DNA of 64,000 bases from Rhizobium etli 8C-3. Its GTDB lineage: Bacteria; Pseudomonadota; Alphaproteobacteria; Rhizobiales; Rhizobiaceae. This document shows, piece by piece, positions 1 to 64,000 of this stretch (within the stretch, counting starts at the first letter, position 1; each line of letters begins with the position of its first letter). The notes under the pieces were generated by a model, which worked only from the letters and a program-made list of their open reading frames with translations, ran no database searches and was not told the origin of the DNA. The position numbers and the translations under genes were made by a program. The DNA lies in NCBI RefSeq assembly GCF_001908375.1, contig NZ_CP017244.1:1302001-1366000 (forward strand). The letters are read 5' to 3'.

Positions 1-123
1 GTAGGTGATGGCGACGGCAGCGCCCGCAGCCGCCAGCCGTTTTGCGATGGCAGCTCCGATCGAGCGCGAGCCGCCGGTGACAAGGGCAGTCTTTCCCGAA
101 AGGTTCTCGATTGCTTCGGTCAT
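1..123 (-). CDS. SDR-family oxidoreductase, N-terminal fragment (cut by window edge)
   Basis: The first 41 codons of a short-chain dehydrogenase/reductase run off the left edge. The visible N-terminus ([16 protein letters not shown]) carries the glycine-rich NAD(P)-binding motif TGxxxxIG straight after the first beta strand, as in classical SDRs. The ATG at 123 is used because the motif then sits at the usual place, about residue 16. It lies downstream of, and on the same strand as, the sugar-acid/ABC operon that ends at 301, so it may be its last gene. The substrate cannot be inferred because the catalytic YxxxK part is outside the window. Confidence 0.8.
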
Positions 124-300
124 AGCGATAACTCCAAAGGTTCGGTGTCGATGGAGCAAGTATCGCGCGTTTCAGCCGGGCTGATTAGTTGTTGATGGCG
201 TTCAACAGTTTCAACGAATGCTTGGAAATGGCGCCGGGTTCGCGCCATCTGACCACATGTCTGAAGGATATCCGGAGCGTTCTGTCTTTTCGCTGCTCAG

Positions 301-1047
301 TCAATGCGTCTTTCCGTAGTTTCTGCTCGCATCCAGCAGGTGCCTGGAATAGCCGTGCTCGACGGCTCCTTTGCGCAGCCGTTCGATATCCACCTCTTCG
401 ACGATCTCGCCTGCCTCCATGATGGCGACGCGACCGCACATGTGGGAGACGACGGCCAGATCGTGGCTGACGAGCAGATAGGTCAGGCCGCGATCCTTGC
501 GCAGGTCTTCCAGCAGATTGAGAATTTCCGCTTGAACCGATACGTCGAGCGCCGACGTCGGCTCGTCGAGCAACAGCACGGCCGGATTGAGCACGAGGGC
601 TCGAGCGATGGCCACGCGCTGACGTTGCCCTCCCGAAAGTTGGTGCGGGAAGCGGTAGGTTAGCGACGGATCGAGGCCAACCGCCAGCAGCAGGGCATCT
701 ATGTCCACCGAGTTGGTGGCAAGCCCCTGGTTGCGGAGCGGCTCCTTAAGCTGTGAGCGTATCGTCTTGCGGGGATGAAGTGAACCATAAGGGTCCTGAA
801 AGACCATCTGCACGCGGCGGAAGAACTGCCGGTCGCGCTGCCGACCCAACATGTCTCCATCCAGCTTGATTCCCCCTTCGTAGTTCGGGTTGAGACCGGA
901 TATTGCCCGCAGGACCGTAGACTTTCCGCAGCCGGATTCACCAACCAGACCGAATGCCGTGCCCCTCTTGATGCGCAGGCTGACATTCCTGACGACCGGC
1001 CTCTGACCGGAACCGAAACGAATCGTGAGATTGTCAATTTCGATCAA
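301..1047 (-). CDS. Opp/Dpp-type ABC importer ATPase (DppF/OppF-like)
   Basis: Cytoplasmic ATPase of a peptide/opine/nickel-family (PepT) importer, 248 aa. It shows Walker A GESGCGKST (about residues 37-45), the signature LSGGQRQR, Walker B LLLDEPTSALD and a switch His in LVSHD. It is shorter than typical OppF (about 320 aa) because it lacks most of the C-terminal extension, including the usual zinc/oligopeptide C-domain. Its ATG overlaps the stop of the preceding ATPase gene (ATGA, 1044-1047), so translation is probably coupled. It is the last ABC gene of the minus-strand operon. Substrate is inferred from neighbours: a uronate-derived compound or oligosaccharide rather than a peptide. Confidence 0.88.
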   Translation of the reverse strand: MIEIDNLTIRFGSGQRPVVRNVSLRIKRGTAFGLVGESGCGKSTVLRAISGLNPNYEGGIKLDGDMLGRQRDRQFFRRVQMVFQDPYGSLHPRKTIRSQLKEPLRNQGLATNSVDIDALLLAVGLDPSLTYRFPHQLSGGQRQRVAIARALVLNPAVLLLDEPTSALDVSVQAEILNLLEDLRKDRGLTYLLVSHDLAVVSHMCGRVAIMEAGEIVEEVDIERLRKGAVEHGYSRHLLDASRNYGKTH

Positions 1048-1901
1048 TGCGGCGTCTCCAAAGTGATGTCATCGAACCAGGCCGGATCACGCTTCAACAC
1101 CGGCAGTCGGGCGGGCGGGTTTTCGATCGAGGGCAAGGATGCAAGCAGCCCTTGCGTATAGGGATGCCTTGCATTCTCAAGCTCGGAAGCCTTGAGCACC
1201 TCGACGACCCGCCCGGCATACATGATGAGCACGCGATCGCAGAAGTTGCGGACGAGGTTCAGGTCGTGACTGATGAAGATCAGCCCGAGGTTGCGGCGGG
1301 CCACGAGTTCATCAAGGAGTGCCAGGATCTCGAGCCGCACCGTCACATCGAGGGCAGACGTCGGCTCGTCGGCAATCAGAACCTCGGGTTCCACAATCAG
1401 CATCATCGCAATCATGACCCTCTGACCCATGCCGCCTGAAATTTCGTGAGGATAGAGCCGAGCCACCCTTTCGGCATCACGGATCTGGACCGCTTCGAGC
1501 ATCTCGATCATTTTCCGGTCAGCCTGTTTTGCAGTCGACTTCGGATAGTGGAAGCGAAAGGTTTCGGCGATCTGCTCGCTGATCCGCATAACAGGGTTCA
1601 GCGAATATTTCGGATCCTGCAGGATCAGTCCAATGCGCCGTCCCCTTATTGTCATCATCATACGCTCGTCGGCCTTGAGCAGATCCATGTCGCGAAACGT
1701 CATCTTCTCGGCGCGCACGATTGCCTTCGGCGGCAGCAACTTCATGACGGCGCGCCCGACAGTCGACTTGCCCGACCCGGATTCGCCGACGATGCCTAGC
1801 TTTTCGTGTCCCAGCGAGAAGCTGACGCCGCGCACGGCGCGCACGGTTCCACCGCCGAAGGCAATCTCGAGATTGCGGATGTCGATGAGCGAAGACGTCA
1901 T
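1044..1901 (-). CDS. Opp/Dpp-type ABC importer ATPase (DppD/OppD-like)
   Basis: Second ATPase of the importer, 285 aa. Walker A is GESGSGKST near residue 38, the signature is ISGGMGQR (the variant with Met-Gly in place of Gln-Arg), Walker B is VLIADEPTSALD, followed by the switch FISHD. The C-terminal stretch (HPYTQGLL) is the usual Opp/Dpp ATPase tail. It overlaps the permease gene upstream (1898-1901) and the partner ATPase downstream (1044-1047) by four bases each, the sign of a tightly coupled operon. It presumably heterodimerises with the 301-1047 product under the two permeases. Confidence 0.88.
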   Translation of the reverse strand: MTSSLIDIRNLEIAFGGGTVRAVRGVSFSLGHEKLGIVGESGSGKSTVGRAVMKLLPPKAIVRAEKMTFRDMDLLKADERMMMTIRGRRIGLILQDPKYSLNPVMRISEQIAETFRFHYPKSTAKQADRKMIEMLEAVQIRDAERVARLYPHEISGGMGQRVMIAMMLIVEPEVLIADEPTSALDVTVRLEILALLDELVARRNLGLIFISHDLNLVRNFCDRVLIMYAGRVVEVLKASELENARHPYTQGLLASLPSIENPPARLPVLKRDPAWFDDITLETPH

Positions 1902-2842
1902 TCCGAACCTCTCGGGTCAAGAACGTCGCGAAGGGCATCGCCGACAAGATTGAACGCAAGGCTGACAAGCGCGATGGCAATGCCGGGCGCTGCAATGACC
2001 CATGGGCTGTCGAGCATGAATTCACGCCCGGTCGCGGCCATTGCTCCCCACTCCGGCCAAGGCGGCTGCGCGCCAAGACCGAGGAACCCCAGGCCAGCCG
2101 CCGTAATGATGATGCCGGCCATGTTCAGGGTCACGCGAACGATCACCGAGGGAATGCACATCGGCAGGATGTGGCGAGTGATGATCGCCATTGGCGTCGC
2201 CCCTTGCAGACGCACGGCGGCGATGAAATCGGCCTTGCGCAGACTGAGCGTCTCGGCGCGCGCAAGCCGGGCGATTGGTGGCCATGCTGTCAACGAAATT
2301 GCGATGATCGCGTTGGTGATGCCGGGACCGAGTGCTGCGGCAAATCCCAACGCAAGTACCAGGCCTGGAAAAGAAAGGAAGATGTCGGTGATGCGCATCA
2401 GCACTTCATCGACGATACCACCGAAATAACCCGAACAGGTGCCGATCATAAGACCCATCGGAGCGACGATGACGGAAACCAGCATGATGATGTAAAGCGT
2501 CGTGCGCGCACCGTAAATTACCCTTGAAAGGACATCGCGGCCAAAATTGTCGGTGCCGAGCCAATGTTGTGCCGAAGGTGGTGCGAGCCGCCTTGCCATA
2601 TCCTGGACGATCGGATCGTAACGCGTCAGCAATGGCGCAGCGAGCGCGACCAGGATCAGCAGGGTGATGATTGCGAGCCCCGCCAGGCCGAGGGGATGAA
2701 GTCTGAACTTCAGCCAGCCCTGGTGGAATTGCTGCACCGAGGACTGAAACCGGCCCTGCGGCTCGGGCGCAAGCAACCATCTGCGAAGGCTGCTTGCATT
2801 GACGCGATCTGCATGTTGGGCGGACATTGTCATCGGCATCAC
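1898..2842 (-). CDS. Opp/Dpp-type ABC importer permease (DppC/OppC-like)
   Basis: Inner-membrane permease, 314 aa. A cytoplasmic N-terminus is followed by TM1 (about 53-75), then the hallmark LGTDNFGRDVLSRVIYGAR before the core transport domain with about five more helices. The EAA-type coupling loop is EAA-like (FIAAVRLQGATPMAIITRHILP). The reading frame opens with GTG at 2842, which overlaps the preceding permease stop (GTGA). In-frame ATGs three and six codons downstream are possible alternative starts. It pairs with the DppB-like permease encoded immediately upstream. Confidence 0.87.
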   Translation of the reverse strand: MMPMTMSAQHADRVNASSLRRWLLAPEPQGRFQSSVQQFHQGWLKFRLHPLGLAGLAIITLLILVALAAPLLTRYDPIVQDMARRLAPPSAQHWLGTDNFGRDVLSRVIYGARTTLYIIMLVSVIVAPMGLMIGTCSGYFGGIVDEVLMRITDIFLSFPGLVLALGFAAALGPGITNAIIAISLTAWPPIARLARAETLSLRKADFIAAVRLQGATPMAIITRHILPMCIPSVIVRVTLNMAGIIITAAGLGFLGLGAQPPWPEWGAMAATGREFMLDSPWVIAAPGIAIALVSLAFNLVGDALRDVLDPRGSE

Positions 2843-3936
2843 CGTGTTCTCGGATCAAGAATGCGATAAAGGACATCCGAAAGGATGTTGATGGTTAGGA
2901 AGACGGCGCCGATCGTCAGCACAGCGCCCATCACGACGTTCATGTCGTTCATCTGAAGTCCCCGGGTAAGATACTGGCCGAGTCCCGGCCAGCCGAAAAC
3001 GGTCTCGATGAGCACTGCCCCTTCAAGGAGGCCCCCGAAGGTGAGCGCCATGATGGTCAGAAGCTGCACGCGAATATTTCTAAAGGCATGACGCCAGACG
3101 ACCTTCCGCAGTCCAAGCCCCTTCGCTCTCGCCGTTGTAATGTATTCTTGGCCGAGCTGCTCCAGCATGAAGCTGCGTGACATGCGGCTGATATAGGCCA
3201 CCGAATAATAGCCAAGGATCGTGCCCGGCAGGATGATATGTCCGAGCGCGCTTCGAAAGACGTCCCACTGTCTCTCGATTGCCGAATCGATCAGGAGAAA
3301 ACCGGTCACCGGCGTGACGAGCCCCTCGTAAAATACGTCGACCCGCCCGGATGCGCCGACCAGCTTCAACTTCGCATAGAAGACGAAAAGCGCCATCAGC
3401 CCGGTCCAGAAGATCGGGATGGAGTGGCCGGCAAGCGCGATGATGCGTGCGATGTGATCAATGATGGTGCCGCGCCTGACAGCAGCGGTGATGCCGAGCG
3501 GCACGCCGACAAGGGCACCGACAATCATGGCGATGACGGCAAGCTCGATGGTTGCGGGAAAGATGGTCAGCAGATCGGTGAGGATCGGCTGACCGGTCGT
3601 TGCCGATGTGCCGAGGTCGCCGGTTGCAACCTTCTGCACATAGTCTAGGAATTGTGCCCAGATCGGGCGCCCCAGTCCCAGTTCGTTGTAGACGCGATCA
3701 TAGACCTCCTTGCTGACCTCCGCTCCGGTGATGGCAAGCACCGGGTCGGCAGGAAGCAGACGTCCCATCGAAAAGGTGAGGAAGAGCAGGCCAAGGAGTG
3801 TGGTTATCACCGCCAAGACGCGCCCTGCCAACCGTCGCAGGGCCATCGCAAGCGGATGGGACGGCGCATGTACCAGGCCGTCCTCATCCAGATTGCGCTC
3901 CGCATCCCGTTTCGATGTCAGATCGGCGCTCGCCAC
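2839..3936 (-). CDS. Opp/Dpp-type ABC importer permease (DppB/OppB-like)
   Basis: Inner-membrane permease, 365 aa, with a roughly 30-residue hydrophilic N-terminal extension before TM1. It has the DppB-type motifs LLPADPV after TM1 and the EAA coupling loop (EYITTARAKGLGLRKVVWRHAFRN), and ends ILSDVLYRILDPRTR as this family does. The start is a GTG at 3936, chosen because AAGGAG lies about nine bases upstream, inside the end of the binding-protein gene. The gap to that gene is only 6 bp. It probably forms the translocation pore with the 1898-2842 product. Confidence 0.87.
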   Translation of the reverse strand: MASADLTSKRDAERNLDEDGLVHAPSHPLAMALRRLAGRVLAVITTLLGLLFLTFSMGRLLPADPVLAITGAEVSKEVYDRVYNELGLGRPIWAQFLDYVQKVATGDLGTSATTGQPILTDLLTIFPATIELAVIAMIVGALVGVPLGITAAVRRGTIIDHIARIIALAGHSIPIFWTGLMALFVFYAKLKLVGASGRVDVFYEGLVTPVTGFLLIDSAIERQWDVFRSALGHIILPGTILGYYSVAYISRMSRSFMLEQLGQEYITTARAKGLGLRKVVWRHAFRNIRVQLLTIMALTFGGLLEGAVLIETVFGWPGLGQYLTRGLQMNDMNVVMGAVLTIGAVFLTINILSDVLYRILDPRTR

Positions 3937-3942
3937 GGCCCA

Positions 3943-5529
3943 TTACTCCTTCGTCACGCCATGCCAGCGCGTCGACCAGGTCGTATGCCCATGATAACCT
4001 TTGACATTGGCACGTATGACATAGGGGTCGGTGCGCTGGAAGAAGATGACGAGCGGGGCGTTCATGCCGCTGTAGATGCCGTCCATCTTCTGGAAGATTT
4101 CCGTGCGCTTTCCCGCATCAGGTTCCTTCATGGACTGATCGACGAGAGTATTGAGTTCGTCCACCTTCATCCCGGCTCGCCAGAGATAATAGCTGCCGAG
4201 ACGCGCCTCGTCGCTGTTGTCGGGATTGTAGGCGTACTGCGTGGCAACCGCGAAAGGATCCGGCAGCCGGGCACCCGAATTGCCAAGCAGGATTTCATAT
4301 TTCCGTTCGCGAAATGCGGGCGTGAATTCGCCGGGCACGAGATTAAGATCAAGACCGGCGGCACGGGCGCTCGCCTGCAGCGCTTCGGCGAACGGCAAGG
4401 TCGCCGCTCCCGACGGATTGAGCACTTTCTTCAAGCCATTCGGGTATCCTGCCTCGGCCAGCAATTGCTTGGCCTTGGCGGGATCGTAATCGTGGCGGGA
4501 CGTCGCGTCCTGTGGTGCGCCAATCATGCCGCGAGGGATCATCGAGTGCCACGGAAAACCGGTATAACGCATGATATTGCCGGAGATCGCCTTCCAGTCG
4601 AAAGCATGCTGGAATGCTTCGCGGACCTTGGGCTTCTGCAGGTCCGGATCCTTTTGATTGAGAGCGATATAGTAAAAACCGAGCCCCGGAACGCTATCGA
4701 TCACCATTTCCTTGTTATTGGCCAATGCATCCAGGTCGCCGCTTGCGAGATATTGCCCGACATCGACGTCGCCGGCTTCGAGCTGGAGGCGCAGATTGCC
4801 AGATTCCGGGATGTGGCGAGCGACAACCCGTGCCATGGCCGGCGGGCCAGCCCAATAATTCTTCTGCGCGTTGAAAATCGCGACATCGTTTGGCCGCCAT
4901 TGCGCGAGGGTGAAAGGTCCACTTCCTGCCGAGTTGGCCGACAGCCACGCGCCGGCGAGATCGCCGTTCGCCTCATGCGACAGTGCCGTCTTCTTGTCGA
5001 TGATGCCGATCGAAGAGCCCGCGAGAGAATAAAGCACAAGATCGGTATTAACGGCGTGTGGCAGTTCGATCTCCAGCGTTTGCTCGTCTTTGGCCCGGAC
5101 GAGCTTGTCCACGTTTTCGGACGTGAAACCCCAAAGCGCGACATCGGTGGAGCCGACTTGCCCCATCTTGATGACGCGCTGGATCGACCATGCGGCGTCT
5201 TCGGCCGTGACAGCATTGCCGCTTTGGAAGACCGCGTCGTCGCGCAAGGTTAGCGTAATGAGCCTGCCGTCTTCAGAGACAGTCCATTTTGTGGCAAGCA
5301 TCGGCTTCAGTGTCTTAAGATCATCGGGCGACAACTGGACGAGGTTGTCATAGAGGTTGGAGATCAGCTCGGAGACCGTGCGGGCATTGTTCTGGGCCGG
5401 ATCGAGCGTTCGAATACCGGTAAGATTGGTACCGATCACCAGCATGTTCGGCGGTGACGCCGCAAAGGACGGTTGTGCCGTGACCAAAGCACCGGCCAGT
5501 GCGATCGTCGTCAGTAAGTTCTTCAGCAT
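3943..5529 (-). CDS. Family 5 extracellular solute-binding protein
   Basis: Periplasmic binding protein of the SBP_bac_5 (dipeptide/oligopeptide/opine) family, 528 aa. The ATG at 5529 is chosen because GGGAGG stands seven bases upstream and a clear Sec signal peptide follows (hydrophobic core residues 6-20, predicted cut after SFA about residue 24). Family features include the early LDPAQNNARTVSELISNLYDNLV segment and LRDDAVFQSGNAVTAEDAAWS. It captures the solute for the permeases and ATPases encoded directly downstream. The gap of about 80 bp to the dehydratase gene upstream could hold a processing or secondary promoter site. The ligand is not identifiable from sequence. Context suggests a sugar acid, uronide or glycoconjugate. 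Confidence 0.88.
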   Translation of the reverse strand: MLKNLLTTIALAGALVTAQPSFAASPPNMLVIGTNLTGIRTLDPAQNNARTVSELISNLYDNLVQLSPDDLKTLKPMLATKWTVSEDGRLITLTLRDDAVFQSGNAVTAEDAAWSIQRVIKMGQVGSTDVALWGFTSENVDKLVRAKDEQTLEIELPHAVNTDLVLYSLAGSSIGIIDKKTALSHEANGDLAGAWLSANSAGSGPFTLAQWRPNDVAIFNAQKNYWAGPPAMARVVARHIPESGNLRLQLEAGDVDVGQYLASGDLDALANNKEMVIDSVPGLGFYYIALNQKDPDLQKPKVREAFQHAFDWKAISGNIMRYTGFPWHSMIPRGMIGAPQDATSRHDYDPAKAKQLLAEAGYPNGLKKVLNPSGAATLPFAEALQASARAAGLDLNLVPGEFTPAFRERKYEILLGNSGARLPDPFAVATQYAYNPDNSDEARLGSYYLWRAGMKVDELNTLVDQSMKEPDAGKRTEIFQKMDGIYSGMNAPLVIFFQRTDPYVIRANVKGYHGHTTWSTRWHGVTKE

Positions 5530-5612
5530 CTCAAGACCTCCCAATCTCGTGGCGCAGTGGTTAAGCGCCTCTTGCCTGCCTGAAATCATGGTGTCGAACT
5601 CAGCCCGCCGCC

Positions 5613-6554
5613 TCAGCGGGAAGGCCGCAGATCTCCAAGCCCGTGGATGTCGCCTGCAGCCTCCCAACCTTGGAGCAAGCGAACCAATTCTTCGCGGTCC
5701 GTTTGATCGAGGAGTGGCAGTCCCGGCACGCGCACGGGCCCGACGTCGAGGCCGCAATGGGTCACAGCCTCCTTCACGACCGTCACATTGGCACCATTGC
5801 GAAACTTCGTGCGCATGCGTTCGAACGGTTCGAGGCGGTTGATGATGGCGCGTGCGGCAGCGAAATCGCCCTTGGAGAGCGCATCGTGGACGGCGAGCGA
5901 CAATTGCGGCGCAACATTGACAAGGCCGGATGTGAAGCCACGTGCACCAGCGGCGGTGAACGACAGCGCCCAGCTCTCCGCAAGACCGCAGACGAACAGC
6001 GCGCCTGCCGGATCCGACGCCGCAATCGCCCTGGAAAGCAGCATCAGGTCCGGCGTTGCGAACTTAATGCCGGCAATGTTGCCGTGACCGGCAAGACGGA
6101 TCATATCATCGACACTAAAGCCATCCGCCCGCACATAGGCGACCAACGGCAACGGCGAAGCGTCCGCAAGATTGCAGAAATAGTCGATCTGAGCCGACGG
6201 TGCAGCAAAGGGATCGACGGGTTGGTGCGACATCACCGCAGATGCGCCGATGCTGGCGGCATCCTTCGCCATCCCGATTGCTTCGCGCAGCGATCTGCCG
6301 ACCGCCGCAGTCACCGGCGCCTTGTTGTCAACGCCGTAAACCGCCGCTTCATGGACGCGGCGGATCTCTTGCGGCGTCAGAGCATAGAATTCGCCGGTGT
6401 TTCCTGCAGCAACAATATTGTGGATCCCAGCGGCTGCCACCCTGAGGTAGACCATTGCCGTGATTTGCGGTTCGACTTCGCCATTTTCGTCATAGGCCGT
6501 CACCGGCACACCCGACACACCCAACAGCGCCCGACGTATGGTTGCAATGCCCAT
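5613..6554 (-). CDS. DHDPS/NAL-family aldolase-dehydratase, likely 5-keto-4-deoxyglucarate dehydratase-like
   Basis: Class I (Schiff-base) TIM-barrel enzyme of the dihydrodipicolinate synthase/N-acetylneuraminate lyase superfamily, 313 aa. It shows GNTGEF near residues 51-56 (GTTGE-type motif), Tyr140 in the position of the catalytic Tyr, and Lys164 in GIKFATPD as the Schiff-base lysine. It sits between a lactonase and a transporter and close to a uronate dehydrogenase and two enolase-superfamily dehydratases. The most economical role is therefore dehydration/decarboxylation of a keto-deoxy-aldarate to alpha-ketoglutarate semialdehyde, as KdgD does in Agrobacterium. A plain aldolase role is possible. 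Activity is inferred from context, family from sequence. Confidence 0.8.
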   Translation of the reverse strand: MGIATIRRALLGVSGVPVTAYDENGEVEPQITAMVYLRVAAAGIHNIVAAGNTGEFYALTPQEIRRVHEAAVYGVDNKAPVTAAVGRSLREAIGMAKDAASIGASAVMSHQPVDPFAAPSAQIDYFCNLADASPLPLVAYVRADGFSVDDMIRLAGHGNIAGIKFATPDLMLLSRAIAASDPAGALFVCGLAESWALSFTAAGARGFTSGLVNVAPQLSLAVHDALSKGDFAAARAIINRLEPFERMRTKFRNGANVTVVKEAVTHCGLDVGPVRVPGLPLLDQTDREELVRLLQGWEAAGDIHGLGDLRPSR

Positions 6555-6569
6555 CTTCTTCCCTTTCCA

Positions 6570-7445
6570 TCAATTGCCGAAGCGGAAGGGCGCCAAGCCC
6601 TCAGCGTCCACGTCGAAAGCAACGACCGTGCCCGCTTCGAAATATCCGCTGCGGTTGGTCGACAGGCTGGTGACGAAGAGCGTTCGCATGTCAGGACCGC
6701 CAAAACACGGCATCGTCGGCGCGGCGACCGGCAGAATGTAGATTTCGAGGATCTCACCGGCAGGAGAAATCCGGTTAAGCCGGCCCGCCGAAACGCCCGC
6801 ACTCCAATAGCAGCCATCCCGGTCGGTTGCGCCGCCATCGGGCCGGCCCTCCTCCTCCGAAAAAACGCGAAGCCGGCTGGCATTGGCGAGTTCGCCCCTT
6901 TCCGGGTCGAAATCAAAAGCCTGCAGGAAACATTGGCGGCTGTCGGAGTGATACATGCGCCGGCCGTCTGGTGACCAGGCAAGCCCGTTGGAGCTGGTCA
7001 GCCCTGTTGCGACGGTCCGTGCGCTGCCGTCCGCCCCCAGGCGGTAGAGCGCCGCGTCATTGGTCTGCGGCTTGGCCTCGCTCATGGACCCGACCCAGAA
7101 ATGGCCGTCCGGGCCAACCTTCCCATCGTTGAGACGACAGTTGGCGCCCCCCACCGGATCGCACAAAAGCTCGAAGTCTCCGCAAACTGGATCGAAAAGA
7201 TGCAGGCCTGTTCGAAGCGCGACCACGACACGCCGGTCGCGGCAAAGCCCAAGGCTGCCGATCGCCGACGGCATGTCAAAGCGATCGACCTTTCCTTGCG
7301 GCGAGATCCGGATGACGGCTGGCGCTTGTATGTCGACAAGCCAGAGCGTACCGCTCTCTTCGTCCCATACAGGCGATTCACCCACTCCCAGCGGCTGTTG
7401 CAGCACCGGACGGACGTGCGGACGGACGATCCGCGGCGGCGTCAT
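6570..7445 (-). CDS. SMP-30/gluconolactonase (regucalcin-like) lactonase
   Basis: Six-bladed beta-propeller lactonase of the SGL family, 291 aa. The N-terminal GESPVWDEESGTLWLVDI holds the metal-binding Glu. NDGKVGPDGHFWVGSM holds the Asn/Asp ligands, and SNGLAWSPDGRRMYHSDS a further Asn-Gly-Asp set. The start codon overlaps the stop of the dehydrogenase gene upstream (ATGA, 7442-7445), indicating translational coupling. Uronate dehydrogenases release aldaro-lactones, so a coupled lactonase opening them to the aldarate is a coherent next step. The exact lactone is inferred. Confidence 0.87.
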   Translation of the reverse strand: MTPPRIVRPHVRPVLQQPLGVGESPVWDEESGTLWLVDIQAPAVIRISPQGKVDRFDMPSAIGSLGLCRDRRVVVALRTGLHLFDPVCGDFELLCDPVGGANCRLNDGKVGPDGHFWVGSMSEAKPQTNDAALYRLGADGSARTVATGLTSSNGLAWSPDGRRMYHSDSRQCFLQAFDFDPERGELANASRLRVFSEEEGRPDGGATDRDGCYWSAGVSAGRLNRISPAGEILEIYILPVAAPTMPCFGGPDMRTLFVTSLSTNRSGYFEAGTVVAFDVDAEGLAPFRFGN

Positions 7446-8272
7446 GGAACCGTCTCCGGGCTCATGGCCAAACCCTCGCCATTGCGCATGCGGATGTTGC
7501 CGTCGTGGTTGGTTTCGCAGAACGCTCCGCCCTGGAATGCACGGGCGATCGCCCCTTCGGACGGCTCCTCGATGCGAGCATAGTCACGAGGCCGGTCTTG
7601 CGGCTGGTAGCCAAGCCTGCTTGCCAATCCGTTGTTCCACCACCTCTCCTCGGCGTCGGAAACGCCGTAGACGACGGTTGCGGCGATGAGGGGATGGGTA
7701 AGGCCGATCGCCACCAGTTGTGCCAGGTCACGTGCACTGATCCAGATTGCCACGGACCGCTCGCTGGTCGGATAGGTGCCCGCGTTGCCGATGCGGATGG
7801 AAAGAGTGCGAATGCCGCAGGTGTCGTAATACAGGCCTGCCACCAGTTCGCCCCAGCACTTGGAAAGCCCGTAGGGGCTGTCGGGACGCATAGGATCCAG
7901 CGGCGAGACGACTTGGCCGCGCGGATAAAATCCGGTCACATGGTTGCTTGAGGCGTAAACCACCCGTTCAACCTTGTTGATCCTCGCTGCCTCGTAGAGA
8001 TTGTAGGTGCCCAGGACATTCGCATCCAAAATAGCGCGCATGTCGACGCCGCTTGCTATCCCGGCCAGGTGAATCACGCCATCTACCTCTTGCAGGGCAG
8101 CATTTGCCTCGTCACGCCTTGCAAGGTCGGCTCTCACGAAGCTTTCGTTCTTGCCCAGCGCTTCAGGCTCGTCGATGTCGATCAGACGCAGGTATTCGGC
8201 ATGCGGCCGAAGAAGCGGCCTCAGCAATGTGCCTACGCGTCCGGCAGCGCCTGTGAGGGCCAGCCGTTTCAT
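7442..8272 (-). CDS. udh: NAD-dependent uronate dehydrogenase-like (extended SDR)
   Basis: Rossmann-fold extended SDR, 276 aa, close in layout to Agrobacterium uronate dehydrogenase. It shows TGAAGRVG at residues 6-13, DxD after beta2 (LIDIDEPE), GIASG, the substrate-contacting YASSNHVTGFYP, and YGLSKCWGE with the catalytic Tyr/Lys. The ATG at 8272 is preceded by GGGAGGA, so the longer reading frame to 8326 is not used. The known reaction oxidises D-galacturonate or D-glucuronate at C1 to the aldaro-lactone with NAD. It is transcribed just after the GntR regulator (22 bp gap) and overlaps the lactonase. Confidence is high for family, moderate for substrate. Confidence 0.78.
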   Translation of the reverse strand: MKRLALTGAAGRVGTLLRPLLRPHAEYLRLIDIDEPEALGKNESFVRADLARRDEANAALQEVDGVIHLAGIASGVDMRAILDANVLGTYNLYEAARINKVERVVYASSNHVTGFYPRGQVVSPLDPMRPDSPYGLSKCWGELVAGLYYDTCGIRTLSIRIGNAGTYPTSERSVAIWISARDLAQLVAIGLTHPLIAATVVYGVSDAEERWWNNGLASRLGYQPQDRPRDYARIEEPSEGAIARAFQGGAFCETNHDGNIRMRNGEGLAMSPETVP

Positions 8273-8294
8273 CGTGTCTTCCTCCCGTTGTCGC

Positions 8295-9011
8295 TCAAAC
8301 GCCCTGGAACATGCGAGCGCGCGCATTCAATATGTGCCTCTTCATAGCGTCGTGGGCCTCGGCTTCGTTTCGCGCAAAGATCGCCGCCACGATGACGGCG
8401 TGTTCGTCCTGGACGCTGCGTATCTGTTCGGGTGTCCGTTTGAGGCTCAAGCTTCGCGTCACGGAATGTCCGATTGCGAAATGCGGCCTGAACCATTCGC
8501 GTACCGTGATGTGGAACTGGTTCCCCGTCGCCATGGCAATCGCATCGTGAAGCGCCTGATCCTCCTCGGCGCCAAGCTTGCCGTCTCTCAAGCATTGTTC
8601 AATCGCAGAAAGGGTAGCCGTTATCCTTTCCTTGTCGGCGGGTTGCCAGTTGCGTGCGGCAAGTTCGGCAGCCTCGGCCTCCAGGCCGGCACGGAACTCA
8701 AAAAAGCGCTGCACGTCGGCAAGCGAGCCGACCGGAACCATTTTCAGCATGGACGAGTCCGGCCGCTGCCGCACATAGGAGCCGGACCCCTTGCGCGACA
8801 CGACCAGCCCGTCGACCCTTAGACGCTCGAGCGCTTCACGCACGACCGGCCTCGATGCGCCAAACATGACGGCAAGCTTCGATTCGGGCGGCAGCCGTTC
8901 ATTCACCGGAAAGTTACCGTCCGCGATCATCCCCACGATCTTCTCGTAGATGATGTCGCTGAAACGTGTTGCGCCCCTGTTGGGGTCGGCAACGGCCGAC
9001 AGTTTCATCAT
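8295..9011 (-). CDS. GntR-family (FadR/FCD subclass) transcriptional regulator
   Basis: 238 aa. An N-terminal winged helix-turn-helix (residues about 18-84: ERLPPESKLAVMFGASR, then VVREALERLRVDGLVV) is followed by an FCD ligand-binding domain. The FCD domain shows the usual metal-site residues (D in DQALHDAIA, then H in HFAIGHS, and a late HAVIVAAI). FadR-type FCD regulators commonly bind a carboxylate or sugar acid. This is the first gene of the minus-strand catabolic operon and is divergent from the plus-strand importer operon, so it most likely represses both from the 284-bp spacer until a uronate or aldarate intermediate appears. Two adjacent Met codons are possible starts. The first is given. 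Confidence 0.88.
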   Translation of the reverse strand: MMKLSAVADPNRGATRFSDIIYEKIVGMIADGNFPVNERLPPESKLAVMFGASRPVVREALERLRVDGLVVSRKGSGSYVRQRPDSSMLKMVPVGSLADVQRFFEFRAGLEAEAAELAARNWQPADKERITATLSAIEQCLRDGKLGAEEDQALHDAIAMATGNQFHITVREWFRPHFAIGHSVTRSLSLKRTPEQIRSVQDEHAVIVAAIFARNEAEAHDAMKRHILNARARMFQGV

Positions 9012-9146
9012 CGTCCTTCTTCTTTCTGCCGCCAGGCAGCAAATTCCGCAAAGGCCCCATCACCGGGAGCGTCAGGGTCGAATATGCTCCGGCGCGACCG
9101 TCTTTTGCGGCGACTGCAACCATTTTCCATGTCGAAGGGCTACTAA

Positions 9147-9166
9147 ATCTGTCATTATCTGTCAAC
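9147..9166. promoter_or_regulatory. Tandem 10-bp repeat in the divergent promoter region
   Basis: ATCTGTCATT is followed at once by ATCTGTCAAC, so the 8-bp core ATCTGTCA recurs with a spacing of exactly one helical turn. It lies in the 284-bp spacer between the GntR gene and the second importer operon, in a locally AT-rich stretch. It is a candidate operator for the adjacent GntR protein, although FadR-type sites are more often inverted repeats (TnGTnnnACnA). The function is a guess. Confidence 0.35.
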
Positions 9167-9295
9167 TCTTGTAATTATTTGAGAACATGTCTATGGTCGG
9201 CTCATGGCGCCGAGAAGGGCGTCTTGCGCCGAGTGGGAGCTCGTCGCGCCGGTTCACACCAGAGTCGTTCCGGCACAAAAAGGGGAGGAACTTCA

Positions 9296-11233
9296 ATGCG
9301 CGATGAACTATTGTCTCGCGGCGTGACCAGGCGCGCCGTGCTCGGAGGTATGGCCGGTGTGGCAGCTCTGTCGATTGCCGGACGCGTCGTTGCGGCAGGC
9401 GGCGAGGCGCCCGCATGGGCGCAGCTTGCCCGGGACGGAAAGCTGCCGCCGCTTGCCGAACGGCTGCCAAAGAAGCCGATGATCGTGACACCTTTCGAAA
9501 AGGCCGGAACCTATGGCGGAACGCTCCGCCGCGGCCTCAGAGGTTCATCCGACCATAACGGCATTCTGCGCATGGTCGGCAACCAAAGCCTCGTGCGCTG
9601 GAACCTGGAATTCACGCAAGTTGTGCCCAACCTCGCTGAACGCTGGGAGATCAACGACGACGCCTCGCAATTCACCTTTTACCTGATCGAAGGGGTGCGC
9701 TGGTCCGATGGACATGCTTTTACCGCCGACGACATCGTCTTCGCCATTGAGGATTGCGTCAAGAACAGCGAGCTCTACAGCTCGACACCTGCGCAGCTGT
9801 CTGTTGCCGGCAAAGCCGTCAAGGTCGAGAAGATCGATGATTTTACGGTGAAGTTCACCTTTGCTGCGGCAAACGCACTCTATCTGGAAAACCTGGCAAC
9901 ACCGCTTGGCCAGCATCCGACACTCTTTCCGAAGCACTACTGCAGCCAGTTCCTTCCGAAGTACAATCCCAATATCGCCGAGGAAGTGAAAAAAGCAGGA
10001 GTGGGCAGTTGGACCGATCTCTTCCGCGCGCGTTGCGGCGATATCGAGATCCCGTCGCGATGGGGCAACCCCGACAAGCCGACTCTCGATCCATGGGTTG
10101 TGAAGGAGCCTTATAGCGGTGGCGCGACGCGCGTCGTCATGACCCGGAACCCCTATTTCTGGCAGGTCGACACTCAGGGCAACCAGCTTCCCTATATCGA
10201 CGAGATCAATTTCAGCATCTCGCAGGATGTAGAGTCGCTGATGCTGAATGTCATCTCGGGAAAGATCGACATCCAGGAGCGCCATATCAGCGTTCTTTCA
10301 AACAAGCCGACACTCTCCCAAAACATGGAAAAAGGCGGCTATCGCCTGCTGTCGCTGGTGCCTTCCGCCTCCCAGCAGTGCCAGATCTACTTCAACATGA
10401 CCCACAAGGATCCGGCCCTGCGCAAGATGTTTGCCGACAAGTCGTTCAGACAGGCGCTTTCGCTTGCGATCAACCGGCAGGAATTGATCGACATCGTCTA
10501 TTTCGGCCAAAGCGAATCCTACCAGGCCGGCCCCCGCCCGGAACATCCTTGGTACCACGAAAGGCTCGCGCGTCAGTTTTGCGAGTATGATCCTGATAGG
10601 GCCGGCGCGATGCTGGATGAGGCCGGTTACAAGATGAATGGGAGCGGGTTGCGCCTGCGGCCAGACGGTCAGAAGGTGTTTTTCACAGTCGACGTCATTC
10701 CGACGCTCTATCCCGATCTCGTTGACGCCCTGGAACTGGTCAAGGCGCATTGGGCACAGATCGGCATCGAGATGAAGGTCAACACGATCGAGCGTGCCCT
10801 CTATTACACACGCGGCGACGACAACGCGCATGATGCGGCAGTCTGGCCAGGTCCTGGAGGTCTCGATCCGATGCTTGACCCGCGCGACTTCTTCGCCTTC
10901 CACCCGCAGGGCTCGCGCTACGCCATTCCCTGGTCGCTTTGGTATACGTCAAACGGCGCTCGCGGCGAAGAACCGCCGGAAAGTCAGAAGAAACGCATGA
11001 AGCTTTTTGACGACGCCCGTTCCACCGCCGATCTTTCCAGGCGTGGCGCAATCATGACGCAGATCTTCGACATTGCCGCTGACGAATTCGAGACAGTGGG
11101 TCTTTGCCTTGCCGTCGGCGGTTTCGGGATCATCCGCAACAATCTTCACAACGTTCCAGAAAAGCAGCCCGACAGCTGGTCCTGGCCGAATCCAGGCCCT
11201 GCACTGCCCCAGCAATTTAGCTTCACGAGCTGA
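9296..11233 (+). CDS. Large family 5 solute-binding protein with Tat-like signal
   Basis: Periplasmic binding protein, 645 aa, clearly longer than common DppA/OppA (about 530). The ATG at 9296 follows AGGGGAGGA. The N-terminus has a twin-arginine-like signal (VTRRAVLGGMAGVAALSIAG) with an Ala-rich cleavage region near residue 30. Family features include YGGTLRRGL, WEINDDASQFTFYL and FTADDIVFAIED. This long subtype typically travels with DppC-like permeases that carry a large periplasmic loop, as here, and is often associated with oligosaccharide rather than peptide loci. It is the first gene of the plus-strand operon. About 95 bp separate it from the permease. Ligand unknown. Confidence 0.88.
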   Translation: MRDELLSRGVTRRAVLGGMAGVAALSIAGRVVAAGGEAPAWAQLARDGKLPPLAERLPKKPMIVTPFEKAGTYGGTLRRGLRGSSDHNGILRMVGNQSLVRWNLEFTQVVPNLAERWEINDDASQFTFYLIEGVRWSDGHAFTADDIVFAIEDCVKNSELYSSTPAQLSVAGKAVKVEKIDDFTVKFTFAAANALYLENLATPLGQHPTLFPKHYCSQFLPKYNPNIAEEVKKAGVGSWTDLFRARCGDIEIPSRWGNPDKPTLDPWVVKEPYSGGATRVVMTRNPYFWQVDTQGNQLPYIDEINFSISQDVESLMLNVISGKIDIQERHISVLSNKPTLSQNMEKGGYRLLSLVPSASQQCQIYFNMTHKDPALRKMFADKSFRQALSLAINRQELIDIVYFGQSESYQAGPRPEHPWYHERLARQFCEYDPDRAGAMLDEAGYKMNGSGLRLRPDGQKVFFTVDVIPTLYPDLVDALELVKAHWAQIGIEMKVNTIERALYYTRGDDNAHDAAVWPGPGGLDPMLDPRDFFAFHPQGSRYAIPWSLWYTSNGARGEEPPESQKKRMKLFDDARSTADLSRRGAIMTQIFDIAADEFETVGLCLAVGGFGIIRNNLHNVPEKQPDSWSWPNPGPALPQQFSFTS

Positions 11234-11328
11234 TTTTGCCGCTCCAGCGCCGTCCCTTTGCGCGACGGCGCTCCTTTCAAGCGCGCTGCCCGCAGCTCGG
11301 GCGCGGTGTTTAATGCAAGAGACGTCTC

Positions 11329-12315
11329 ATGCTGATCTTCATCGCTAAACGCCTTTTATGGATGGTGCCATCCCTTTTCGCCGTCAGCTTCCTTGCCTTC
11401 GTGCTTATCCAGCTGCCGCCGGGAGATTACGTCACGACTTATATTGCAACGCTTGCGGCATCCAACGAAGTCATCGATCAGAACACCGCGGCGCAATTGC
11501 GTGAGCGCTTCGGACTCGATGAGCCGATGCTCGTGCAGTACTTTAAATGGATATGGGGCATCCTTTCCCGCGGCGACTTCGGCATTTCCTTTGAATGGCA
11601 GCAACCGGTCTCCGGCCTCATTTGGGAGCGCATGGCGCTGACGCTGGTGCTCGCTCTTTCGACACTCATCGCCACCTGGGCAATCGCATTGCCGATCGGC
11701 GTCTTTTCTGCGGTTCGCAAATATTCGATCGGCGACTATTTCTTCACCGCCTTCACCTTCCTCGGCCTGGCTATTCCATCGTTCCTGCTGGCGCTGGTGC
11801 TCATGTATATCGCGGCCGTCGAGTTCGGCCAGGATGTCGGAGGCCTCTTTTCATCCGAGTTCGAAACCGCGCCCTGGAGCATCGCCAAGGTCCTCGACCT
11901 TCTTTCACATATATGGCTTCCCGTCATCATTCTGGCCGTGTCTTCTACCGCGAGCCTGATCCGCGTGATGCGCGCGAACATGCTCGATGAACTGCCGAAG
12001 CCTTACGTCACCACGGCACGGGCAAAAGGTCTTTCCGAGTTCAGGCTGCTCGTGAAATACCCCTTAAGAATTGCGCTCAATCCGTTCATCTCGACGATCG
12101 CCTGGCTCCTTCCAAACCTGATTTCCGGCTCCGTCGTCGTGGCAATCGTCCTCAATCTGCCGACGGCAGCGCCCTTGTTGCTGCAGGCGCTGATGGCACA
12201 GGACATGTACCTGGCTGGCGCCTTCGTACTGCTGATCTGCGCGCTCACTCTGATCGGCTCGTTGATCAGCGACATCTTGCTTGCGCTGGTCGATCCGCGC
12301 ATCCGCTTGGAATAG
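11329..12315 (+). CDS. Opp/Dpp-type ABC importer permease (DppB-like)
   Basis: 328 aa inner-membrane permease. TM1 starts at once (FIAKRLLWMVPSLFAVSFLAF), followed by the family motif QLPPGDY. It carries the EAA-type loop YVTTARAKGLSEFRLLVKYPLR and the C-terminal LISDILLALVDPRIRLE. A further in-frame-independent ATG at 11313 lies upstream, but MLIFIAKR matches the usual N-terminus of the family. It is separated by 11 bp from the partner permease gene and belongs to the second importer of the locus. Confidence 0.87.
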   Translation: MLIFIAKRLLWMVPSLFAVSFLAFVLIQLPPGDYVTTYIATLAASNEVIDQNTAAQLRERFGLDEPMLVQYFKWIWGILSRGDFGISFEWQQPVSGLIWERMALTLVLALSTLIATWAIALPIGVFSAVRKYSIGDYFFTAFTFLGLAIPSFLLALVLMYIAAVEFGQDVGGLFSSEFETAPWSIAKVLDLLSHIWLPVIILAVSSTASLIRVMRANMLDELPKPYVTTARAKGLSEFRLLVKYPLRIALNPFISTIAWLLPNLISGSVVVAIVLNLPTAAPLLLQALMAQDMYLAGAFVLLICALTLIGSLISDILLALVDPRIRLE

Positions 12316-12326
12316 GGGGAGGCCTC

Positions 12327-13448
12327 ATGGCCGACATTGCAGTCACAAATCTCGCGCCGGATCGCGCCGCTGTCGCCTCGCAATGGCAGCTCATCTGGTG
12401 GGCTTTCCGTCGGCACCGGCTTGCCATGATATCCCTCGTCGTCACCTTCTTGATGTACGCCGTAGCCGTCATTCCGGGGTTCTTCACCATCAACGATCCG
12501 AACCTGCAGAACGCTCGGGCGACTTTTCATCCACCGCAGAGATTGCACCTCGTCGATACCGGCGACGGGATCTCCATTGGCCTGCACTACTACCCGCTGA
12601 AGCTTACCCGTGATCCGCAAACGCTTGCGGCGATCTACAAGGAGGACAGGACGAAGCGGATCGACGCGCAATTCTTCGGGCGCGGGTATGAATATTCCGT
12701 GCTCGGCCTCTTCAGCACCGACATCCATCTGCTCGCGTCATCCGAGAAGACCTCGCCCCTTCTTCTGTTCGGAGCCGACAGGCTTGGGCGCGACGTCTTC
12801 AGCCGGACGGTTCAAGGGTCTCAGATTTCGCTGTCGATCGGTCTTGTCGGCGTCTTCTTCTCGCTGATGCTTGGCGTCGTCCTCGGCGGCATTTCCGGAT
12901 ATTACGGCGGCCGCATCGATTTCTTCATGCAGCGGCTGATCGATTTCGTACTCTCCTTGCCGACGATCCCGATCTGGCTTGCGATGGCGGCGGCCCTGCC
13001 CCAGGGTTGGCCAGCAACGCTTCAGTACATGATGATTACCATCATTCTGTCGCTGACCGGCTGGGCGCAGCTTGCCCGTGTCGTGCGCGGCCGTTTTTTG
13101 TCCTTGCGCACCGAGGAATTTGTAGCCGCCGCAAGACTCGATGGTGTTCGCGAAAGGCGCATCATCTTTCGTCACATGCTGCCGAGTTTCGCAAGCCACG
13201 TCATAGCGTCGATCACGCTTGCCGTGCCGGCGATGATCCTTGCGGAAACCTCCCTGTCCTTCCTGGGCCTTGGCCTGCAGCCGCCGACCATTTCCTGGGG
13301 TGTCCTTTTGCGCGAGGCTCAAAACATACGCTCAATCGCTACGGCGCCGTGGCTGTTCATGCCAGGGGTTGCCGTCGTCGTCGCCGTCATGGCGCTCAAC
13401 CTTCTCGGCGACGGCCTGCGTGATGCAGCCGACCCCTATAACAAGTGA
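12327..13448 (+). CDS. Opp/Dpp-type ABC importer permease (DppC-like) with large periplasmic insert
   Basis: 373 aa, about 70 residues longer than usual DppC. After TM1 (about 37-55) a long hydrophilic stretch of some 100 residues precedes the canonical FGADRLGRDVFSRTVQGS entry motif. The rest is the standard transport domain with the EAA loop FVAAARLDGVRERRIIFRHMLP and the GLGLQPPTISWG segment. GGGGGAGG lies ahead of the ATG. The insert matches the loop seen in permeases that partner the long, roughly 640-aa binding proteins, fitting the gene at 9296. It forms the pore with the DppB-like product. Confidence 0.87.
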   Translation: MADIAVTNLAPDRAAVASQWQLIWWAFRRHRLAMISLVVTFLMYAVAVIPGFFTINDPNLQNARATFHPPQRLHLVDTGDGISIGLHYYPLKLTRDPQTLAAIYKEDRTKRIDAQFFGRGYEYSVLGLFSTDIHLLASSEKTSPLLLFGADRLGRDVFSRTVQGSQISLSIGLVGVFFSLMLGVVLGGISGYYGGRIDFFMQRLIDFVLSLPTIPIWLAMAAALPQGWPATLQYMMITIILSLTGWAQLARVVRGRFLSLRTEEFVAAARLDGVRERRIIFRHMLPSFASHVIASITLAVPAMILAETSLSFLGLGLQPPTISWGVLLREAQNIRSIATAPWLFMPGVAVVVAVMALNLLGDGLRDAADPYNK

Positions 13449-13455
13449 GACCGGC

Positions 13456-15183
13456 ATGACTGACGTGATTCCCATCGCCGGCAGCAGACCGCCGCTCCTG
13501 CAGGTGAACAACCTGACCGTCGACTTTGCCTTGCGCAACGGCGTCTTTCGCGCAGTTGACAGTCTTACCTTTTCGATCGATCCGGGAAAAACCCTCTGCG
13601 TCGTCGGCGAGAGCGGCTCGGGCAAGTCGGTGACGGCGCGCTCCATTCTGCAGATTGTAGACGCGCCTGGCCGCATCGCCGCAGGCTCCATCGTCCTGAA
13701 CGGCAAAGACGGCCGCCCCATTGACCTCGTCAGCCTCAGCCCGCGCGGGCGTCAAATCCGCGCCATACGTGGCCGCGATATCGCAATGATCTTCCAGGAA
13801 CCAATGTCGTCACTCTCCCCGGTGCACACGGTGGGCGACCAGATCATCGAAGCCCTCCGCCTTCACACCAGGATGAGCAAGACGCAAGCACGCCGCGAAG
13901 CGATATCCCTCCTGCAGCAGGTGGAAATTCCCTTCCCGGAAAAAGCGGTCGATCGCTATACCTTCCAATATTCTGGTGGCATGCGCCAGCGCGCCATGAT
14001 CGCAATGGCACTTGCATGCAAACCTCAACTGCTCATCGCCGACGAGCCAACCACGGCTCTGGACGTGACCACGCAAGCCGAAATCCTCGACCTGATTGCC
14101 CGGCTGCAGAAGGCCTATGGGATGGCGGTGCTCTTCATAACGCACGACATGGGCGTGGTGGCGCAAATCGCCGACGACGTGCTTGTCATGCACAACGGCG
14201 TTGCCAAGGAATATGCGCCGGTCGAGCAGATCTTTCATGCGCCGAAAGACAGCTACACCCGAATGCTGATCAGCTCCGTACTGAAGCTTGAGGCCAAGGC
14301 CGAAATCAGGCTGGCGCGAACGCCGCTCGACACGACGGCAGCGCCTATCCTCGAACTGCGCAACGTCTCCGTGGATTTCGGAGAGGTCAAAGCGCTCGAC
14401 GATATTTCCATTTCGCTCCTGCCACGCGAGACGCTGGGTATCGTCGGCGAAAGCGGCTCAGGAAAGACGACGATGGGCCGCTCGATCATGCGCCTCATCG
14501 ATCCGACGGCAGGCGAGATCGTCTATCGCCGCGCCGATGGTGGCACGATCGATCTGGCGACCGCGAAGGGACCGACGCTTGCCACGGCCCGACGCGAACT
14601 GCGCATGGTGTTTCAGGATCCTTTCGGCTCGCTCAATCCCCGCATGACTGTCTCTCAAATCATCGGCGAGCCACTGCTTGTCAACGGCGTCGCGAGCGGG
14701 CGGGTGCTCGACGAGCGCGTCTGCCACCTGATGGAACAAGTCGGTCTCGATCCTGCGAGCCGTGAACGCTATCCTCATGCCTTTTCGGGAGGCCAGCGTC
14801 AGCGCATCGGAATTGCCCGCGCCATCACGCTCAACCCGCGGGTCATCGTTGCAGACGAAGCGACTTCGGCGCTCGACGTATCCGTCCGCTCCCAGGTGCT
14901 CGACCTTTTGATGCGCCTGCAGGATGAACTCGGCCTTGCCTACATCTTCATCAGCCACGACATCGGCGTCATTCGCTACATGTGCGACCGCGTCGGCGTG
15001 ATGTACAAGGGCCGGCTTGTCGAGGTCGGGGATGCGGACAAGGTTTGCAAAGCGCCCGAGCACGCCTACACCCAAGCCCTCATCTCCGCCATTCCGCGCC
15101 CCGACCCGCGCGATCGCGATCGCTCGCGGCGTTTTCGCTACGTCGAACCAGGCAACTTGAAGAACGGGAGTTCTGTGCGATGA
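13456..15183 (+). CDS. Fused double ATPase of Opp-type importer (DppD-DppF fusion)
   Basis: 575 aa with two complete ABC domains in one chain. Domain 1 has Walker [10 protein letters not shown] (about residue 53), signature YSGGMRQR and Walker [13 protein letters not shown]. Domain 2 has Walker [10 protein letters not shown] (about residue 339), signature FSGGQRQR and Walker [13 protein letters not shown] (Ala in place of the usual Pro). The fusion replaces the two separate ATPases used by the other importer of this locus. The ATG at 13456 is seven bases after the permease stop. Its stop overlaps the ATG of the first dehydratase (ATGA, 15180-15183), tying transport to catabolism. Confidence 0.9.
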
Positions 15184-16397
15184 AGATCACCGGAATTAGA
15201 ACCTTTCTCATGCATGCGGGCCAACCTTTTTCCTCGAAATGGGCCTTGGAGGCGCTCTCGCGAGACGACGCGCCCAAACTGCTGCCGGGCACCAGAAACT
15301 GGCTGTTCTTGAAGCTCGATACCGACGAAGGCATCACCGGCATCGGTGAATGCTCAGGCTGGCCGCGGGTCATCGAGACGGCGATACACGATCTCGCACC
15401 ATTGCTTATCGGCGAGGACCCCGCCAATATCGAACGGCTCTGGCAGAAGATGCATATCGCCATGATGAGCCACGGCATGCTGGGAACAGTTGGCGCCGGC
15501 GCCATGACTGGCATCGACATGGCGCTTTGGGACATCAAGGGAAAAACCCTCGGCGTGCCGGTCTGGATGTTGCTCGGCGGCAAGGTGCGCGACCGGATCC
15601 CGATCTACACCCATGCAAACTCCCCCGAGCGGGCGCTTTCAGCCAAGGAGCGCGGCATCAAGGCGATCAAGTGTGGCGGGGTAGCCGATCCGGTCCGCAA
15701 GGTCGCTGCTTTGCGCGAGGCCGTCGGCAACGATATCGACATTGCGATCGATCTGCACGGACCGCCCTGGCTGACGCCTGCCGATGCCTGCCGGCTGGTG
15801 CGTGCATTGGAGCCTTACGAACTCTTCTGGGTCGAAGATCCGATTGCCCCTGACAACACCGATGGCTATCGGCGTATTCGCGATGCGGCGCACGTGCCTT
15901 TGGCGGCCGGCGAGCGTTCGGCGACCATCTTCGGCGAACGAGAACTTATCGAGGAAGAACTGGTCGACGTGATCCAGCCGGATACCGGCCGGGCCGGCGG
16001 CATTACGCAGATGAAGAAGATTGCGGCGATGGCCGAGGCGCATCATATCCAGATGGCACCACATTCCGGCTCGCTTGGCCCGGTCGCCGAATATGCGGCC
16101 CTGCACGTGCTTGCTGCGATCCCCAACGCCCTCATCCTCGAGCGCATCGATGACGACTGGGACGGCCGCCGGCAGACGATCGTGCCTCATCCCGAGCAGG
16201 TCGACGGATTGGTTGCAGTTCCTGATGCGCCAGGGCTCGGCTGCGACATCGATGAGACTTTCGTGGCTCGCTTCCCAAGTGGCGGCAACGTCTCGATACC
16301 CGTGCCGGAGGATGCCGGCTCGTACAATCCCGGAACCTACAACGAGCATCTCTATGTGCAGACGCGACTGTCGCGCCGCGCCTATTTCAATCGGTAG
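15180..16397 (+). CDS. Enolase-superfamily acid-sugar dehydratase (mandelate racemase subgroup), copy 1
   Basis: 405 aa, with N-terminal capping domain and TIM barrel. Metal ligands appear as Asp191 (IDLHG), Glu219 (WVEDP) and Glu245 (AGER). Acid/base candidates are Lys164 (AIKCG), His193 and His295 (APHSG). This is the residue set of D-mannonate/gluconate/galactonate-type dehydratases, though the exact substrate is open. It starts with ATG at 15180 overlapping the ATPase stop, so it is probably translated in step with the importer. In the proposed pathway it dehydrates an aldonate or aldarate. It could instead be a cycloisomerase. Confidence 0.85.
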   Translation: MKITGIRTFLMHAGQPFSSKWALEALSRDDAPKLLPGTRNWLFLKLDTDEGITGIGECSGWPRVIETAIHDLAPLLIGEDPANIERLWQKMHIAMMSHGMLGTVGAGAMTGIDMALWDIKGKTLGVPVWMLLGGKVRDRIPIYTHANSPERALSAKERGIKAIKCGGVADPVRKVAALREAVGNDIDIAIDLHGPPWLTPADACRLVRALEPYELFWVEDPIAPDNTDGYRRIRDAAHVPLAAGERSATIFGERELIEEELVDVIQPDTGRAGGITQMKKIAAMAEAHHIQMAPHSGSLGPVAEYAALHVLAAIPNALILERIDDDWDGRRQTIVPHPEQVDGLVAVPDAPGLGCDIDETFVARFPSGGNVSIPVPEDAGSYNPGTYNEHLYVQTRLSRRAYFNR

Positions 16398-16409
16398 AAG
16401 GACATCAAG

Positions 16410-17597
16410 ATGAAGATCGACCGCATGCGGGTTTTCATGACCCGCGACAAGGACCGTCCCCGCGTCATCGTCGCACTCGACACGGATGACGGCCTGACAG
16501 GATGGGGCGAATGCTATAACCATGGTCCGGACAAGGCGCTTCCGCCGCTCTTGGATTATCTCTACGCCTTCCTGTCCGGCCAGGATCCGACACGTGTCGA
16601 CTATCTCGTCAATCTGCTCATCCAGCAGAGCCGATTTCCGCCTGGCGCATTGGGGCTGGCAGCAATCTCCGCCCTCGATCACTGCCTGTGGGACCTTGCG
16701 GCCAAAGCCGCAAACGTCCCCGTCTACAAGCTTCTGGGTGGCGAAGTGCGCGATCGCATCAAGGTCTATGCGGGCGTCTATACAGCACCGGATGCGCCGG
16801 CGGCCCGCGACGAGTTCGACCGACTGAACGCTGAATGGGGTTTTACCGCTTTCAAGCTCAGCCCGTGGCGCATCGACATGCACACCCATCGCTGGGGCAA
16901 CGTCGTCAAAGCCTCGGCGGATTATTTTCGCACATTGCGCGAGACCGTGCGCGACGACTATGAAATCGCGTTTGACGCGCATGCCAAGATCTTCGAGCCG
17001 ATTGCAGCCCGCCAGCTCGGCAATGCGCTTGCACCATATGATCCGCTGTTTTACGAGGAACCGCTTCGTCCGGAAAACATCGAAGCCTGGGGCGACCTCA
17101 AGCAGGGGCTCAACTGTGTGCTCGCTACCGGGGAATCGCTCTACAATCGAAACGAGTTCCTGCGTCTGCTGCAGGTGAAGGGCGCCGATCTGATACAACC
17201 CGACATCTGCGTGGTCGGCGGCATCAGCGAAATGCGGCGGATTGCGTTTCTCGCCGAGGCATTCTTCGTCGGCGTGGCACCCCACAATCCGATGGGCCCG
17301 CTGGCAACTGCGGTCAACGTTCACTTTTCGGCAGCCGCCCAGAACTTCCGCATTCTCGAGTACCGATTGCCGACGGGCCAGGCCTATGTCTATGGCGGCA
17401 ACGACATAGAGAAGCGGCAGGGGCAGACGCGATATGTCCTCGATCCCTATCTGCCGAAGGACGGCTATCTAGAGCTTCGGCCCGATCGGCCCGGCTGGGG
17501 CGTGGAGATGGACGAAGAGGCAATGACTGAGGAAGGCTACGTTCATTGGCAACGGCGCGTCCCGAAACGGCCAGACGGCTCCTATGCCTTTGCTTGA
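16410..17597 (+). CDS. Enolase-superfamily acid-sugar dehydratase (mandelate racemase subgroup), copy 2
   Basis: 395 aa and a clearly different subtype from its neighbour. Visible ligands are Asp189 (FDAHAK), Glu216 or Glu217 (YEEP) and Glu242 (TGES). The C-terminal catalytic His is His292 in APHNPMGP, the galactonate-dehydratase-like motif. The barrel strand that usually carries KxK reads AFKLS, so only one Lys (149) remains and the second position is Leu-Ser. It lies 12 bp after copy 1 and ends the operon, followed by a hairpin at 17623. The distinct active sites suggest that the two enzymes act on different stereoisomers, or on lactone and acid. Confidence 0.85.
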   Translation: MKIDRMRVFMTRDKDRPRVIVALDTDDGLTGWGECYNHGPDKALPPLLDYLYAFLSGQDPTRVDYLVNLLIQQSRFPPGALGLAAISALDHCLWDLAAKAANVPVYKLLGGEVRDRIKVYAGVYTAPDAPAARDEFDRLNAEWGFTAFKLSPWRIDMHTHRWGNVVKASADYFRTLRETVRDDYEIAFDAHAKIFEPIAARQLGNALAPYDPLFYEEPLRPENIEAWGDLKQGLNCVLATGESLYNRNEFLRLLQVKGADLIQPDICVVGGISEMRRIAFLAEAFFVGVAPHNPMGPLATAVNVHFSAAAQNFRILEYRLPTGQAYVYGGNDIEKRQGQTRYVLDPYLPKDGYLELRPDRPGWGVEMDEEAMTEEGYVHWQRRVPKRPDGSYAFA

Positions 17598-17622
17598 GAG
17601 CGAGACACGCTCCAAGAGCAGC

Positions 17623-17654
17623 CCGCTGACCGGCGCATCCGGCGGTCAACGGGT
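17623..17654 (+). terminator. Hairpin after the dehydratase operon, putative terminator
   Basis: An 11-bp GC-rich stem with one mismatch (CCCGCTGACCG pairing with CGGTCAACGGG) around a 10-base loop, 25 bp after the stop codon. A T-run (TTTTT) appears only some 16 bases further on, so it is a weak match to a classic intrinsic terminator. Position at the operon end supports the call. Confidence 0.45.
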
Positions 17655-17944
17655 TGCCACATCATTTTTCACCATAGTCATTGTAAAATGCTGGTTTTGT
17701 TCGTGCTGAACCCCTCATCCGGGATGCGGTAGCAGGCAAGGGCCAGCCCAAGGCACTTATGAGATTTTTATATTGGCGTCCTTCACCCCGTCTCGAACCT
17801 TTATGCGGTTCGGCCACATATTGAAGGCCGAGAGATCGACAAGATCATCTTCGCGCCAGAAAGCATGAAAGGTGTCCGTCTTTTTTAAGAACGGTGCCTC
17901 TCGTCCTGTCTGACTCCAAAGAACAACAACAGGAGCCAAGATCA
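17655..17944. other. Leader region of the kdp operon, no gene
   Basis: About 290 bp without a credible gene. It contains two AT-rich elements, ATTTTTATATT near 17764 and TTTTTTAA near 17880. T-rich sites of this kind are what KdpE-type regulators bind in enterobacteria, but no clear repeat could be aligned, so the operator stays unassigned. The kdp promoter must lie here. Confidence 0.4.
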
Positions 17945-18028
17945 ATGATGGACATCATCCTGCTCGGCATCGTGGTGGCATTCTTCGCACTGTGCTCTGC
18001 TTATACCAGCGCCTGCGACCGGCTCTGA
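17945..18028 (+). CDS. 27-residue membrane peptide upstream of kdpF
   Basis: A tiny reading frame of 27 codons with a strong ribosome site (AGGAG ten bases upstream). The peptide starts MMDIILLG, has one hydrophobic helix (ILLGIVVAFFALCSAYT) and ends SACDRL. It lies 15 bp before kdpF in the same orientation. Similar short peptides ending in a CD/E-R-L-like tail are, to my knowledge, often found just before kdpF in Proteobacteria, but no function is known to me. The size and single helix resemble KdpF itself, so it may be an additional small component or regulator of the KdpFABC complex. It is easily missed by gene callers. Confidence 0.6.
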   Translation: MMDIILLGIVVAFFALCSAYTSACDRL

Positions 18029-18043
18029 ACGGAAAAACACATC

Positions 18044-18133
18044 ATGACGCTCGATCATATCCTAGGCGGTGCGGTGACGGTGTTTCTGACCGTTTACCTC
18101 ACCTATGCCCTCATTCGCCCCGAGCGCTTCTGA
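18044..18133 (+). CDS. kdpF: K+-transporting ATPase small subunit KdpF
   Basis: 29-aa single-span membrane peptide ending LTYALIRPERF, the typical KdpF C-terminus. KdpF stabilises the KdpABC complex in the inner membrane. The gene sits between the 27-residue peptide and kdpA, 33 bp before the latter, in the normal kdpFABC order. The ATG at 18044 gives the expected length (29-30 residues). Confidence 0.85.
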   Translation: MTLDHILGGAVTVFLTVYLTYALIRPERF

Positions 18134-18166
18134 CTAGGAAGCACCGGGTACTGAAAGTTACCTCCC

Positions 18167-19870
18167 ATGACCCTCAACGGATGGCTTCAGATCCTGCTTT
18201 ACTGCGGGATTGTCCTCGTGCTCGTCAAACCGCTCGGCGGCTACATGACGCGTGTCTTCAACGGTGAGCGCACGTTCCTCTCGCCGGTCCTCGTTCCGAT
18301 CGAACGGGGGCTCTATGGCATTGCCGGCACCAGCGATCGCGAGGAACAGCATTGGACCTCCTATGCTTTTTCAATGCTGCTTTTCAATTTCCTGGGCGTA
18401 CTCATGCTTTATGGATTGATGCGCTTGCAGGCCGGTCTGCCCTATAACCCCGCCGGCATGGCCTCCGTGCCGCCGGACCTGTCGTTCAACACCGCCGTCA
18501 GCTTCGTCACCAATACGAACTGGCAGAATTACAGCGGCGAAGGCACAATGTCCTACCTTACGCAGATGGCAGGGTTGACGGTTCAGAACTTCGTGTCGGC
18601 GTCAACCGGCATCGCCATCGCCGTCGGTTTGATCCGCGCCTTTGCGCGCGCCTCCGGCAAGGCAATCGGCAATTTCTGGGTCGATATGATCCGCGGCACG
18701 CTCTACGTGCTTCTGCCGCTCTGCATTGTACTGACGCTGATCTATGTTTACCTCGGCGTGCCGCAGACGCTCGGCCCTTACGTCGAAGCGACGACCCTTG
18801 AGGGCGCCAAACAGACGATCGCTGTTGGCCCCGTCGCCTCGCAGCTCGCAATCAAGATGCTCGGCACCAATGGCGGCGGTTTTTTCAATGCCAATTCCGC
18901 CCATCCCTTTGAAAATCCCGATGCCATCTCAAACCTCGTCCAGATGCTGTCGATCTTTGCGATCGGCGCAGCCTTGACCAACGTCTTCGGTCGCATGGTC
19001 GGCAACCAGCGTCAGGGCTGGGCGATCCTTGCCACCATGGGCATCCTGTTCGTCGTCGGCGTTGGCATCACCTACTGGGCAGAGGCCGCCGGCAACCCGC
19101 TGATGCACGCCTTCGGCCTCAATGGCGGCAATATGGAAGGCAAAGAAGTCCGCTTCGGCATTTCGCTCTCCTCGCTCTTTGCGGTCATCACGACTGCCGC
19201 TTCCTGCGGCGCGGTCAATGCCATGCATGGCAGCTTTACGGCACTCGGCGGGCTGGTCCCTCTCGTCAACATGCAGCTCGGCGAGATCATCGTAGGCGGT
19301 GTCGGCGCTGGCTTCTACGGCATCCTGCTCTTCATCATCGTTGCCGTGTTCGTGGCAGGCCTTATGGTCGGCCGCACACCGGAATATCTCGGCAAGAAGA
19401 TCGAAGCCAAGGAAATGAAGATGGCTGTCCTTGCCATTCTCTGCCTGCCTTTGGCGATGCTCGTCTTCACCGCGATTGCCACGGTGCTACCATCCGCCGT
19501 TGCCTCAGTCGGCACGACGGGTCCGCACGGCTTTTCGGAAATCCTCTATGCCTACACGTCGGCAGCAGCAAACAATGGTTCGGCTTTCGGTGGCCTGACG
19601 GGCAATACCCCCTGGTACAACATCACGCTCGGTATCGGCATGCTGATGGGCCGCTTCCTAGTCATCATTCCGGCGCTGGCAATCGCAGGTTCGCTGGTCA
19701 CCAAGAAGACGGTTCCGGCCTCCGCAGGCACCTTCCCGACCGATGGCTTGCTCTTCGTCGGGCTTCTGACGGGCACGATCCTGATCGTCGGTGGCCTCAC
19801 CTTCTTTCCGGCGCTGGCCCTCGGCCCGGTCGTCGAGCACCTGATGATGATCACCGGCCAGGCCTTCTGA
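18167..19870 (+). CDS. kdpA: K+-transporting ATPase subunit KdpA
   Basis: 567 aa, the normal length, with about ten membrane helices. KdpA is the potassium-selective, channel-like subunit of the KdpFABC P-type ATPase. Selectivity-filter repeats are visible, for example [12 protein letters not shown] near residue 110, [19 protein letters not shown] near 230, and [13 protein letters not shown] near 465. The start is the ATG at 18167 after a modest ribosome site. Together with kdpB and kdpC it forms the high-affinity K+ uptake system used at low external potassium. An unusually long gap (185 bp) with a perfect hairpin separates it from kdpB. Confidence 0.96.
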
Positions 19871-19913
19871 GGTGATGTCATGATCCTTCATCACAGGCTC
19901 CGACGTTCTTCAA

Positions 19914-19941
19914 TTCACGTCCCGGTTTGCCGGGACGTGAA
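19914..19941 (+). promoter_or_regulatory. Perfect 12-bp hairpin between kdpA and kdpB
   Basis: TTCACGTCCCGG and its exact reverse complement are separated by a four-base loop (TTTG). No T-run follows, so it is unlikely to be a simple terminator. A weaker 6-bp inverted repeat (GTGATG/CATCAC, 19872-19894) precedes it. In the middle of an operon such a stem may slow RNA decay, set the KdpA:KdpB ratio or be a processing site. Confidence 0.6.
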
Positions 19942-19950
19942 AGCGAGCGG

Positions 19951-20013
19951 ATGACGCGCGCCTCCAACATCATCCTCGTCATCCTCGCCGCCGTTCCAAT
20001 TCTTCACGGCTGA
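19951..20013 (+). CDS. Candidate 20-residue hydrophobic peptide between kdpA and kdpB
   Basis: ATG-initiated frame of 20 codons (MTRASNIILVILAAVPILHG) immediately after the hairpin. It is a short charged start followed by one hydrophobic stretch, which is membrane-peptide-like. The ribosome site is poor (GAAAGCGAGC). It fills part of the otherwise unexplained 185-bp kdpA-kdpB gap. It may be chance. No homolog is known to me. Confidence 0.22.
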   Translation: MTRASNIILVILAAVPILHG

Positions 20014-20055
20014 CCGCCCCAACGGTCACCTTACTCTTTCAAGCTGGAGTCTCTT

Positions 20056-22143
20056 ATGAGCCAGGCAAAGTCAGCGAGCATCGTGGATTCTCGCATCTTC
20101 ATTCCGGCCGTGGGCGCCGCTTTCAAGAAGCTTAACCCGCGCACCCTTGCCAAGAACCCCGTCATGTTTGTCGTGGCCACGGTTTCCGCCCTCACAACGA
20201 TCCTCTTTATCCGCGATCTTGTAGGCAGCGGCTCAGACCTGGGCTTCTCATTCCAGATCAATCTCTGGCTCTGGTTCACGGTGCTCTTTGCGAACTTCGC
20301 GGAGGCTGTCGCCGAGGGCCGCGGCAAGGCGCAGGCCGACTCACTCCGCAAGGCCCGCACGGAGACGCAGGCCAAGCTGCTTACCGACAACAACGGCAGC
20401 GGCTATCGCCTGGTGCCCGGTACGAGCCTCAAGGTCGGCGATCTCGTCCTCGTCGAGGCCGGCGACATCATCCCGTCCGACGGCGAAGTCGTCGAAGGTG
20501 TAGCCTCGGTCAACGAAGCCGCCATCACGGGCGAGTCTGCCCCGGTCATCCGCGAATCCGGCGGCGACCGCTCGGCTGTTACCGGTGGCACGCAGGTGCT
20601 TTCCGACTGGATCCGTGTTCGCATCACGGCGGCTGCCGGATCGACCTTCCTTGATCGCATGATCTCGCTTGTCGAAGGTGCGCAACGCCAGAAGACACCG
20701 AACGAGATCGCGCTCAATATCCTGCTCGCGGGCATGACGCTGATCTTCGTTCTTGCCACCGCGACGATCCCGAGCTTTGCGATCTATGCCGGCGGCTCGA
20801 TCCCGGTCATCATCCTCGTTGCACTCTTCGTGACATTGATCCCGACGACGATCGGCGCCCTGCTCTCGGCGATCGGAATTGCCGGCATGGACCGCCTCGT
20901 CCGCTTCAACGTGCTGGCCATGTCCGGCCGCGCCGTCGAAGCCGCCGGCGATGTGGACACGCTTTTGCTCGACAAGACCGGCACGATCACCCTCGGCAAC
21001 CGTCAGGCGACCGCATTCCATCCAGTCGGCGGCGTTTCCGAAGAGGAGCTTGCCGATGCAGCCCAGCTCGCTTCGCTTGCCGACGAAACGCCCGAAGGTC
21101 GCTCGATCGTCGTGCTCGCCAAGGAAAAGTACGCAATCCGCGGCCGGGAGATGGCGAACCTGAAGGCAAATTTCGTGCCCTTCACTGCCCAGACCCGCAT
21201 GAGCGGCGTCGACCTCGAGGCCTCGTCAATACGCAAGGGCGCAGTCGACGCAGTGCTTTCCTATGTCGGCTCAAGCTCTGCGTCCATCTCGGGCACGGCT
21301 TCGGTCGCCATTCGAAACAAAAGCGACGTGGTGAGGGAGCTGCAGGCAATTGCCGACCAGATTGCCAAGGCCGGCGGCACGCCGCTCGCCGTCGCCCGCA
21401 ACGGCCGTCTGCTTGGCGTCATCCAGCTCAAGGATATTGTCAAGGGCGGCATCCGCGAACGCTTCGCCGAATTGCGTCGCATGGGTATCCGCACAGTGAT
21501 GATCACCGGCGACAATCCGATGACCGCTGCTGCAATCGCCGCAGAAGCCGGCGTTGACGATTTTCTGGCACAGGCAACGCCGGAGAACAAGCTGACACTG
21601 ATCCGCCAGGAGCAGGCGAAAGGCAAGCTCGTCGCCATGTGCGGCGATGGCACCAACGACGCACCAGCCCTTGCCCAGGCCGATGTCGGTGTTGCGATGA
21701 ATACCGGCACGGTCGCCGCCCGTGAGGCAGGCAATATGGTCGACCTCGACAGCGATCCGACGAAGCTCATCGAGATCGTCGAAATCGGCAAGCAGCTGTT
21801 GATGACCCGCGGCGCGCTGACGACCTTTTCGATCGCCAACGATATCGCCAAGTACTTCGCCATCATCCCGGCGATGTTCTTGACCTTCTATCCGCAGCTT
21901 TCCGCACTGAACGTCATGGGTCTGTCGTCGCCGCAAAGCGCTATCCTGTCGGCAATCATCTTCAATGCGCTGATCATCATTGCGTTGATCCCCTTGTCGC
22001 TCAAAGGCGTGCGCTACCGTCCGATTGGTGCCGGCGCGCTGCTTTCGCGCAACCTTTTGATCTATGGACTTGGCGGTATCGTCGTCCCCTTCGTCGGCAT
22101 CAAGGCGATCGACATGCTGATCTCTGCTGCCCACCTCGCCTAA
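20056..22143 (+). CDS. kdpB: K+-transporting P-type ATPase subunit KdpB
   Basis: 695 aa catalytic subunit of the Kdp pump. It shows the actuator loop TGES ([10 protein letters not shown]), the phosphorylation site DKTGTIT with Asp306, the nucleotide-domain motifs (for example KGAVDAV), and the hinge [19 protein letters not shown]. Seven membrane helices are expected, with the Lys/Asp region near the C-terminal third. ATP hydrolysis here is coupled to K+ movement through KdpA. It begins after the hairpin-containing spacer and is 12 bp from kdpC. Confidence 0.97.
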
Positions 22144-22155
22144 GGAGTACGAGCA

Positions 22156-22725
22156 ATGTTGAAACAACTTCGTCCGGCAATCGTCATGATCCTTGCCACC
22201 ACGGCCATCACCGGCCTGCTTTACCCACTCGCCATGACAGGCGCTGCGCAAGCACTCTTTTCGGCGCAGGCAAACGGCAGCCTGGTCGAGAAAGACGGCC
22301 AGATTATCGGATCGGCGCTGATCGGCCAGGCCTTTACCACAGACAAATATTTCCACGGCCGTCCTTCGGCGGCAGGCGACGGCTACAATGCGGCAAGCTC
22401 CAGCGGTTCGAACCTTGGCCCTACCAGCCGAAAGCTGATCGACCGCGTGAAGGCCGACTACGAAGCGGCCAAGGCCATCAACCCTGGTGCAGAGGTCCCG
22501 ATCGATCTCGTGACCGCCTCCGGAAGCGGGCTTGACCCGGATATCTCGCCGGAAGCGGCTTACTTCCAGGTGCCGCGCGTCGCCAAGGCTCGCGACATGG
22601 ACGAGGCCGCGGTGAAAGCCCTGGTAGACAGCGTCCTTCGCAATCGTGAACTCGGCATCCTTGGCGAACCCACCGTCAATGTGCTGGCATTGAACCTGTC
22701 CCTTGATGCTTCTATGACTGAGTAA
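22156..22725 (+). CDS. kdpC: K+-transporting ATPase subunit KdpC
   Basis: 189 aa, one N-terminal membrane anchor (about residues 10-32) and a soluble periplasmic domain. Family hallmarks include [26 protein letters not shown], and the C-terminal [17 protein letters not shown]. KdpC stabilises the KdpAB complex and raises nucleotide affinity. It is preceded by AAGGAG and directly follows kdpB. Confidence 0.96.
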
Positions 22726-22788
22726 AGGCTGAGGGCCCCGGCACTCACTTGAGCGGGCCGGGCCTGGCTTTGAGGAAAGACGACACAC

Positions 22789-25497
22789 ATGCCGGACGAC
22801 AGAAGCGACCGGGCCCCAAGGCCCTCGCCGGACGCGCTTCTCGAGAAGGCGCGGGCCGAAACGCGCGGACGGCTGAAGATATTTCTCGGCGCCGCCCCTG
22901 GCGTCGGCAAGACTTATGAAATGCTGGTTTCCGGACGGGCAAAGCTTGCAGACGGCATCGACGTCGTTGTTGGGGTCGTCGAGACTCACGGCCGCAAGGA
23001 AACGCAGGCGCTGCTCGACGGCTTCAGTATCGTTCCGCGGGCGAAGGTCCAGTATAAGGGCCACACCCTGGAGGAGATGGATCTCGACGCCATCCTCGCC
23101 CGCAATCCGGATCTCGTCCTCGTCGATGAGCTCGCCCATACGAACGCAGAAGGCAGCCGCCACCCGAAACGTTATCTCGATGTCAGGGAGCTGCTGGACC
23201 GCGGCATCGATGTCTATACGACGTTGAATATCCAGCACGTCGAGAGCTTGAACGACGTCGTGTCGCAGATCACCCGTATCCGCGTTCGCGAGACCGTACC
23301 CGACTCGGTGATCGACATGGCTGACGATGTCGAGATCATCGATCTGACGCCCGACGACCTGATCAAACGCCTGCACGACGGCAAGGTCTATGTGCCGAAA
23401 ACGGCCGAGCGCGCGCTGAGCAACTATTTCACGCCAGGAAATCTGACGGCGCTTCGCGAACTCGCATTGCGCAAGACCGCACAGCGCGTCGACGACCAAC
23501 TCGTCAGCCATATGCAGGCGCATGCCATCTCCGGTCCCTGGGCAGCCGGCGAGCGTGTGCTCGTTTCGATCGATCACCATCGGCGATCAGCCTCGCTGGT
23601 GCGTTATGCTACGCGCATGGCTTCGCCACTGCGCGCGCCGTGGTCAGCGGTCTATATCGAAACCAATCAGTCGATCAGTTTGACAGAAGAACAGCGCGAT
23701 ACGATCGCTGCCACGCTAAGGCTCGCCGAGCGGTTAGGCGGCGAGGCTCTCACGCTTCCCGGCCGAGGGGTCGCCGAGGAATTGCTTCGCCACGCAGGCG
23801 CCAACAACGTAACACATATTGTCGTCGGGTCCCCAGAGAAGGCGACATGGCGCCAATGGTTTCAGCACTCGCCGGTCGACGAGCTGATCCGGGGCGCCGG
23901 TGATATCAGCGTTCACGTCATCTCCGGCAACGAGAAGGACGGCAATGAAGGTCGCGGCGTCAAGCCGGCACCCGCATTGCCGGCCTTCAACATCAGGGCC
24001 TATCTACTTGCAACGATCTACGTTGCGGCAGCACTCGCCTTCAGCACGGTGCTCGATCAGGTTCTGGATGTACGCAACCTTGCTCTTGTCTTCCTGATGG
24101 CCGTGCTCACCTCCGCCGTACTCCACGGCTTGCGACCGGCGCTCTACAGCTGCATTTTGGGCGCACTTGCCTTCAACTTCTTCTTCCTGCCGCCGCGTTT
24201 CACCCTGACGATCAGCGACCCCGAAAGCGTGGTCGCCTTCTTCTTCTTCATCGGCGTTGCCGTGATTGCGAGCAATCTCACAGCGACTGTTCAGCGCCAG
24301 GCAGCGGCCGCTCGCCAGCGTGCGCGCACCACCGAGGACCTTTATCTTTTTTCCCGCAAGCTCGCGAGCACCGGCACGCTCGACGATGTACTGTGGGCAA
24401 CGGCCTTTCAGATCGCCTCGATGCTCAAGGTGCGGGTCGTCCTGCTCCTGCCCGAAGCCGATACGATCGCAGTCAAGGCTGGATACCCGCCCGACGATAC
24501 GCTGGACGATGCCGACATCGCCGCAGCACGCTGGGCCTGGGAACACAACCACGCCGCCGGGCGCGGCGCCGATACGCTCCCCGGCGCCAAGCGCCTTTAT
24601 GTGCCGCTTAGAACCGGGCGCACAGCCGTCGGCGTCATCGGTCTCGATAGCGATCGCCGCGACGGCCCGCTCTTTACACCCGAACAGCAGCGGCTCCTGG
24701 ATGCGCTTGCCGATCAGGCAGCACTGGCCATCGAGCGCATACAGCTTGTGGCCGATGTCGATCGCGCCAAGCTTGCCGCCGAAGCCGATCGCCTGCGCTC
24801 TGCCTTGCTGACATCGATCTCGCACGATCTGAAGACCCCGCTCGCAGCAATTCTCGGCGCCGCCGGCACGCTGCGCAACTATTTCGGTTCCATGCCGATG
24901 GAGGACCGAAACGACCTTCTGGCGACGGTCGTCGATGAATCCGAACGGCTGAACCGGTTCATCGCCAACCTGCTCGACATGACGAAAATCGAATCCGGAG
25001 CCATGGAGGCGAACTATGGTCTGCACTATCCCGGCGACATTGCCGGCAGCGCACTGAGGCGGGCCGCCAAGATCCTTGAGCGTCATAAGCCTGAGATGAT
25101 CATGTCGGCTGACCTGCCGATGGTGCGCGTCGATCCGGTGCTGTTCGAACAGGCGCTCTTCAACCTGCTCGACAATGCAGCTAAATATGCACCCGAAGGT
25201 TCGGCGATCCGCATCGAGGGATGGTCCGACGCCGGAGAGGTCGTCATTCAGGTCGCCGACGAGGGCCCCGGCATTCCACCCGCTGACCTGACGCGCATCT
25301 TCGACACCTTCTACCGCTTCCGCAAGGGCGATCAGGTGCGCGCCGGAACGGGCCTTGGCCTTTCCATCTGCCGCGGTTTCATAGAAGCGATGGGCGGCAC
25401 GATCTTCGCCGGAAACCGCAAGGACCGCTCCGGTGCCATCTTTACCATCCGCATGCCAAAACCCAATGACATTCCAAAACTGGACGAACTCAAATGA
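22789..25497 (+). CDS. kdpD: Potassium-responsive sensor histidine kinase KdpD
   Basis: 902 aa, normal length. The N-terminal KdpD domain has Walker A GAAPGVGKT (34-42) and a Walker B-like DLVLVDELAHTN. A universal-stress-protein-like domain follows (about 245-370), then four membrane helices (about 400-500), a GAF domain, a HisKA domain with phospho-acceptor His679 (SISHDLKTP), and a HATPase domain with N, G1 and G2 boxes (LDNAAKYA, DEGPGIP, GTGLGLSI). It senses low K+ or ionic strength and phosphorylates KdpE. Its stop overlaps the kdpE start (ATGA, 25494-25497). A broken ptsN-like gene downstream is notable because PtsN proteins are known KdpD partners. Confidence 0.96.
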   Translation: MPDDRSDRAPRPSPDALLEKARAETRGRLKIFLGAAPGVGKTYEMLVSGRAKLADGIDVVVGVVETHGRKETQALLDGFSIVPRAKVQYKGHTLEEMDLDAILARNPDLVLVDELAHTNAEGSRHPKRYLDVRELLDRGIDVYTTLNIQHVESLNDVVSQITRIRVRETVPDSVIDMADDVEIIDLTPDDLIKRLHDGKVYVPKTAERALSNYFTPGNLTALRELALRKTAQRVDDQLVSHMQAHAISGPWAAGERVLVSIDHHRRSASLVRYATRMASPLRAPWSAVYIETNQSISLTEEQRDTIAATLRLAERLGGEALTLPGRGVAEELLRHAGANNVTHIVVGSPEKATWRQWFQHSPVDELIRGAGDISVHVISGNEKDGNEGRGVKPAPALPAFNIRAYLLATIYVAAALAFSTVLDQVLDVRNLALVFLMAVLTSAVLHGLRPALYSCILGALAFNFFFLPPRFTLTISDPESVVAFFFFIGVAVIASNLTATVQRQAAAARQRARTTEDLYLFSRKLASTGTLDDVLWATAFQIASMLKVRVVLLLPEADTIAVKAGYPPDDTLDDADIAAARWAWEHNHAAGRGADTLPGAKRLYVPLRTGRTAVGVIGLDSDRRDGPLFTPEQQRLLDALADQAALAIERIQLVADVDRAKLAAEADRLRSALLTSISHDLKTPLAAILGAAGTLRNYFGSMPMEDRNDLLATVVDESERLNRFIANLLDMTKIESGAMEANYGLHYPGDIAGSALRRAAKILERHKPEMIMSADLPMVRVDPVLFEQALFNLLDNAAKYAPEGSAIRIEGWSDAGEVVIQVADEGPGIPPADLTRIFDTFYRFRKGDQVRAGTGLGLSICRGFIEAMGGTIFAGNRKDRSGAIFTIRMPKPNDIPKLDELK

Positions 25498-26186
25498 CCG
25501 GTTCAGCCGTGAAAATTCTGGTCGTCGACGACGAACCGCCGATCCGTAAACTTCTTCGTGTCGGGCTCAGCGCACAGGGCTACGAGGTTCAAGAGGCGCC
25601 GAATGCCGCCAGCGCCCACCAGGCGGTAAAGGATCGTGAGCCGGATCTCATCGTTCTGGACCTCGGCCTTCCCGACAAGCCTGGCCATGATCTGCTGCGC
25701 GAATGGCGCGAGGACGGTCTTTCGATGCCCGTCGTCATTCTTTCCAGCCGCACCGACGAAGCGGGCATTGTCAAGGCGCTTGAAACCGGTGCCGACGACT
25801 ACGTGACGAAACCCTTCGGCATCAATGAGCTCGGGGCCCGCATTCGCGTGGCGCTCCGCCATCGGCTGCAACAGCAGGGAGAAAAGGCAATCTTCCAGAC
25901 GGGCGGTCTTTCCATCGATCTCGTCAAGCGGATCGTCAAGCGGGACGACAAGGAGATCAAGCTGTCTCCGAAGGAATACGATATCCTGCGCGTCCTTGCC
26001 CAGCATGCTGGCAAGGTGCTGACGCATCAGTTCCTCCTGAAACAGGTCTGGGGGCCGGCTGCCGACGTTCAGTATCTGCGCGTCTACGTCCGCCAGTTGC
26101 GGCAAAAGGTGGAGCAGATTCCGGACCAGCCGCAATACATCACCACCGAGACCGGCGTCGGCTATCGGCTCAGGGAGCCGGATTGA
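25494..26186 (+). CDS. kdpE: Response regulator KdpE (OmpR family)
   Basis: 230 aa. The receiver domain has the acidic pair DDE at 12-14, phosphorylated Asp56 (VLDLGLPD), the switch Ser/Thr region (LSSRTDE) and Lys in VTKPFG. A winged-helix DNA-binding domain (about 130-228) ends VGYRLREPD. It activates kdpFABC when phosphorylated by KdpD. The four-base overlap with kdpD indicates coupled translation. The gene ends the intact kdp operon. Confidence 0.96.
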   Translation: MTGSAVKILVVDDEPPIRKLLRVGLSAQGYEVQEAPNAASAHQAVKDREPDLIVLDLGLPDKPGHDLLREWREDGLSMPVVILSSRTDEAGIVKALETGADDYVTKPFGINELGARIRVALRHRLQQQGEKAIFQTGGLSIDLVKRIVKRDDKEIKLSPKEYDILRVLAQHAGKVLTHQFLLKQVWGPAADVQYLRVYVRQLRQKVEQIPDQPQYITTETGVGYRLREPD

Positions 26187-26219
26187 GTTCCGGCATCTTA
26201 CCAGCCGATACGCAAAGAC

Positions 26220-26698
26220 ATGAAGCTCGCAGACATCAACCGGCCGGAGCACCTTCATCGGCGTTTCCGTGACGACGAAGCGGCGCGCGCTGCAAAACCT
26301 CGCCGAAAAAGCCGGCAATGCGTTTGACATTGGGGATTAGACGATCCTCCAGGTGCTGGAAGCCGTGAACCCTTTGCTCAAAAGGCATCGTCAATGGCAT
26401 TGCCGAACCACATGCCGGCGATTGCCGGCATGACGAGCCCGCGCGGCCTTCCGGTCGCTTCGCCCAGTAGCTGGAGGAGGCGATCGAAGATCTGCCGACC
26501 GAAATCGGCTTATTGCTGCATTTTGGTGAAAGCAACCCTGGTAAGTGTCTCAGCGTGCCTGCCGCCATGGCGCGACCCCTGCAATCGGAAGGCGTCCTTC
26601 AGTCGATGCATGAGGCGATAAACGCGTTGCGTTCTATCCGCGTTTCATGGGAGATTCACGGGCGAGCGCGGCTTGAGCGCCGCGCTTGTGTTTGTTGA
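26220..26698 (+). pseudogene. Broken ptsN-like gene (PTS EIIA-Ntr family) downstream of kdpDE
   Basis: Stitching frames gives an EIIA-type protein. An ATG at 26220 starts MKLADINRPEHL. After a one-base shift come FIGVSVTTKRRALQNLAEKA and a stop (26338-26340). A further frame holds GIVNGIAEPHA with the EIIA phosphorylatable His (codon at 26411). After a TAG at 26468 the C-terminal part follows (LEEAIEDLPTEIGLLLHF, GESNPGKCLSVPAAMARPL). At least two frame changes and two nonsense codons rule out a functional product. It starts 33 bp after kdpE on the same strand, so it was probably the last gene of the operon. The family call rests on the PHA motif, the TKRRALQ helix and the overall order. Confidence 0.65.
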
Positions 26699-26869
26699 GC
26701 CTGGCTTGAAAGCGTGTTGCAGGCGGGGCGGGCTGAGGTCGGCACGTCCGTTTCAATTTTGCTGGTGGAATGGGATGGGTTTCTAAAAGCACACGAGGAA
26801 CCGGAAGAACTTTCGTTTTCGTTATACGACCAAGTTGATAGAGTTTACTCAGAACGAAGGAGATCCCCC

Positions 26870-27895
26870 ATGCCGTCAATACGGATGACCCGATTCCTCG
26901 CGGCCGCTGTCTTCGCAAGCAGCGTCGCAATCGGCGCCACTGCCCCGGTTTTCGCCGATCAGACGCTTCTTAACGTGTCTTACGATCCAACGCGTGAATT
27001 GTATAAGGATTTCAACGCTGCCTTTGCCGCGAAGTGGGAGAAGGACACCGGCGAGACGGTCACGATCCAGACGTCCCATGGCGGTTCAGGCGCCCAGGCG
27101 CGTTCCGTCATCGACGGTCTTGACGCCGACGTCGTGACCCTCGCACTCGAAGGCGACATCGATGCGATCGCCAGCAAGACCGGCAAGATCCCAGCCGACT
27201 GGAAATCCAGATTCCCGAATAATTCGGCGCCCTACACATCCACCATCGTTTTTCTGGTTCGCAAGGGCAATCCGAAGGGTATCAAGGACTGGGGCGACCT
27301 GACCAAGGATGACGTTCAGGTTATCACGCCGAACCCGAAGACTTCGGGCGGCGCGCGCTGGAATTTCCTCGCCGCCTGGGCATGGGCAAAGCAGGCAAAC
27401 GGCGGTGACGAAACCAAAGCGCAGGATTTCGTAACGAAGCTCCTGCAGCACGTTCCCGTTCTCGATACCGGAGCTCGCGGCGCAACGACGACCTTTGTCC
27501 AGCGTGGCCTGGGCGATGTTCTGCTTGCCTGGGAAAACGAAGCCTACCTCTCCTTGGAGGAGCTCGGGCCGGACCAGTTCGAAATCGTTACTCCGACCTT
27601 GTCCATCCGCGCCGATCCACCGATTGCGGTGGTCGACGGCAATGTCGATCAGAAGGGCACGCGCAAGCTTGCCGAAGCCTATCTCAACTATCTTTACTCC
27701 GACGAAGGCCAAAAGATCGCTGCAAAGCACTTCTACCGCCCGAGCAGGCCGGAGGTCGCCGACAAGGCAGACATCGACCGCTTCCAGAAGCTGAAGCTCG
27801 CCACCATCGACGACTTCGGCGGCTGGAAGGCAGCACAGCCGAAATTCTTCGGTGATGGCGGCGTATTTGACCAAATCTACAAGCCGGCCCAATAA
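26870..27895 (+). CDS. sbp: Periplasmic sulfate-binding protein Sbp
   Basis: 341 aa with a Sec signal (hydrophobic core about residues 8-25, cut after VFA). The mature part begins [15 protein letters not shown], followed by [38 protein letters not shown] and [13 protein letters not shown], all hallmarks of Sbp/CysP. It delivers sulfate (or thiosulfate) to CysTWA, encoded next. The ATG at 26870 follows GAAGGAGATC. A second in-frame ATG five codons later is possible. The 170 bp upstream is AT-richer than its surroundings and must hold the promoter, but no certain box was recognised. Confidence 0.94.
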
Positions 27896-27903
27896 TACCT
27901 CGC

Positions 27904-28761
27904 ATGAAAGCACATAGCCCCACGCGGTGGCGGTTCAAACGGCCGAGCGTCATTCCAGGCTTTGGAATGGCGCTCGGCCTTACCTTGACCTGGCTCACCC
28001 TTTTGATCCTCATCCCCCTGTCAGGTCTCGCCTGGCGTTCGAGCGAACTCGGCTGGGACAAGTTCTCGCAAATTGCGTTCGATCCGCGAACGCTGAGCGC
28101 ACTTCGCATCAGCTTCGGCGCCGCCTTTGTCGCGGCCTGTGTCAACGCCGTTTTCGGTGTCGTCCTTGCGTGGGTGTTGGTGCGGTACCGTTTTGCCGGC
28201 AAGCGGATAATCGATGCTATGGTCGATCTGCCTTTTGCGCTGCCGACCGCAGTTGCCGGTATCGCTCTGACGACGCTCTACGCGCCGAACGGCTGGATAG
28301 GCCAGTTCCTGACGCCGCTTGGCATCAGGATAGCCTTTACACCGGTCGGCATCGTCGTTGCCCTCGTCTTTGTCGGCCTGCCTTTCGTCGTACGCACCGT
28401 GCAGCCGGTGATGGAAGAGATCGACAAGGAGGTGGAGGAAGCTGCCGCAACGCTTGGTGCCAATCGTTTCCAGACGATCTTCCGTGTCCTTCTTCCAGCA
28501 CTCGCGCCTGCCGTGTTGACAGGCTTTGCATTGGCCTTTGCACGCGGGGTCGGCGAATATGGCTCGGTCATCTTCATCGCCGGCAACTTGCCGTTCAAGT
28601 CAGAGATTGCGCCGCTTTTGATCGTCATCAAGCTGGAAGAATACAACTACGCGGCCGCGACAGGCATTGCGGCAGTCATGCTGATCATCTCTTTCATCAT
28701 GCTGCTCGTGATCAATCTCATCCAGAGCTGGAGCAGGCGGAGGTACGGTAATGGCATCTGA
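27904..28761 (+). CDS. cysT: Sulfate ABC transporter permease CysT (CysU)
   Basis: 285 aa, six-helix inner-membrane permease. It contains the conserved [19 protein letters not shown], the EAA loop ([23 protein letters not shown]) and [19 protein letters not shown] typical of CysT. The gene starts 8 bp after sbp and overlaps cysW by 11 bp. It makes the pore together with CysW. Confidence 0.94.
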
Positions 28762-29623
28762 CACAACCGGTCGCTCAACCAAGGTCCGCTCCGTCGTCAC
28801 CGAAACAAGGCTCGCCCGCTGGACGCTTATCGTCCTGTCGCTGGTCTTCCTGCTCCTTATCCTGCTGCTGCCGCTTGCGGCCGTCTTCGTCGAGGCCTTC
28901 CGCAAGGGCGGGAGTGCTTTTTTCGAGGCGCTGCAGGACGCCGAGACTTTCTCGGCGATAAGACTGACGCTCATCGTTGCCGGTATCAGCGTGCCGTTGA
29001 ACCTATTTTTCGGGGTCGCAGCCGCATGGGCGATCGCCAAGTTCGAATTCAAGGGCAAGGCCATCCTGACGACCCTGATTGACCTTCCTTTCTCCGTCTC
29101 TCCGGTTATTTCCGGCCTCGTCTTCGTGCTGCTTTTCGGTGCAAATACCTATCTCGGAAAATGGCTCGACGCGCACGACATCAAGATTCTCTTCGCAGCC
29201 CCCGGACTGATCCTCGCCACAATGTTCGTTACCTTTCCCTTCGTGGCGCGCGAACTGATCCCATTGATGCAGGAACAGGGAACGGCGGATGAAGAAGCGG
29301 CCCTGTCACTGGGTGCCAGCGGCTGGCAGACCTTCTGGCATGTGACGCTGCCCAACATCAAATGGGGCCTGCTTTATGGCGTGCTTCTGTGCAACGCCCG
29401 TGCCATGGGAGAGTTCGGCGCCGTTTCAGTCGTCTCCGGACACATCCGCGGCCAGACGAACACCATGCCGTTGCAGGTGGAAATCCTTTACAACGAGTAT
29501 AATTTCACCGGCGCTTTTGCCGTTGCAACATTGCTTGCCTTGCTTGCGCTTGTGACTCTTGTTTTGAAGACGCTGCTCGAAATGCGATACAGCGAAGAAA
29601 TCGCTGCCAGCCGGCGGCACTGA
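28751..29623 (+). CDS. cysW: Sulfate ABC transporter permease CysW
   Basis: 290 aa, six membrane helices. CysW-specific features are [21 protein letters not shown], the coupling loop [45 protein letters not shown] and [16 protein letters not shown]. It starts inside the end of cysT (11-bp overlap) with GGAGG ahead of the ATG. It works with CysT, CysA and Sbp in sulfate import. Confidence 0.95.
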
Positions 29624-29633
29624 AGGAAATAGA

Positions 29634-30677
29634 ATGGAAGTACGCGTTCAAAACTTGCGCAAGGAATTCGATCGCTTCCCGGCGCTCCATGACATCTCGC
29701 TCGATATCCGTTCAGGAGAGCTGATCGCGCTGCTCGGCCCGTCCGGCTCCGGCAAGACGACGCTCCTGCGCTTGATTGCCGGCCTCGAAAGCCCGACCGA
29801 AGGTCGGATCTACTTTGGTGATGAAGATGCCTCGAAAAAGACCGTGCAGCAGCGCAATATCGGCTTCGTGTTTCAGCACTATGCTCTTTTCCGCTACATG
29901 ACGGTGCTCGACAATATCGCCTTCGGGCTCAAGGTGCGCGATGCAACGCGCCGCCCCACAAAGTCCGAAATTCGCAGCCGTTCACTGGAACTGCTCGATC
30001 TCGTGCAGCTTTCGGGCCTGGAAAAGCGCTATCCGGCCCAGCTCTCGGGCGGTCAGCGACAGCGCGTCGCGCTCGCACGCGCTCTTGCGGTAGAGCCGAA
30101 CGTACTGCTTCTCGACGAGCCTTTTGGCGCGCTCGACGCTCAAGTGCGCAAGGACCTGCGCAAATGGCTTCGTGAGATCCATGACCGCACCGGTCACACC
30201 ACGGTTTTCGTCACGCATGACCAGGACGAGGCGATGGAACTTGCCGACCGCGTCGTCGTCATGAGCCAGGGCGCGATCGAACAGGTCGGCACACCGGACC
30301 AGGTCTACGACAATCCGAATTCGCCCTTCGTCTTCGGTTTCGTGGGCCAGTCGAATTGTCTGGATGTGCGCGTTGCCGACGGCGAACTTTGGTTCGAAGA
30401 CCGTCCCCTTGGCTTGAAGGCGGGCAATGAGGAGGACGGCAGCGCGCAGCTCTATTTCCGCCCGCACGACATCGAACTGCGCGACGGCTGCGGTGGCTGC
30501 ATCGCCGGCCTTCTCGTCTCCAGCCGCCGCGTTGCCGGTACGCGCCACATCGAGGTCGACATCGGCAAGGATCATCCGTCGATCGAGCTCGAATTGCCGC
30601 CCGAGCAAGCTGACAGCCTTGACCGCAATCGCATCGCCTTCCGCCCCAAACGCTGGAAGCTGTTCAGGAACGCCTGA
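29634..30677 (+). CDS. cysA: Sulfate ABC transporter ATPase CysA
   Basis: 347 aa. Walker A GPSGSGKTT (about 34-42), signature LSGGQRQR, Walker B VLLLDEPFGALD, switch VTHDQDEAMELADRV. A C-terminal TOBE-like domain (after about residue 240, with YFRPHDIEL) is typical of CysA. It energises sulfate uptake. It is 10 bp from cysW, with AAGGAAATAG as ribosome site, and is the last gene of the sbp-cysTWA operon. Confidence 0.95.
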   Translation: MEVRVQNLRKEFDRFPALHDISLDIRSGELIALLGPSGSGKTTLLRLIAGLESPTEGRIYFGDEDASKKTVQQRNIGFVFQHYALFRYMTVLDNIAFGLKVRDATRRPTKSEIRSRSLELLDLVQLSGLEKRYPAQLSGGQRQRVALARALAVEPNVLLLDEPFGALDAQVRKDLRKWLREIHDRTGHTTVFVTHDQDEAMELADRVVVMSQGAIEQVGTPDQVYDNPNSPFVFGFVGQSNCLDVRVADGELWFEDRPLGLKAGNEEDGSAQLYFRPHDIELRDGCGGCIAGLLVSSRRVAGTRHIEVDIGKDHPSIELELPPEQADSLDRNRIAFRPKRWKLFRNA

Positions 30678-30872
30678 CGACCCTTGCCGTCCAAATAGGT
30701 GAATGGCGCAACCGAAAGTTCAAGCCTATTGCCAGCGCCTTTGGAAATATATTGCCGGCGGCTTTCATCGGAGCCGCTACACTTACTTATTGCGCATTTC
30801 CTAAATTAGCGGAATATAGACCAGCACTACCGGCTAAAACGTTCGGCAACCATGTGTCAGATGGAGGGGTTC

Positions 30873-31535
30873 ATGTCTCTCGCGATCAACGATACCGCAC
30901 CGGATTTCGAGGCAGAAACGACCGACGGCAAGATCAGATTTCACGACTGGATCGGCAATTCCTGGGCTGTCCTGTTTTCGCATCCCAAGGATTTCACGCC
31001 GGTTTGCACTACAGAATTGGGCTACATGGCCAGGATCAAACCCGAATTCGACAAGCGTGGCGTGAAGATCATCGGCCTGTCGGTCGATCCCGTCGATCGC
31101 CATGCCGGTTGGGCAAGCGACATTAAGGAAACGCAGGGCGCAGCGCCGAATTTCCCGATGATTGCCGATACCGATTACAACGTATCGAAGCTTTATGGCA
31201 TGCTCCCTGCAGCAGTCTCCGGCGACCCGACAAAGCGCACGCCAGCCGACAACCAGACCGTGCGCAATGTCTTCGTCATTGGCCCTGACAAGAAGATCAA
31301 GCTGATCCTCGTCTATCCGATGACGACCGGCCGCAATTTCGATGAGGTGCTGCGTGTAATCGACTCGCTGCAGCTGACCGCCAAGCACAGGGTTGCCACA
31401 CCGGTGAATTGGAAACAGGGCGAGGACGTCATCATCGCCGGTTCGGTGAGTGACGACGAGGCCAGGACCATCTATCCGAGCGGATGGACCGCACCGAAGC
31501 CCTATATCCGGATCGTACCGCAACCAGAGGCATAG
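30873..31535 (+). CDS. 1-Cys peroxiredoxin (Prx6 type)
   Basis: 220 aa thioredoxin-fold peroxidase. The active-site motif HPKDFTPVCTTE places the peroxidatic Cys at residue 45. The C-terminal domain (TPVNWKQGEDVIIAGSVSDDEA) is the Prx6-type extension, and no resolving Cys is evident. The ATG at 30873 is preferred over two upstream ATGs because GGAGGGG precedes it closely and MSLAINDTAPDF is the usual N-terminus. It reduces hydroperoxides in the cytoplasm. It lies between sulfate import and persulfide oxidation genes, suggesting a redox or sulfur-stress theme. Confidence 0.93.
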   Translation: MSLAINDTAPDFEAETTDGKIRFHDWIGNSWAVLFSHPKDFTPVCTTELGYMARIKPEFDKRGVKIIGLSVDPVDRHAGWASDIKETQGAAPNFPMIADTDYNVSKLYGMLPAAVSGDPTKRTPADNQTVRNVFVIGPDKKIKLILVYPMTTGRNFDEVLRVIDSLQLTAKHRVATPVNWKQGEDVIIAGSVSDDEARTIYPSGWTAPKPYIRIVPQPEA

Positions 31536-31576
31536 GTGCGGCAGGGGGTGGAGCAGTTCGCAAAAGGGAGGTGCCG

Positions 31577-32614
31577 ATGATCTTCCGCCAACTCTTCGAC
31601 AGTGTCTCCGGCACCTACACCTATCTCATCGCCAGCCGCAAGGGTGGCGAGGCCCTGATCATCGATCCAGTGCTCGAAAAGGTCGACCGCTATCTCAAGC
31701 TGGTGGAGGAGCTCGACCTCAAACTGGTCAAGGCTGTGGATACTCATCTCCACGCTGACCACATTACCGGACTGGGTGCCCTGCGCGACCGGACCCATTG
31801 CGTTACCGTCATGGGCGAGCAGACGCTTGCCGATGTTGTCTCCATGCGCGTCGCCGAGGGCGACCGCGTGGCGATTGAGGGACTGAGCCTCGACGTCCTT
31901 TATACGCCGGGCCATACGGACGATTCCTACTCATTCCTCATGAATGGCCGCGTTTTTACGGGCGACACCCTGCTTATCCGCGGCACCGGCCGTACCGATT
32001 TTCAGAACGGCAATCCGCTTCAGCAATACGACTCGATCTTCAACAAGCTCCTCAAACTGCCTGACGAGACCCTGGTCTATCCGGCGCATGATTATAAGGG
32101 CGACACCGTTTCCACCATCGGCGAGGAAAAGCGTTTCAATCCACGCCTGAAGGTCAGATCAGCCGACGAGTACGCCGACCTCATGAATAATCTGAAGCTT
32201 CCCAATCCGAAGATGATGGATGTCGCCGTGCCTGCAAATATCCATATCGGCCTGCATCAGGACGAGATTGCACGCAAGGGCTGGGCCGTCTCGGCGGCAG
32301 AGGCCCTGGCGCTCAGCGGGCGTCCCGACATTACAATCGTCGACCTTCGTGAGAAGGGAGAACGGGAAAAGCATGGAACAATTCCTGGCTCCCTTCATGC
32401 GCCCTATCCGGATTTGCTGGAAAACATCAGCACCGGCGGCATGTTGCACGAACTGGCAGAGGCAACCGGCAAGCGAATCGTATTCTACTGCGCTTTCGGT
32501 GAGCGCTCAGCAATGGCCGTGCAGGCAGCCCAGGACGCCGGCTTGGCCAGCGCCTGCCACATCGAAGGCGGAATCGACGCCTGGAAGAAGGCGAACGGTC
32601 CGGTGATCCGATAG
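31577..32614 (+). CDS. Persulfide dioxygenase-rhodanese fusion (ETHE1-like)
   Basis: 345 aa, two domains. Residues 1-240 are a metallo-beta-lactamase fold with THLHADHITG (His57, His59, Asp61, His62), TPGHTDDS, and TGDTLLIRGTGRTDF typical of ETHE1 persulfide dioxygenases, which use one Fe. Residues about 260-345 form a rhodanese domain with catalytic Cys305 in CAFGERS. Such fusions oxidise glutathione persulfide to sulfite and transfer sulfane sulfur. The ATG at 31577 follows GGGAGGTG. It starts 41 bp after the peroxiredoxin, so co-transcription is likely. Confidence 0.9.
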   Translation: MIFRQLFDSVSGTYTYLIASRKGGEALIIDPVLEKVDRYLKLVEELDLKLVKAVDTHLHADHITGLGALRDRTHCVTVMGEQTLADVVSMRVAEGDRVAIEGLSLDVLYTPGHTDDSYSFLMNGRVFTGDTLLIRGTGRTDFQNGNPLQQYDSIFNKLLKLPDETLVYPAHDYKGDTVSTIGEEKRFNPRLKVRSADEYADLMNNLKLPNPKMMDVAVPANIHIGLHQDEIARKGWAVSAAEALALSGRPDITIVDLREKGEREKHGTIPGSLHAPYPDLLENISTGGMLHELAEATGKRIVFYCAFGERSAMAVQAAQDAGLASACHIEGGIDAWKKANGPVIR

Positions 32615-32680
32615 CCTGGCTGAGGTATTCGCCGGCCGCCACGGCCATTGTCGTCATTTGGTCGAGGCGGACAGCATACA

Positions 32681-33736
32681 TCAGCCGGCCCTGTTTCCCT
32701 CGCTGTCAAATAGGTGCAGATGTTGCGGCGGAAAACATACGCTGACTTCAGGCCCGGCCGTCAGCGCTTGGCGATCAAGCGTAAAGACCTTGAATGGCAG
32801 GCCATGCAGCGACAGATGCAGGATGATGCCGAAGCCGGTTGGTTCGACCAGCTCGACCTTGGCAGGCATTCCGCCTGGGTGCGACATGATCACATGCTCC
32901 GGACGGATGCCGAGCGTGACTTTCGCGCCGCCCGCAAGCGAAAGCGGCGCCGACAGCGCAACAAGCGTCCCGTCCTTCAACCTGACCCCGCCCGCTTCGC
33001 ATGTTGCATCCAGGAAATTCATGCCAGGAGAACCGATGAAACCTGCGACGAAAAGATTGGCAGGCCGATCGTAAAGCTCGAGGGGGCTGCCGACCTGCTG
33101 CACCACGCCGCCATGCATGGCGACGATCCGATCGGCGAGCGTCATTGCCTCGATCTGGTCATGCGTCACATAAATCGAGGTCGCCTTCAGGTCGGCATGC
33201 AGTTTCTTGATCTCAGCACGCATCTGTTCGCGAAGACGTGCGTCGAGGTTCGAGAGCGGTTCGTCGAAAAGAAAGGCCTTGGGTTGGCGAACGATGGCCC
33301 GACCCATGGCGACACGCTGCCGCTGCCCGCCCGAAAGCGCCTTTGGTCGCCGCTCAAGCAGCGGATCGAGGCCGAGCTTGGAGGCGGCATTTGCAACCGC
33401 GCTGGCGATTTTTTCCTTCGCCGTCTTCCTCAGTCTTAGACTGTAACTCATGTTGCCGGCTACGTTCATATGGGGATAAAGCGCGTAGGACTGGAACACC
33501 ATGGCGATATCCCGGTCTTTCGGATGCAACTCATTGACCCGGTTCCCGGCAATGCGGATTTCGCCGCCGGTGACCTCTTCGAGCCCCGCGATCATGCGCA
33601 GCAGGGTCGACTTGCCGCAGCCCGACGGGCCCACAAGGACGACGAATTCGCCATCCTTGATCTGGAGATCAACGTCATGCAGCACCTGGACGTGGCCGTA
33701 GGCTTTCTTGATGTTCTGGATATCGATCGATGCCAT
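32681..33736 (-). CDS. CUT1 sugar-type ABC importer ATPase (UgpC/MalK-like)
   Basis: 351 aa. Walker A GPSGCGKST (about 38-46), signature LSGGQRQR, Walker B AFLFDEPLSNLD, switch VTHDQIEAMTLADRI. A C-terminal OB-type regulatory domain (LGIRPEHVIM) is as in UgpC/MalK. The ATG at 33736 (MASIDIQNIKKAYG) is chosen over a codon 21 bases upstream because the protein then begins as family members do. It lies 4 bp after the permease and is the last gene of a six-gene minus-strand operon. The convergent rhodanese gene ends 66 bp away. Confidence 0.92.
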   Translation of the reverse strand: MASIDIQNIKKAYGHVQVLHDVDLQIKDGEFVVLVGPSGCGKSTLLRMIAGLEEVTGGEIRIAGNRVNELHPKDRDIAMVFQSYALYPHMNVAGNMSYSLRLRKTAKEKIASAVANAASKLGLDPLLERRPKALSGGQRQRVAMGRAIVRQPKAFLFDEPLSNLDARLREQMRAEIKKLHADLKATSIYVTHDQIEAMTLADRIVAMHGGVVQQVGSPLELYDRPANLFVAGFIGSPGMNFLDATCEAGGVRLKDGTLVALSAPLSLAGGAKVTLGIRPEHVIMSHPGGMPAKVELVEPTGFGIILHLSLHGLPFKVFTLDRQALTAGPEVSVCFPPQHLHLFDSEGNRAG

Positions 33737-33740
33737 GTGA

Positions 33741-34571
33741 CTAACCCTTGACCGCACCGGCCGTCAGGCCGCGGACGAGATAACGCTGAATGAGCAGGAA
33801 GAAGAGGCAGGCTGGAATGAGCGCCATGATACCCGCCGCCATCATCTGCCCGAAATCGACAGAGAATTTCGATACGAATGTCAGAAGGCCGACCGGAAAG
33901 GTTGCCGCGTCATTGCCGTTGATAAGCATCAGCGCGAAGAGCAGTTCGCTCCAGGCCGCGGTGAACACGAAGCCAAGTGTTGCCGCGATTCCCGGCAGTG
34001 TCAGCGGCAAGATGATCTGCCGGAAGGCCGTGAACTGCGTCGCTCCGTCGATCATCGCAGCCTCCTCGAGATCCTTTGGAATGCCGTCGAAAAAGGATTG
34101 CATCAGGAACGTCGCAAAGGGCACGTTGAAGGCTGTATAGACGACGACGAGGCCGGTCAGACTGTTGGTCAAGTGCAGCGGCGAGAGTATCTTGAAGATC
34201 GGTGCGACGAGCATGACCAGCGGGAACATCTGCGTCAAAAGCATCAGCGCGACGATCCAGTATTTTGCCCGGAAATGGAAGCGCGACAGCGCATAACCGG
34301 AAAGCGACGCGCAGATCGTCACCGCCACCGCCGTCGAAGCCGACACGATGAGGCTGTTCTTGAAGAAGGTTGGAAAAGCACTGTGCTGAAGCACAAAGGA
34401 ATAATGTTCCCAGGTCGTCCGCGACGGCCACATGCGCACGCCCTCGGTATAAAGAAGGTCGTTCGGCGTGAGCGAGACCTTCAGCAGCCAGAAAAGCGGA
34501 AAGAGCGCGAAACCGATATAGCAGACGATTGCCAGCCTGTGGGCGATGGTCGCAATAGTGGGTCGTCTCAT
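33741..34571 (-). CDS. CUT1 ABC importer permease (MalG/UgpE-like)
   Basis: 276 aa inner-membrane permease with six helices. The coupling loop DLEEAAMIDGATQFTAFRQIILPLTLPG is the MalG-type EAA motif. The N-terminus (HRLAIVCYIGFALFPLFWLLKVSLT) is typical. It pairs with the 34576-35508 product, is four bases from that gene and four from the ATPase gene, and so is tightly arranged in one operon. Confidence 0.92.
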   Translation of the reverse strand: MRRPTIATIAHRLAIVCYIGFALFPLFWLLKVSLTPNDLLYTEGVRMWPSRTTWEHYSFVLQHSAFPTFFKNSLIVSASTAVAVTICASLSGYALSRFHFRAKYWIVALMLLTQMFPLVMLVAPIFKILSPLHLTNSLTGLVVVYTAFNVPFATFLMQSFFDGIPKDLEEAAMIDGATQFTAFRQIILPLTLPGIAATLGFVFTAAWSELLFALMLINGNDAATFPVGLLTFVSKFSVDFGQMMAAGIMALIPACLFFLLIQRYLVRGLTAGAVKG

Positions 34572-34575
34572 CTAT

Positions 34576-35508
34576 TCAATCCTTCAGCAGGGTCTGCCGC
34601 AGCAGGATGATCAGCATGGAATAGGCAAGCAGCAGTGCGAGCAGAACCAGTGCGATTGCCGAGGCGTAACCGAAATCGAGCCGTCTGAACGCCTGGGTGA
34701 AGATATAGCTGGCGACGATCTGCGTCCGGTCCGCCGGCCCGCCGCCGGTCATGACGACAATGAGGTCAGCAAAGTTCGATACCCAGACGGTGCGGAGCAA
34801 GACGGTGATGGCAATCGTTGGAGCAAGGAAGGGAAGCGTGATCGAACGGAAGCGCTGGACCCAGCCGGCTCCATCGATCGATGCGGCTTCATAAAGATCT
34901 CGAGGAATTGCCTGAAGCGCTGCAAGCAACGTGATCGCAAAGAACGGGATGCCCCACCAGACATTGGCAATGATCGGTCCCCACATCGCATATTGCGGAT
35001 CAGAAAGAATGTTGCCAGGCGCGCCGGTCAGCCCAAGGCCGAAGAGCCAGTGCGGAATTGGCCCGATCACCGGATTGAAAAGCCAGGCCCAATTGAGACC
35101 CGCAAGGAAGGACGGAACCGCCCAGGGCAGAAAGACGAGTGCCTGCACGATGCCCCTGCCCCAGAACGGCTTGTCGAGCAGAAGCGCCAGGATGAGCCCG
35201 AAGGCGAACTGCAAGATCACCGAAGCACCCGTCCACCATAGAGTATTGCGAAGCGCACCGTAAAAGGCCTCGTCCTTCGAAAGGGCGCGGAAGTGCTCAA
35301 GTCCGATGAGACCACCGGAAAATGGGTTCAGAAGCTGGATATCGCGAAAGGCGTAGGAAATGCCCACCGCCAGCGGGGCCAACATTACCGCGATGATGAG
35401 GATCAGCGACGGTGCGCTGTAGAGATAGGGTTGGGAGGCATCTGCCAGACGCTTCAGCCACGGCCTGCGATCGTGGTGCCTGTGCAACGTGTCGGCGATC
35501 ATAGTCAT
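34576..35508 (-). CDS. CUT1 ABC importer permease (MalF/UgpA-like)
   Basis: 310 aa, six membrane helices. After an N-terminal soluble stretch TM1 begins near residue 33 (YLYSAPSLILIIAVMLAP). The EAA loop IPRDLYEAASIDGAGWVQRFRSITLPFL is conserved. ATG at 35508 (MTMIADTL) is chosen because the longer frame upstream runs back into the binding-protein stop and is Arg/Pro-rich. The ribosome site is weak. It lies 86 bp downstream of the binding-protein gene. Confidence 0.9.
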   Translation of the reverse strand: MTMIADTLHRHHDRRPWLKRLADASQPYLYSAPSLILIIAVMLAPLAVGISYAFRDIQLLNPFSGGLIGLEHFRALSKDEAFYGALRNTLWWTGASVILQFAFGLILALLLDKPFWGRGIVQALVFLPWAVPSFLAGLNWAWLFNPVIGPIPHWLFGLGLTGAPGNILSDPQYAMWGPIIANVWWGIPFFAITLLAALQAIPRDLYEAASIDGAGWVQRFRSITLPFLAPTIAITVLLRTVWVSNFADLIVVMTGGGPADRTQIVASYIFTQAFRRLDFGYASAIALVLLALLLAYSMLIILLRQTLLKD

Positions 35509-35594
35509 CGGCCAAATTCCGGTTCGCGGCGCTGAGGGCGCCGTCTGTCTCGTGGGGAAGAACTGGCGGCGGATCGCTCCGCCGCCCCTGGCAC

Positions 35595-36854
35595 CTACTT
35601 TTTGGCCAGGAACTTCTGCTGTGCCTTGGTCAAGTAGTCGGCCCACTGATCGGCCAGCTCCTTCGGCGTAATGTCGCCAAGAAGTGCCTGCTGCGAGGTC
35701 TTGATCGCCAGCGAATCTTTGAAGAAGGCGAATTCTTCGAGATAGGTCGGCATCACGGTCGGAACCGTGTTCGGGTCAGCCAGTTCCTCGAACCAGCCCT
35801 TGAACTGGTCGCCGGCATAGAAGGGATCCTTCTCGGCCGCAGTATAGGCCGGCAGCGCGCCGATCTTCTTGTTCCACTCAATGTTGCCTTCAGGACCTTC
35901 AAGCGTTGCAATCAGCTTCCAGGACAGGTCCTTGTTCTGGCTCGTGGAAAACATCGACCATCCCGCATAGCCGATCGTCGGGAAGGATTTGCCGTCGGGC
36001 CCCTTGGGCAGCGGAATGACGCCGAAGTCTTCCTTCTTCATGCGCTCGGCAATGGCAATCAGAGCATCCGGATCCTGGTCGAGAAAGGCGCAGGTGCCGG
36101 AATAAAAGCCGGCAACGACCTCATTGAAGCCCCAGTTCACACTATCCTTGGGCGCATAGCCCTTCTTATAGAGATCGACCATCCACTCGATGCCCTTTGT
36201 CCAGCCGGGGCTGTTCATGGTCGAAGTGCCGTCTTCGTTGAAGTATTTGTTGTCGCCTGCCATGGAGGCTGCAAATATCATCCAGCCGTTTAAGCCACCG
36301 GGGCCGCCGCGCATGCAGTAACCGTATTTTCCGGAGATCTTGGAGACCGCCTCGGAGGCCTTGGCAAATTCGTCCATTGTCTTCGGCGGTTCGTTAACGC
36401 CTGCCTCCTGGAGCAGCTTCTTATTGTAGAACATGGCACGCAGATAGAAGCCATAAGGCAGCATATAGGCCGTATCCTTGACATCGCGGCCGAGTTCGAG
36501 CGCGCGCGGCGTCAGTTCCTTGGTGTGCTCCCACTTTTCCAGATAGGGTTCAAGGCTTTCAAGCATGCCGTTGTTGCCGTAGAGCGAAAGCCAGGTATCC
36601 GGCATTTCCATCACGTCCGGCGTATCGCCCGCCGACACCATTGTCGCGAACTTCTGGAAGGCTTCGTTCCACGGTAGCGAGATGATTTCGACCTTGGTGC
36701 CCGGGTTTTCGGCCTCGAACTTGCCGACGATCGATTTAAGTGTCTCGGTGCGCTCCGGGCTGGTGATGACTTCGACGAGTTTCAGAGTCGTATCGGCAAA
36801 CGCAGTGCCGGCCATCATCGCTGCGAAGAGCGTTGCGGTTATCAATCTTTTCAT
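35595..36854 (-). CDS. Family 1 extracellular solute-binding protein (CUT1)
   Basis: 419 aa periplasmic protein with a Sec signal (MKRLITATLFAAMMAGTAFA, cut near residue 20). It has the SBP_bac_1 pattern: VGKFEAENPGTKVEII, AGDTPDVMEMPDTW, YGFYLRAMFYNKKLLQEAG. The start has a strong ribosome site (AGGGGGAA). It belongs with the permeases and ATPase downstream. Binding proteins of this class usually take sugars or polyols. Its co-operonic PLP lyase raises the possibility of an amino-acid- or sulfur-containing glycoside. The ligand is unproven. Confidence 0.9.
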   Translation of the reverse strand: MKRLITATLFAAMMAGTAFADTTLKLVEVITSPERTETLKSIVGKFEAENPGTKVEIISLPWNEAFQKFATMVSAGDTPDVMEMPDTWLSLYGNNGMLESLEPYLEKWEHTKELTPRALELGRDVKDTAYMLPYGFYLRAMFYNKKLLQEAGVNEPPKTMDEFAKASEAVSKISGKYGYCMRGGPGGLNGWMIFAASMAGDNKYFNEDGTSTMNSPGWTKGIEWMVDLYKKGYAPKDSVNWGFNEVVAGFYSGTCAFLDQDPDALIAIAERMKKEDFGVIPLPKGPDGKSFPTIGYAGWSMFSTSQNKDLSWKLIATLEGPEGNIEWNKKIGALPAYTAAEKDPFYAGDQFKGWFEELADPNTVPTVMPTYLEEFAFFKDSLAIKTSQQALLGDITPKELADQWADYLTKAQQKFLAKK

Positions 36855-36892
36855 GCTCAGTTCCCCCTTTTCGGTGTTCTTTCAGTTGACGG

Positions 36893-38059
36893 TTATGAAG
36901 CGGCGGCAATCGCCTCTTCGATATCCCTCCACAGCGCCTCGGTTCCTTCAAGGCCGACATGGAGGCGTACGGACCGCGGATGAATGCCAAAGGCATGCGC
37001 GGAATTCGGCTGCGCTTTCTGCTGGAGCACAACCTCGCCCGGTACGATCAGGCTTTCGTGCCCACCCCAGCTCACACCCAGTTTGAAAAGCTTGAGGTGG
37101 TCGGCAAAGACGCGGATATCCACACCTTCGCGAAAAATGAACGAAAAGAGCCCCGATGTGCCGTTGAGGCCATTGGGCAGGCGATTGGAAAGTCCCGGAT
37201 GACAGACCTGCTCGACGATGTCGTATTTCTGCAGGCGCTGGGCGATGGCCATCGCCGCAGCCTCGTGTGCCTTCATGCGAAGCGGCAACGTGCGCATACC
37301 GCGGATGAGAAGCCAGGCGTCAAAGGGCGAAAGCTTGGCGCCGAGATAGGGATAGGCCTCGGCCTTGATGCGCGCGATCATCTCCTTGGAACCGGCAATG
37401 ACGCCGGCGACGACGTCGCTGTGGCCGCCGAGATATTTTGAGGCCGAATGGATCACGAGATCGACACCTAACGTCAGCGGCCGTTGGAAGAAGGGGCTTG
37501 CCCAGCTGTTGTCGATCATCGTAACGGCGCCGTGCTGCTTGCCGAGTGCCGCAAGCGCGCCAACGTCATGGGCCTCCATGACCCAGCTCGTCGGGCTTTC
37601 CATGTAGAACAGCCTCGCACCTGGAAGCGCCTTGGCGACCGCCTCCTCGTCTCGTCCGTCGACATAGGTGACTTCGATCCTCATCCGCTTGAGGATCGTG
37701 CCAAACAGGCGGAATGCATCCGGATAGACGTGCCTGACCGCGACGATCCGGTCACCGGGCTCCACAAAACTCAGCACCGCCGATGAGATCGCCGCCATGC
37801 CGCTCGCAAAACCAAGCGCATCTTCGGCGCCTTCGAGCCTGGCAAGCATCTCCTCGAACGTCCGCACAGTCGGATTGAGCCCACGGGTATAGATCGGCCG
37901 CACCTTCTCGCCGCGATAGGAAGCGATCATGTCATCATAGTCGGAGAAGGTGAAAAGCGAAGTCTGAAAAATCGGCGGAACGACCGCATCAGCGATGTTA
38001 CCCTCGTCATGCGCAGTGATCAGCGAAGCAAGCTCGAAGGGTTCCAAGCCGTTGCTCAT
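36893..38059 (-). CDS. Cys/Met-metabolism PLP-dependent enzyme (cystathionine gamma-synthase/lyase family)
   Basis: 388 aa fold-type I PLP enzyme. The Schiff-base Lys208 lies in VIHSASKYLGGHSD. YTRGLNPT and the phosphate-binding SGMAAIS (about 86-92) are the typical family motifs. Members act as cystathionine gamma-synthase, beta/gamma-lyase or methionine gamma-lyase. The sequence alone does not separate these. The ATG at 38059 overlaps the stop of the GntR gene (ATGA, 38056-38059), so regulator and enzyme are translationally coupled. The binding-protein gene follows after 38 bp. The context implies that the enzyme processes the compound imported by the downstream ABC system. Confidence 0.88.
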   Translation of the reverse strand: MSNGLEPFELASLITAHDEGNIADAVVPPIFQTSLFTFSDYDDMIASYRGEKVRPIYTRGLNPTVRTFEEMLARLEGAEDALGFASGMAAISSAVLSFVEPGDRIVAVRHVYPDAFRLFGTILKRMRIEVTYVDGRDEEAVAKALPGARLFYMESPTSWVMEAHDVGALAALGKQHGAVTMIDNSWASPFFQRPLTLGVDLVIHSASKYLGGHSDVVAGVIAGSKEMIARIKAEAYPYLGAKLSPFDAWLLIRGMRTLPLRMKAHEAAAMAIAQRLQKYDIVEQVCHPGLSNRLPNGLNGTSGLFSFIFREGVDIRVFADHLKLFKLGVSWGGHESLIVPGEVVLQQKAQPNSAHAFGIHPRSVRLHVGLEGTEALWRDIEEAIAAAS

Positions 38060-38778
38060 TTGGACATTTCCTTGATGTCTTCCTCGACAATCTCGAGGAT
38101 TTTCAATGTTTCTGCGCGGGCAGCCTCTGGATCCTGGGCAGCGATGGCGTTGAAAAGCGTGCGGTGGAAGGGAAAGGACCGGCGCGCAAAATCCTCCCGG
38201 TCGAATGGATGGGTCCAAAAGCGCTCGAAGGTCTCGCGCATCTGCTCGAGGAGCTGACCGAACAGCGGGTTATGGGTTGCGTGATAAACAGCCATATGAA
38301 ATGCGAGGTCTTCGCGACCGGACGTGCCCTTCGCTTGGTGCACGCGCTCCATCTCGTCGAGCTTCTCTTCGATGATGGCGAGGTCACTGGCCGTCCTGCG
38401 ACGCGCAGCCACCATGCCTGCTTCGCATTCGATACCGCGGCGAACCTCCAGCGTCTGCAGAAGGACGTCACGAAGATGCGCCGTGTCAAGTGACAGCGGC
38501 ATGTGGATGGTCGCCTTGGAAACCGGCTTCAAGAGATAGGTGCCGCTTCCCATGCGCGTCTCAATCACTCCAAGGGCCTGAAAGTGTCGGATCGCCTCGC
38601 GAATAGTCGAACGGCCCACGGCAAGGGCTGCCATAAGTTCACGCTCGGCAGGCAGCCTGTCGCCTGCCTTAAGCTTCGCCGCTTCAACATAATGAGCCAG
38701 CGCCTCAGTCACCTGACGCGCCCGATCCATGGCGGGAAGCGGCCGGATCAAGGGGGTATCGCTGACATTTGCCTTCAT
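38056..38778 (-). CDS. GntR-family (FadR/FCD subclass) transcriptional regulator
   Basis: 240 aa. Winged HTH (DRLPAERELMAALAVGRSTI, then REAIRHFQALGVIETRMGSGTYL) and a helical FCD domain with the expected metal residues (DLAFHMAVYHATHNPL, then FHRTLFNAI). It is the first gene of the PLP-enzyme/ABC operon and probably autoregulates it. A half-palindromic TTGGTC-type site stands about 36 bp upstream of its ATG. The effector is probably the transported compound or its product. Confidence 0.9.
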   Translation of the reverse strand: MKANVSDTPLIRPLPAMDRARQVTEALAHYVEAAKLKAGDRLPAERELMAALAVGRSTIREAIRHFQALGVIETRMGSGTYLLKPVSKATIHMPLSLDTAHLRDVLLQTLEVRRGIECEAGMVAARRRTASDLAIIEEKLDEMERVHQAKGTSGREDLAFHMAVYHATHNPLFGQLLEQMRETFERFWTHPFDREDFARRSFPFHRTLFNAIAAQDPEAARAETLKILEIVEEDIKEMSK

Positions 38779-39171
38779 GGTTCCCCAGTAACCTCTTAAA
38801 GCAGCAGCTTGTCAAATTGGTCTGACGTCTTAGCATTTCGCAAAGAACCGTTGCCGTCAAGGTGGGCAGAGCAGCTGGTGGTGAGGATTCCCTTTCACAG
38901 TGGCCACATTTCCCGATTCTTCTTCCGTGTTTTCACTTTATCAATGTCCCGCTCGCGCCCTCCCTTAGCAATGCAAGCCTAACCAACTGACTTCCAATCA
39001 TTTTATGCAAAGACCAAGCTTGGCGTTGCTCCGAGCCTGTAAACCTGGCGGCAGGGCTCCCTCCGAAGGCGCTGGCCCCAAAAACTTTCACACTCATCTA
39101 GTCCGCCGGCTCCGCTGGGCGGTCGCCCTGGATGTTGACGTCGGTTTTCAAAGCGCCGTTCTGTATGGCGT
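38779..39171. other. Intergenic region upstream of the GntR-PLP-ABC operon
   Basis: About 390 bp with no credible gene on either strand. The left end must carry the promoter of the minus-strand operon. At 38817-38829 TTGGTCTGACGTC is an imperfect match to the TTGGTnnnACCAA type of site bound by many FadR-like GntR proteins. The remainder shows no structure I recognise. Confidence 0.4.
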
Positions 39172-39586
39172 ATGACCGGAGAACTCTTGCAACTCTACCA
39201 TTTCACCTCGTCCGCACACCTGCGCGGCATTCATAAGTACGGGCTTACAGTGGGCGATGTGGTTACCGATCTCCATAAGCCGGGCGGCAGGATCGCCGTT
39301 TGGCTCACCTCGTCGCCGAACGCCTTCGGTCACGGTCTCTCCTGGAGTGCTATCGACAAAACCGAATTCCGGTTGACCGTGAATCTGTCTAATGATGACA
39401 GGCTCGAAAAATGGTTGGACTGGGCTCTCGACAACGTCTCTGCGACAGCGGCTCATTGCCGCCGGCGGGCGCGAAGCTGACATATGGTTTCTCTTTTTTG
39501 GTTGGCTGCCCCCAAGCCTCATCAGCGAGGTTGTTTCGTTAAGAACGGGAATGCCCATCGAGAACTGGGGCGAATACCTGCCATAG
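39172..39586 (+). pseudogene. Frameshifted hypothetical gene with an LYHFTS-type N-terminus
   Basis: Two adjacent frames join into one plausible protein of about 138 aa. The first frame starts MTGELLQLYHFTSSAHLRG and runs through KYGLTVGD, GRIAVWLTSSPNAFG and LDWALDNVS. Near 39443 the sense continues one frame over as RQRLIAAGGREADIWFLFFGWLPP and ends GEYLP. The opening YHFTS..HL..I...GL..G and the VWLT strand resemble small ADP-ribosyltransferase-fold proteins (DarT/RNA 2'-phosphotransferase-like), but the similarity is weak and the function unknown. It could also be a sequencing error. Confidence 0.4.
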
Positions 39587-40064
39587 AACCAAAGCCTGCG
39601 CGGCATCTCCTTCGAAGGCCGCCACGCCTGGCAGAAGCGGATGCTTCGTGATTTCCGACGGGAAGCGGCGTCGCGCCACCGACACCTTTAAACAGAGGGG
39701 CTTAAGTCGTGGGGGTGTAATCGCACGGCGCCCACCAGCCGACTAAGCGACCGGCGGCCGGAAGATTGTAAGCATTGGTCGATGCGGTGTTTCCTACGAC
39801 GCGCGTATCGCAAAATTCACGTTCTGCGCGGTTATGACATCAATATGGACGACCTGCTCGAGCACAAGAGACTCGCACTCCGTCAAGCCGCATGACCAGT
39901 CTCATGACCGCCCAATTTCTGCGAGAACAGTCAATCAGGTCAGGAATATTATGTAATAAAATCAAAATTATATTATTGCGAAGGAAGACCTAGAGAGCCT
40001 CGCTAGCAGCTGATGTAGATGGACCCGCTCCCCAAAATGTCCTTTTGCACCCTCCAAAAGGGCC
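39587..40064. other. Region without a convincing gene, containing an AT-rich patch
   Basis: No intact reading frame with coding character was found. Scattered protein-like pieces (for example GRHAWQKRMLRDF near 39620) break off quickly and look degenerate. At about 39945-39985 a run of A/T (TATGTAATAAAATCAAAATT) stands out sharply from the GC-rich surroundings, next to a transposase remnant, and suggests a former insertion or recombination junction. Confidence 0.4.
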
Positions 40065-40190
40065 TCAAAAGCACCAGCGACGACAGCTCGGCGACAGATA
40101 AAGATCGACGATTTCACGGATCTTATCGATGAACAAAGGGTCGCCTATCTCTACGAAAGCGTCGTCTCCATTTGCCAACGTATTACGATT
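40065..40190 (-). mobile_element. IS630-family transposase remnant
   Basis: A minus-strand fragment reads FVEIGDPLFIDKIREIVDLY then LSP, which matches the conserved stretch just before the catalytic Asp of IS630-type transposases (xDPLFxxKVRDIVGLYLxPP). Sense stops right after, where the DEKSQ motif should follow, so only a relic is left. No terminal inverted repeats were recognised. Confidence 0.45.
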
Positions 40191-40268
40191 TCGCCGGCTC
40201 CAATGGTCCGCGTCAGGCACCCGCCCCGGCCGAGGCAATTCATGGTAGCGGCACAATTCTTTGCCAGA

Positions 40269-40781
40269 TCACGCCCTGCGGACGCGTGCCGCCCGTGTCA
40301 TTCCACGACGCGCAGCACCAAAACCGGCTGCCGTTGCCCAGCCCAAGACGCATCCCGCTGCCCCCCAGATCAGCCCTGCCAGATCGACGGGAACCGCTGG
40401 AACGAAGTCATTCCAAGTGTTCTTGGCAAGTGTCAGGTCGGGGCGGCGCAGCAGCAGCAATGGTCTAGTGACTGGAGGCTCCAGTGCCAACTCCCGCTGC
40501 TGTGCCGAAAGCCTGTCGTAACGCCCGAATATCCGGCGCATCGCGTCGCCTTGATTGCGGAGGAACACTTCAGGAGAGGCTGAATATACGCTGAGGGCTT
40601 CCTGACGGTCGAGGCCGTTTTGGACGGCCTGTGAATCAAATGCATCGACGATCTTCCTCAATTCGTCCAGGGCCCCACCGATGCGCTGGCGGTACTGTTG
40701 GGCAAATTCAGGTCCTTGCGAGAAAACGACGCCACCCAGTAGCGCCATGACTATTGTCAACACTCGTGCCAGAAGTCCCAT
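40269..40781 (-). CDS. DUF2937 family protein
   Basis: 170 aa. An N-terminal hydrophobic segment (residues 3-20), then FSQGPEFAQQYRQRIGGALDEL, the DUF2937 signature, a helical region, and a second hydrophobic segment near the C-terminus (LAGLIWGAAGCVLGWATAAG) followed by a basic tail. This is a membrane-associated protein of unknown function, common in Alphaproteobacteria. It is transcribed divergently from the 59-residue gene at 40930, with about 150 bp between. Confidence 0.75.
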   Translation of the reverse strand: MGLLARVLTIVMALLGGVVFSQGPEFAQQYRQRIGGALDELRKIVDAFDSQAVQNGLDRQEALSVYSASPEVFLRNQGDAMRRIFGRYDRLSAQQRELALEPPVTRPLLLLRRPDLTLAKNTWNDFVPAVPVDLAGLIWGAAGCVLGWATAAGFGAARRGMTRAARVRRA

Positions 40782-40882
40782 CCGAAGCCTCGCGTCGTCA
40801 AATATCGAAACGACTGCGATCCTCGGATGGTTGCGTGTGAGCGATGAAATTTGTCCGATCCTGGCGTGCGTGGCGGCTTCTT

Positions 40883-40908
40883 GGAACTAGATCGCCACCA
40901 TCGGTGTT
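40883..40908 (+). promoter_or_regulatory. Candidate EcfG (general stress sigma) promoter
   Basis: GGAAC at 40883-40887 and TGTT at 40905-40908 are 17 bp apart. The alphaproteobacterial EcfG/RpoE2 consensus is GGAAC-N16/17-CGTT, so three of four bases of the downstream box and the spacing fit. It is placed 22 bp before the start of the 59-residue gene. Confidence 0.45.
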
Positions 40909-40929
40909 CTTGGTGCAAGGGAGATTGCC

Positions 40930-41109
40930 ATGAGCACCAACGACACGAACGCCACTCGAGAACAGCGCCGTCCAAAAGACGTCAAGCCGGTACCCGAGAA
41001 GCCTGATCCTGCCGACAAGGAGTCGATCGCACCCACCGTTCCGCCAGCCGGTACGCGGGACGAGAGCGAGCGTCCGATCGTCGACCCGGTGACCGGCGTC
41101 TCCCTTTGA
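40930..41109 (+). CDS. Small Pro-rich charged hypothetical protein (59 aa)
   Basis: 59 codons with a good ribosome site (AAGGGAG). The protein is hydrophilic and probably disordered (MSTNDTNATREQRRPKD, then PVPEKPDPADKE) and ends DPVTGVSL, with no membrane span or known domain. Small proteins of this kind with an EcfG promoter are common in the general stress regulon of rhizobia, and the promoter-like GGAAC/TGTT pair upstream supports that. No specific function can be given. Confidence 0.55.
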   Translation: MSTNDTNATREQRRPKDVKPVPEKPDPADKESIAPTVPPAGTRDESERPIVDPVTGVSL

Positions 41110-41823
41110 TCCGTCATGAAATCGCTAGCTCCGTGCATATCGACCTTGACGTCGCATTGGCCACGGTGGCGCACAAATTGGCTACTCTGGTCAGGTGCCG
41201 CCAATGCGACGCCCAGCCGGTGGTGCGAGCCGACATGATCGCCTTGTTTCTACGTTCAATATTTTCTAGCACGCGTCGTGCATCGGCGAGACCCAGACCG
41301 TCCAGGGCATCAGGGCACAGCCTATCTGAAGGTCTCTGGCGGAGAAGATTCCGGCCCTCGCGGCGCGAACTCTAAGTCTTCACGTTCCACCTGAGCGATT
41401 TCTCAATCACCAGCCGTGCGTCGAGGGCTCCTCCTTTGGTCGGATTCTAGACATGGCGACGGCTACCCAACGCGCTCAGCCCTTACACGCGGTGACCTGG
41501 ATGCCCTTAAAAGTCGACAGACGAGATTGCTAGCGCGCGGTGAGCGCCTGCTTGAGGACGCTACCCGCTCAGAACCCGGCGATAACGCTTCACCGGACAC
41601 GCCCAAATGTCGAGGTCATCGAGGGCCTGGATGGTCTGCGTGTGTCGTCGGGATGCCAATGAACGGACGCAACCTAGTAGAATGTGGCAGCCAGACCTTC
41701 TTCGCATCCACCCAACCGTCATCGCTGACTTTCTGCCGCACGCCTACTAAGCTGGCCGCAGACGACCATACCCTTAACGAGTAGGCGAACTGGAGATCTG
41801 GGACCAGCGACTGTTCCCCCGCC
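41110..41823. other. 714-bp stretch without a convincing gene
   Basis: Several short open frames exist, but none has a ribosome site plus protein-like sequence along its length. A fragment near 41140-41240 (VALATVAHKLATLVRCRQC) looks like a piece of a small Cys-containing protein and may be a relic. Nothing else was recognised. Confidence 0.4.
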
Positions 41824-42225
41824 TTATTCGGCAGCCGCTAGATAGACCCTATTTTGTGAGGAAGCGGCTAGGCCATGAACCCTGGCTTCAGTCTTGGCGA
41901 TCAGCTGGTAGAATTCGTCCTGCGCTTCAACGTCCAGCTGGATAACGGCGTTCACATCGTCTGGCGTGTCACAGACGCAAGCGACCGCCGAGATAGGACA
42001 CACGCCGCCTGGATAACGTTTGCCAGTGCCGGTATAAGCGCGGCGACCCCAACGTTGCGAATAAACAGTCTCTTCACGGTCGAGGTGCAGAATGGTCCCC
42101 TTGCACGCGGTGACAATGGCGGCCTTGCCATAGGCGAACCAGTGGTAGTTCAACTTTCGCAGTATATATTTTCCTGTGATGTCCTCGCCCGCCAGCTCTG
42201 CCGGGTCATTAATCATTCTGATCAT
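41824..42225 (-). CDS. Hypothetical protein (133 aa)
   Basis: Reads MIRMINDPAELAGEDITGKY and continues as a mixed alpha/beta soluble protein with three Cys residues (VTACKG, GGVCPISAVACVCDTP would be grouped in the middle). It has GAGG seven bases ahead of the ATG and normal amino-acid composition, which supports a real gene. No domain was recognised and there are no membrane segments. It stands alone between two gene-free stretches. Confidence 0.5.
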   Translation of the reverse strand: MIRMINDPAELAGEDITGKYILRKLNYHWFAYGKAAIVTACKGTILHLDREETVYSQRWGRRAYTGTGKRYPGGVCPISAVACVCDTPDDVNAVIQLDVEAQDEFYQLIAKTEARVHGLAASSQNRVYLAAAE

Positions 42226-42802
42226 GGTGACTACCTCTCATCGCTCGCTAATATCCGTCAGGACCGTTAGGACGACAAGAGAGAAAAACGTAGCATTCGG
42301 AGTAACTTAGTCACAAAGTGTTTCTGATTCTTACAGTGCTTCGAGCGCCCGTTCATCTGGCTGGCGGCGTTTGGAGAACGCATTATGGCCTCTGCCTAAA
42401 AGGCAAGATGCAGGTATCAGACTGTTCAATGGCAAGCGGTATTCAGGTCGAACTATCCTAAAACGTCCAAGGCTTGGGGCCCTGAACGGCGGACAGAATG
42501 GGCAAAATCCTTGTTCCCGCCGGATCGAGCGGGTGTGTTCCACGCGCTTCTCTCGTGCCAGCATCGGCGTCATATCGCCTGCCCTGCGCTGGGAGCAAAC
42601 CCTGGCTTCGTTCCACCGGTCCTTCATGGACAAAGGAAACGCGGACGGACTGGTTTCCTATCGAAGTTTCGGCGGCGATGAAGCGGACGCGCGACTTACG
42701 ACGGCTGCTTGGCTTTTCTTTGCCAATATTGGGCAGACTCGCATAAGGGGGCAGCGGTTCTCGAAGATTTCGATGGCGCCAAACTGGCTGCGAAGGCATC
42801 CC
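42226..42802. other. 577-bp stretch without a convincing gene
   Basis: Open frames on both strands here have Arg/Ser/Pro-rich translations and lack ribosome sites, as expected of GC-rich non-coding DNA. It lies downstream of the yihY-like gene (same strand) and upstream of the 133-aa hypothetical gene. No repeat or RNA structure stood out. Confidence 0.4.
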
Positions 42803-43897
42803 TCAGCGCAGCCCGTCTGCGGTCTCGCCGAGAGTGTCCGCCACATAGGCTCCGCGTGATCCCATTGGCAATGGCGCCCCCGTGGTAGTGTCCTTCGCCG
42901 TCTGGTGTTCAAGCTCCGCATTCAGCTCGCCTCCCACGATCAGGATGACGATCGACAGCCAGATCCAGACCAGAAAACCCATCAGCGCACCCAGGGTGCC
43001 GTAGGTCGCGTTGTAGTTGGCGAAGTGGTTGAGGTAGAACGAAAATACAACCGACATTGCAAACCATGAAAGGGTAACGAGAAAGGCACCCCATGTCATC
43101 CATCGGAGCTTGGCGGGCTCGCGGCTCGGACCGAAGCGATAGGCGGCGGTGGTCGCTGCCGCCGCTATCAAAAGCAACAACGGCCATCTCAGAAGCAGGG
43201 CCAGGTGCTCCTTGAATAGGTCGAGCCAAAGATAGGAAAGCACTACAGGCATGACAGCGACCAGCCCTATCATTAGGGCAGCAGAAAGCATCGCGCCGAA
43301 AGTGAAGCACAGCCCGACGAGGTTAAGCTTGATCAGTCCCCGCTTTTCCTTTTCTTCATAAGCCACGTTCATCGCATCGAAGATCGCCAAAGTCCCGCTG
43401 TGGGTGCTCCAAAGGGCGATGGCAAGGCCAATGAAGAAAGTGATGCCAAGCGTCGAGTTGCGGCTTTCGGCGAGGCTCTTGATGCGATCGGCGATGAGAT
43501 CGAAAGCGCCCGGCGGAAGCAGTCCGGACAGCTCGCGGAGATGGTCAGCCATGGTGGCCGGATCCGCAATCAGCCCGTATAGCGCGACGAGTGCCGACAG
43601 CGAGGGGAACAAACCCAATAAGAGGTAGAACGTCACTCCGGCTGCGATGAGTGTCACACGATCATCGACGACTTCGTGAACCACCCGCCAGAAGACGTCG
43701 CGTAAGCCCTTCACAGGTATCGCCTCGGGGACGCTTGCGTCCCTTCCTCGGCCAGCCTCGAGCTCGGTCTCCACTGATCCATTTGGCGTGTCTGCGTGCG
43801 TACCCTTCAGTGCGACGAGTACGCAGCCCGCAACGACAAGGAGGGTGGCGATGCTCGACAGGTTGATGTGCGGACGACTGAGCATAGGTAATTCCAT
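42803..43897 (-). CDS. YihY/BrkB (UPF0761) family inner-membrane protein
   Basis: 364 aa. A short N-terminal hydrophobic segment (13-30) and a linker precede the family core, which begins DVFWRVVHEVVDDRVTLIAAGVTFYLLLGLFP and has about six membrane helices. Other family features are ALWSTHSGTLAIFDAMNVAYEEKEKRG and YNATYGTLGALMGFLVWIWLS. The family was once annotated as ribonuclease BN, which is now considered wrong. Its role is unknown, possibly in envelope or transport functions. A second ATG four codons in is an alternative start. Confidence 0.88.
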   Translation of the reverse strand: MELPMLSRPHINLSSIATLLVVAGCVLVALKGTHADTPNGSVETELEAGRGRDASVPEAIPVKGLRDVFWRVVHEVVDDRVTLIAAGVTFYLLLGLFPSLSALVALYGLIADPATMADHLRELSGLLPPGAFDLIADRIKSLAESRNSTLGITFFIGLAIALWSTHSGTLAIFDAMNVAYEEKEKRGLIKLNLVGLCFTFGAMLSAALMIGLVAVMPVVLSYLWLDLFKEHLALLLRWPLLLLIAAAATTAAYRFGPSREPAKLRWMTWGAFLVTLSWFAMSVVFSFYLNHFANYNATYGTLGALMGFLVWIWLSIVILIVGGELNAELEHQTAKDTTTGAPLPMGSRGAYVADTLGETADGLR

Positions 43898-44423
43898 TTC
43901 AGCAGAAATAGCAGTTGGCCACGCTTCTTCTTGATGTCGCTGTTGCCTTGCTGACGCTAAGATTTGTCCGTCACCTCGACCGACCTGAAAGCATCATGAA
44001 CGTCGTATGCGATTGAACAGCCTTGTTAGAGACTTCTGTTGCGATCTTCAGCGTTGATCAATCTTCGAATACAGAGCCACGCGCGTGTTTTTTCCGCGTC
44101 CTGGCTTCGCCGAGTTTTTTGTGCTTCGGTTTCAGCATGCGGCATCACGCACGGCGGCTGCCGCATCTCATGAACCATCAATGGGTAGGTTTGTTCCTCG
44201 CCAGTGACAAGGTTCGCAAAACCTCGCGCCTGCGAGCTTCTCTGTGTCGGCAGATCATGAGGGATTGCTGCCCATCAACGAGTAAGCGATCTCGCTGGAC
44301 CGATTTTTTCTGCTGCCACGGAAGCAGCGTCACGGAGCCGCTTCTTGGGAGGCAGCTTGACGGCACCAGATGCGCCCGAATGAATATAGCAGCGTGCGTC
44401 ATATCGGGGCGGTGGCGGCGGTC
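43898..44423. other. 526-bp stretch without a convincing gene
   Basis: It separates the yihY-like gene from a small-gene pair. Frames on both strands are short or have low-complexity Arg/Ser/Cys-rich translations and poor ribosome sites. The part next to 43897 must carry the promoter for the yihY-like gene. No palindromes or repeats were noted. Confidence 0.4.
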
Positions 44424-44672
44424 TTACTGCAGGGTCACGTGAGCCGGATATGCACGAGCCATCTCCGGACGTTGCTCGAATGTCCGGCGAAGAATCCGCG
44501 CTGCGTCGTCCATAATGAAGACGAGGTCCGTAAGGCGCTCGATCTCCGTGTGTATTCGATATGCCTCGACGTCGTCGAGACTTCCACTTCCGATCAGCCT
44601 TCTCGCCTTTTCGATCAAGCGTTCGGTCCGGTCGACGATGTCCAGGCAGCGGCGTATAATGACTTCGAGCAT
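44424..44672 (-). CDS. Small helical hypothetical protein (82 aa)
   Basis: Starts MLEVIIRRCLDIVDRTERLI at 44672, where GAGGGG gives a good ribosome site; the longer frame to 44726 has none. The protein is almost entirely amphipathic helix (EIERLTDLVFIMDDAARILRR), soluble, with no recognised domain. It lies 67 bp downstream of the DUF883-like gene on the same strand and may be co-transcribed with it. Confidence 0.55.
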   Translation of the reverse strand: MLEVIIRRCLDIVDRTERLIEKARRLIGSGSLDDVEAYRIHTEIERLTDLVFIMDDAARILRRTFEQRPEMARAYPAHVTLQ

Positions 44673-44739
44673 GCGTGTCCCCTCGCTTGCATGACGCAGC
44701 GTGGGGGAGAATCGATCGATAGGCAATCCCTAAATGTCA

Positions 44740-45153
44740 CTAAAGACGGTCGCGGATACGGTCGTAAAGATCGCGGATTTCGTCGAGCACCCGGTCGTAG
44801 CGTGAACGAGGGGTCGATGACCGGAGACTGGCGATCGCAAAGGCAAACGCACCGGCGACCGCCGCGGCGGCCAGGAGTGATGAAACAGGATAGAGCTTGA
44901 CCGTTGCTTCAGTCTGGCGTGCGGCTTGTCTTGCGCCACCCCTCACGGTTTGCGCGGCTTCGGAAATCTGTTGCCGCAACACCTCCATCTGCTTTCGCAG
45001 GGCGCTGATCTCTTCACGAGGATCATAGTCCGGCTGAGGCGGAATGCCTACCGCGGCGGTTTTGGTGTCGACAATCGCCTTGGGGACAGGCTCGCCTATC
45101 TTGGCACCCTTGGCAACCAAGGGCGCGGTATCGGTTCTTTTGCGAGGCGGCAT
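44740..45153 (-). CDS. ElaB/YqjD/DUF883-like membrane-anchored protein
   Basis: 137 aa. A basic N-terminus is followed by a coiled-coil (about 45-80: EEISALRKQMEVLRQQISEAA), then a single C-terminal membrane helix (SSLLAAAAVAGAFAFAIASL) and a charged tail. This architecture matches the YqjD/ElaB/DUF883 group, whose E. coli members tether ribosomes to the membrane in stationary phase. GGGAG stands ahead of the ATG. The neighbourhood of small stress-type genes fits such a role. Confidence 0.65.
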   Translation of the reverse strand: MPPRKRTDTAPLVAKGAKIGEPVPKAIVDTKTAAVGIPPQPDYDPREEISALRKQMEVLRQQISEAAQTVRGGARQAARQTEATVKLYPVSSLLAAAAVAGAFAFAIASLRSSTPRSRYDRVLDEIRDLYDRIRDRL

Positions 45154-45544
45154 GGCGGTCTCCCTAATATGGTCTTTCCACGTTAACTGGAGCAGCCGGT
45201 CCTGGGTTCAAGCGCACTAGACTTTGGACCTCGCAGTGGCATTGCTACGGCACCGAACTGGATGATGCAGCGTCTGGGTGCGCAGTCCAGCCCGATGGGC
45301 TGCGCTGTAAAAGCGGATCCCAGCGATGCACCGCCTCGGAAGGACTGCAACCTATGGAACTGTCCGGCATACAGCGCTTGCAGCTTTCCGGGTCCTCAAC
45401 CTGTCGAGGTCCTTCACCCGTTTTTGTCGTAGCGGACCATCTCCAGTTCCATCATGGTCTTTTGGTCCAGCCCTTCATAGGCGGCGCGCGAAACTGCCCT
45501 CGGCAGTTCATTCGCTTATGCGTGCACTTCAAACGTGCCTGACG
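45154..45544. other. 391-bp stretch without a convincing gene
   Basis: It lies between the DUF883-like gene and the frameshifted GGDEF gene, both on the minus strand. Plus-strand frames are short and run antisense into the GGDEF gene. Its left end should hold the DUF883 gene promoter. Only a poor GGAAC-like element (TGAAC) was seen. Confidence 0.35.
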
Positions 45545-46799
45545 TTATCTGAACGCCACCTCCATGTGTTGCCGGTCCTGGGCGATCACCTGACAACCCG
45601 TTTCGAAACCTTCTCCTTTAATGGCCAGAACGAACTCGGGAGGAATACCGGCCGAGTTTGAAACGGAAAGCCCGGCGCTATCGCTACCAAGAGACCTAAT
45701 GGTGCAGTCGATGGTTGAACGTCGATCGTTAAAAATGATGGAACCGGCCTTCAGGACCCGACGACGGCTACCCGTCGTCGGGTCCGTTTGAATGGAACTC
45801 CACGAAACGCAACGATTTCGTCCCTTATGCTTGGCCTGATACATCGCCGCGTCCGCCTGGGCCAGAAGTGTCTCGATGTCTTTGCTGACGATCGAGAGTG
45901 CCGAAACTCCGAAGCTGGCTGTCGCGCTCAGCGTGCCATAGTCGCCGCAGACTTCCTGCGACGAGATCGCAGTCCTCAGTTTTTCTGCGACTGCAATTGC
46001 GCCTTCCCGGTCGATATGGGGAAGGATAATGGCAAACTCTTCGCCTCCGAGGCGGCCGAACAGATCGCTGGCCCTCAGGGCTGTCCTGCATGTTGAAGCG
46101 ACAGTTTTGAGAACCTCGTCTCCGGCAGCATGACCATAGGTGTCGTTGACCCGCTTGAAATGATCGATGTCGAAGACGACACAGGAAAGACTGTGTTTGT
46201 GCCGCAAAGCCAGAGAGATGAATTGCTCCGCTTCCTGCTTGAAGGCGCGCCGCGTAAGAGCTTCGGTCAGGCTGTCGGTGGCTGCCGATTGCAGCAATTC
46301 GATCCGGTCCATGGCGGCACCTGCAAGCTCGGTGAGGATCGCCAGATCCTTGCTGCCGAATGATCTTGGCCTGCGATCTATCGCGCACACCGTACCGATT
46401 GCGTGTCCGTCATGCGTTTTCAACGGGACGCCTGCATAAAAACGGATGTGGGACTCGCCCGTCACCGCCCGGATGCTTCGAAAACCGCGGATCCTTGGTG
46501 GAATCCTCCACGACGATTGGTTCTTCGCAGTCCACGACGTAGCGGCAGAACGTGTTTTCGCGCGGCACCTCATCGGATGAAAGGCCCGAGCAGGCCTTAT
46601 ACCATTGACGATGTGCATCGATCACCGAGACGATTCCGATATCGATTGCGAAGATTTCCTTGATCAGCCGCACCACCCGATCGAAACCTTCGTCTCTTGG
46701 CGTGTCGAGCAGGTCGAAGCGTTCCAGTGCAGCCAAGCGGGCTCTTTCCCGCTGGGCGGCCTCTGCAACTGACTTCCCGAATGGTCTTGCCCCTGCCAT
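45545..46799 (-). pseudogene. GAF-GGDEF-PilZ protein gene, single-base frameshift
   Basis: The start (46799, after GAGGAGAG) reads MAGARPFGKSVAEAAQRE and enters a GAF domain (RLAALERFDLLDTPRDEGFD, then DSTKDPRFSKHP). The sense then moves to another frame (VTGESHIRFYAGVPL) and runs through a GGDEF domain with active-site GGEEF and an intact RxxD inhibitory site (RASD five residues before). It ends in a PilZ-like domain (AGSIIFNDRRSTIDCTIRSLG). One extra C in CCC at 46468-46470 explains the shift, and the total length of 1255 bp is one over a multiple of three. If corrected, it encodes a 417-aa diguanylate cyclase with its own c-di-GMP receptor domain. A sequencing error is possible. Confidence 0.75.
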
Positions 46800-47070
46800 T
46801 TCCGCGTCTCTCCTCAAAGGTTCATGGCGTCGATGATCCAATCGAAAAATTAACAAAGGAATTCGGCGATGGCGAAAAATTGACGCTGAGGGATTCGTTG
46901 GCCGCCTACTGAGCGCCTGACGCGCTTGAAATATCCGTCGAGCCGCAGTCTCCGCAGCCATTGTGGTGGCAGCTCAGACTTGTCAACCATTTCCCAGCGC
47001 CGATCACGTCGCTTCAGCAGTATCGTGAACTGGTTTTTCTGCGCGCTCGGCGTTTGACGGCTGCTGAAAC

Positions 47071-47850
47071 TCAGCGGTTGAACATATCCTGCCACTGCTT
47101 CTCGCCGATCATGCAGTCGGTAGCCGGTACCTCGCCGGCAATTTTTTGCATCACCTCAGGCGGGCCAAGGCCACTGATCTCCATCACCAGCTTGCGGCGC
47201 ACAGCAACGGCGAAATCCTCGATCTTGCGAACCGGCAGCACGAAGGATCCGGGGCCACCGATCACGCAATCGGCATAATATTTGTCAAGCCCGCTCGGAG
47301 CATCGGATGGTCTCAGCATAATCGCGAGACCGTTGATGACGATGCCCGCCCTTAAGGCCTTGTCCCGGGTGGTCATGACCGGATCGCCGGAATTGTTTGG
47401 CCCGTCCCCGGAAACGTCGATCACCTTCCTCACGCTGTCGTAGGGGCTTGAGGCTATCATTGTGGCGCCTTGGGCTATCGCAGCGGAGATCGAAGTGCGA
47501 CGCTGCGTGCTGATCGGTCGCGCTTCCAGCCTATCGGCGAAATCGATTGCATCCTGCTGCGTCTCGATCAGCTGCCACTCGATCACGGAATCGGGTACAA
47601 CATAGCCTGCCCATTCAAAATAGCTGATGACGATGCGGCCGGTGAGACCGCTGTTCACTGCTTCGATGAATTCCTTGTGCTTGAGCGCGTCGATATAGCC
47701 CTCACGCTGGATGCGAACTTCCTCAAAATCCATGGACCGTGAGGTATCGACAGCAAGGACAAGCTCGACATCGACCTCGCCTTCCGTGGCTTGCGCCACT
47801 GTCGAGGCGAGACCGGAGAGGCTGATGAGAACCGCGAGTGTCGTAAACAT
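47071..47850 (-). CDS. DUF1194 vWA-domain secreted protein
   Basis: 259 aa. It has a Sec-type signal (MFTTLAVLISLSGLASTVAQA). The mature protein is a von Willebrand factor A domain with a MIDAS-like motif DTSRSM (VLAVDTSRSMDFEE), VIDVSGDGPNNSG and the DUF1194 pattern throughout. A TTG codon at 47934 would add 28 residues, but the ATG at 47850 puts the signal peptide at the N-terminus. It is probably periplasmic, of unknown function. It is divergent from the GGDEF gene at 48156. Confidence 0.82.
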   Translation of the reverse strand: MFTTLAVLISLSGLASTVAQATEGEVDVELVLAVDTSRSMDFEEVRIQREGYIDALKHKEFIEAVNSGLTGRIVISYFEWAGYVVPDSVIEWQLIETQQDAIDFADRLEARPISTQRRTSISAAIAQGATMIASSPYDSVRKVIDVSGDGPNNSGDPVMTTRDKALRAGIVINGLAIMLRPSDAPSGLDKYYADCVIGGPGSFVLPVRKIEDFAVAVRRKLVMEISGLGPPEVMQKIAGEVPATDCMIGEKQWQDMFNR

Positions 47851-48155
47851 CGTCAACCAATCACTGCGTAATCCATAAAGGACTGTAACACAGCCTGGCG
47901 AGAGAATGACCCTCGACTGCCTGCGTTCCTTCAACTTTCAGTGAGAGAAAAATATGGCCTTGTCGCCGGGTTCCGACGGGTGATCAGCATCTCGACAACC
48001 GGATCGACGCGACCCGCCCGATCGTCGGCTGTGCCGCGGCACTGACTGAGCGAATTGCGGCTGCACCGCAAATGGTTGCGATCATGGCAGGCCATCTTCA
48101 AAGTACCTGGTATGCCATGCTTGCCTGCGGCAGATGTTCCGCTAGTTGGGTTCGA
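47851..48155. other. Divergent promoter region between DUF1194 and GGDEF genes
   Basis: 305 bp without a gene. It should contain promoters for both flanking genes. The GGDEF gene could begin upstream at 48072, which would occupy part of it. No clear -35/-10 pair or palindrome was found. Confidence 0.35.
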
Positions 48156-49436
48156 ATGGATGTCCAGGAGAATGCAGTTCCCACTGGTTCGTTGAATACG
48201 TCCCAACAGGTGCCGCTTCACGTGCAGGACCCAGCTGCCATGGCGGAAGTCGAACGGCTTCTCACACGCCGGACACGTGACATCCGTCTCAAAGGCGAGC
48301 TTCGTCGCCTGTTTCGGGAGCGCTCCTGGTCGCGAACGGCCAAGATCGTTCGCGCCTGGATGATATGGGTAGCTTTGTTGGATGTGCTGACGCTGTCGCT
48401 CAACATGTTGATGCTTCCAGGAGCCGTCACCCTGCCGATGCTGCCAGCGAGCAGCGTCCTTCCGGCCGTCACAATGGCCGTCGCCGTTGTTTGGCAAAGG
48501 CCGCGCGCCCCCTGGCTCCAAGGGCTCTCGCTGATTGCCGGCATGTTTCTCATTCTCTTGTCGATCGCATTGGTGGGCGTGAGTGCGGGTGGCGAGTTCT
48601 ACGAGCGGCACCTGAACATCATGCTTTTCGTGGCGATTACAGCCATCATCATCTTTGGCATACCATTGGCGTGGACGGCGACGATCGCCGCTTGGGCCCT
48701 CGGCCTTTATCTCGTTTTTCAGTTGCTGAACCCAAACCTTGAAATCGGGAGCGCCCTGGCTGCGACGCTGTTTTTTGCCAGTGGTATCATCGCAACGGTC
48801 GTTGCCAGACGAACCATGACGATTCTGGCCCAGAAGACATTCCTTCTTGAGCTTCGAGACCGCAGCCGTGTCGCCGAACTGGCCGACGCCAATGCCAGAC
48901 TTGAGCATCTCGCAAGAACCGATCCTCTAACCGGGATCGCAAACCGGCGCTGGATGATGGAAACGCTCGATCGGCTCTGGGGCGGTGGCACCAAATGCCC
49001 TGCAGGCGCAGCCATGCTGATGTGCGATATCGATGAGTTCAAGACCCTAAATGATCGTCTCGGCCATGCTGAAGGCGATCGCTGTCTCGTCGAGGTTGCC
49101 GATATTATCCAGGACTGCGTGCGGCGCGATCGGGATCACGTGGCGCGCTACGGCGGCGAAGAATTCCTTGTCCTGCTTCCAGGTGTGGACGCGCGCGGGG
49201 CCATCGCTGTGGCTGAACAAATTCGCAAGAGCGTCGAAGCCGGCACGTTTCCCAACCCCGGATCGCACGTCTCCCGTTACGTCACCTTGAGCATTGGAGT
49301 GGCGGTACAGGCGCCAGCCGCAGAAGCGGCAACGCCCGAGCAGCTTCAGCATCGAGCCGACGCGGCGCTTTACATTGCCAAACAGGCCGGTCGCAATCGC
49401 GTGGTGCTCCACGGAGCGGCTCCATCGAGCATCTAA
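48156..49436 (+). CDS. Membrane-bound diguanylate cyclase (GGDEF)
   Basis: 426 aa. About six membrane helices (residues 65-245) are followed by a short coiled-coil (ELADANARLEHLARTDPLTG) and a C-terminal GGDEF domain. The domain has the active-site GGEEF and an RxxD product-inhibition site (RDRD, five residues before). It makes c-di-GMP from GTP at the inner membrane. The ATG at 48156 (MDVQENAV) is chosen. An upstream ATG at 48072 would add 28 residues of unlikely composition. No EAL domain is present. Confidence 0.88.
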   Translation: MDVQENAVPTGSLNTSQQVPLHVQDPAAMAEVERLLTRRTRDIRLKGELRRLFRERSWSRTAKIVRAWMIWVALLDVLTLSLNMLMLPGAVTLPMLPASSVLPAVTMAVAVVWQRPRAPWLQGLSLIAGMFLILLSIALVGVSAGGEFYERHLNIMLFVAITAIIIFGIPLAWTATIAAWALGLYLVFQLLNPNLEIGSALAATLFFASGIIATVVARRTMTILAQKTFLLELRDRSRVAELADANARLEHLARTDPLTGIANRRWMMETLDRLWGGGTKCPAGAAMLMCDIDEFKTLNDRLGHAEGDRCLVEVADIIQDCVRRDRDHVARYGGEEFLVLLPGVDARGAIAVAEQIRKSVEAGTFPNPGSHVSRYVTLSIGVAVQAPAAEAATPEQLQHRADAALYIAKQAGRNRVVLHGAAPSSI

Positions 49437-49572
49437 GCTCGCTTGTCCCGATACGGAGCGGACACTTGGCCAGTATGCCCAGTCGTAGTCTCGCCTTCGC
49501 CAGTCACTTTGGGATTTTCGAAGACAGCCACGGCCGCTCACACCGGAAACCGAGCCCCTCCGGGTGTCGGGA

Positions 49573-50607
49573 TTAAGCCGCCGCTGTCGCCGCGTCACGG
49601 AATGAAACGAGTTTCTGGCGTCGATCATCCCATAGCACAAGCCCGACGCATTGCAGGCTTTGCCAAAGTGTAATGCGTCCGATTCCGGCAAGTTGCGGAT
49701 GATCGCGCAGCACTTCGGGCAGCCTGTAATAGGGTATGCGGCTGGAGAGGTGATGGATGTGGTGAATGCCGATGTTGCCAGTCATCCATCGCAGCACCAG
49801 CGGCAAGTCGTAATGGGACGCACCGTGAAGGGCAGCTTGCGGAAACTGCCATTCGTTACCCGTCGACCAATGTGTATCCTCGAACTGATGCTGGACATAG
49901 AAGAGCCATATGCCCGCCGCACCCGACATAAGCACGATCGGCAGGTGGATCAGCAGGAATGGCCATATCCCGACAATCCACATCATCAAGCCCGCAAGTG
50001 TGACGACAGCAAGGTTTGTTCCCATCGTCGATACCCAGGGAAGCGCTCCGGAATTCATCATTCCGATCGGCAGGCGCTGCTTGAAGAGGAAGAGCCAGGC
50101 CGGGCCGATGCCGAACATCACGAGTGGGTGCCGGTAAAGGCGGTAGCCGAGCCGCCTCATGGGCGAAAGGGCGCGGTATTCTGCAACCGTCAGGGTCGTG
50201 ATGTCGCCAACACCTCGCTCGTCCAGATTGCCAGCCGATGCATGATGGGCGGCATGCGCCCGGCGCCAGTAATCGTAAGGGGTCAGCGTAAGCACGCCAA
50301 TCACACGCCCGGTCCAATCGTCAATGCGGCGACGAGCGAAGAACGAGCCATGGCCGCAATCGTGCTGGATCATAAACAGGCGCAGCAGGAAGGCTGCGGC
50401 CGGAAAGACTGCCGCCAGTCCGTACCAGAATCCGTAAGCAAGGGAAAAAGAGGCGACAGCCCAGCATAGTGCAAACGGAATGATAGTGACAATCAGCTCG
50501 AAGGCGCTGCGACGAACCCGCGGCTGACGGTATTTCGACAGGGTTTTCAACCAAACTGCGACGTCGTCTTCAGGACGTAAGGCAGGTGTATAGACATTTG
50601 CATTCAT
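49573..50607 (-). CDS. Membrane fatty acid desaturase (acyl-lipid, delta-12-like)
   Basis: 344 aa integral-membrane di-iron desaturase with the three His boxes HDCGHGS, HAAHH (RRAHAAHHASAG) and HHIHH (IGIHHIHHLSS), and about four to six membrane helices. It introduces double bases into membrane acyl chains, helping fluidity at low temperature. ATG at 50607 (MNANVYTPALRPEDD) is preceded by AGGAA. The longer upstream frame is Arg/Pro-rich and overlaps the DUF6481 gene antisense-free spacer, so it is rejected. The cold-shock gene 600 bp away suggests a cold or envelope-stress theme. Confidence 0.88.
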   Translation of the reverse strand: MNANVYTPALRPEDDVAVWLKTLSKYRQPRVRRSAFELIVTIIPFALCWAVASFSLAYGFWYGLAAVFPAAAFLLRLFMIQHDCGHGSFFARRRIDDWTGRVIGVLTLTPYDYWRRAHAAHHASAGNLDERGVGDITTLTVAEYRALSPMRRLGYRLYRHPLVMFGIGPAWLFLFKQRLPIGMMNSGALPWVSTMGTNLAVVTLAGLMMWIVGIWPFLLIHLPIVLMSGAAGIWLFYVQHQFEDTHWSTGNEWQFPQAALHGASHYDLPLVLRWMTGNIGIHHIHHLSSRIPYYRLPEVLRDHPQLAGIGRITLWQSLQCVGLVLWDDRRQKLVSFRDAATAAA

Positions 50608-50689
50608 TAAAAGCGGTTCCTGTTCGCGCATCTTGCACCATCTGTGCGCGCATGACCTGTTTGCGTCCATAAACGCAATGGTCGGAGCG

Positions 50690-51049
50690 TCAGGCCTGAC
50701 GAGCCTTGCGCGCGGCATAACGGCGATCGCGTTCGGCCTTGCGTGCGGCTTCGGTGGCTTCGGCGCGTGAAACCTGATCGGCAATTTCTGCCTGACGAGA
50801 TTCGGCTTCTGCCTTTTCCTCGGCCGCCGCATCGGCAAGAATTCGACGGTTCTGTGCCGCCTTCAATGCTTCCCGTTCGGCCCGACGGAGTGCACGGGCC
50901 TGGGTCACCGCATCACGCGCGGCAAGTCGGGCCTGCATGGCAGGATCGGCCGATTTCGGGGCGGAGGCAAACTTTGCCAAAAGCTCTCGTTTTGCATCAG
51001 CCGCAGCATTGCGGCGCTCGGTAAAGCCATTGTCGGTGGGACGTCTCAA
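50690..51049 (-). CDS. DUF6481 family Ala/Arg-rich helical protein
   Basis: Highly charged, Ala/Arg/Glu-rich and helical along its length (DAKRELLAKFASAPKSADP, then ALRRAEREALKAAQNRR), ending YAARKARQA. This is the pattern of DUF6481, common in rhizobia and of unknown function. No ATG fits. A TTG at 51049 (reading LRRPTDNGFTERRN) is favoured because AAAGGAATATC is properly spaced before it, giving 119 aa. A longer start at 51136 is possible. Confidence 0.65.
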   Translation of the reverse strand: MRRPTDNGFTERRNAAADAKRELLAKFASAPKSADPAMQARLAARDAVTQARALRRAEREALKAAQNRRILADAAAEEKAEAESRQAEIADQVSRAEATEAARKAERDRRYAARKARQA

Positions 51050-51163
51050 CAGATATTCCTTTGGATCTCGTAACGTTGCATGCGTGGAAAGAATGCGCAG
51101 CCAATGGAAGCCCGGTGCCGCACTGGTATCGTGCACTCCTGAAGGAGTTCCAGAACGGAAAGA

Positions 51164-51183
51164 GGCCAGACACGGGCCTGGCC
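51164..51183 (-). terminator. Hairpin downstream of the cold-shock gene, putative terminator
   Basis: GGCCAG and CTGGCC form a 6-bp stem with an 8-base loop, about 50 bases past the cold-shock stop codon. On the minus strand it is followed by CTCTTT, a weak T-run. Position is right, strength is low. Confidence 0.35.
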
Positions 51184-51230
51184 CCTTGAAGCTTCATGCC
51201 AGTAAATCCCCGGTCACCGGCGGCTAAAGC

Positions 51231-51440
51231 TCAGGCGGCCTTGAGCTGGCTGGCAGACATCTTGCCCGACTTGCTGTCGCGCTCGAGTTCAAAACCGAGC
51301 TTCTGGCCTTCGACGATCGAATTCATCCCTGCACGTTCGACAGCAGAAATGTGAACGAAAACGTCGGCGCTGCCGTCATCAGGTTGGATAAAGCCGAAAC
51401 CTTTGGTGGAATTGAACCATTTAACCGTGCCGGTCGTCAT
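51231..51440 (-). CDS. cspA: Cold-shock protein, CspA family
   Basis: 69-aa OB-fold nucleic-acid chaperone. It begins [20 protein letters not shown] with RNP1 (KGFGFI) and RNP2 (VFVHI), and ends [10 protein letters not shown]. The ATG at 51440 gives the standard length. A sigma70-type promoter at 51578-51605 leaves a leader of about 130 nt with a perfect hairpin, the layout expected when the mRNA itself responds to temperature. No neighbour appears to be in the same transcript. Confidence 0.93.
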
Positions 51441-51470
51441 AACGAAGCCTTTCTTAGCAAGATTGTTCAC

Positions 51471-51489
51471 CGCTGTGCGATGCACAGCG
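51471..51489 (-). promoter_or_regulatory. Hairpin in the cold-shock mRNA leader
   Basis: CGCTGTGC and GCACAGCG pair perfectly over eight bases around a three-base loop, about 30 nt upstream of the start codon. It is well placed to influence translation or stability of the cspA-type mRNA. Confidence 0.5.
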
Positions 51490-51577
51490 CGTTTTCGACT
51501 TTTGAGAGAGGGAAGTTCGTCACGAAGCGCTGGGCGCAGCAAAAACAAATATCGGCAAACAAAGTATCGATGGCCGG

Positions 51578-51605
51578 ACTATAGACGCTTTGATCATCAC
51601 GTCAA
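51578..51605 (-). promoter_or_regulatory. Sigma70-type promoter of the cold-shock gene
   Basis: On the minus strand TTGACG (51600-51605) and TATAGT (51578-51583) are 16 bp apart, close to consensus. Initiation would fall near 51571, giving a leader of about 130 nt. Confidence 0.55.
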
Positions 51606-51685
51606 CTTCTTGTTTGGGCGCTTTAGGAATATTCTACTTTCGGTAGAACTGGACGCGCCACTCAGGTTGAGGGCACCACGCTGCT

Positions 51686-51931
51686 TCAGTTCTTCCGCCT
51701 GGGCAGTGGATATGCATCGTCTTCGTAAAACCTCTGCATCTGCTGCCCATCGAAGCGGGCTTCCTCAACTTCCAGAACGGAACCGCGAAGCATCGATGCG
51801 GGCATGTCCTCGATCGCAAAGCGAAGTGCTTCAGCGGCTGAATCAAACCTTTTGTACCGAAGGTGGCTCGTTCTCCTTACGGTCTTGCACGGATAAAGTC
51901 CTGCCGCAGCATTATAATCAAACGGCGCCAT
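51686..51931 (-). CDS. Conserved small hypothetical protein (81 aa)
   Basis: Starts MAPFDYNAAAGLYPCKTVRR, with AAGGAG properly spaced before the ATG at 51931. It continues with SAAEALRFAIEDMPASMLRG, VLEVEEARFDG and a basic tail, a compact alpha/beta-like small protein. I recall similar short proteins in rhizobia but no assigned function. It overlaps the end of the upstream gene (51918-52136) by 14 bp, so the two are probably in one transcript. Confidence 0.65.
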   Translation of the reverse strand: MAPFDYNAAAGLYPCKTVRRTSHLRYKRFDSAAEALRFAIEDMPASMLRGSVLEVEEARFDGQQMQRFYEDDAYPLPRRKN

Positions 51932-52136
51932 GGGAAGGCTCCTTACGGGCAAGCGGCGTCACGAGGTTGGCGTTTCTCGTGCGGTTTTCGAGCCGCTGCT
52001 GCCTTTCAACGGGCCTTAGTTCTCTCATTCTGAGGATCTGCCTGGCGCGTATGTCCTGTAGCTTGGCAGCATTGGAACCTTCTGGCGCTACGCGTTGGAA
52101 CAGGCTCTGCGCCGTGTGGCGGGTCGTATCTATCAT
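51918..52136 (-). CDS. Small hypothetical protein (72 aa)
   Basis: ATG at 52136 (MIDTTRHTAQSLFQRVAPEG) is preferred over 52154 because AAGGATATC is well spaced before it. The product is basic and Arg/Gln-rich (IRARQILRMRELRPVERQQR), probably helical and possibly nucleic-acid binding. No domain was recognised. It overlaps the following 81-aa gene by 14 bp. Confidence 0.5.
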   Translation of the reverse strand: MIDTTRHTAQSLFQRVAPEGSNAAKLQDIRARQILRMRELRPVERQQRLENRTRNANLVTPLARKEPSHGAV

Positions 52137-52146
52137 AAAGATATCC

Positions 52147-52410
52147 TTAAACATGGATGCGCGAGGCAGTAGCGTCCAGCGCAGTCATCTTCGCCAGGTG
52201 GAATTCGCAACGTCGCAGTTCCTGGATAGCCAAGCACTCGCCCGGACCGGCGAAATCAGGAAGCCCAAAGGCTGAAGACATAACAGAGAGATGGTGACGC
52301 GGACCACCCCTTTCAAGGCGCCGCCACAGCGTATCTCCGCGCCAAGCACCTTCGTGCGTGACCACCCGACCCTTCATAAAGTCAACCTTGGGGTCCACGA
52401 AGGTAGTCAT
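52147..52410 (-). CDS. Doubtful small hypothetical protein (87 aa)
   Basis: Its ATG overlaps the stop of the upstream frame (ATGA, 52407-52410), the main argument for it. The translation (MTTFVDPKVDFMKGRVV, later GPGECLAIQELRRCEFHLAKM) has no recognised domain. It would end 11 bp before the next likely start. It may be spurious. Confidence 0.3.
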   Translation of the reverse strand: MTTFVDPKVDFMKGRVVTHEGAWRGDTLWRRLERGGPRHHLSVMSSAFGLPDFAGPGECLAIQELRRCEFHLAKMTALDATASRIHV

Positions 52411-52727
52411 TCGCTCTTGCGTGTCCGGCGTCGCTTTCGCACGCGCTGCAGACTTGATTCCTCCCCGGGTTCCACTTCTGCCGTCGAGGGCTTTGCCCCG
52501 CCTTCGGGCGCTGCGGGATCCGGATGGCTAGAGCGCTCGCGATTAAACTGCGCCCGCTCTTTTAGCAGTGCAAGATACCGCTCGCGAACTTGTGGCATGG
52601 TCAATTCACCAGTGACCCAACATTCGATCAAGGCATGAAAGGCTGGATCGGCATCAATTTCGAGACCGAGCCTGCGCGCGCGCCCAAATGCTTTATTGAC
52701 AGCCAACCGACGACTTTTGATGCTCAT
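52407..52727 (-). CDS. Hypothetical protein with a VbhA-antitoxin-like motif (106 aa)
   Basis: The N-terminal half (AFGRARRLGLEIDADPAF, then WVTGELTMPQVRERYLALL) resembles the short helical antitoxin-VbhA-type pattern: GL-E-D-P followed by GE-T/I-M-E-R-Y. The C-terminal third is a disordered, very basic tail (RVRKRRRTRKSE). No Fic/AMPylase toxin gene is next to it. The assignment is tentative and the function unknown. It heads the small-gene cluster running down to 51686. Confidence 0.5.
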   Translation of the reverse strand: MSIKSRRLAVNKAFGRARRLGLEIDADPAFHALIECWVTGELTMPQVRERYLALLKERAQFNRERSSHPDPAAPEGGAKPSTAEVEPGEESSLQRVRKRRRTRKSE

Positions 52728-53100
52728 GCAGATATCCGCTCAAATATCGAACCAAGTGCCACGATCCTTTATAGCGGGCTATGTGTCGACTCACCAACAT
52801 GAGGTAGTGCCCACTAGCCCCGGCGGGTTGGCTGATAGCCACATCCGATCCCGACCAAATCTGATGCGGTTCGGTCATTTTCGCGCAGATCTGCCACCGG
52901 CGCTACGATCGCCTGGCATCGATACGGCTCGCAAGCACGTCGTCATGCTGCCCAGATGAGACGCTGGCATGAGTTGGGCGGGAAGCGCGCCTTCGGTAGG
53001 GTCATTGGTACCGGCAGGCGATTTCGGCAGAAAAGGAATTTCGAGAACCGTACACATTGATGTCGCCGCTTGTCATCGCATGAATCGCCCCGCAGTATCA
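52728..53100. other. 373-bp stretch without a convincing gene
   Basis: Frames on both strands are short and unconvincing. The left end should carry the promoter for the small minus-strand cluster. The right end abuts the broken iron-transporter-like gene. No repeats seen. Confidence 0.35.
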
Positions 53101-53590
53101 TCAATTCCTGCGCCCGGGCGATGGAGTCCAAACGGTTCCCGGTCCGCCGTCCGGAGCAGCCTCGACCATGACTGTCCGTTTACCTGCAGCGACCTTTCCA
53201 ATGACGCCCACAGCATAACCGATCGAAAACAACGAGGCGATGACTATGGCATTGGAGAGGCGCAGGGCAATGGCAGCGTCTGATATGAACAAGACGGGGG
53301 AGACGACCAGTAAGGTAGGCATAAGGATCAGTAGAAATAGGGCTGACGCGCCTACAAAGTCCTGCGCTTGAGCTCGAGCTCGCACCTCTTCCGCTGGGAG
53401 ACGCAGCGGCGGAGGAAGGGGGAGCAAGTACGTCGCTCACGGTGTCGACCCGACGATGGCAGAGGCCGTCGAGAGGGCCGGTGCAAAGGTGTTGCACACC
53501 ATCTTCAGAGCTGCAGTAAGCAGCTCGCCGACGAGGTATCGACCATGTTGGGTTTGCTGGAGCAGTGGCATTAAAAAATGCGGAAGTCGC
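53101..53590 (-). pseudogene. Remnant of a VIT1/CCC1-like membrane transporter gene
   Basis: The readable part (LPPPLRLPAEEVRARAQAQD, then FVGASALFLLILMPTLLVVSPVLF, then DAAIALRLSNAIVIASLFSIGYAVG) resembles the C-terminal half of VIT-family (vacuolar iron transporter-like) proteins of Alphaproteobacteria: two or three helices with the ALRLSNA motif. Upstream, a TGA closes the frame and only scattered sense remains in other frames (TVSDVLAPP). No N-terminal membrane part or start is found. Family assignment is moderate. The gene is clearly not intact. Confidence 0.4.
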
Positions 53591-53695
53591 CAAACTATGT
53601 TAATTTCAACGCCGAACACCGACACGACGTTGGGCAGCGAGCCGCCTTCCGCAAGATTTTTTACCTTTAGGTACTCCTACCGAAGGATTGTGATC

Positions 53696-54091
53696 ATGCG
53701 CAGAACATTTGCGTACCTGACGATCGCTACGTTCTTCTCGACCTCTGCCTTCGCAGATCCTGCCGCCCTAGCTGCAAACGTGAATTTCAGGGTTGGCCCC
53801 GGCACCGGATTTGACGCGATGCGTGTTATTCCTCAGGGCGAGGAAGTCGATATCAAGGAGTGTGATGCGGGAGCCTCCTGGTGCGCAGCAAGTTACTCAT
53901 CAGCCTTGCTCGAAGGGCCCTGGGGCTTTGCCAGCTCGCAGTATCAAACAGGCCACAGGCAACACAGCCTATCCAGAACCGGGCGGAAACCGGGCCCGCA
54001 CCACGCCGCAATCAGCAGTTTCGTCAACGGGCACCGGATCATCTTTCCATCGATCGGGCCGGGCGACAGTTCGGCAATCGGAATGAGTTGA
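53696..54091 (+). CDS. Secreted SH3-like (SH3b) protein, C-terminus frame-disrupted
   Basis: ATG at 53696 after AAGGA. A Sec signal (MRRTFAYLTIATFFSTSAFA) precedes a small SH3b domain (NVNFRVGPGTGFDAMRVIPQ, then VDIKECDAGASWCAASY). After WGFASSQY the reading frame loses sense and stops at 54089. A Gly-rich tail typical of such proteins (RNFQNFDRGGGYSGGG) appears just beyond in another frame (to 54261). The gene was probably longer once, or contains sequence errors. SH3b proteins bind periplasmic or cell-wall ligands. Confidence 0.55.
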   Translation: MRRTFAYLTIATFFSTSAFADPAALAANVNFRVGPGTGFDAMRVIPQGEEVDIKECDAGASWCAASYSSALLEGPWGFASSQYQTGHRQHSLSRTGRKPGPHHAAISSFVNGHRIIFPSIGPGDSSAIGMS

Positions 54092-54406
54092 GCCGCCATT
54101 ATGGCCGGCTTCATCAGGGTTCTGGTCGTAACTTCCAGAACTTCGATCGCGGCGGCGGGTACAGCGGCGGTGGCCGCAGGTTCCATGGAGGCGGTGGTCG
54201 CGGTGGCGGAGCAGCCTTCCGCGGTGCTGGCGCGCGCGGCTGTGACGGCCGAGGACGCTGAGCGATCGAACTTACCTGGGCGCCACGGCTCGTCGAGCTG
54301 CTGTCGATCCTCGTCGCACCACAGTCGTGAATACCGGAAGAAATTATCAGTTGAGACCGCTGGGGGGCTAAGGTCCCGCTACAGCACCGCCAAAAGGGGC
54401 ACCACC

Positions 54407-56911
54407 ATGAGCCGCGAGAAGGCCCGACCGCAAACTTCCAATTTACCTGGATCTCATGAACTACCCACACACTATCGCTGCGGTCCGATCCAATTCAGGG
54501 GAAGCGATGACGGACTTTACGAGCGTCATCTCCTCTTCGACAACGTCATCGCCCCCGAAGATGCGGGAAACCGCGAGCGATACGAGGCGATCGCTCGATC
54601 GGTCAGAGATGTGCTCTCGCAGCGCTGGCAACACACGCAACAGACCTATGTCAGAGAGAACCCCAAGCGGATTTACTATCTGTCTATGGAGTTCCTGATC
54701 GGGCGATCTCTCATTAACAACATCGCCAATCTCGGTCTCGGTCCACTGGCCAAGCGGCTTTTCGATCAGGAGCACATAGATGAATTGGCCATCCTCGTCG
54801 AAGAGCCCGACGCGGGTTTGGGCAATGGCGGGCTTGGCCGGCTCGCGGCCTGCTTCCTGGACTCGATGGCGACCATGCAATTGCCGGCAATGGGCTACGG
54901 GTTGCGCTACGAGTACGGGATATTCAAGCAGACGATAGTTGACGGCTGGCAACGCGAACAGCCCGACAACTGGTTGCGCCGACCGGATCCCTGGGAAGTC
55001 GCCCGGCCGCAGGAGGCGGTCGAAATCAAGCTCGGCTGCTCCTTCGAGGTCCGCGGCGGGTATTTGCGGGTGGCTGCCGGGATGCCGTCCCGCCTGCTCG
55101 GCATACCTTACGACCGGCCGATCGCGGGCTATGGCGGCAGGACCATAAACACGCTGCGGCTTTGGGCCGCGGCAACGCCGGATAGCTTCGACTTCCAGGC
55201 CTTCAGCGCTGGCGAGTTCGTTAGCGCGCTGGCACAGAGGCTGACGGCCGAGACCGTCACGCGGGTCCTTTACCCCGATGATACGACTAGCATGGGACAG
55301 GGCCTGCGGTTCGTTCAGGAATATTTCCTGGTCGCATGTTCGCTCACCGACCTCATCCGGCGGTTTCGCTCGAATAACTCCGATTGGCATTCTCTGCCCG
55401 ACAAGGTGGCGATCCAGCTCAACGACACGCATCCCAGCCTCGCAGTTGCGGAACTGATGCGTATCTTGCTCGATGACGCGAATTTGGGTTGGGATGATGC
55501 CTGGGATCTCACCAGGCGTTGTCTCGCCTACACCAACCACACCCTTTTGCCCGAGGCGCTGGAGAAATGGCCGCTGCGGTGGTTCGAATTGATGCTGCCG
55601 CGCCACTCCGAAATCATTCTGGAGATCGATCGACGGCTCAGGGACGAGATTCTGGCCCGTTTTCCCGAGGACCAAGGCCGCGTCGAGCGGGCGAGCCTGA
55701 TCGAGAGGGGCGCCGATTGTCTGGTTCGCATGGCCAATCTCGCCATTGTCGGCTCGCACAGCACCAACGGAGTCGCCGAGATCCATTCGCGGCTGCTGCG
55801 CGAAACGACGGTGAAGGACCTTGCCGAGATATTCCCCGGACGGTTCAACAACAAGACGAACGGCGTGACGCCCCGGCGTTGGCTGCTCCTGTCCAATCCA
55901 GACCTTGCCCGCTGCATAAGCGACGGCATCGGCGATGGATGGATCACCAATCTCGCCGAACTTGAAAAGATGAAGCCGCTCGTCGACGACGGCGGATTTG
56001 TCGAGGCCGTCCGTGAAGCCAAACGAATGGCGAAGCAGCGCTTTGCCGAATGGCTGAAGGTAAGCGCAGGGATCATTGTCGACCCCGAGGCGATCTTCGA
56101 CAGCCAGGTCAAACGCATCCATGAATACAAACGGCAATTACTGAATGCGCTGAGGATCGTCGCGCTCTACAACCGCATCCGTGAAGATCCCGGCCTCGAT
56201 ATGGTGCCGCGCACCTTCTTCTTCTCCGGCAAGGCGGCGCCCGCCTACCACGTGGCGAAGCTGATAATCAAATTCGTCAACAATCTCGCCGGCACGATGG
56301 ACGCCGACCCGATCGTGCGCGGGCGTCTCAAGGTCGTCTTCCTGCCGGATTACTGCGTTTCGCTGGCGGAGCGTCTCATCCCCGCCAGCGACGTCTCCAA
56401 CCAGATTTCGACGGCAGGATATGAAGCGAGTGGCACCAGCAACATGAAGTTCATGATGAACGGTGCGCTGACGATCGGCACGCGCGACGGAGCGACGATT
56501 GAAATGGCCGAGGCGGCAGGCGAGGAGAACTTCTTCCTGTTCGGGCTGACGGCGGACGAGGTCGCGGGGAGCCGCGGCTGGTACAGTCCGCGCTGGCACT
56601 ATGACAACGAACCCGAAACCCGCGCGGTGCTGGATCTGATCCTGTCCGGGCATTTTTGCCGTTATGATCCCGATGTCGTCGATGTGCTCCGCAATATCCT
56701 TCTGACGAGCGGCGACGTCTTCAGGCACTTGGCGGACCTCACCTCGTATCTGGAAGCAGACCAGCGGCTGCAGTCTCTCTATGGCGATCGTCAAGCATGG
56801 ACCCGGAAAGCGCTGCTCAACGTCGCGAATTCGGGAAGGTTCTCAAGCGACCGCACGATCGCCGAATATGCGGCCGAAATCTGGACCGCCAAACCCTGTC
56901 CCGTGCCTTGA
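54407..56911 (+). CDS. glgP: Glycogen/starch phosphorylase
   Basis: 834 aa, normal length. GT35 family. It shows YYLSMEFLIGRSL near the N-terminus, GNGGLGRLAACFLDSMAT, QLNDTHPSLAVAEL, and the PLP site EASGTSNMKFMMNG with Lys681. It releases glucose-1-phosphate from glycogen with inorganic phosphate. ATG at 54407 (MSREKARPQTSN) has AAAAGGGG before it. A longer frame upstream is low-complexity Arg/Ala and is rejected. No glgABCX neighbours are present, so this is an isolated copy. It stands near other carbon-flow genes (aldolase remnant, Pta, AckA). Confidence 0.94.
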   Translation: MSREKARPQTSNLPGSHELPTHYRCGPIQFRGSDDGLYERHLLFDNVIAPEDAGNRERYEAIARSVRDVLSQRWQHTQQTYVRENPKRIYYLSMEFLIGRSLINNIANLGLGPLAKRLFDQEHIDELAILVEEPDAGLGNGGLGRLAACFLDSMATMQLPAMGYGLRYEYGIFKQTIVDGWQREQPDNWLRRPDPWEVARPQEAVEIKLGCSFEVRGGYLRVAAGMPSRLLGIPYDRPIAGYGGRTINTLRLWAAATPDSFDFQAFSAGEFVSALAQRLTAETVTRVLYPDDTTSMGQGLRFVQEYFLVACSLTDLIRRFRSNNSDWHSLPDKVAIQLNDTHPSLAVAELMRILLDDANLGWDDAWDLTRRCLAYTNHTLLPEALEKWPLRWFELMLPRHSEIILEIDRRLRDEILARFPEDQGRVERASLIERGADCLVRMANLAIVGSHSTNGVAEIHSRLLRETTVKDLAEIFPGRFNNKTNGVTPRRWLLLSNPDLARCISDGIGDGWITNLAELEKMKPLVDDGGFVEAVREAKRMAKQRFAEWLKVSAGIIVDPEAIFDSQVKRIHEYKRQLLNALRIVALYNRIREDPGLDMVPRTFFFSGKAAPAYHVAKLIIKFVNNLAGTMDADPIVRGRLKVVFLPDYCVSLAERLIPASDVSNQISTAGYEASGTSNMKFMMNGALTIGTRDGATIEMAEAAGEENFFLFGLTADEVAGSRGWYSPRWHYDNEPETRAVLDLILSGHFCRYDPDVVDVLRNILLTSGDVFRHLADLTSYLEADQRLQSLYGDRQAWTRKALLNVANSGRFSSDRTIAEYAAEIWTAKPCPVP

Positions 56912-57117
56912 CTCGACGGGTGGGAGCGCCTCATGGTTCAACTGTGCGTTTTACAGGTTCGTGGAACGCTTCCTATTTTAACGACCACTCGGAGCGCCGA
57001 CGAAGCCTGCGTCAGAGGGACCCGAGATGTCGTGTTGGTCCATAGCCGCCTGACGCGAACGCCAAACCGGTATGCAATCGTCTCCCACTCTCCAGACGCC
57101 CAGCGCTCCACGCGATG

Positions 57118-57687
57118 CTAATTGGCGAGCTGGCCATTCCAGACCCTCACTGCGGGTATCTCGTGATAGTAGGAGAGAACGCTTACCGTGCCCGTATTTA
57201 AGAGGAAATGCTGTCCCGCACGCGCTGGTAGTCCAATCCATCTCGCCGCAAGCACGCGCAGTACGTGCCCATGTGCGAACAGGGCAACATCGCCGTCAGC
57301 AGCCCGCGCCCGCCCCACGACCTGATCCACACGCGCAAGGACTTGCGACGGTGTCTCGCCACCCGGGCATCCATCCCGGAAAATCAACCAGCCCGGCTGT
57401 TTCGCCTCGATCTGCTTGGGCGTTAGCCCCTCGTATTCGCCGTAGTTCCACTCCATCAAGCCTGGATCGACGGCGGCTCTATCGCCGAGGCCCGCCAAGT
57501 CACAAGTCTCCCGTGCCCGCTGCAGAGGACTTACGAGAACGAGCGCGAACGTCTGTCTAGCCAGCAGCGGCCGCATTCGTTCCGCCTGCCGTCGCCCGCT
57601 GTCGGTTAAGGCGATTTCCGTTGTACCGGTGTGTTGTCCGCTCAGACTCCACTCGGTCTCACCATGCCTGATCACGAATACATTCAC
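57118..57687 (-). CDS. Histidine phosphatase (phosphoglycerate mutase-like)
   Basis: 189 aa. The catalytic motif IRHGETEWSLSGQHTGTTE starts at residue 6 (His8), with a second Arg (SPLQRARET), MEWNYGEYEG, and the second His in LFAHGHVLRVLAARW. It is a 2-His phosphatase of the cobalamin-phosphatase/fructose-2,6-bisphosphatase-like branch, which is broader than glycolytic mutase. The start is GTG at 57687, supported by GAGGAGGGCGGG. It is convergent with glgP and divergent in context from the DUF3141 operon. Substrate unknown. Confidence 0.85.
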   Translation of the reverse strand: MNVFVIRHGETEWSLSGQHTGTTEIALTDSGRRQAERMRPLLARQTFALVLVSPLQRARETCDLAGLGDRAAVDPGLMEWNYGEYEGLTPKQIEAKQPGWLIFRDGCPGGETPSQVLARVDQVVGRARAADGDVALFAHGHVLRVLAARWIGLPARAGQHFLLNTGTVSVLSYYHEIPAVRVWNGQLAN

Positions 57688-57790
57688 GTCCCGCCCTCCT
57701 CGCTTAGGAATTTCGGGGTTCCGTCCAACCTGCGCCCGGATGCGCCGCCAGTGGAACTACTCGTCGACCGCCTCACCGCGATGCGGTGGA

Positions 57791-58101
57791 CTATCCGCCG
57801 CCTGGCACTGCCTCCATCTCATCTACGCGCCGACACTGGCCGCCCCGGTACAGCGAGCCGGTGGCAAAGGGCCCGCTGACCCATCTTTAGGTTCTCGTCG
57901 CGCCCATGCCACGCCTTCAGCGCCAGGTCCTGGAGTGCGCGCCCATATGAAAAGGCGATCTTCCACGGCTTTGGCCCAGGCAGTTTGGATCCCGAGCGCG
58001 TTGAAACGCTTGGTCAAAGTGGGGACGGTCTCATCCGCAGCTAGAATACCCCTCCCCTTTGCGACGAGCGCCGCCGCGATGCTCCCCAGATCGTGATTCA
58101 T
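57791..58101 (-). pseudogene. Class I fructose-bisphosphate aldolase gene with a large internal deletion
   Basis: The N-terminus is clear (LGSIAAALVAKGRGILAADE, then LTKRFNALGI) and so is a C-terminal stretch in another frame (SYGRALQDLALKAWHGRDEN, later RRVDEMEAVPGG). The roughly 230 residues between them, including the Schiff-base lysine and most of the barrel, are missing. The join falls near 57950, after DRLF. The start at 58101 retains a good ribosome site (GAGGAGG). A functional aldolase cannot be made. The gene probably belonged to the same carbon-flow block as glgP and the DUF3141 operon. Confidence 0.7.
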
Positions 58102-58566
58102 TGTGGGTCCCTACCTCCTCTGGCACGGGGAGAACATTATAGTACCTTACCCCTTCAAAAGAGAAGGTCCGCCCGTTTCACCAGCTCGTTTTACGGATGC
58201 TTTGTACCGCGCTCCTGCGCTAGCCTTGTGGCAGTTCAGCGAACCTCAACGTCAAATGAAGGAGACAATGCGCGATGGGCGGCTGAAGGCTTTCCTCCGG
58301 TCGCGGCCGATTCGGCAATCCAGGGCGGCATGTACAGATGAGCGCGCCATGAACTAGGCGACGAAGTCATTCGGCTCGGCAAGGATGACACCTAGCGGGT
58401 TCCCGCCTTTTCGGCTGAAGATCATGACCAACTTGTCCCCAACGGAAACCGATCTGCACCGCCTACTGCGCCGCGCCGGCTTCACGGGTGGATGGCTGGA
58501 GAGAGCCGGCCCAGGGCCGCGATCTCGAAAACCCTTTGGCGAAGTTGCCATTCAATGCGGTATTGT
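58102..58566. other. Upstream region of the DUF3141 operon, no convincing gene
   Basis: About 465 bp. Short frames exist on both strands (for example a 65-residue minus-strand frame ending SRKGGNPLGVILAEPNDFVA near 58354), but none has clear support. The left end holds the ribosome site and promoter of the broken aldolase gene. The right end leads into the FNR/FixK box. Confidence 0.4.
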
Positions 58567-58580
58567 TTGATCGAGATCAA
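58567..58580 (+). promoter_or_regulatory. FNR/FixK-type binding site (perfect palindrome)
   Basis: TTGATCGAGATCAA is an exact TTGAT-N4-ATCAA palindrome, the consensus for FNR/FixK/Anr regulators active under oxygen limitation. Its centre (58573.5) would lie at -41.5 for a start near 58615, the classic class II activator position. TACATG at 58603-58608 could serve as -10. An alternative TTGACA/TGCAAT pair (58584, 58607) overlaps. The DUF3141 ATG follows at 58657. Confidence 0.8.
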
Positions 58581-58656
58581 TGCTTGACACGCAGCATTGC
58601 TTTACATGCAATCGGAGATTGGGACCGAACTTCGGTCAAGCCGAGGAGTGGATTTT

Positions 58657-60858
58657 ATGCCTCAGCCCACCATCCCGACATTCGCAGATGCCTTCGCCTA
58701 TTCGCTCGATGCCTGGCAGCGCTCCGTCCTGTTTCTAGACGTCATGCGAAAGCGTGGCGAACAGTACGAGGAACATACGGCGCAGACTGCGCCGCACGTT
58801 CTGAACTACGACGCCGAACTTGTCGTTGACGGCCGCAAGCTCAATCGACCGGTCAATTACGCGCTCGTCCGGATCATCCCGCCCCAAGGCATTGTGGTCG
58901 ACTCACTGAAACGACCCTTCGTTGTTGTCGACCCGCGCGCCGGCCACGGACCCGGAATTGGCGGCTTCAAGGCCGACAGCGAGATCGGCGTGGCGATGAA
59001 GGCCGGCCACCCCTGCTATTTCATCGGCTTCCTTCCAGAACCCGTTCCTGGTCAGACCATCGAGGATATCGTCCGTGCCGAAGCGATCTTCATGGAAACG
59101 GTCATTGCCCGCCATCCCGAGGCCGACGGCAAGCCCTGCGCGATCGGCAACTGCCAGGCGGGCTGGGCGGTGATGATCCTGGCTTCGCTGCGTCCAGAAC
59201 TGTTCGGTCCGATCATTATTGCCGGCACACCGCTTTCCTATTGGGCGGGGGTCAGGGGCCAATACCCAATGCGCTATTCGGGCGGCCTGCTCGGCGGCAG
59301 CTGGCTGACGGCGCTCACGGGCGATCTTGGTGCCGGGATATTCGATGGCGCCTGGTTGGTCCAAAATTTCGAGAACCAGAACCCCGCCAATACCCTCTGG
59401 AGCAAGCCGTACAATCTCTACTCGAAAATAGACACCGAGGCCGAGCGCTACCTCGGCTTCGAGCGTTGGTGGGGCGGCCATGTGACGCTGAATGCCGAAG
59501 AGATGCAGTTCATCGTCGATGAGCTCTTCGTCGGCAACAAGCTCGCCGCCGGCGAGATCCGCACCTCCGACGGCACCGCCATCGACCTGCGCAATATTCA
59601 CGCTCCGATCGTCGTCTTCTGCTCGAAGGGCGACAACATCACACCGCCGCAGCAGGCACTCGACTGGATCCTCGACCTTTACGACAGCGTCGACGAGATT
59701 CGCGCGCACGGCCAGACCATTGTCTATGCCGTGCATGAGAAAATAGGGCACCTCGGCATCTTCGTCTCCGCCGGCGTCGCGCGCAAGGAGCACGACGAGT
59801 TCGCGTCCAACATCGATCTGATCGATGTTCTGCCGCCGGGTCTCTATGAAGCGGTGCTGGAGCCCGTGAGTGAAGTTGTTGAAGGCAGGGACTTGATCGC
59901 CGGCGAATGGGTGATGCGCTGCGAAGCCCGAACGCTGGACGATATCCGCGCTCTCGGGGGCAACGATCTCGAGGACGAGCGTAGCTTCGCCGCAGCCGCC
60001 AAGGTCTCCGATATCAATCTGGCACTTTACCGAACCTACCTGCAACCCGCGATCAGGGCCGTGGTCACACCGCCCATGGCCGAAGCGATGCGCCGCATGC
60101 ATCCGCTGCGCCTGCAGTACGAAATCTTCGGCCCGAGCAATCCGTTCATGGCCTGGATTCAGGCGGCCGCCGAGCATGCCAGCCAAAACCGCAAACACGC
60201 ATCCTCAGAGAACCCATTCCTGGCGCTGCAGGAAAACGTGTCGCGGCAGATCGTCGACGGGCTGGAGGCTTGGCGTCGGACGATCGAACGCCTTTCGGAG
60301 GATGCGTTCCGCACCGTCTATGGCTCGCCTGTGCTGCAGACCGCGCTCGGCATCGACAGCAAATCTGACCGCCGCCCGCGCAAGCCGGCAAAAAGCAGCC
60401 TACATGAGGCGCTGGTTGAAGCAAGGATCGCTTCGCTCAGAGCCGAGATTTCCGAGGGTGGCCTTCGAGAGGCCCTTGCCAGGGGCCTACTGTTCGTCGG
60501 AATGGCGCGCGGTGGTGCCGACGAGCGTGGCTTCGAGGCAATCCGCCGGCTGCGCCGTTCCCATCCGACGGCAAGTCAGTTGACGCTGCCGGAGTTCAAG
60601 GCGCTGCTGCGCAAGCAGTATTTCATACTCCTGGTCGACGAGGAGGCAGCCCTTTCGGCAATCCCGAACCTGCTGCCGGAGGACCTCGAGGAACGCCGCT
60701 CCGCCTTCAATTCGCTGCGGGAGGTCCTACAGGCGTCCGGAGCCGTGACCGGTGCCGCCGCCCAGCGACTGGAGCGCGTCGAGACGCTCTTTGGTCTCGG
60801 GAGTGAAACGGTGCCGTTCGTGGCGCGCAAGACCGCGCGCGAGCGCAAGACATCCTGA
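58657..60858 (+). CDS. DUF3141 protein, PHA-synthase-like alpha/beta hydrolase
   Basis: 733 aa. The N-terminal half (to about residue 420) is an alpha/beta hydrolase related to polyhydroxyalkanoate synthase (PhaC). Its nucleophile elbow reads IGNCQAGWA with Cys166 in the lipase box, preceded by VVDPRAGHGPGIGGFK. The C-terminal half is helical and hydrophilic with an RKARERK-like basic end. The ATG at 58657 is chosen because GAGGAG is correctly spaced. An upstream ATG at 58597 would lie in the promoter. It is not a proven PHA synthase, and the Asp/His partners were not verified. It leads an FNR-box operon with pta, ackA and fabI. Confidence 0.85.
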   Translation: MPQPTIPTFADAFAYSLDAWQRSVLFLDVMRKRGEQYEEHTAQTAPHVLNYDAELVVDGRKLNRPVNYALVRIIPPQGIVVDSLKRPFVVVDPRAGHGPGIGGFKADSEIGVAMKAGHPCYFIGFLPEPVPGQTIEDIVRAEAIFMETVIARHPEADGKPCAIGNCQAGWAVMILASLRPELFGPIIIAGTPLSYWAGVRGQYPMRYSGGLLGGSWLTALTGDLGAGIFDGAWLVQNFENQNPANTLWSKPYNLYSKIDTEAERYLGFERWWGGHVTLNAEEMQFIVDELFVGNKLAAGEIRTSDGTAIDLRNIHAPIVVFCSKGDNITPPQQALDWILDLYDSVDEIRAHGQTIVYAVHEKIGHLGIFVSAGVARKEHDEFASNIDLIDVLPPGLYEAVLEPVSEVVEGRDLIAGEWVMRCEARTLDDIRALGGNDLEDERSFAAAAKVSDINLALYRTYLQPAIRAVVTPPMAEAMRRMHPLRLQYEIFGPSNPFMAWIQAAAEHASQNRKHASSENPFLALQENVSRQIVDGLEAWRRTIERLSEDAFRTVYGSPVLQTALGIDSKSDRRPRKPAKSSLHEALVEARIASLRAEISEGGLREALARGLLFVGMARGGADERGFEAIRRLRRSHPTASQLTLPEFKALLRKQYFILLVDEEAALSAIPNLLPEDLEERRSAFNSLREVLQASGAVTGAAAQRLERVETLFGLGSETVPFVARKTARERKTS

Positions 60859-60881
60859 TTGAGCTGCTAGGAGGGTCCGTA

Positions 60882-61838
60882 GTGTCCGAGGTAATTGCAC
60901 TGACGTCAGAGCCGTCCAAGTACGACCGCCTGATTGCCGCCGCGCAGGCCGAAACGCCCGCGGTCACGATCGTTGCCCATCCCTGCGACGAAACCTCGTT
61001 GCGCGGAGCGCTTGAAGCGGCGGAAATGGGGCTCATCAAGCCGATACTCGTTGGACCGGAAGCGAAGATCCGCTATGTGGCGGCGGAGCATCGGCTCGAA
61101 ATCGGTGGCATCGAGATCGTCGATGTACCGCACAGTCACGCCGCCGCGGCCAAGGCGGTTGCGCTCATTCGTGAAGGCAAGGGCGAGCTTCTGATGAAAG
61201 GGAGCCTGCATACCGATGAATTGATGCATGCGGTAGCCGCCTCCGCCACAGGTCTCAGGACCGATCGGCGGATCAGCCATGTCTTCGTCATGGATGTCCC
61301 CGGCCATGCCGACACGCTCTTCATCACGGATGCCGCCATCAACATTTTTCCGGACCTCGAAGCCAAGCGTGACATCGTGCAGAACGCAATCGACCTCTGG
61401 GTGACGATCGGTCTCGGCGAGCCGCGGGTCGCGATCGTCTCGGCGGTTGAGACGGTCACGACGAAGATCCCCTCGACAATAGAAGCGGCGGCGCTGTGCA
61501 AGATGGCCGAACGCGGCCAGATCACGGGCGGCCTCATCGATGGGCCGCTCGCCTTCGACAATGCGATCGACCCTGAGGCGGCCCGCATCAAGGGCATCAG
61601 GTCCCCGGTTGCCGGCCACGCCCAGATTATCGTTGTACCGGACCTCGAGGCCGGCAACATGCTCGCCAAGAACCTGACCTTTCTTTCCCATGCCGACGCG
61701 GCCGGTATCGTTCTAGGCGCGCGCGTGCCTATCGTGCTGACGTCGCGGGCCGATTCGGTGCGAACCCGCCTCGCTTCTTGCGCAGTCGCGGCACTCTTCG
61801 CGGCTCGGCGGCGCGCGACACAAGTAGCGGCGGTCTAA
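60882..61838 (+). CDS. pta: Phosphate acetyl/butyryltransferase
   Basis: 318 aa, the short catalytic PTA_PTB form without an N-terminal DRTGG domain. It shows [14 protein letters not shown] near residue 48, [13 protein letters not shown], and [13 protein letters not shown] with the later [25 protein letters not shown]. It interconverts acyl-CoA and acyl-phosphate with acetate kinase, encoded 4 bp downstream. The start is GTG at 60882 after AGGAGGG. It could act on acetyl or on longer acyl groups. Being linked to a PhaC-like protein, a butyryl role is not excluded. Confidence 0.9.
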
Positions 61839-61842
61839 CGCC

Positions 61843-63027
61843 ATGGACGCAATCCTCGTCGTCAACGCCGGCTCATCGAGCTTGAAGTTCCAGGTCTTCG
61901 GCATCGCCGACGCCAACCTGACGCGCCAGGTGCGCGGCCAGATCGGCGGCATCGGTACGCGGCCACGACTGCAGGCAAAGAAGGCCGATGGAACGGTCCT
62001 CATTGATCGAAGCTACGCCGCGGAAGCAGTGCGCGACCTTCCAGCCGCCATTGCCGCAGCACGCGAATGGCTGCTGACACTCGACGGGTTCGAACTGCGG
62101 GCGATCGGCCACCGTGTTGTCCACGGCGGCCCTGACTACGCGCAGCCTGTGTTGATCGATACGACAGTGCTCGACCGTCTCGCCAGCTACCAGGATCTTG
62201 CGCCGCTGCACCAACCGAACAATCTGGCGCCAATCCGGCTCGCCATGGAGATCAATCCCGATGTGCCGCAGGTCGCCTGTTTCGATACGGCCTTCCACCG
62301 CGGGCACCCCGAGCATGCCGATTGCTACGCGCTACCGCGGGCGTTTTATGACCAGGGCGTGCGGCGTTACGGCTTCCATGGCCTTTCTTACGAATACGTC
62401 GCCGAGCGGCTGAGCGAGATTGCCCCCGAAGCGGCGCGCGGCAAGGTCATTGTCGCGCATCTCGGTAGTGGCGCGTCGATGTGCGCGCTGCGCGAAGGCC
62501 ACAGCGTCGAGAGCACGATGGGCTTCACGGCGCTCAATGGTCTGCCGATGGGAACGCGGCCGGGCCAGCTCGATCCGGGCGTCGTGCTCTATCTGATCAT
62601 CCACAAGGGCATGAGCGCGCAAGCCGTCTCGGATCTGCTTTACCACGATGCCGGGCTCAAAGGGCTTTCCGGCCTGTCAAACGACATGCGCGATCTTCTC
62701 GCGAGCGACGATCCCCATGCTCAACTTGCTATGGCCCACTTCGTATATCGATGCGTTCTCAATTCAGGAATGCTCGCAGCGGCACTGGGGGGCGTCGATG
62801 CGTTCGTATTCACGGCCGGCGTCGGCGAGAATTCCGCTCGTGTCCGCGCACGCATCGTGGAGGGCCTCGCGTGGCTCGGGGCGGAGCTCGACCCGCTGGC
62901 GAATGAGGCTGGCGCCAGTTTGATCTCCACGGCCAGGAGCCGCGTTGCCTTGCATGTCATTCCGACCGACGAGGAATTGATGATCGCGCGCCACACGCTC
63001 ACGATCATCAGTGCCCCCAACGCCTGA
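61843..63027 (+). CDS. ackA: Acetate kinase (acetate/propionate family)
   Basis: 394 aa, normal length. [12 protein letters not shown] at the N-terminus and the actin-fold motifs [37 protein letters not shown] and [13 protein letters not shown] are all present. It makes ATP from acyl-phosphate supplied by the adjacent transferase, giving substrate-level phosphorylation when oxygen is short. It is encoded 4 bp after pta and 17 bp before fabI in the FNR-box operon. Confidence 0.95.
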
Positions 63028-63044
63028 ACCCCGGAGGCAAGCCG

Positions 63045-63830
63045 ATGTCCATTCCCACCGTCAAGACCAAGCTTCTCGAAGGTCGCAAGGGCCTGATCGT
63101 CGGCATTGCCAATGATCGATCGATCGCCTGGGGCTGCGCCAGGGCCTTTCGCGCCCTCGGAGCGGAACTTGCCGTGACCTACCTAAACGACAAGGCGAGA
63201 CCCTATGTCGAGCCGCTGGCGCGCGAGCTCGAGTCGCCGATCTTCCTACCTTTGGACGTTGCTGTGCCAGGCCAGATCGAAGCGGTCTTCGAGCGCATCG
63301 GTGAGGTCTGGGGAGAGCTCGATTTCCTCGTCCACTCGATCGCTTTCTCTCCGAAAGACACGCTCGGCGGGCGCGTCACCGACGCTCCGCGCGAGGGTTT
63401 CCTGACGACGATGGAGATATCCTGCTGGTCCTTCATCCGCATGGCCCAGCTCGCCGAGCCGTTGATGAAGAATGGCGGCACGCTCTTCACCATGACCTAC
63501 TACGGGTCACAGGTGGTGGTGGAAAACTACAACATCATGGGCGTCGCCAAGGCGGCGCTCGAAAGCGCCGTCCGCTACATGGCAGCCGAACTCGGCGCCA
63601 AGGGCATCCGCGTGCATGCCATATCCCCCGGAGCGCTTGCAACTCGGGCCGCCTCGGGCATCCCTGAATTCGACGCACTGCTTGAAAAGACAAAGCTGAA
63701 GGCGCCGACGCGCGAACTCGTCGACATCGATGACGTCGGTATGGCGACGGCCTTTCTCGCGCACGATGCAGCGCGACTGATTACCGGCCAGGTGCTCTAC
63801 GTCGATGGTGGCTACCACATCATCGACTGA
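63045..63830 (+). CDS. fabI: Enoyl-ACP reductase FabI
   Basis: 261 aa SDR-type enoyl reductase. The NAD site is GIANDRSIAWGCARAF. The FabI-type catalytic Tyr-x6-Lys is ENYNIMGVAKAALE, with HSIAFSPK and ISPGALATRAASGI. It reduces enoyl-ACP in fatty acid synthesis and is the target of triclosan-like inhibitors. The ATG at 63045 follows GGAGGC. As the fourth gene of an oxygen-regulated operon it is probably a second, conditional copy, the housekeeping fabI being elsewhere. It could help dispose of NADH or supply acyl chains when respiration slows. Confidence 0.92.
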   Translation: MSIPTVKTKLLEGRKGLIVGIANDRSIAWGCARAFRALGAELAVTYLNDKARPYVEPLARELESPIFLPLDVAVPGQIEAVFERIGEVWGELDFLVHSIAFSPKDTLGGRVTDAPREGFLTTMEISCWSFIRMAQLAEPLMKNGGTLFTMTYYGSQVVVENYNIMGVAKAALESAVRYMAAELGAKGIRVHAISPGALATRAASGIPEFDALLEKTKLKAPTRELVDIDDVGMATAFLAHDAARLITGQVLYVDGGYHIID

Positions 63831-64000
63831 TGCCGGCGGCCGACACGCTCGCCATGCAACACCCGCTGATTGCCAATGATTTCAGTGGTGATTGGCTTCA
63901 TTCGATCCGGTCGATTCGCTAACTCCGCGCCGGCTTCCTTGTCATCCATCGAATATGTCGATCGACTCGGCTCGTCCCTTCAGACGAGGCAAGTCGACAC
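63831..64000. other. Right-hand end, no gene recognised
   Basis: 170 bp after fabI with no recognisable gene. GCCAAT and ATTGGC (about 63873-63897) form a 6-bp inverted repeat with a long loop, too weak for a confident terminator. Confidence 0.3.

Follow-up and report, generated by a model that had tools for sequence, protein, structure and literature searches.

Four tightly packed genes occupy positions 58657-63830 of the window, the 64,000-nucleotide stretch of Rhizobium etli 8C-3 DNA analyzed here, which belongs to a 2.25-Mb replicon of a 7.3-Mb genome in four contigs. All are read on the forward strand and encode, in order, a DUF3141 protein with a PhaC-like alpha/beta-hydrolase fold (58657..60858; 733 aa, 941 bits), a phosphotransacylase of the Pta/Ptb family with a GTG start (60882..61838), the acetate/propionate-family kinase AckA (61843..63027) and the enoyl reductase FabI (PRK07533; 63045..63830), with gaps of 23, 4 and 17 bp between them. 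A perfect TTGAT-N4-ATCAA palindrome of the FNR/FixK type, TTGATCGAGATCAA (58567..58580), lies 90 bp before the ATG of the DUF3141 gene, which confirms the initial annotation's description of such a box in front of a tight DUF3141-pta-ackA-fabI operon. This ATG at 58657 is preceded by a GAGGAG ribosome site and is invariant across 12 aligned promoters; the ORF lists give a TTG start at 58597. Gene content, order and tight spacing all correspond to the orfA-pta-ackA-fabI operon of Summers; the operon itself is not new, its Sinorhizobium meliloti counterpart having been published in 1999. Beyond what the initial annotation stated, the operon was published as phosphate-regulated, its Pta is Ptb-like and the present copy looks horizontally acquired.

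The window Pta was the sole standalone phosphotransacylase found in the genome; the other two PTA_PTB matches sit in open frames of 773 and 793 aa that are probably malic enzymes. It matched the NF008852 model (PRK11890 'phosphate acetyltransferase') with 530 bits over a cut-off of 413. Phosphate butyryltransferase gave a much better score than classical Pta, although the protein remained below the cut-off of both (304.6 bits against 410.5 for the phosphate butyryltransferase model TIGR02706). AckA, one of two in the genome, is of the acetate/propionate type, with 359 bits to PF00871 (cut-off 22) and 354 bits to TIGR00016 (cut-off 293), and the butyrate kinase models scored far under their cut-offs on it. 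FabI reached 438 bits with NF005717 (cut-off 337) and its translation contains the FabI motif Tyr-x6-Lys; the FabI models carry names for ACP substrates. Two further FabI-like genes on contig 1 are 47 and 51% identical to the window FabI.

The PhaC-like nature ascribed to the DUF3141 protein was supported by its fold and by a candidate triad of Cys166 (59152-59154), Asp326 (59632-59634) and His365 (59749-59751), all on the forward strand. These Cys-Asp-His residues are identical in 123 of 123 sequences. The PHA-synthase-like fold aligned structurally with class I PhaC at 14-17% identity, and the alpha/beta-hydrolase domain holds the Cys, Asp and His of the PhaC triad in a geometry that is only predicted, Asp326 and His365 lying in model stretches with pLDDT below 50. 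Alike in fold and in these residues, DUF3141 differs from class I PhaC in that sequence identity, in having no PhaC_N domain (no Pfam match at E 0.001) and in carrying an extra helical C-terminal domain (60385..60807, forward strand), which gave a weak fold match to TerB-like proteins; of the curated PhaC models only TIGR01836 responded, at 23 bits against a cut-off of 365. At two loci (L195 and L196), a DUF3141 protein without the C-terminal domain occurs with FabI, and genes for a Rieske and a CBS-BON protein come next (the domains were examined in L195). Close to standalone DUF3141 genes, two loci encode small proteins that look alike and match no Pfam family (L183:14271-14783 and L197:10261-10752).

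The box had also been placed at class II distance from a plausible start site. This spacing is possible, since a box centre at -41.5 would put the start near 58615, and class II placement would then call for a -10-like element at the weak TACATG (58603..58608, forward strand), but a promoter scan of the upstream region returned no sigma-70 consensus promoter and did not pick up TACATG. The genome contains 20 perfect sites, compared with about 1.8 expected from the base composition of the window, and 0 sites of the reversed pattern. Two of the 20 lie in the window, the second (28618) falling inside an ORF (27904-28761), and the context was read for the other 18. Boxes stand shortly before genes for a universal stress protein, a cytochrome c assembly protein, the cbb3 oxidase protein ccoN, a CBS-BON protein, a cation ATPase, an AAA protein and a Crp-type regulator. 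Two boxes also stand in front of the gene for a different regulator of FnrL/FnrN-like type, which has a CxxC-x7-C motif and, at 220 bits, falls short of the FnrL cut-off (300). The genes behind these boxes fit an oxygen regulon, although 5 of the 18 sites lie inside ORFs of at least 236 aa (L050, L052, the first site of L055, L061 and L062).

Conservation of the box was examined in a census of named genomes: of 219 relatives collected with exact peptide patterns of the window DUF3141 protein, the best 80 were kept, a set that leans to close relatives. TTGA-N6-TCAA occurs at -150 to -40 in 49 of these 80 relatives, which are not independent of one another, versus 6 of 800 equal-length control segments from the same loci; this conservation exceeds chance. 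The FixK2 consensus is given as TTGA/C-N6-T/GCAA in the accessible part of PMC9104804. Within the best 80 of 219, the box was present in all 28 Bradyrhizobium-labelled rows and in 12 of 14 rows of Sinorhizobium/Ensifer type (L066-L077, L084 and L097). When the window was aligned with 11 promoters chosen out of 15 Sinorhizobium/Ensifer-type rows (L063 included), the TTGA and TCA of the box were the only invariant runs of at least three columns upstream of the ribosome site, and the conserved upstream TTGA-N6-TCAA operator looked for in an FNR/FixK promoter is present. The motif was found at -150 to -40 in none of the nine own-genus operons, and within 420 bp in one only (L035, at -268). Among 25 loci from a phylum-wide draw of genomes, it precedes DUF3141 in five, all of one genus, is absent there in the other 20 and precedes FabI in one (L192). 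FNR/FixK control, initially proposed for the window operon, is supported by the promoter sequences for this copy and for those of Sinorhizobium/Ensifer, Bradyrhizobium and some other lineages, but it did not hold as a general rule for the operon, the box being lineage-specific.

According to PMC8231600, the S. meliloti ORF(orfA)-pta-ackA-fabI operon has been known since Summers et al. 1999 and is phosphate- and PhoB-regulated. Its four genes and their order match the window operon, and in an S. meliloti copy on pSymA, which also has this order, the DUF3141 protein is 81% identical to that of the window. The Summers study of 1999 (J Bacteriol 181:2217) reportedly measured acetate kinase and phosphotransacetylase activity and demonstrated the phosphate control. 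We scanned 15 Sinorhizobium/Ensifer-type promoters (L063, L066-L077, L084 and L097) with a PHO-box consensus. A PHO-like promoter (an 18-bp box, N10 and a TATGCT-like -10) lies at -190 to -227 in 10 of the 15, L069, L070, L071, L075 and L084 being without it. Those ten score 15-17 of 20 with 0-2 of 100 shuffles equal to them, and the S. meliloti promoter scores 17 of 20 with 0 of 100 shuffles as good; these shuffle values are optimistic, the second half-site and the -10 having been picked after viewing S. meliloti and Rhizobium promoters. Such a promoter in Sinorhizobium is what the PhoB control published for S. meliloti would lead one to expect. Upstream of the window orfA/DUF3141 gene no PHO-like promoter is present, the score there being 12 of 20 and matched by 60 of 100 shuffles. 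Whereas the S. meliloti operon is PhoB-controlled as published, the window copy combines a perfect FNR box with no PHO-like promoter, suggesting that it has a low-oxygen promoter only. The PHO-like promoter may have been lost during transfer, or the donor may never have had it, since some Sinorhizobium also lack it. In the own-genus operons (L031-L039, for example L033:9619-9949), an operator, CTACCGTAnnATACGTT, is conserved beside a TTGG-N17-TATGCT promoter (a -35/-10 pair). With at most one mismatch, this operator was found at the operon in 9 of 9 carriers, at one more site in G024 and at none in G000, and control hits numbered 5 over 10 genomes.

The 40-53 kb part of the window resembles megaplasmids of Rhizobium gallicum and two further Rhizobium strains, the best five records being 88.8-90.7% identical and covering 38-48% of a 24-kb query. 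The operon lies in a Sinorhizobium-related block (58567..63843, forward strand), which from 58616 or 58620 onward (58616-63843) matches S. fredii records at 85-88% identity in DNA and is alignable upstream as far as the box. In a DUF3141 tree of 96 rows built by a quick method, the window copy shares a three-row set (support 97) with S. fredii and S. shofinae, and nine own-genus orthologs, which are 65.6-68.4% identical to the window protein, form a separate ten-row set (support 100) with Phyllobacterium sp. 2063 as its tenth row. The S. fredii grouping, the S. fredii DNA match and the distance of the own-genus orthologs together argue for transfer from a Sinorhizobium, and an operon of Sinorhizobium origin that was acquired horizontally is the most likely explanation. 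What is new here is that the copy sides with S. fredii though its own genus carries another version, and that it has no recognizable counterpart of the PHO-like promoter of 10 of the 15 Sinorhizobium/Ensifer-type copies. The window operon is a genuine member of the published family that bears an oxygen box, with a variant promoter that a transfer probably brought about.

Upstream of the operon, a short reverse-strand ORF (57823-58101) matches class I fructose-bisphosphate aldolase at positions 2-37 of that enzyme only and is probably a gene remnant, and a glycogen phosphorylase gene (54371-56908; PF00343) lies about 1.7 kb away. In Pararhizobium A13 the operon adjoins genes for a CBS protein and a glycogen phosphorylase, the latter similar to the window neighbour. 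Elsewhere in the window, 18167-25497 holds a run of four ORFs (567, 695, 189 and 902 aa) that looks like kdpABCD, followed by a 230-aa ORF. A second DUF3141 copy on contig 3 (L047, G000:C3:106708-108325) is divergent and disrupted by a frameshift and a stop codon; its relatives are split early in the protein in G005, G012, G023 and G034 and intact in G009, and no pta, ackA or fabI was found within 6 kb of these paralogs.

Pta, AckA and FabI were counted as partners within 6 kb of DUF3141. All three are present at 67 of the 80 named loci (best 80 of 219), with Pta and FabI at 5, FabI only at 5, Pta only at 1 and none at 2, one of which (L127) is on a short contig; FabI, at 77 of 80 loci, is the partner most often beside DUF3141. 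The phylum draw yielded DUF3141 in 27 of 398 genomes at E 1e-30, and its 25 loci come from 24 of these (G000 and G029, looked at elsewhere, and G309 being left out): 15 have all three partners, 1 has Pta and AckA with FabI 7 kb away, 1 has FabI only and 8 have none, L185 and L197 among the latter being near contig ends. In the genus/order set, 10 of 17 loci have all three partners, 1 has FabI only and 6 have none, these six being the divergent DUF3141 paralog, split in 5 of 6. The concern raised in the initial annotation, that DUF3141 genes might mostly stand without these partners, was not borne out in the named and phylum sets. An incomplete gene table lists none of the partners around DUF3141 in Azospirillum B510 or in Acidiphilium. 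Gene order of the cassette varies between lineages, which argues for a functional link among the genes, and integrase or transposase genes near it on Caballeronia and Burkholderia plasmids fit with mobility.

When two draws of 398 genomes were taken as one set, since their labels agree where listed, a PhaC_N protein was found in 27 of 27 DUF3141 genomes (each at E 1e-60 or better) versus 207 of 371 others at E 0.001 (Fisher p 3e-7, uncorrected for relatedness). A MaoC hydratase is fused to Pta in 4 of the 25 phylum loci, 16 of which have Pta, as well as in one of the 17 genus/order loci (L041) and in none of the 80 named loci; the window genome has four MaoC matches elsewhere, which might supply the hydratase. 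Clostridial ptb-buk systems convert acyl-CoA via acyl-phosphate to ATP and work with a butyryl-CoA dehydrogenase; the window Pta resembles Ptb, whereas the kinase is AckA-type rather than Buk and FabI stands in place of the dehydrogenase. The blr3456-blr3459 operon of Bradyrhizobium diazoefficiens, as presented in the accessible part of PMC10888616, shares the hypothetical protein-pta-ackA order and the microoxic setting and is linked to the PHB regulator PhaR, a control that may also apply to the window copy. From the gene order we infer that blr3456 is DUF3141 and blr3459 is FabI. The same part of PMC10888616 puts this operon at 7.2 in a phaR mutant, in which most FixK2 targets are also raised, and contains no direct PhaR binding to blr3456. 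Because most FixK2 targets rise in that mutant, the effect on the operon may be indirect, through FixK2. In the available portion of PMC8231600, Burkholderia phaC / phaJ-pta / ackA / fabI / phaB clusters (groups D1-D2) likewise place a PhaC-like gene with pta, ackA and fabI, but in D1 Pta is fused to an (R)-hydratase, unlike the unfused window Pta.

We favor, with evenly balanced confidence, a horizontally acquired FNR/FixK-switched cassette for low-oxygen substrate-level phosphorylation from short acyl-CoA, linked to PHB. Its low-oxygen-type operator, operon structure, PhaC-like fold with Cys triad, phosphotransacylase, acyl kinase and enoyl reductase are supported by the sequence, and the ATP-forming half of the scheme is likely. 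From the PhaC_N co-occurrence, the Ptb-like Pta, the MaoC fusions and the phaR data together, we infer a C4 route to butyrate, which is less probable than the general reading. DUF3141 would use CoA to release (R)-3-hydroxybutyryl-CoA from PHB by thiolysis; a hydratase of the MaoC/PhaJ type, which other lineages carry as a fusion with Pta and this genome encodes elsewhere, would form crotonyl-CoA, which FabI would reduce with NADH to butyryl-CoA; the Ptb-like Pta would convert this to butyryl-phosphate and AckA would yield butyrate and ATP, for a net ATP gain and NADH reoxidation without oxygen. In its broadest form, with DUF3141-(MaoC-)Pta-AckA-FabI as a widespread mobile PHB-to-butyrate fermentation, DUF3141 as a thiolytic PHB depolymerase on a PHA-synthase fold and FabI as a crotonyl-CoA reductase, the proposal is speculative and we regard it as doubtful. 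The Pta score under the Ptb cut-off (305 versus 410), the acetate/propionate type of AckA, the ACP names of the FabI models and the 8 of 25 phylum loci with DUF3141 but no partner (two near contig ends) speak against the favored cassette and its C4 route. So do the Pta score above the PRK11890 cut-off, the lack of the box at -150 to -40 in the nine own-genus operons and before DUF3141 at 20 phylum loci, the possibly indirect phaR effect, the enzyme assays and phosphate control reported by Summers, and the low pLDDT around Asp326 and His365.

The model names and the AckA type would also suit acetate overflow, in which Pta-AckA convert acetyl-CoA to acetate and ATP at low oxygen and DUF3141 and FabI have separate roles in lipid or PHB metabolism; the B. 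diazoefficiens authors themselves read pta and ackA in this way in the accessible part of PMC10888616. We consider acetate overflow possible, but it leaves unexplained both the MaoC-Pta fusions and the pairing of FabI with DUF3141 where AckA was not found (5 of 80 loci with Pta and FabI, 5 of 80 with FabI only). Acetate might instead be built into PHA, DUF3141 serving as a PHA synthase of an unusual kind, as proposed for Burkholderia phaC / phaJ-pta / ackA clusters in the available portion of PMC8231600 and in keeping with the PhaC-like fold and Cys triad. This reverse direction is unlikely, given that each of the 27 DUF3141 draw genomes also has a PhaC_N protein, FabI would be without a clear role and a low-oxygen switch favors ATP gain.

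That the unit is mainly a phosphate-stress (PhoB) operon buffering or recycling acetyl-phosphate, with oxygen secondary, would agree with the Summers 1999 operon (by its title, and by the accessible part of PMC8231600) and with the PHO-like promoter of most Sinorhizobium/Ensifer-type copies, yet we find it improbable for a window copy that has a perfect FNR box and no such promoter. The frequency of FabI as a DUF3141 partner in the named set could point to membrane lipids, FabI aiding acyl chains that a PlsX-like Pta turns into acyl-phosphate, but AckA would use up the acyl-phosphate and the Pta sequence is Ptb/Pta-like, which makes this highly improbable.

Many aerobic bacteria of soil and symbioses rely on PHB as a main storage compound, and the cassette represents a concrete enzyme set by which it might sustain anoxic survival and gives a candidate function for DUF3141. 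One operon also comes under differing switches: many Sinorhizobium combine a PHO-like promoter with FNR, the window copy has FNR alone and the Rhizobium-type copies carry a third operator. If the PHB-linked cassette works as proposed, aerobes would gain ATP and redox balance from a storage polymer once oxygen disappears.
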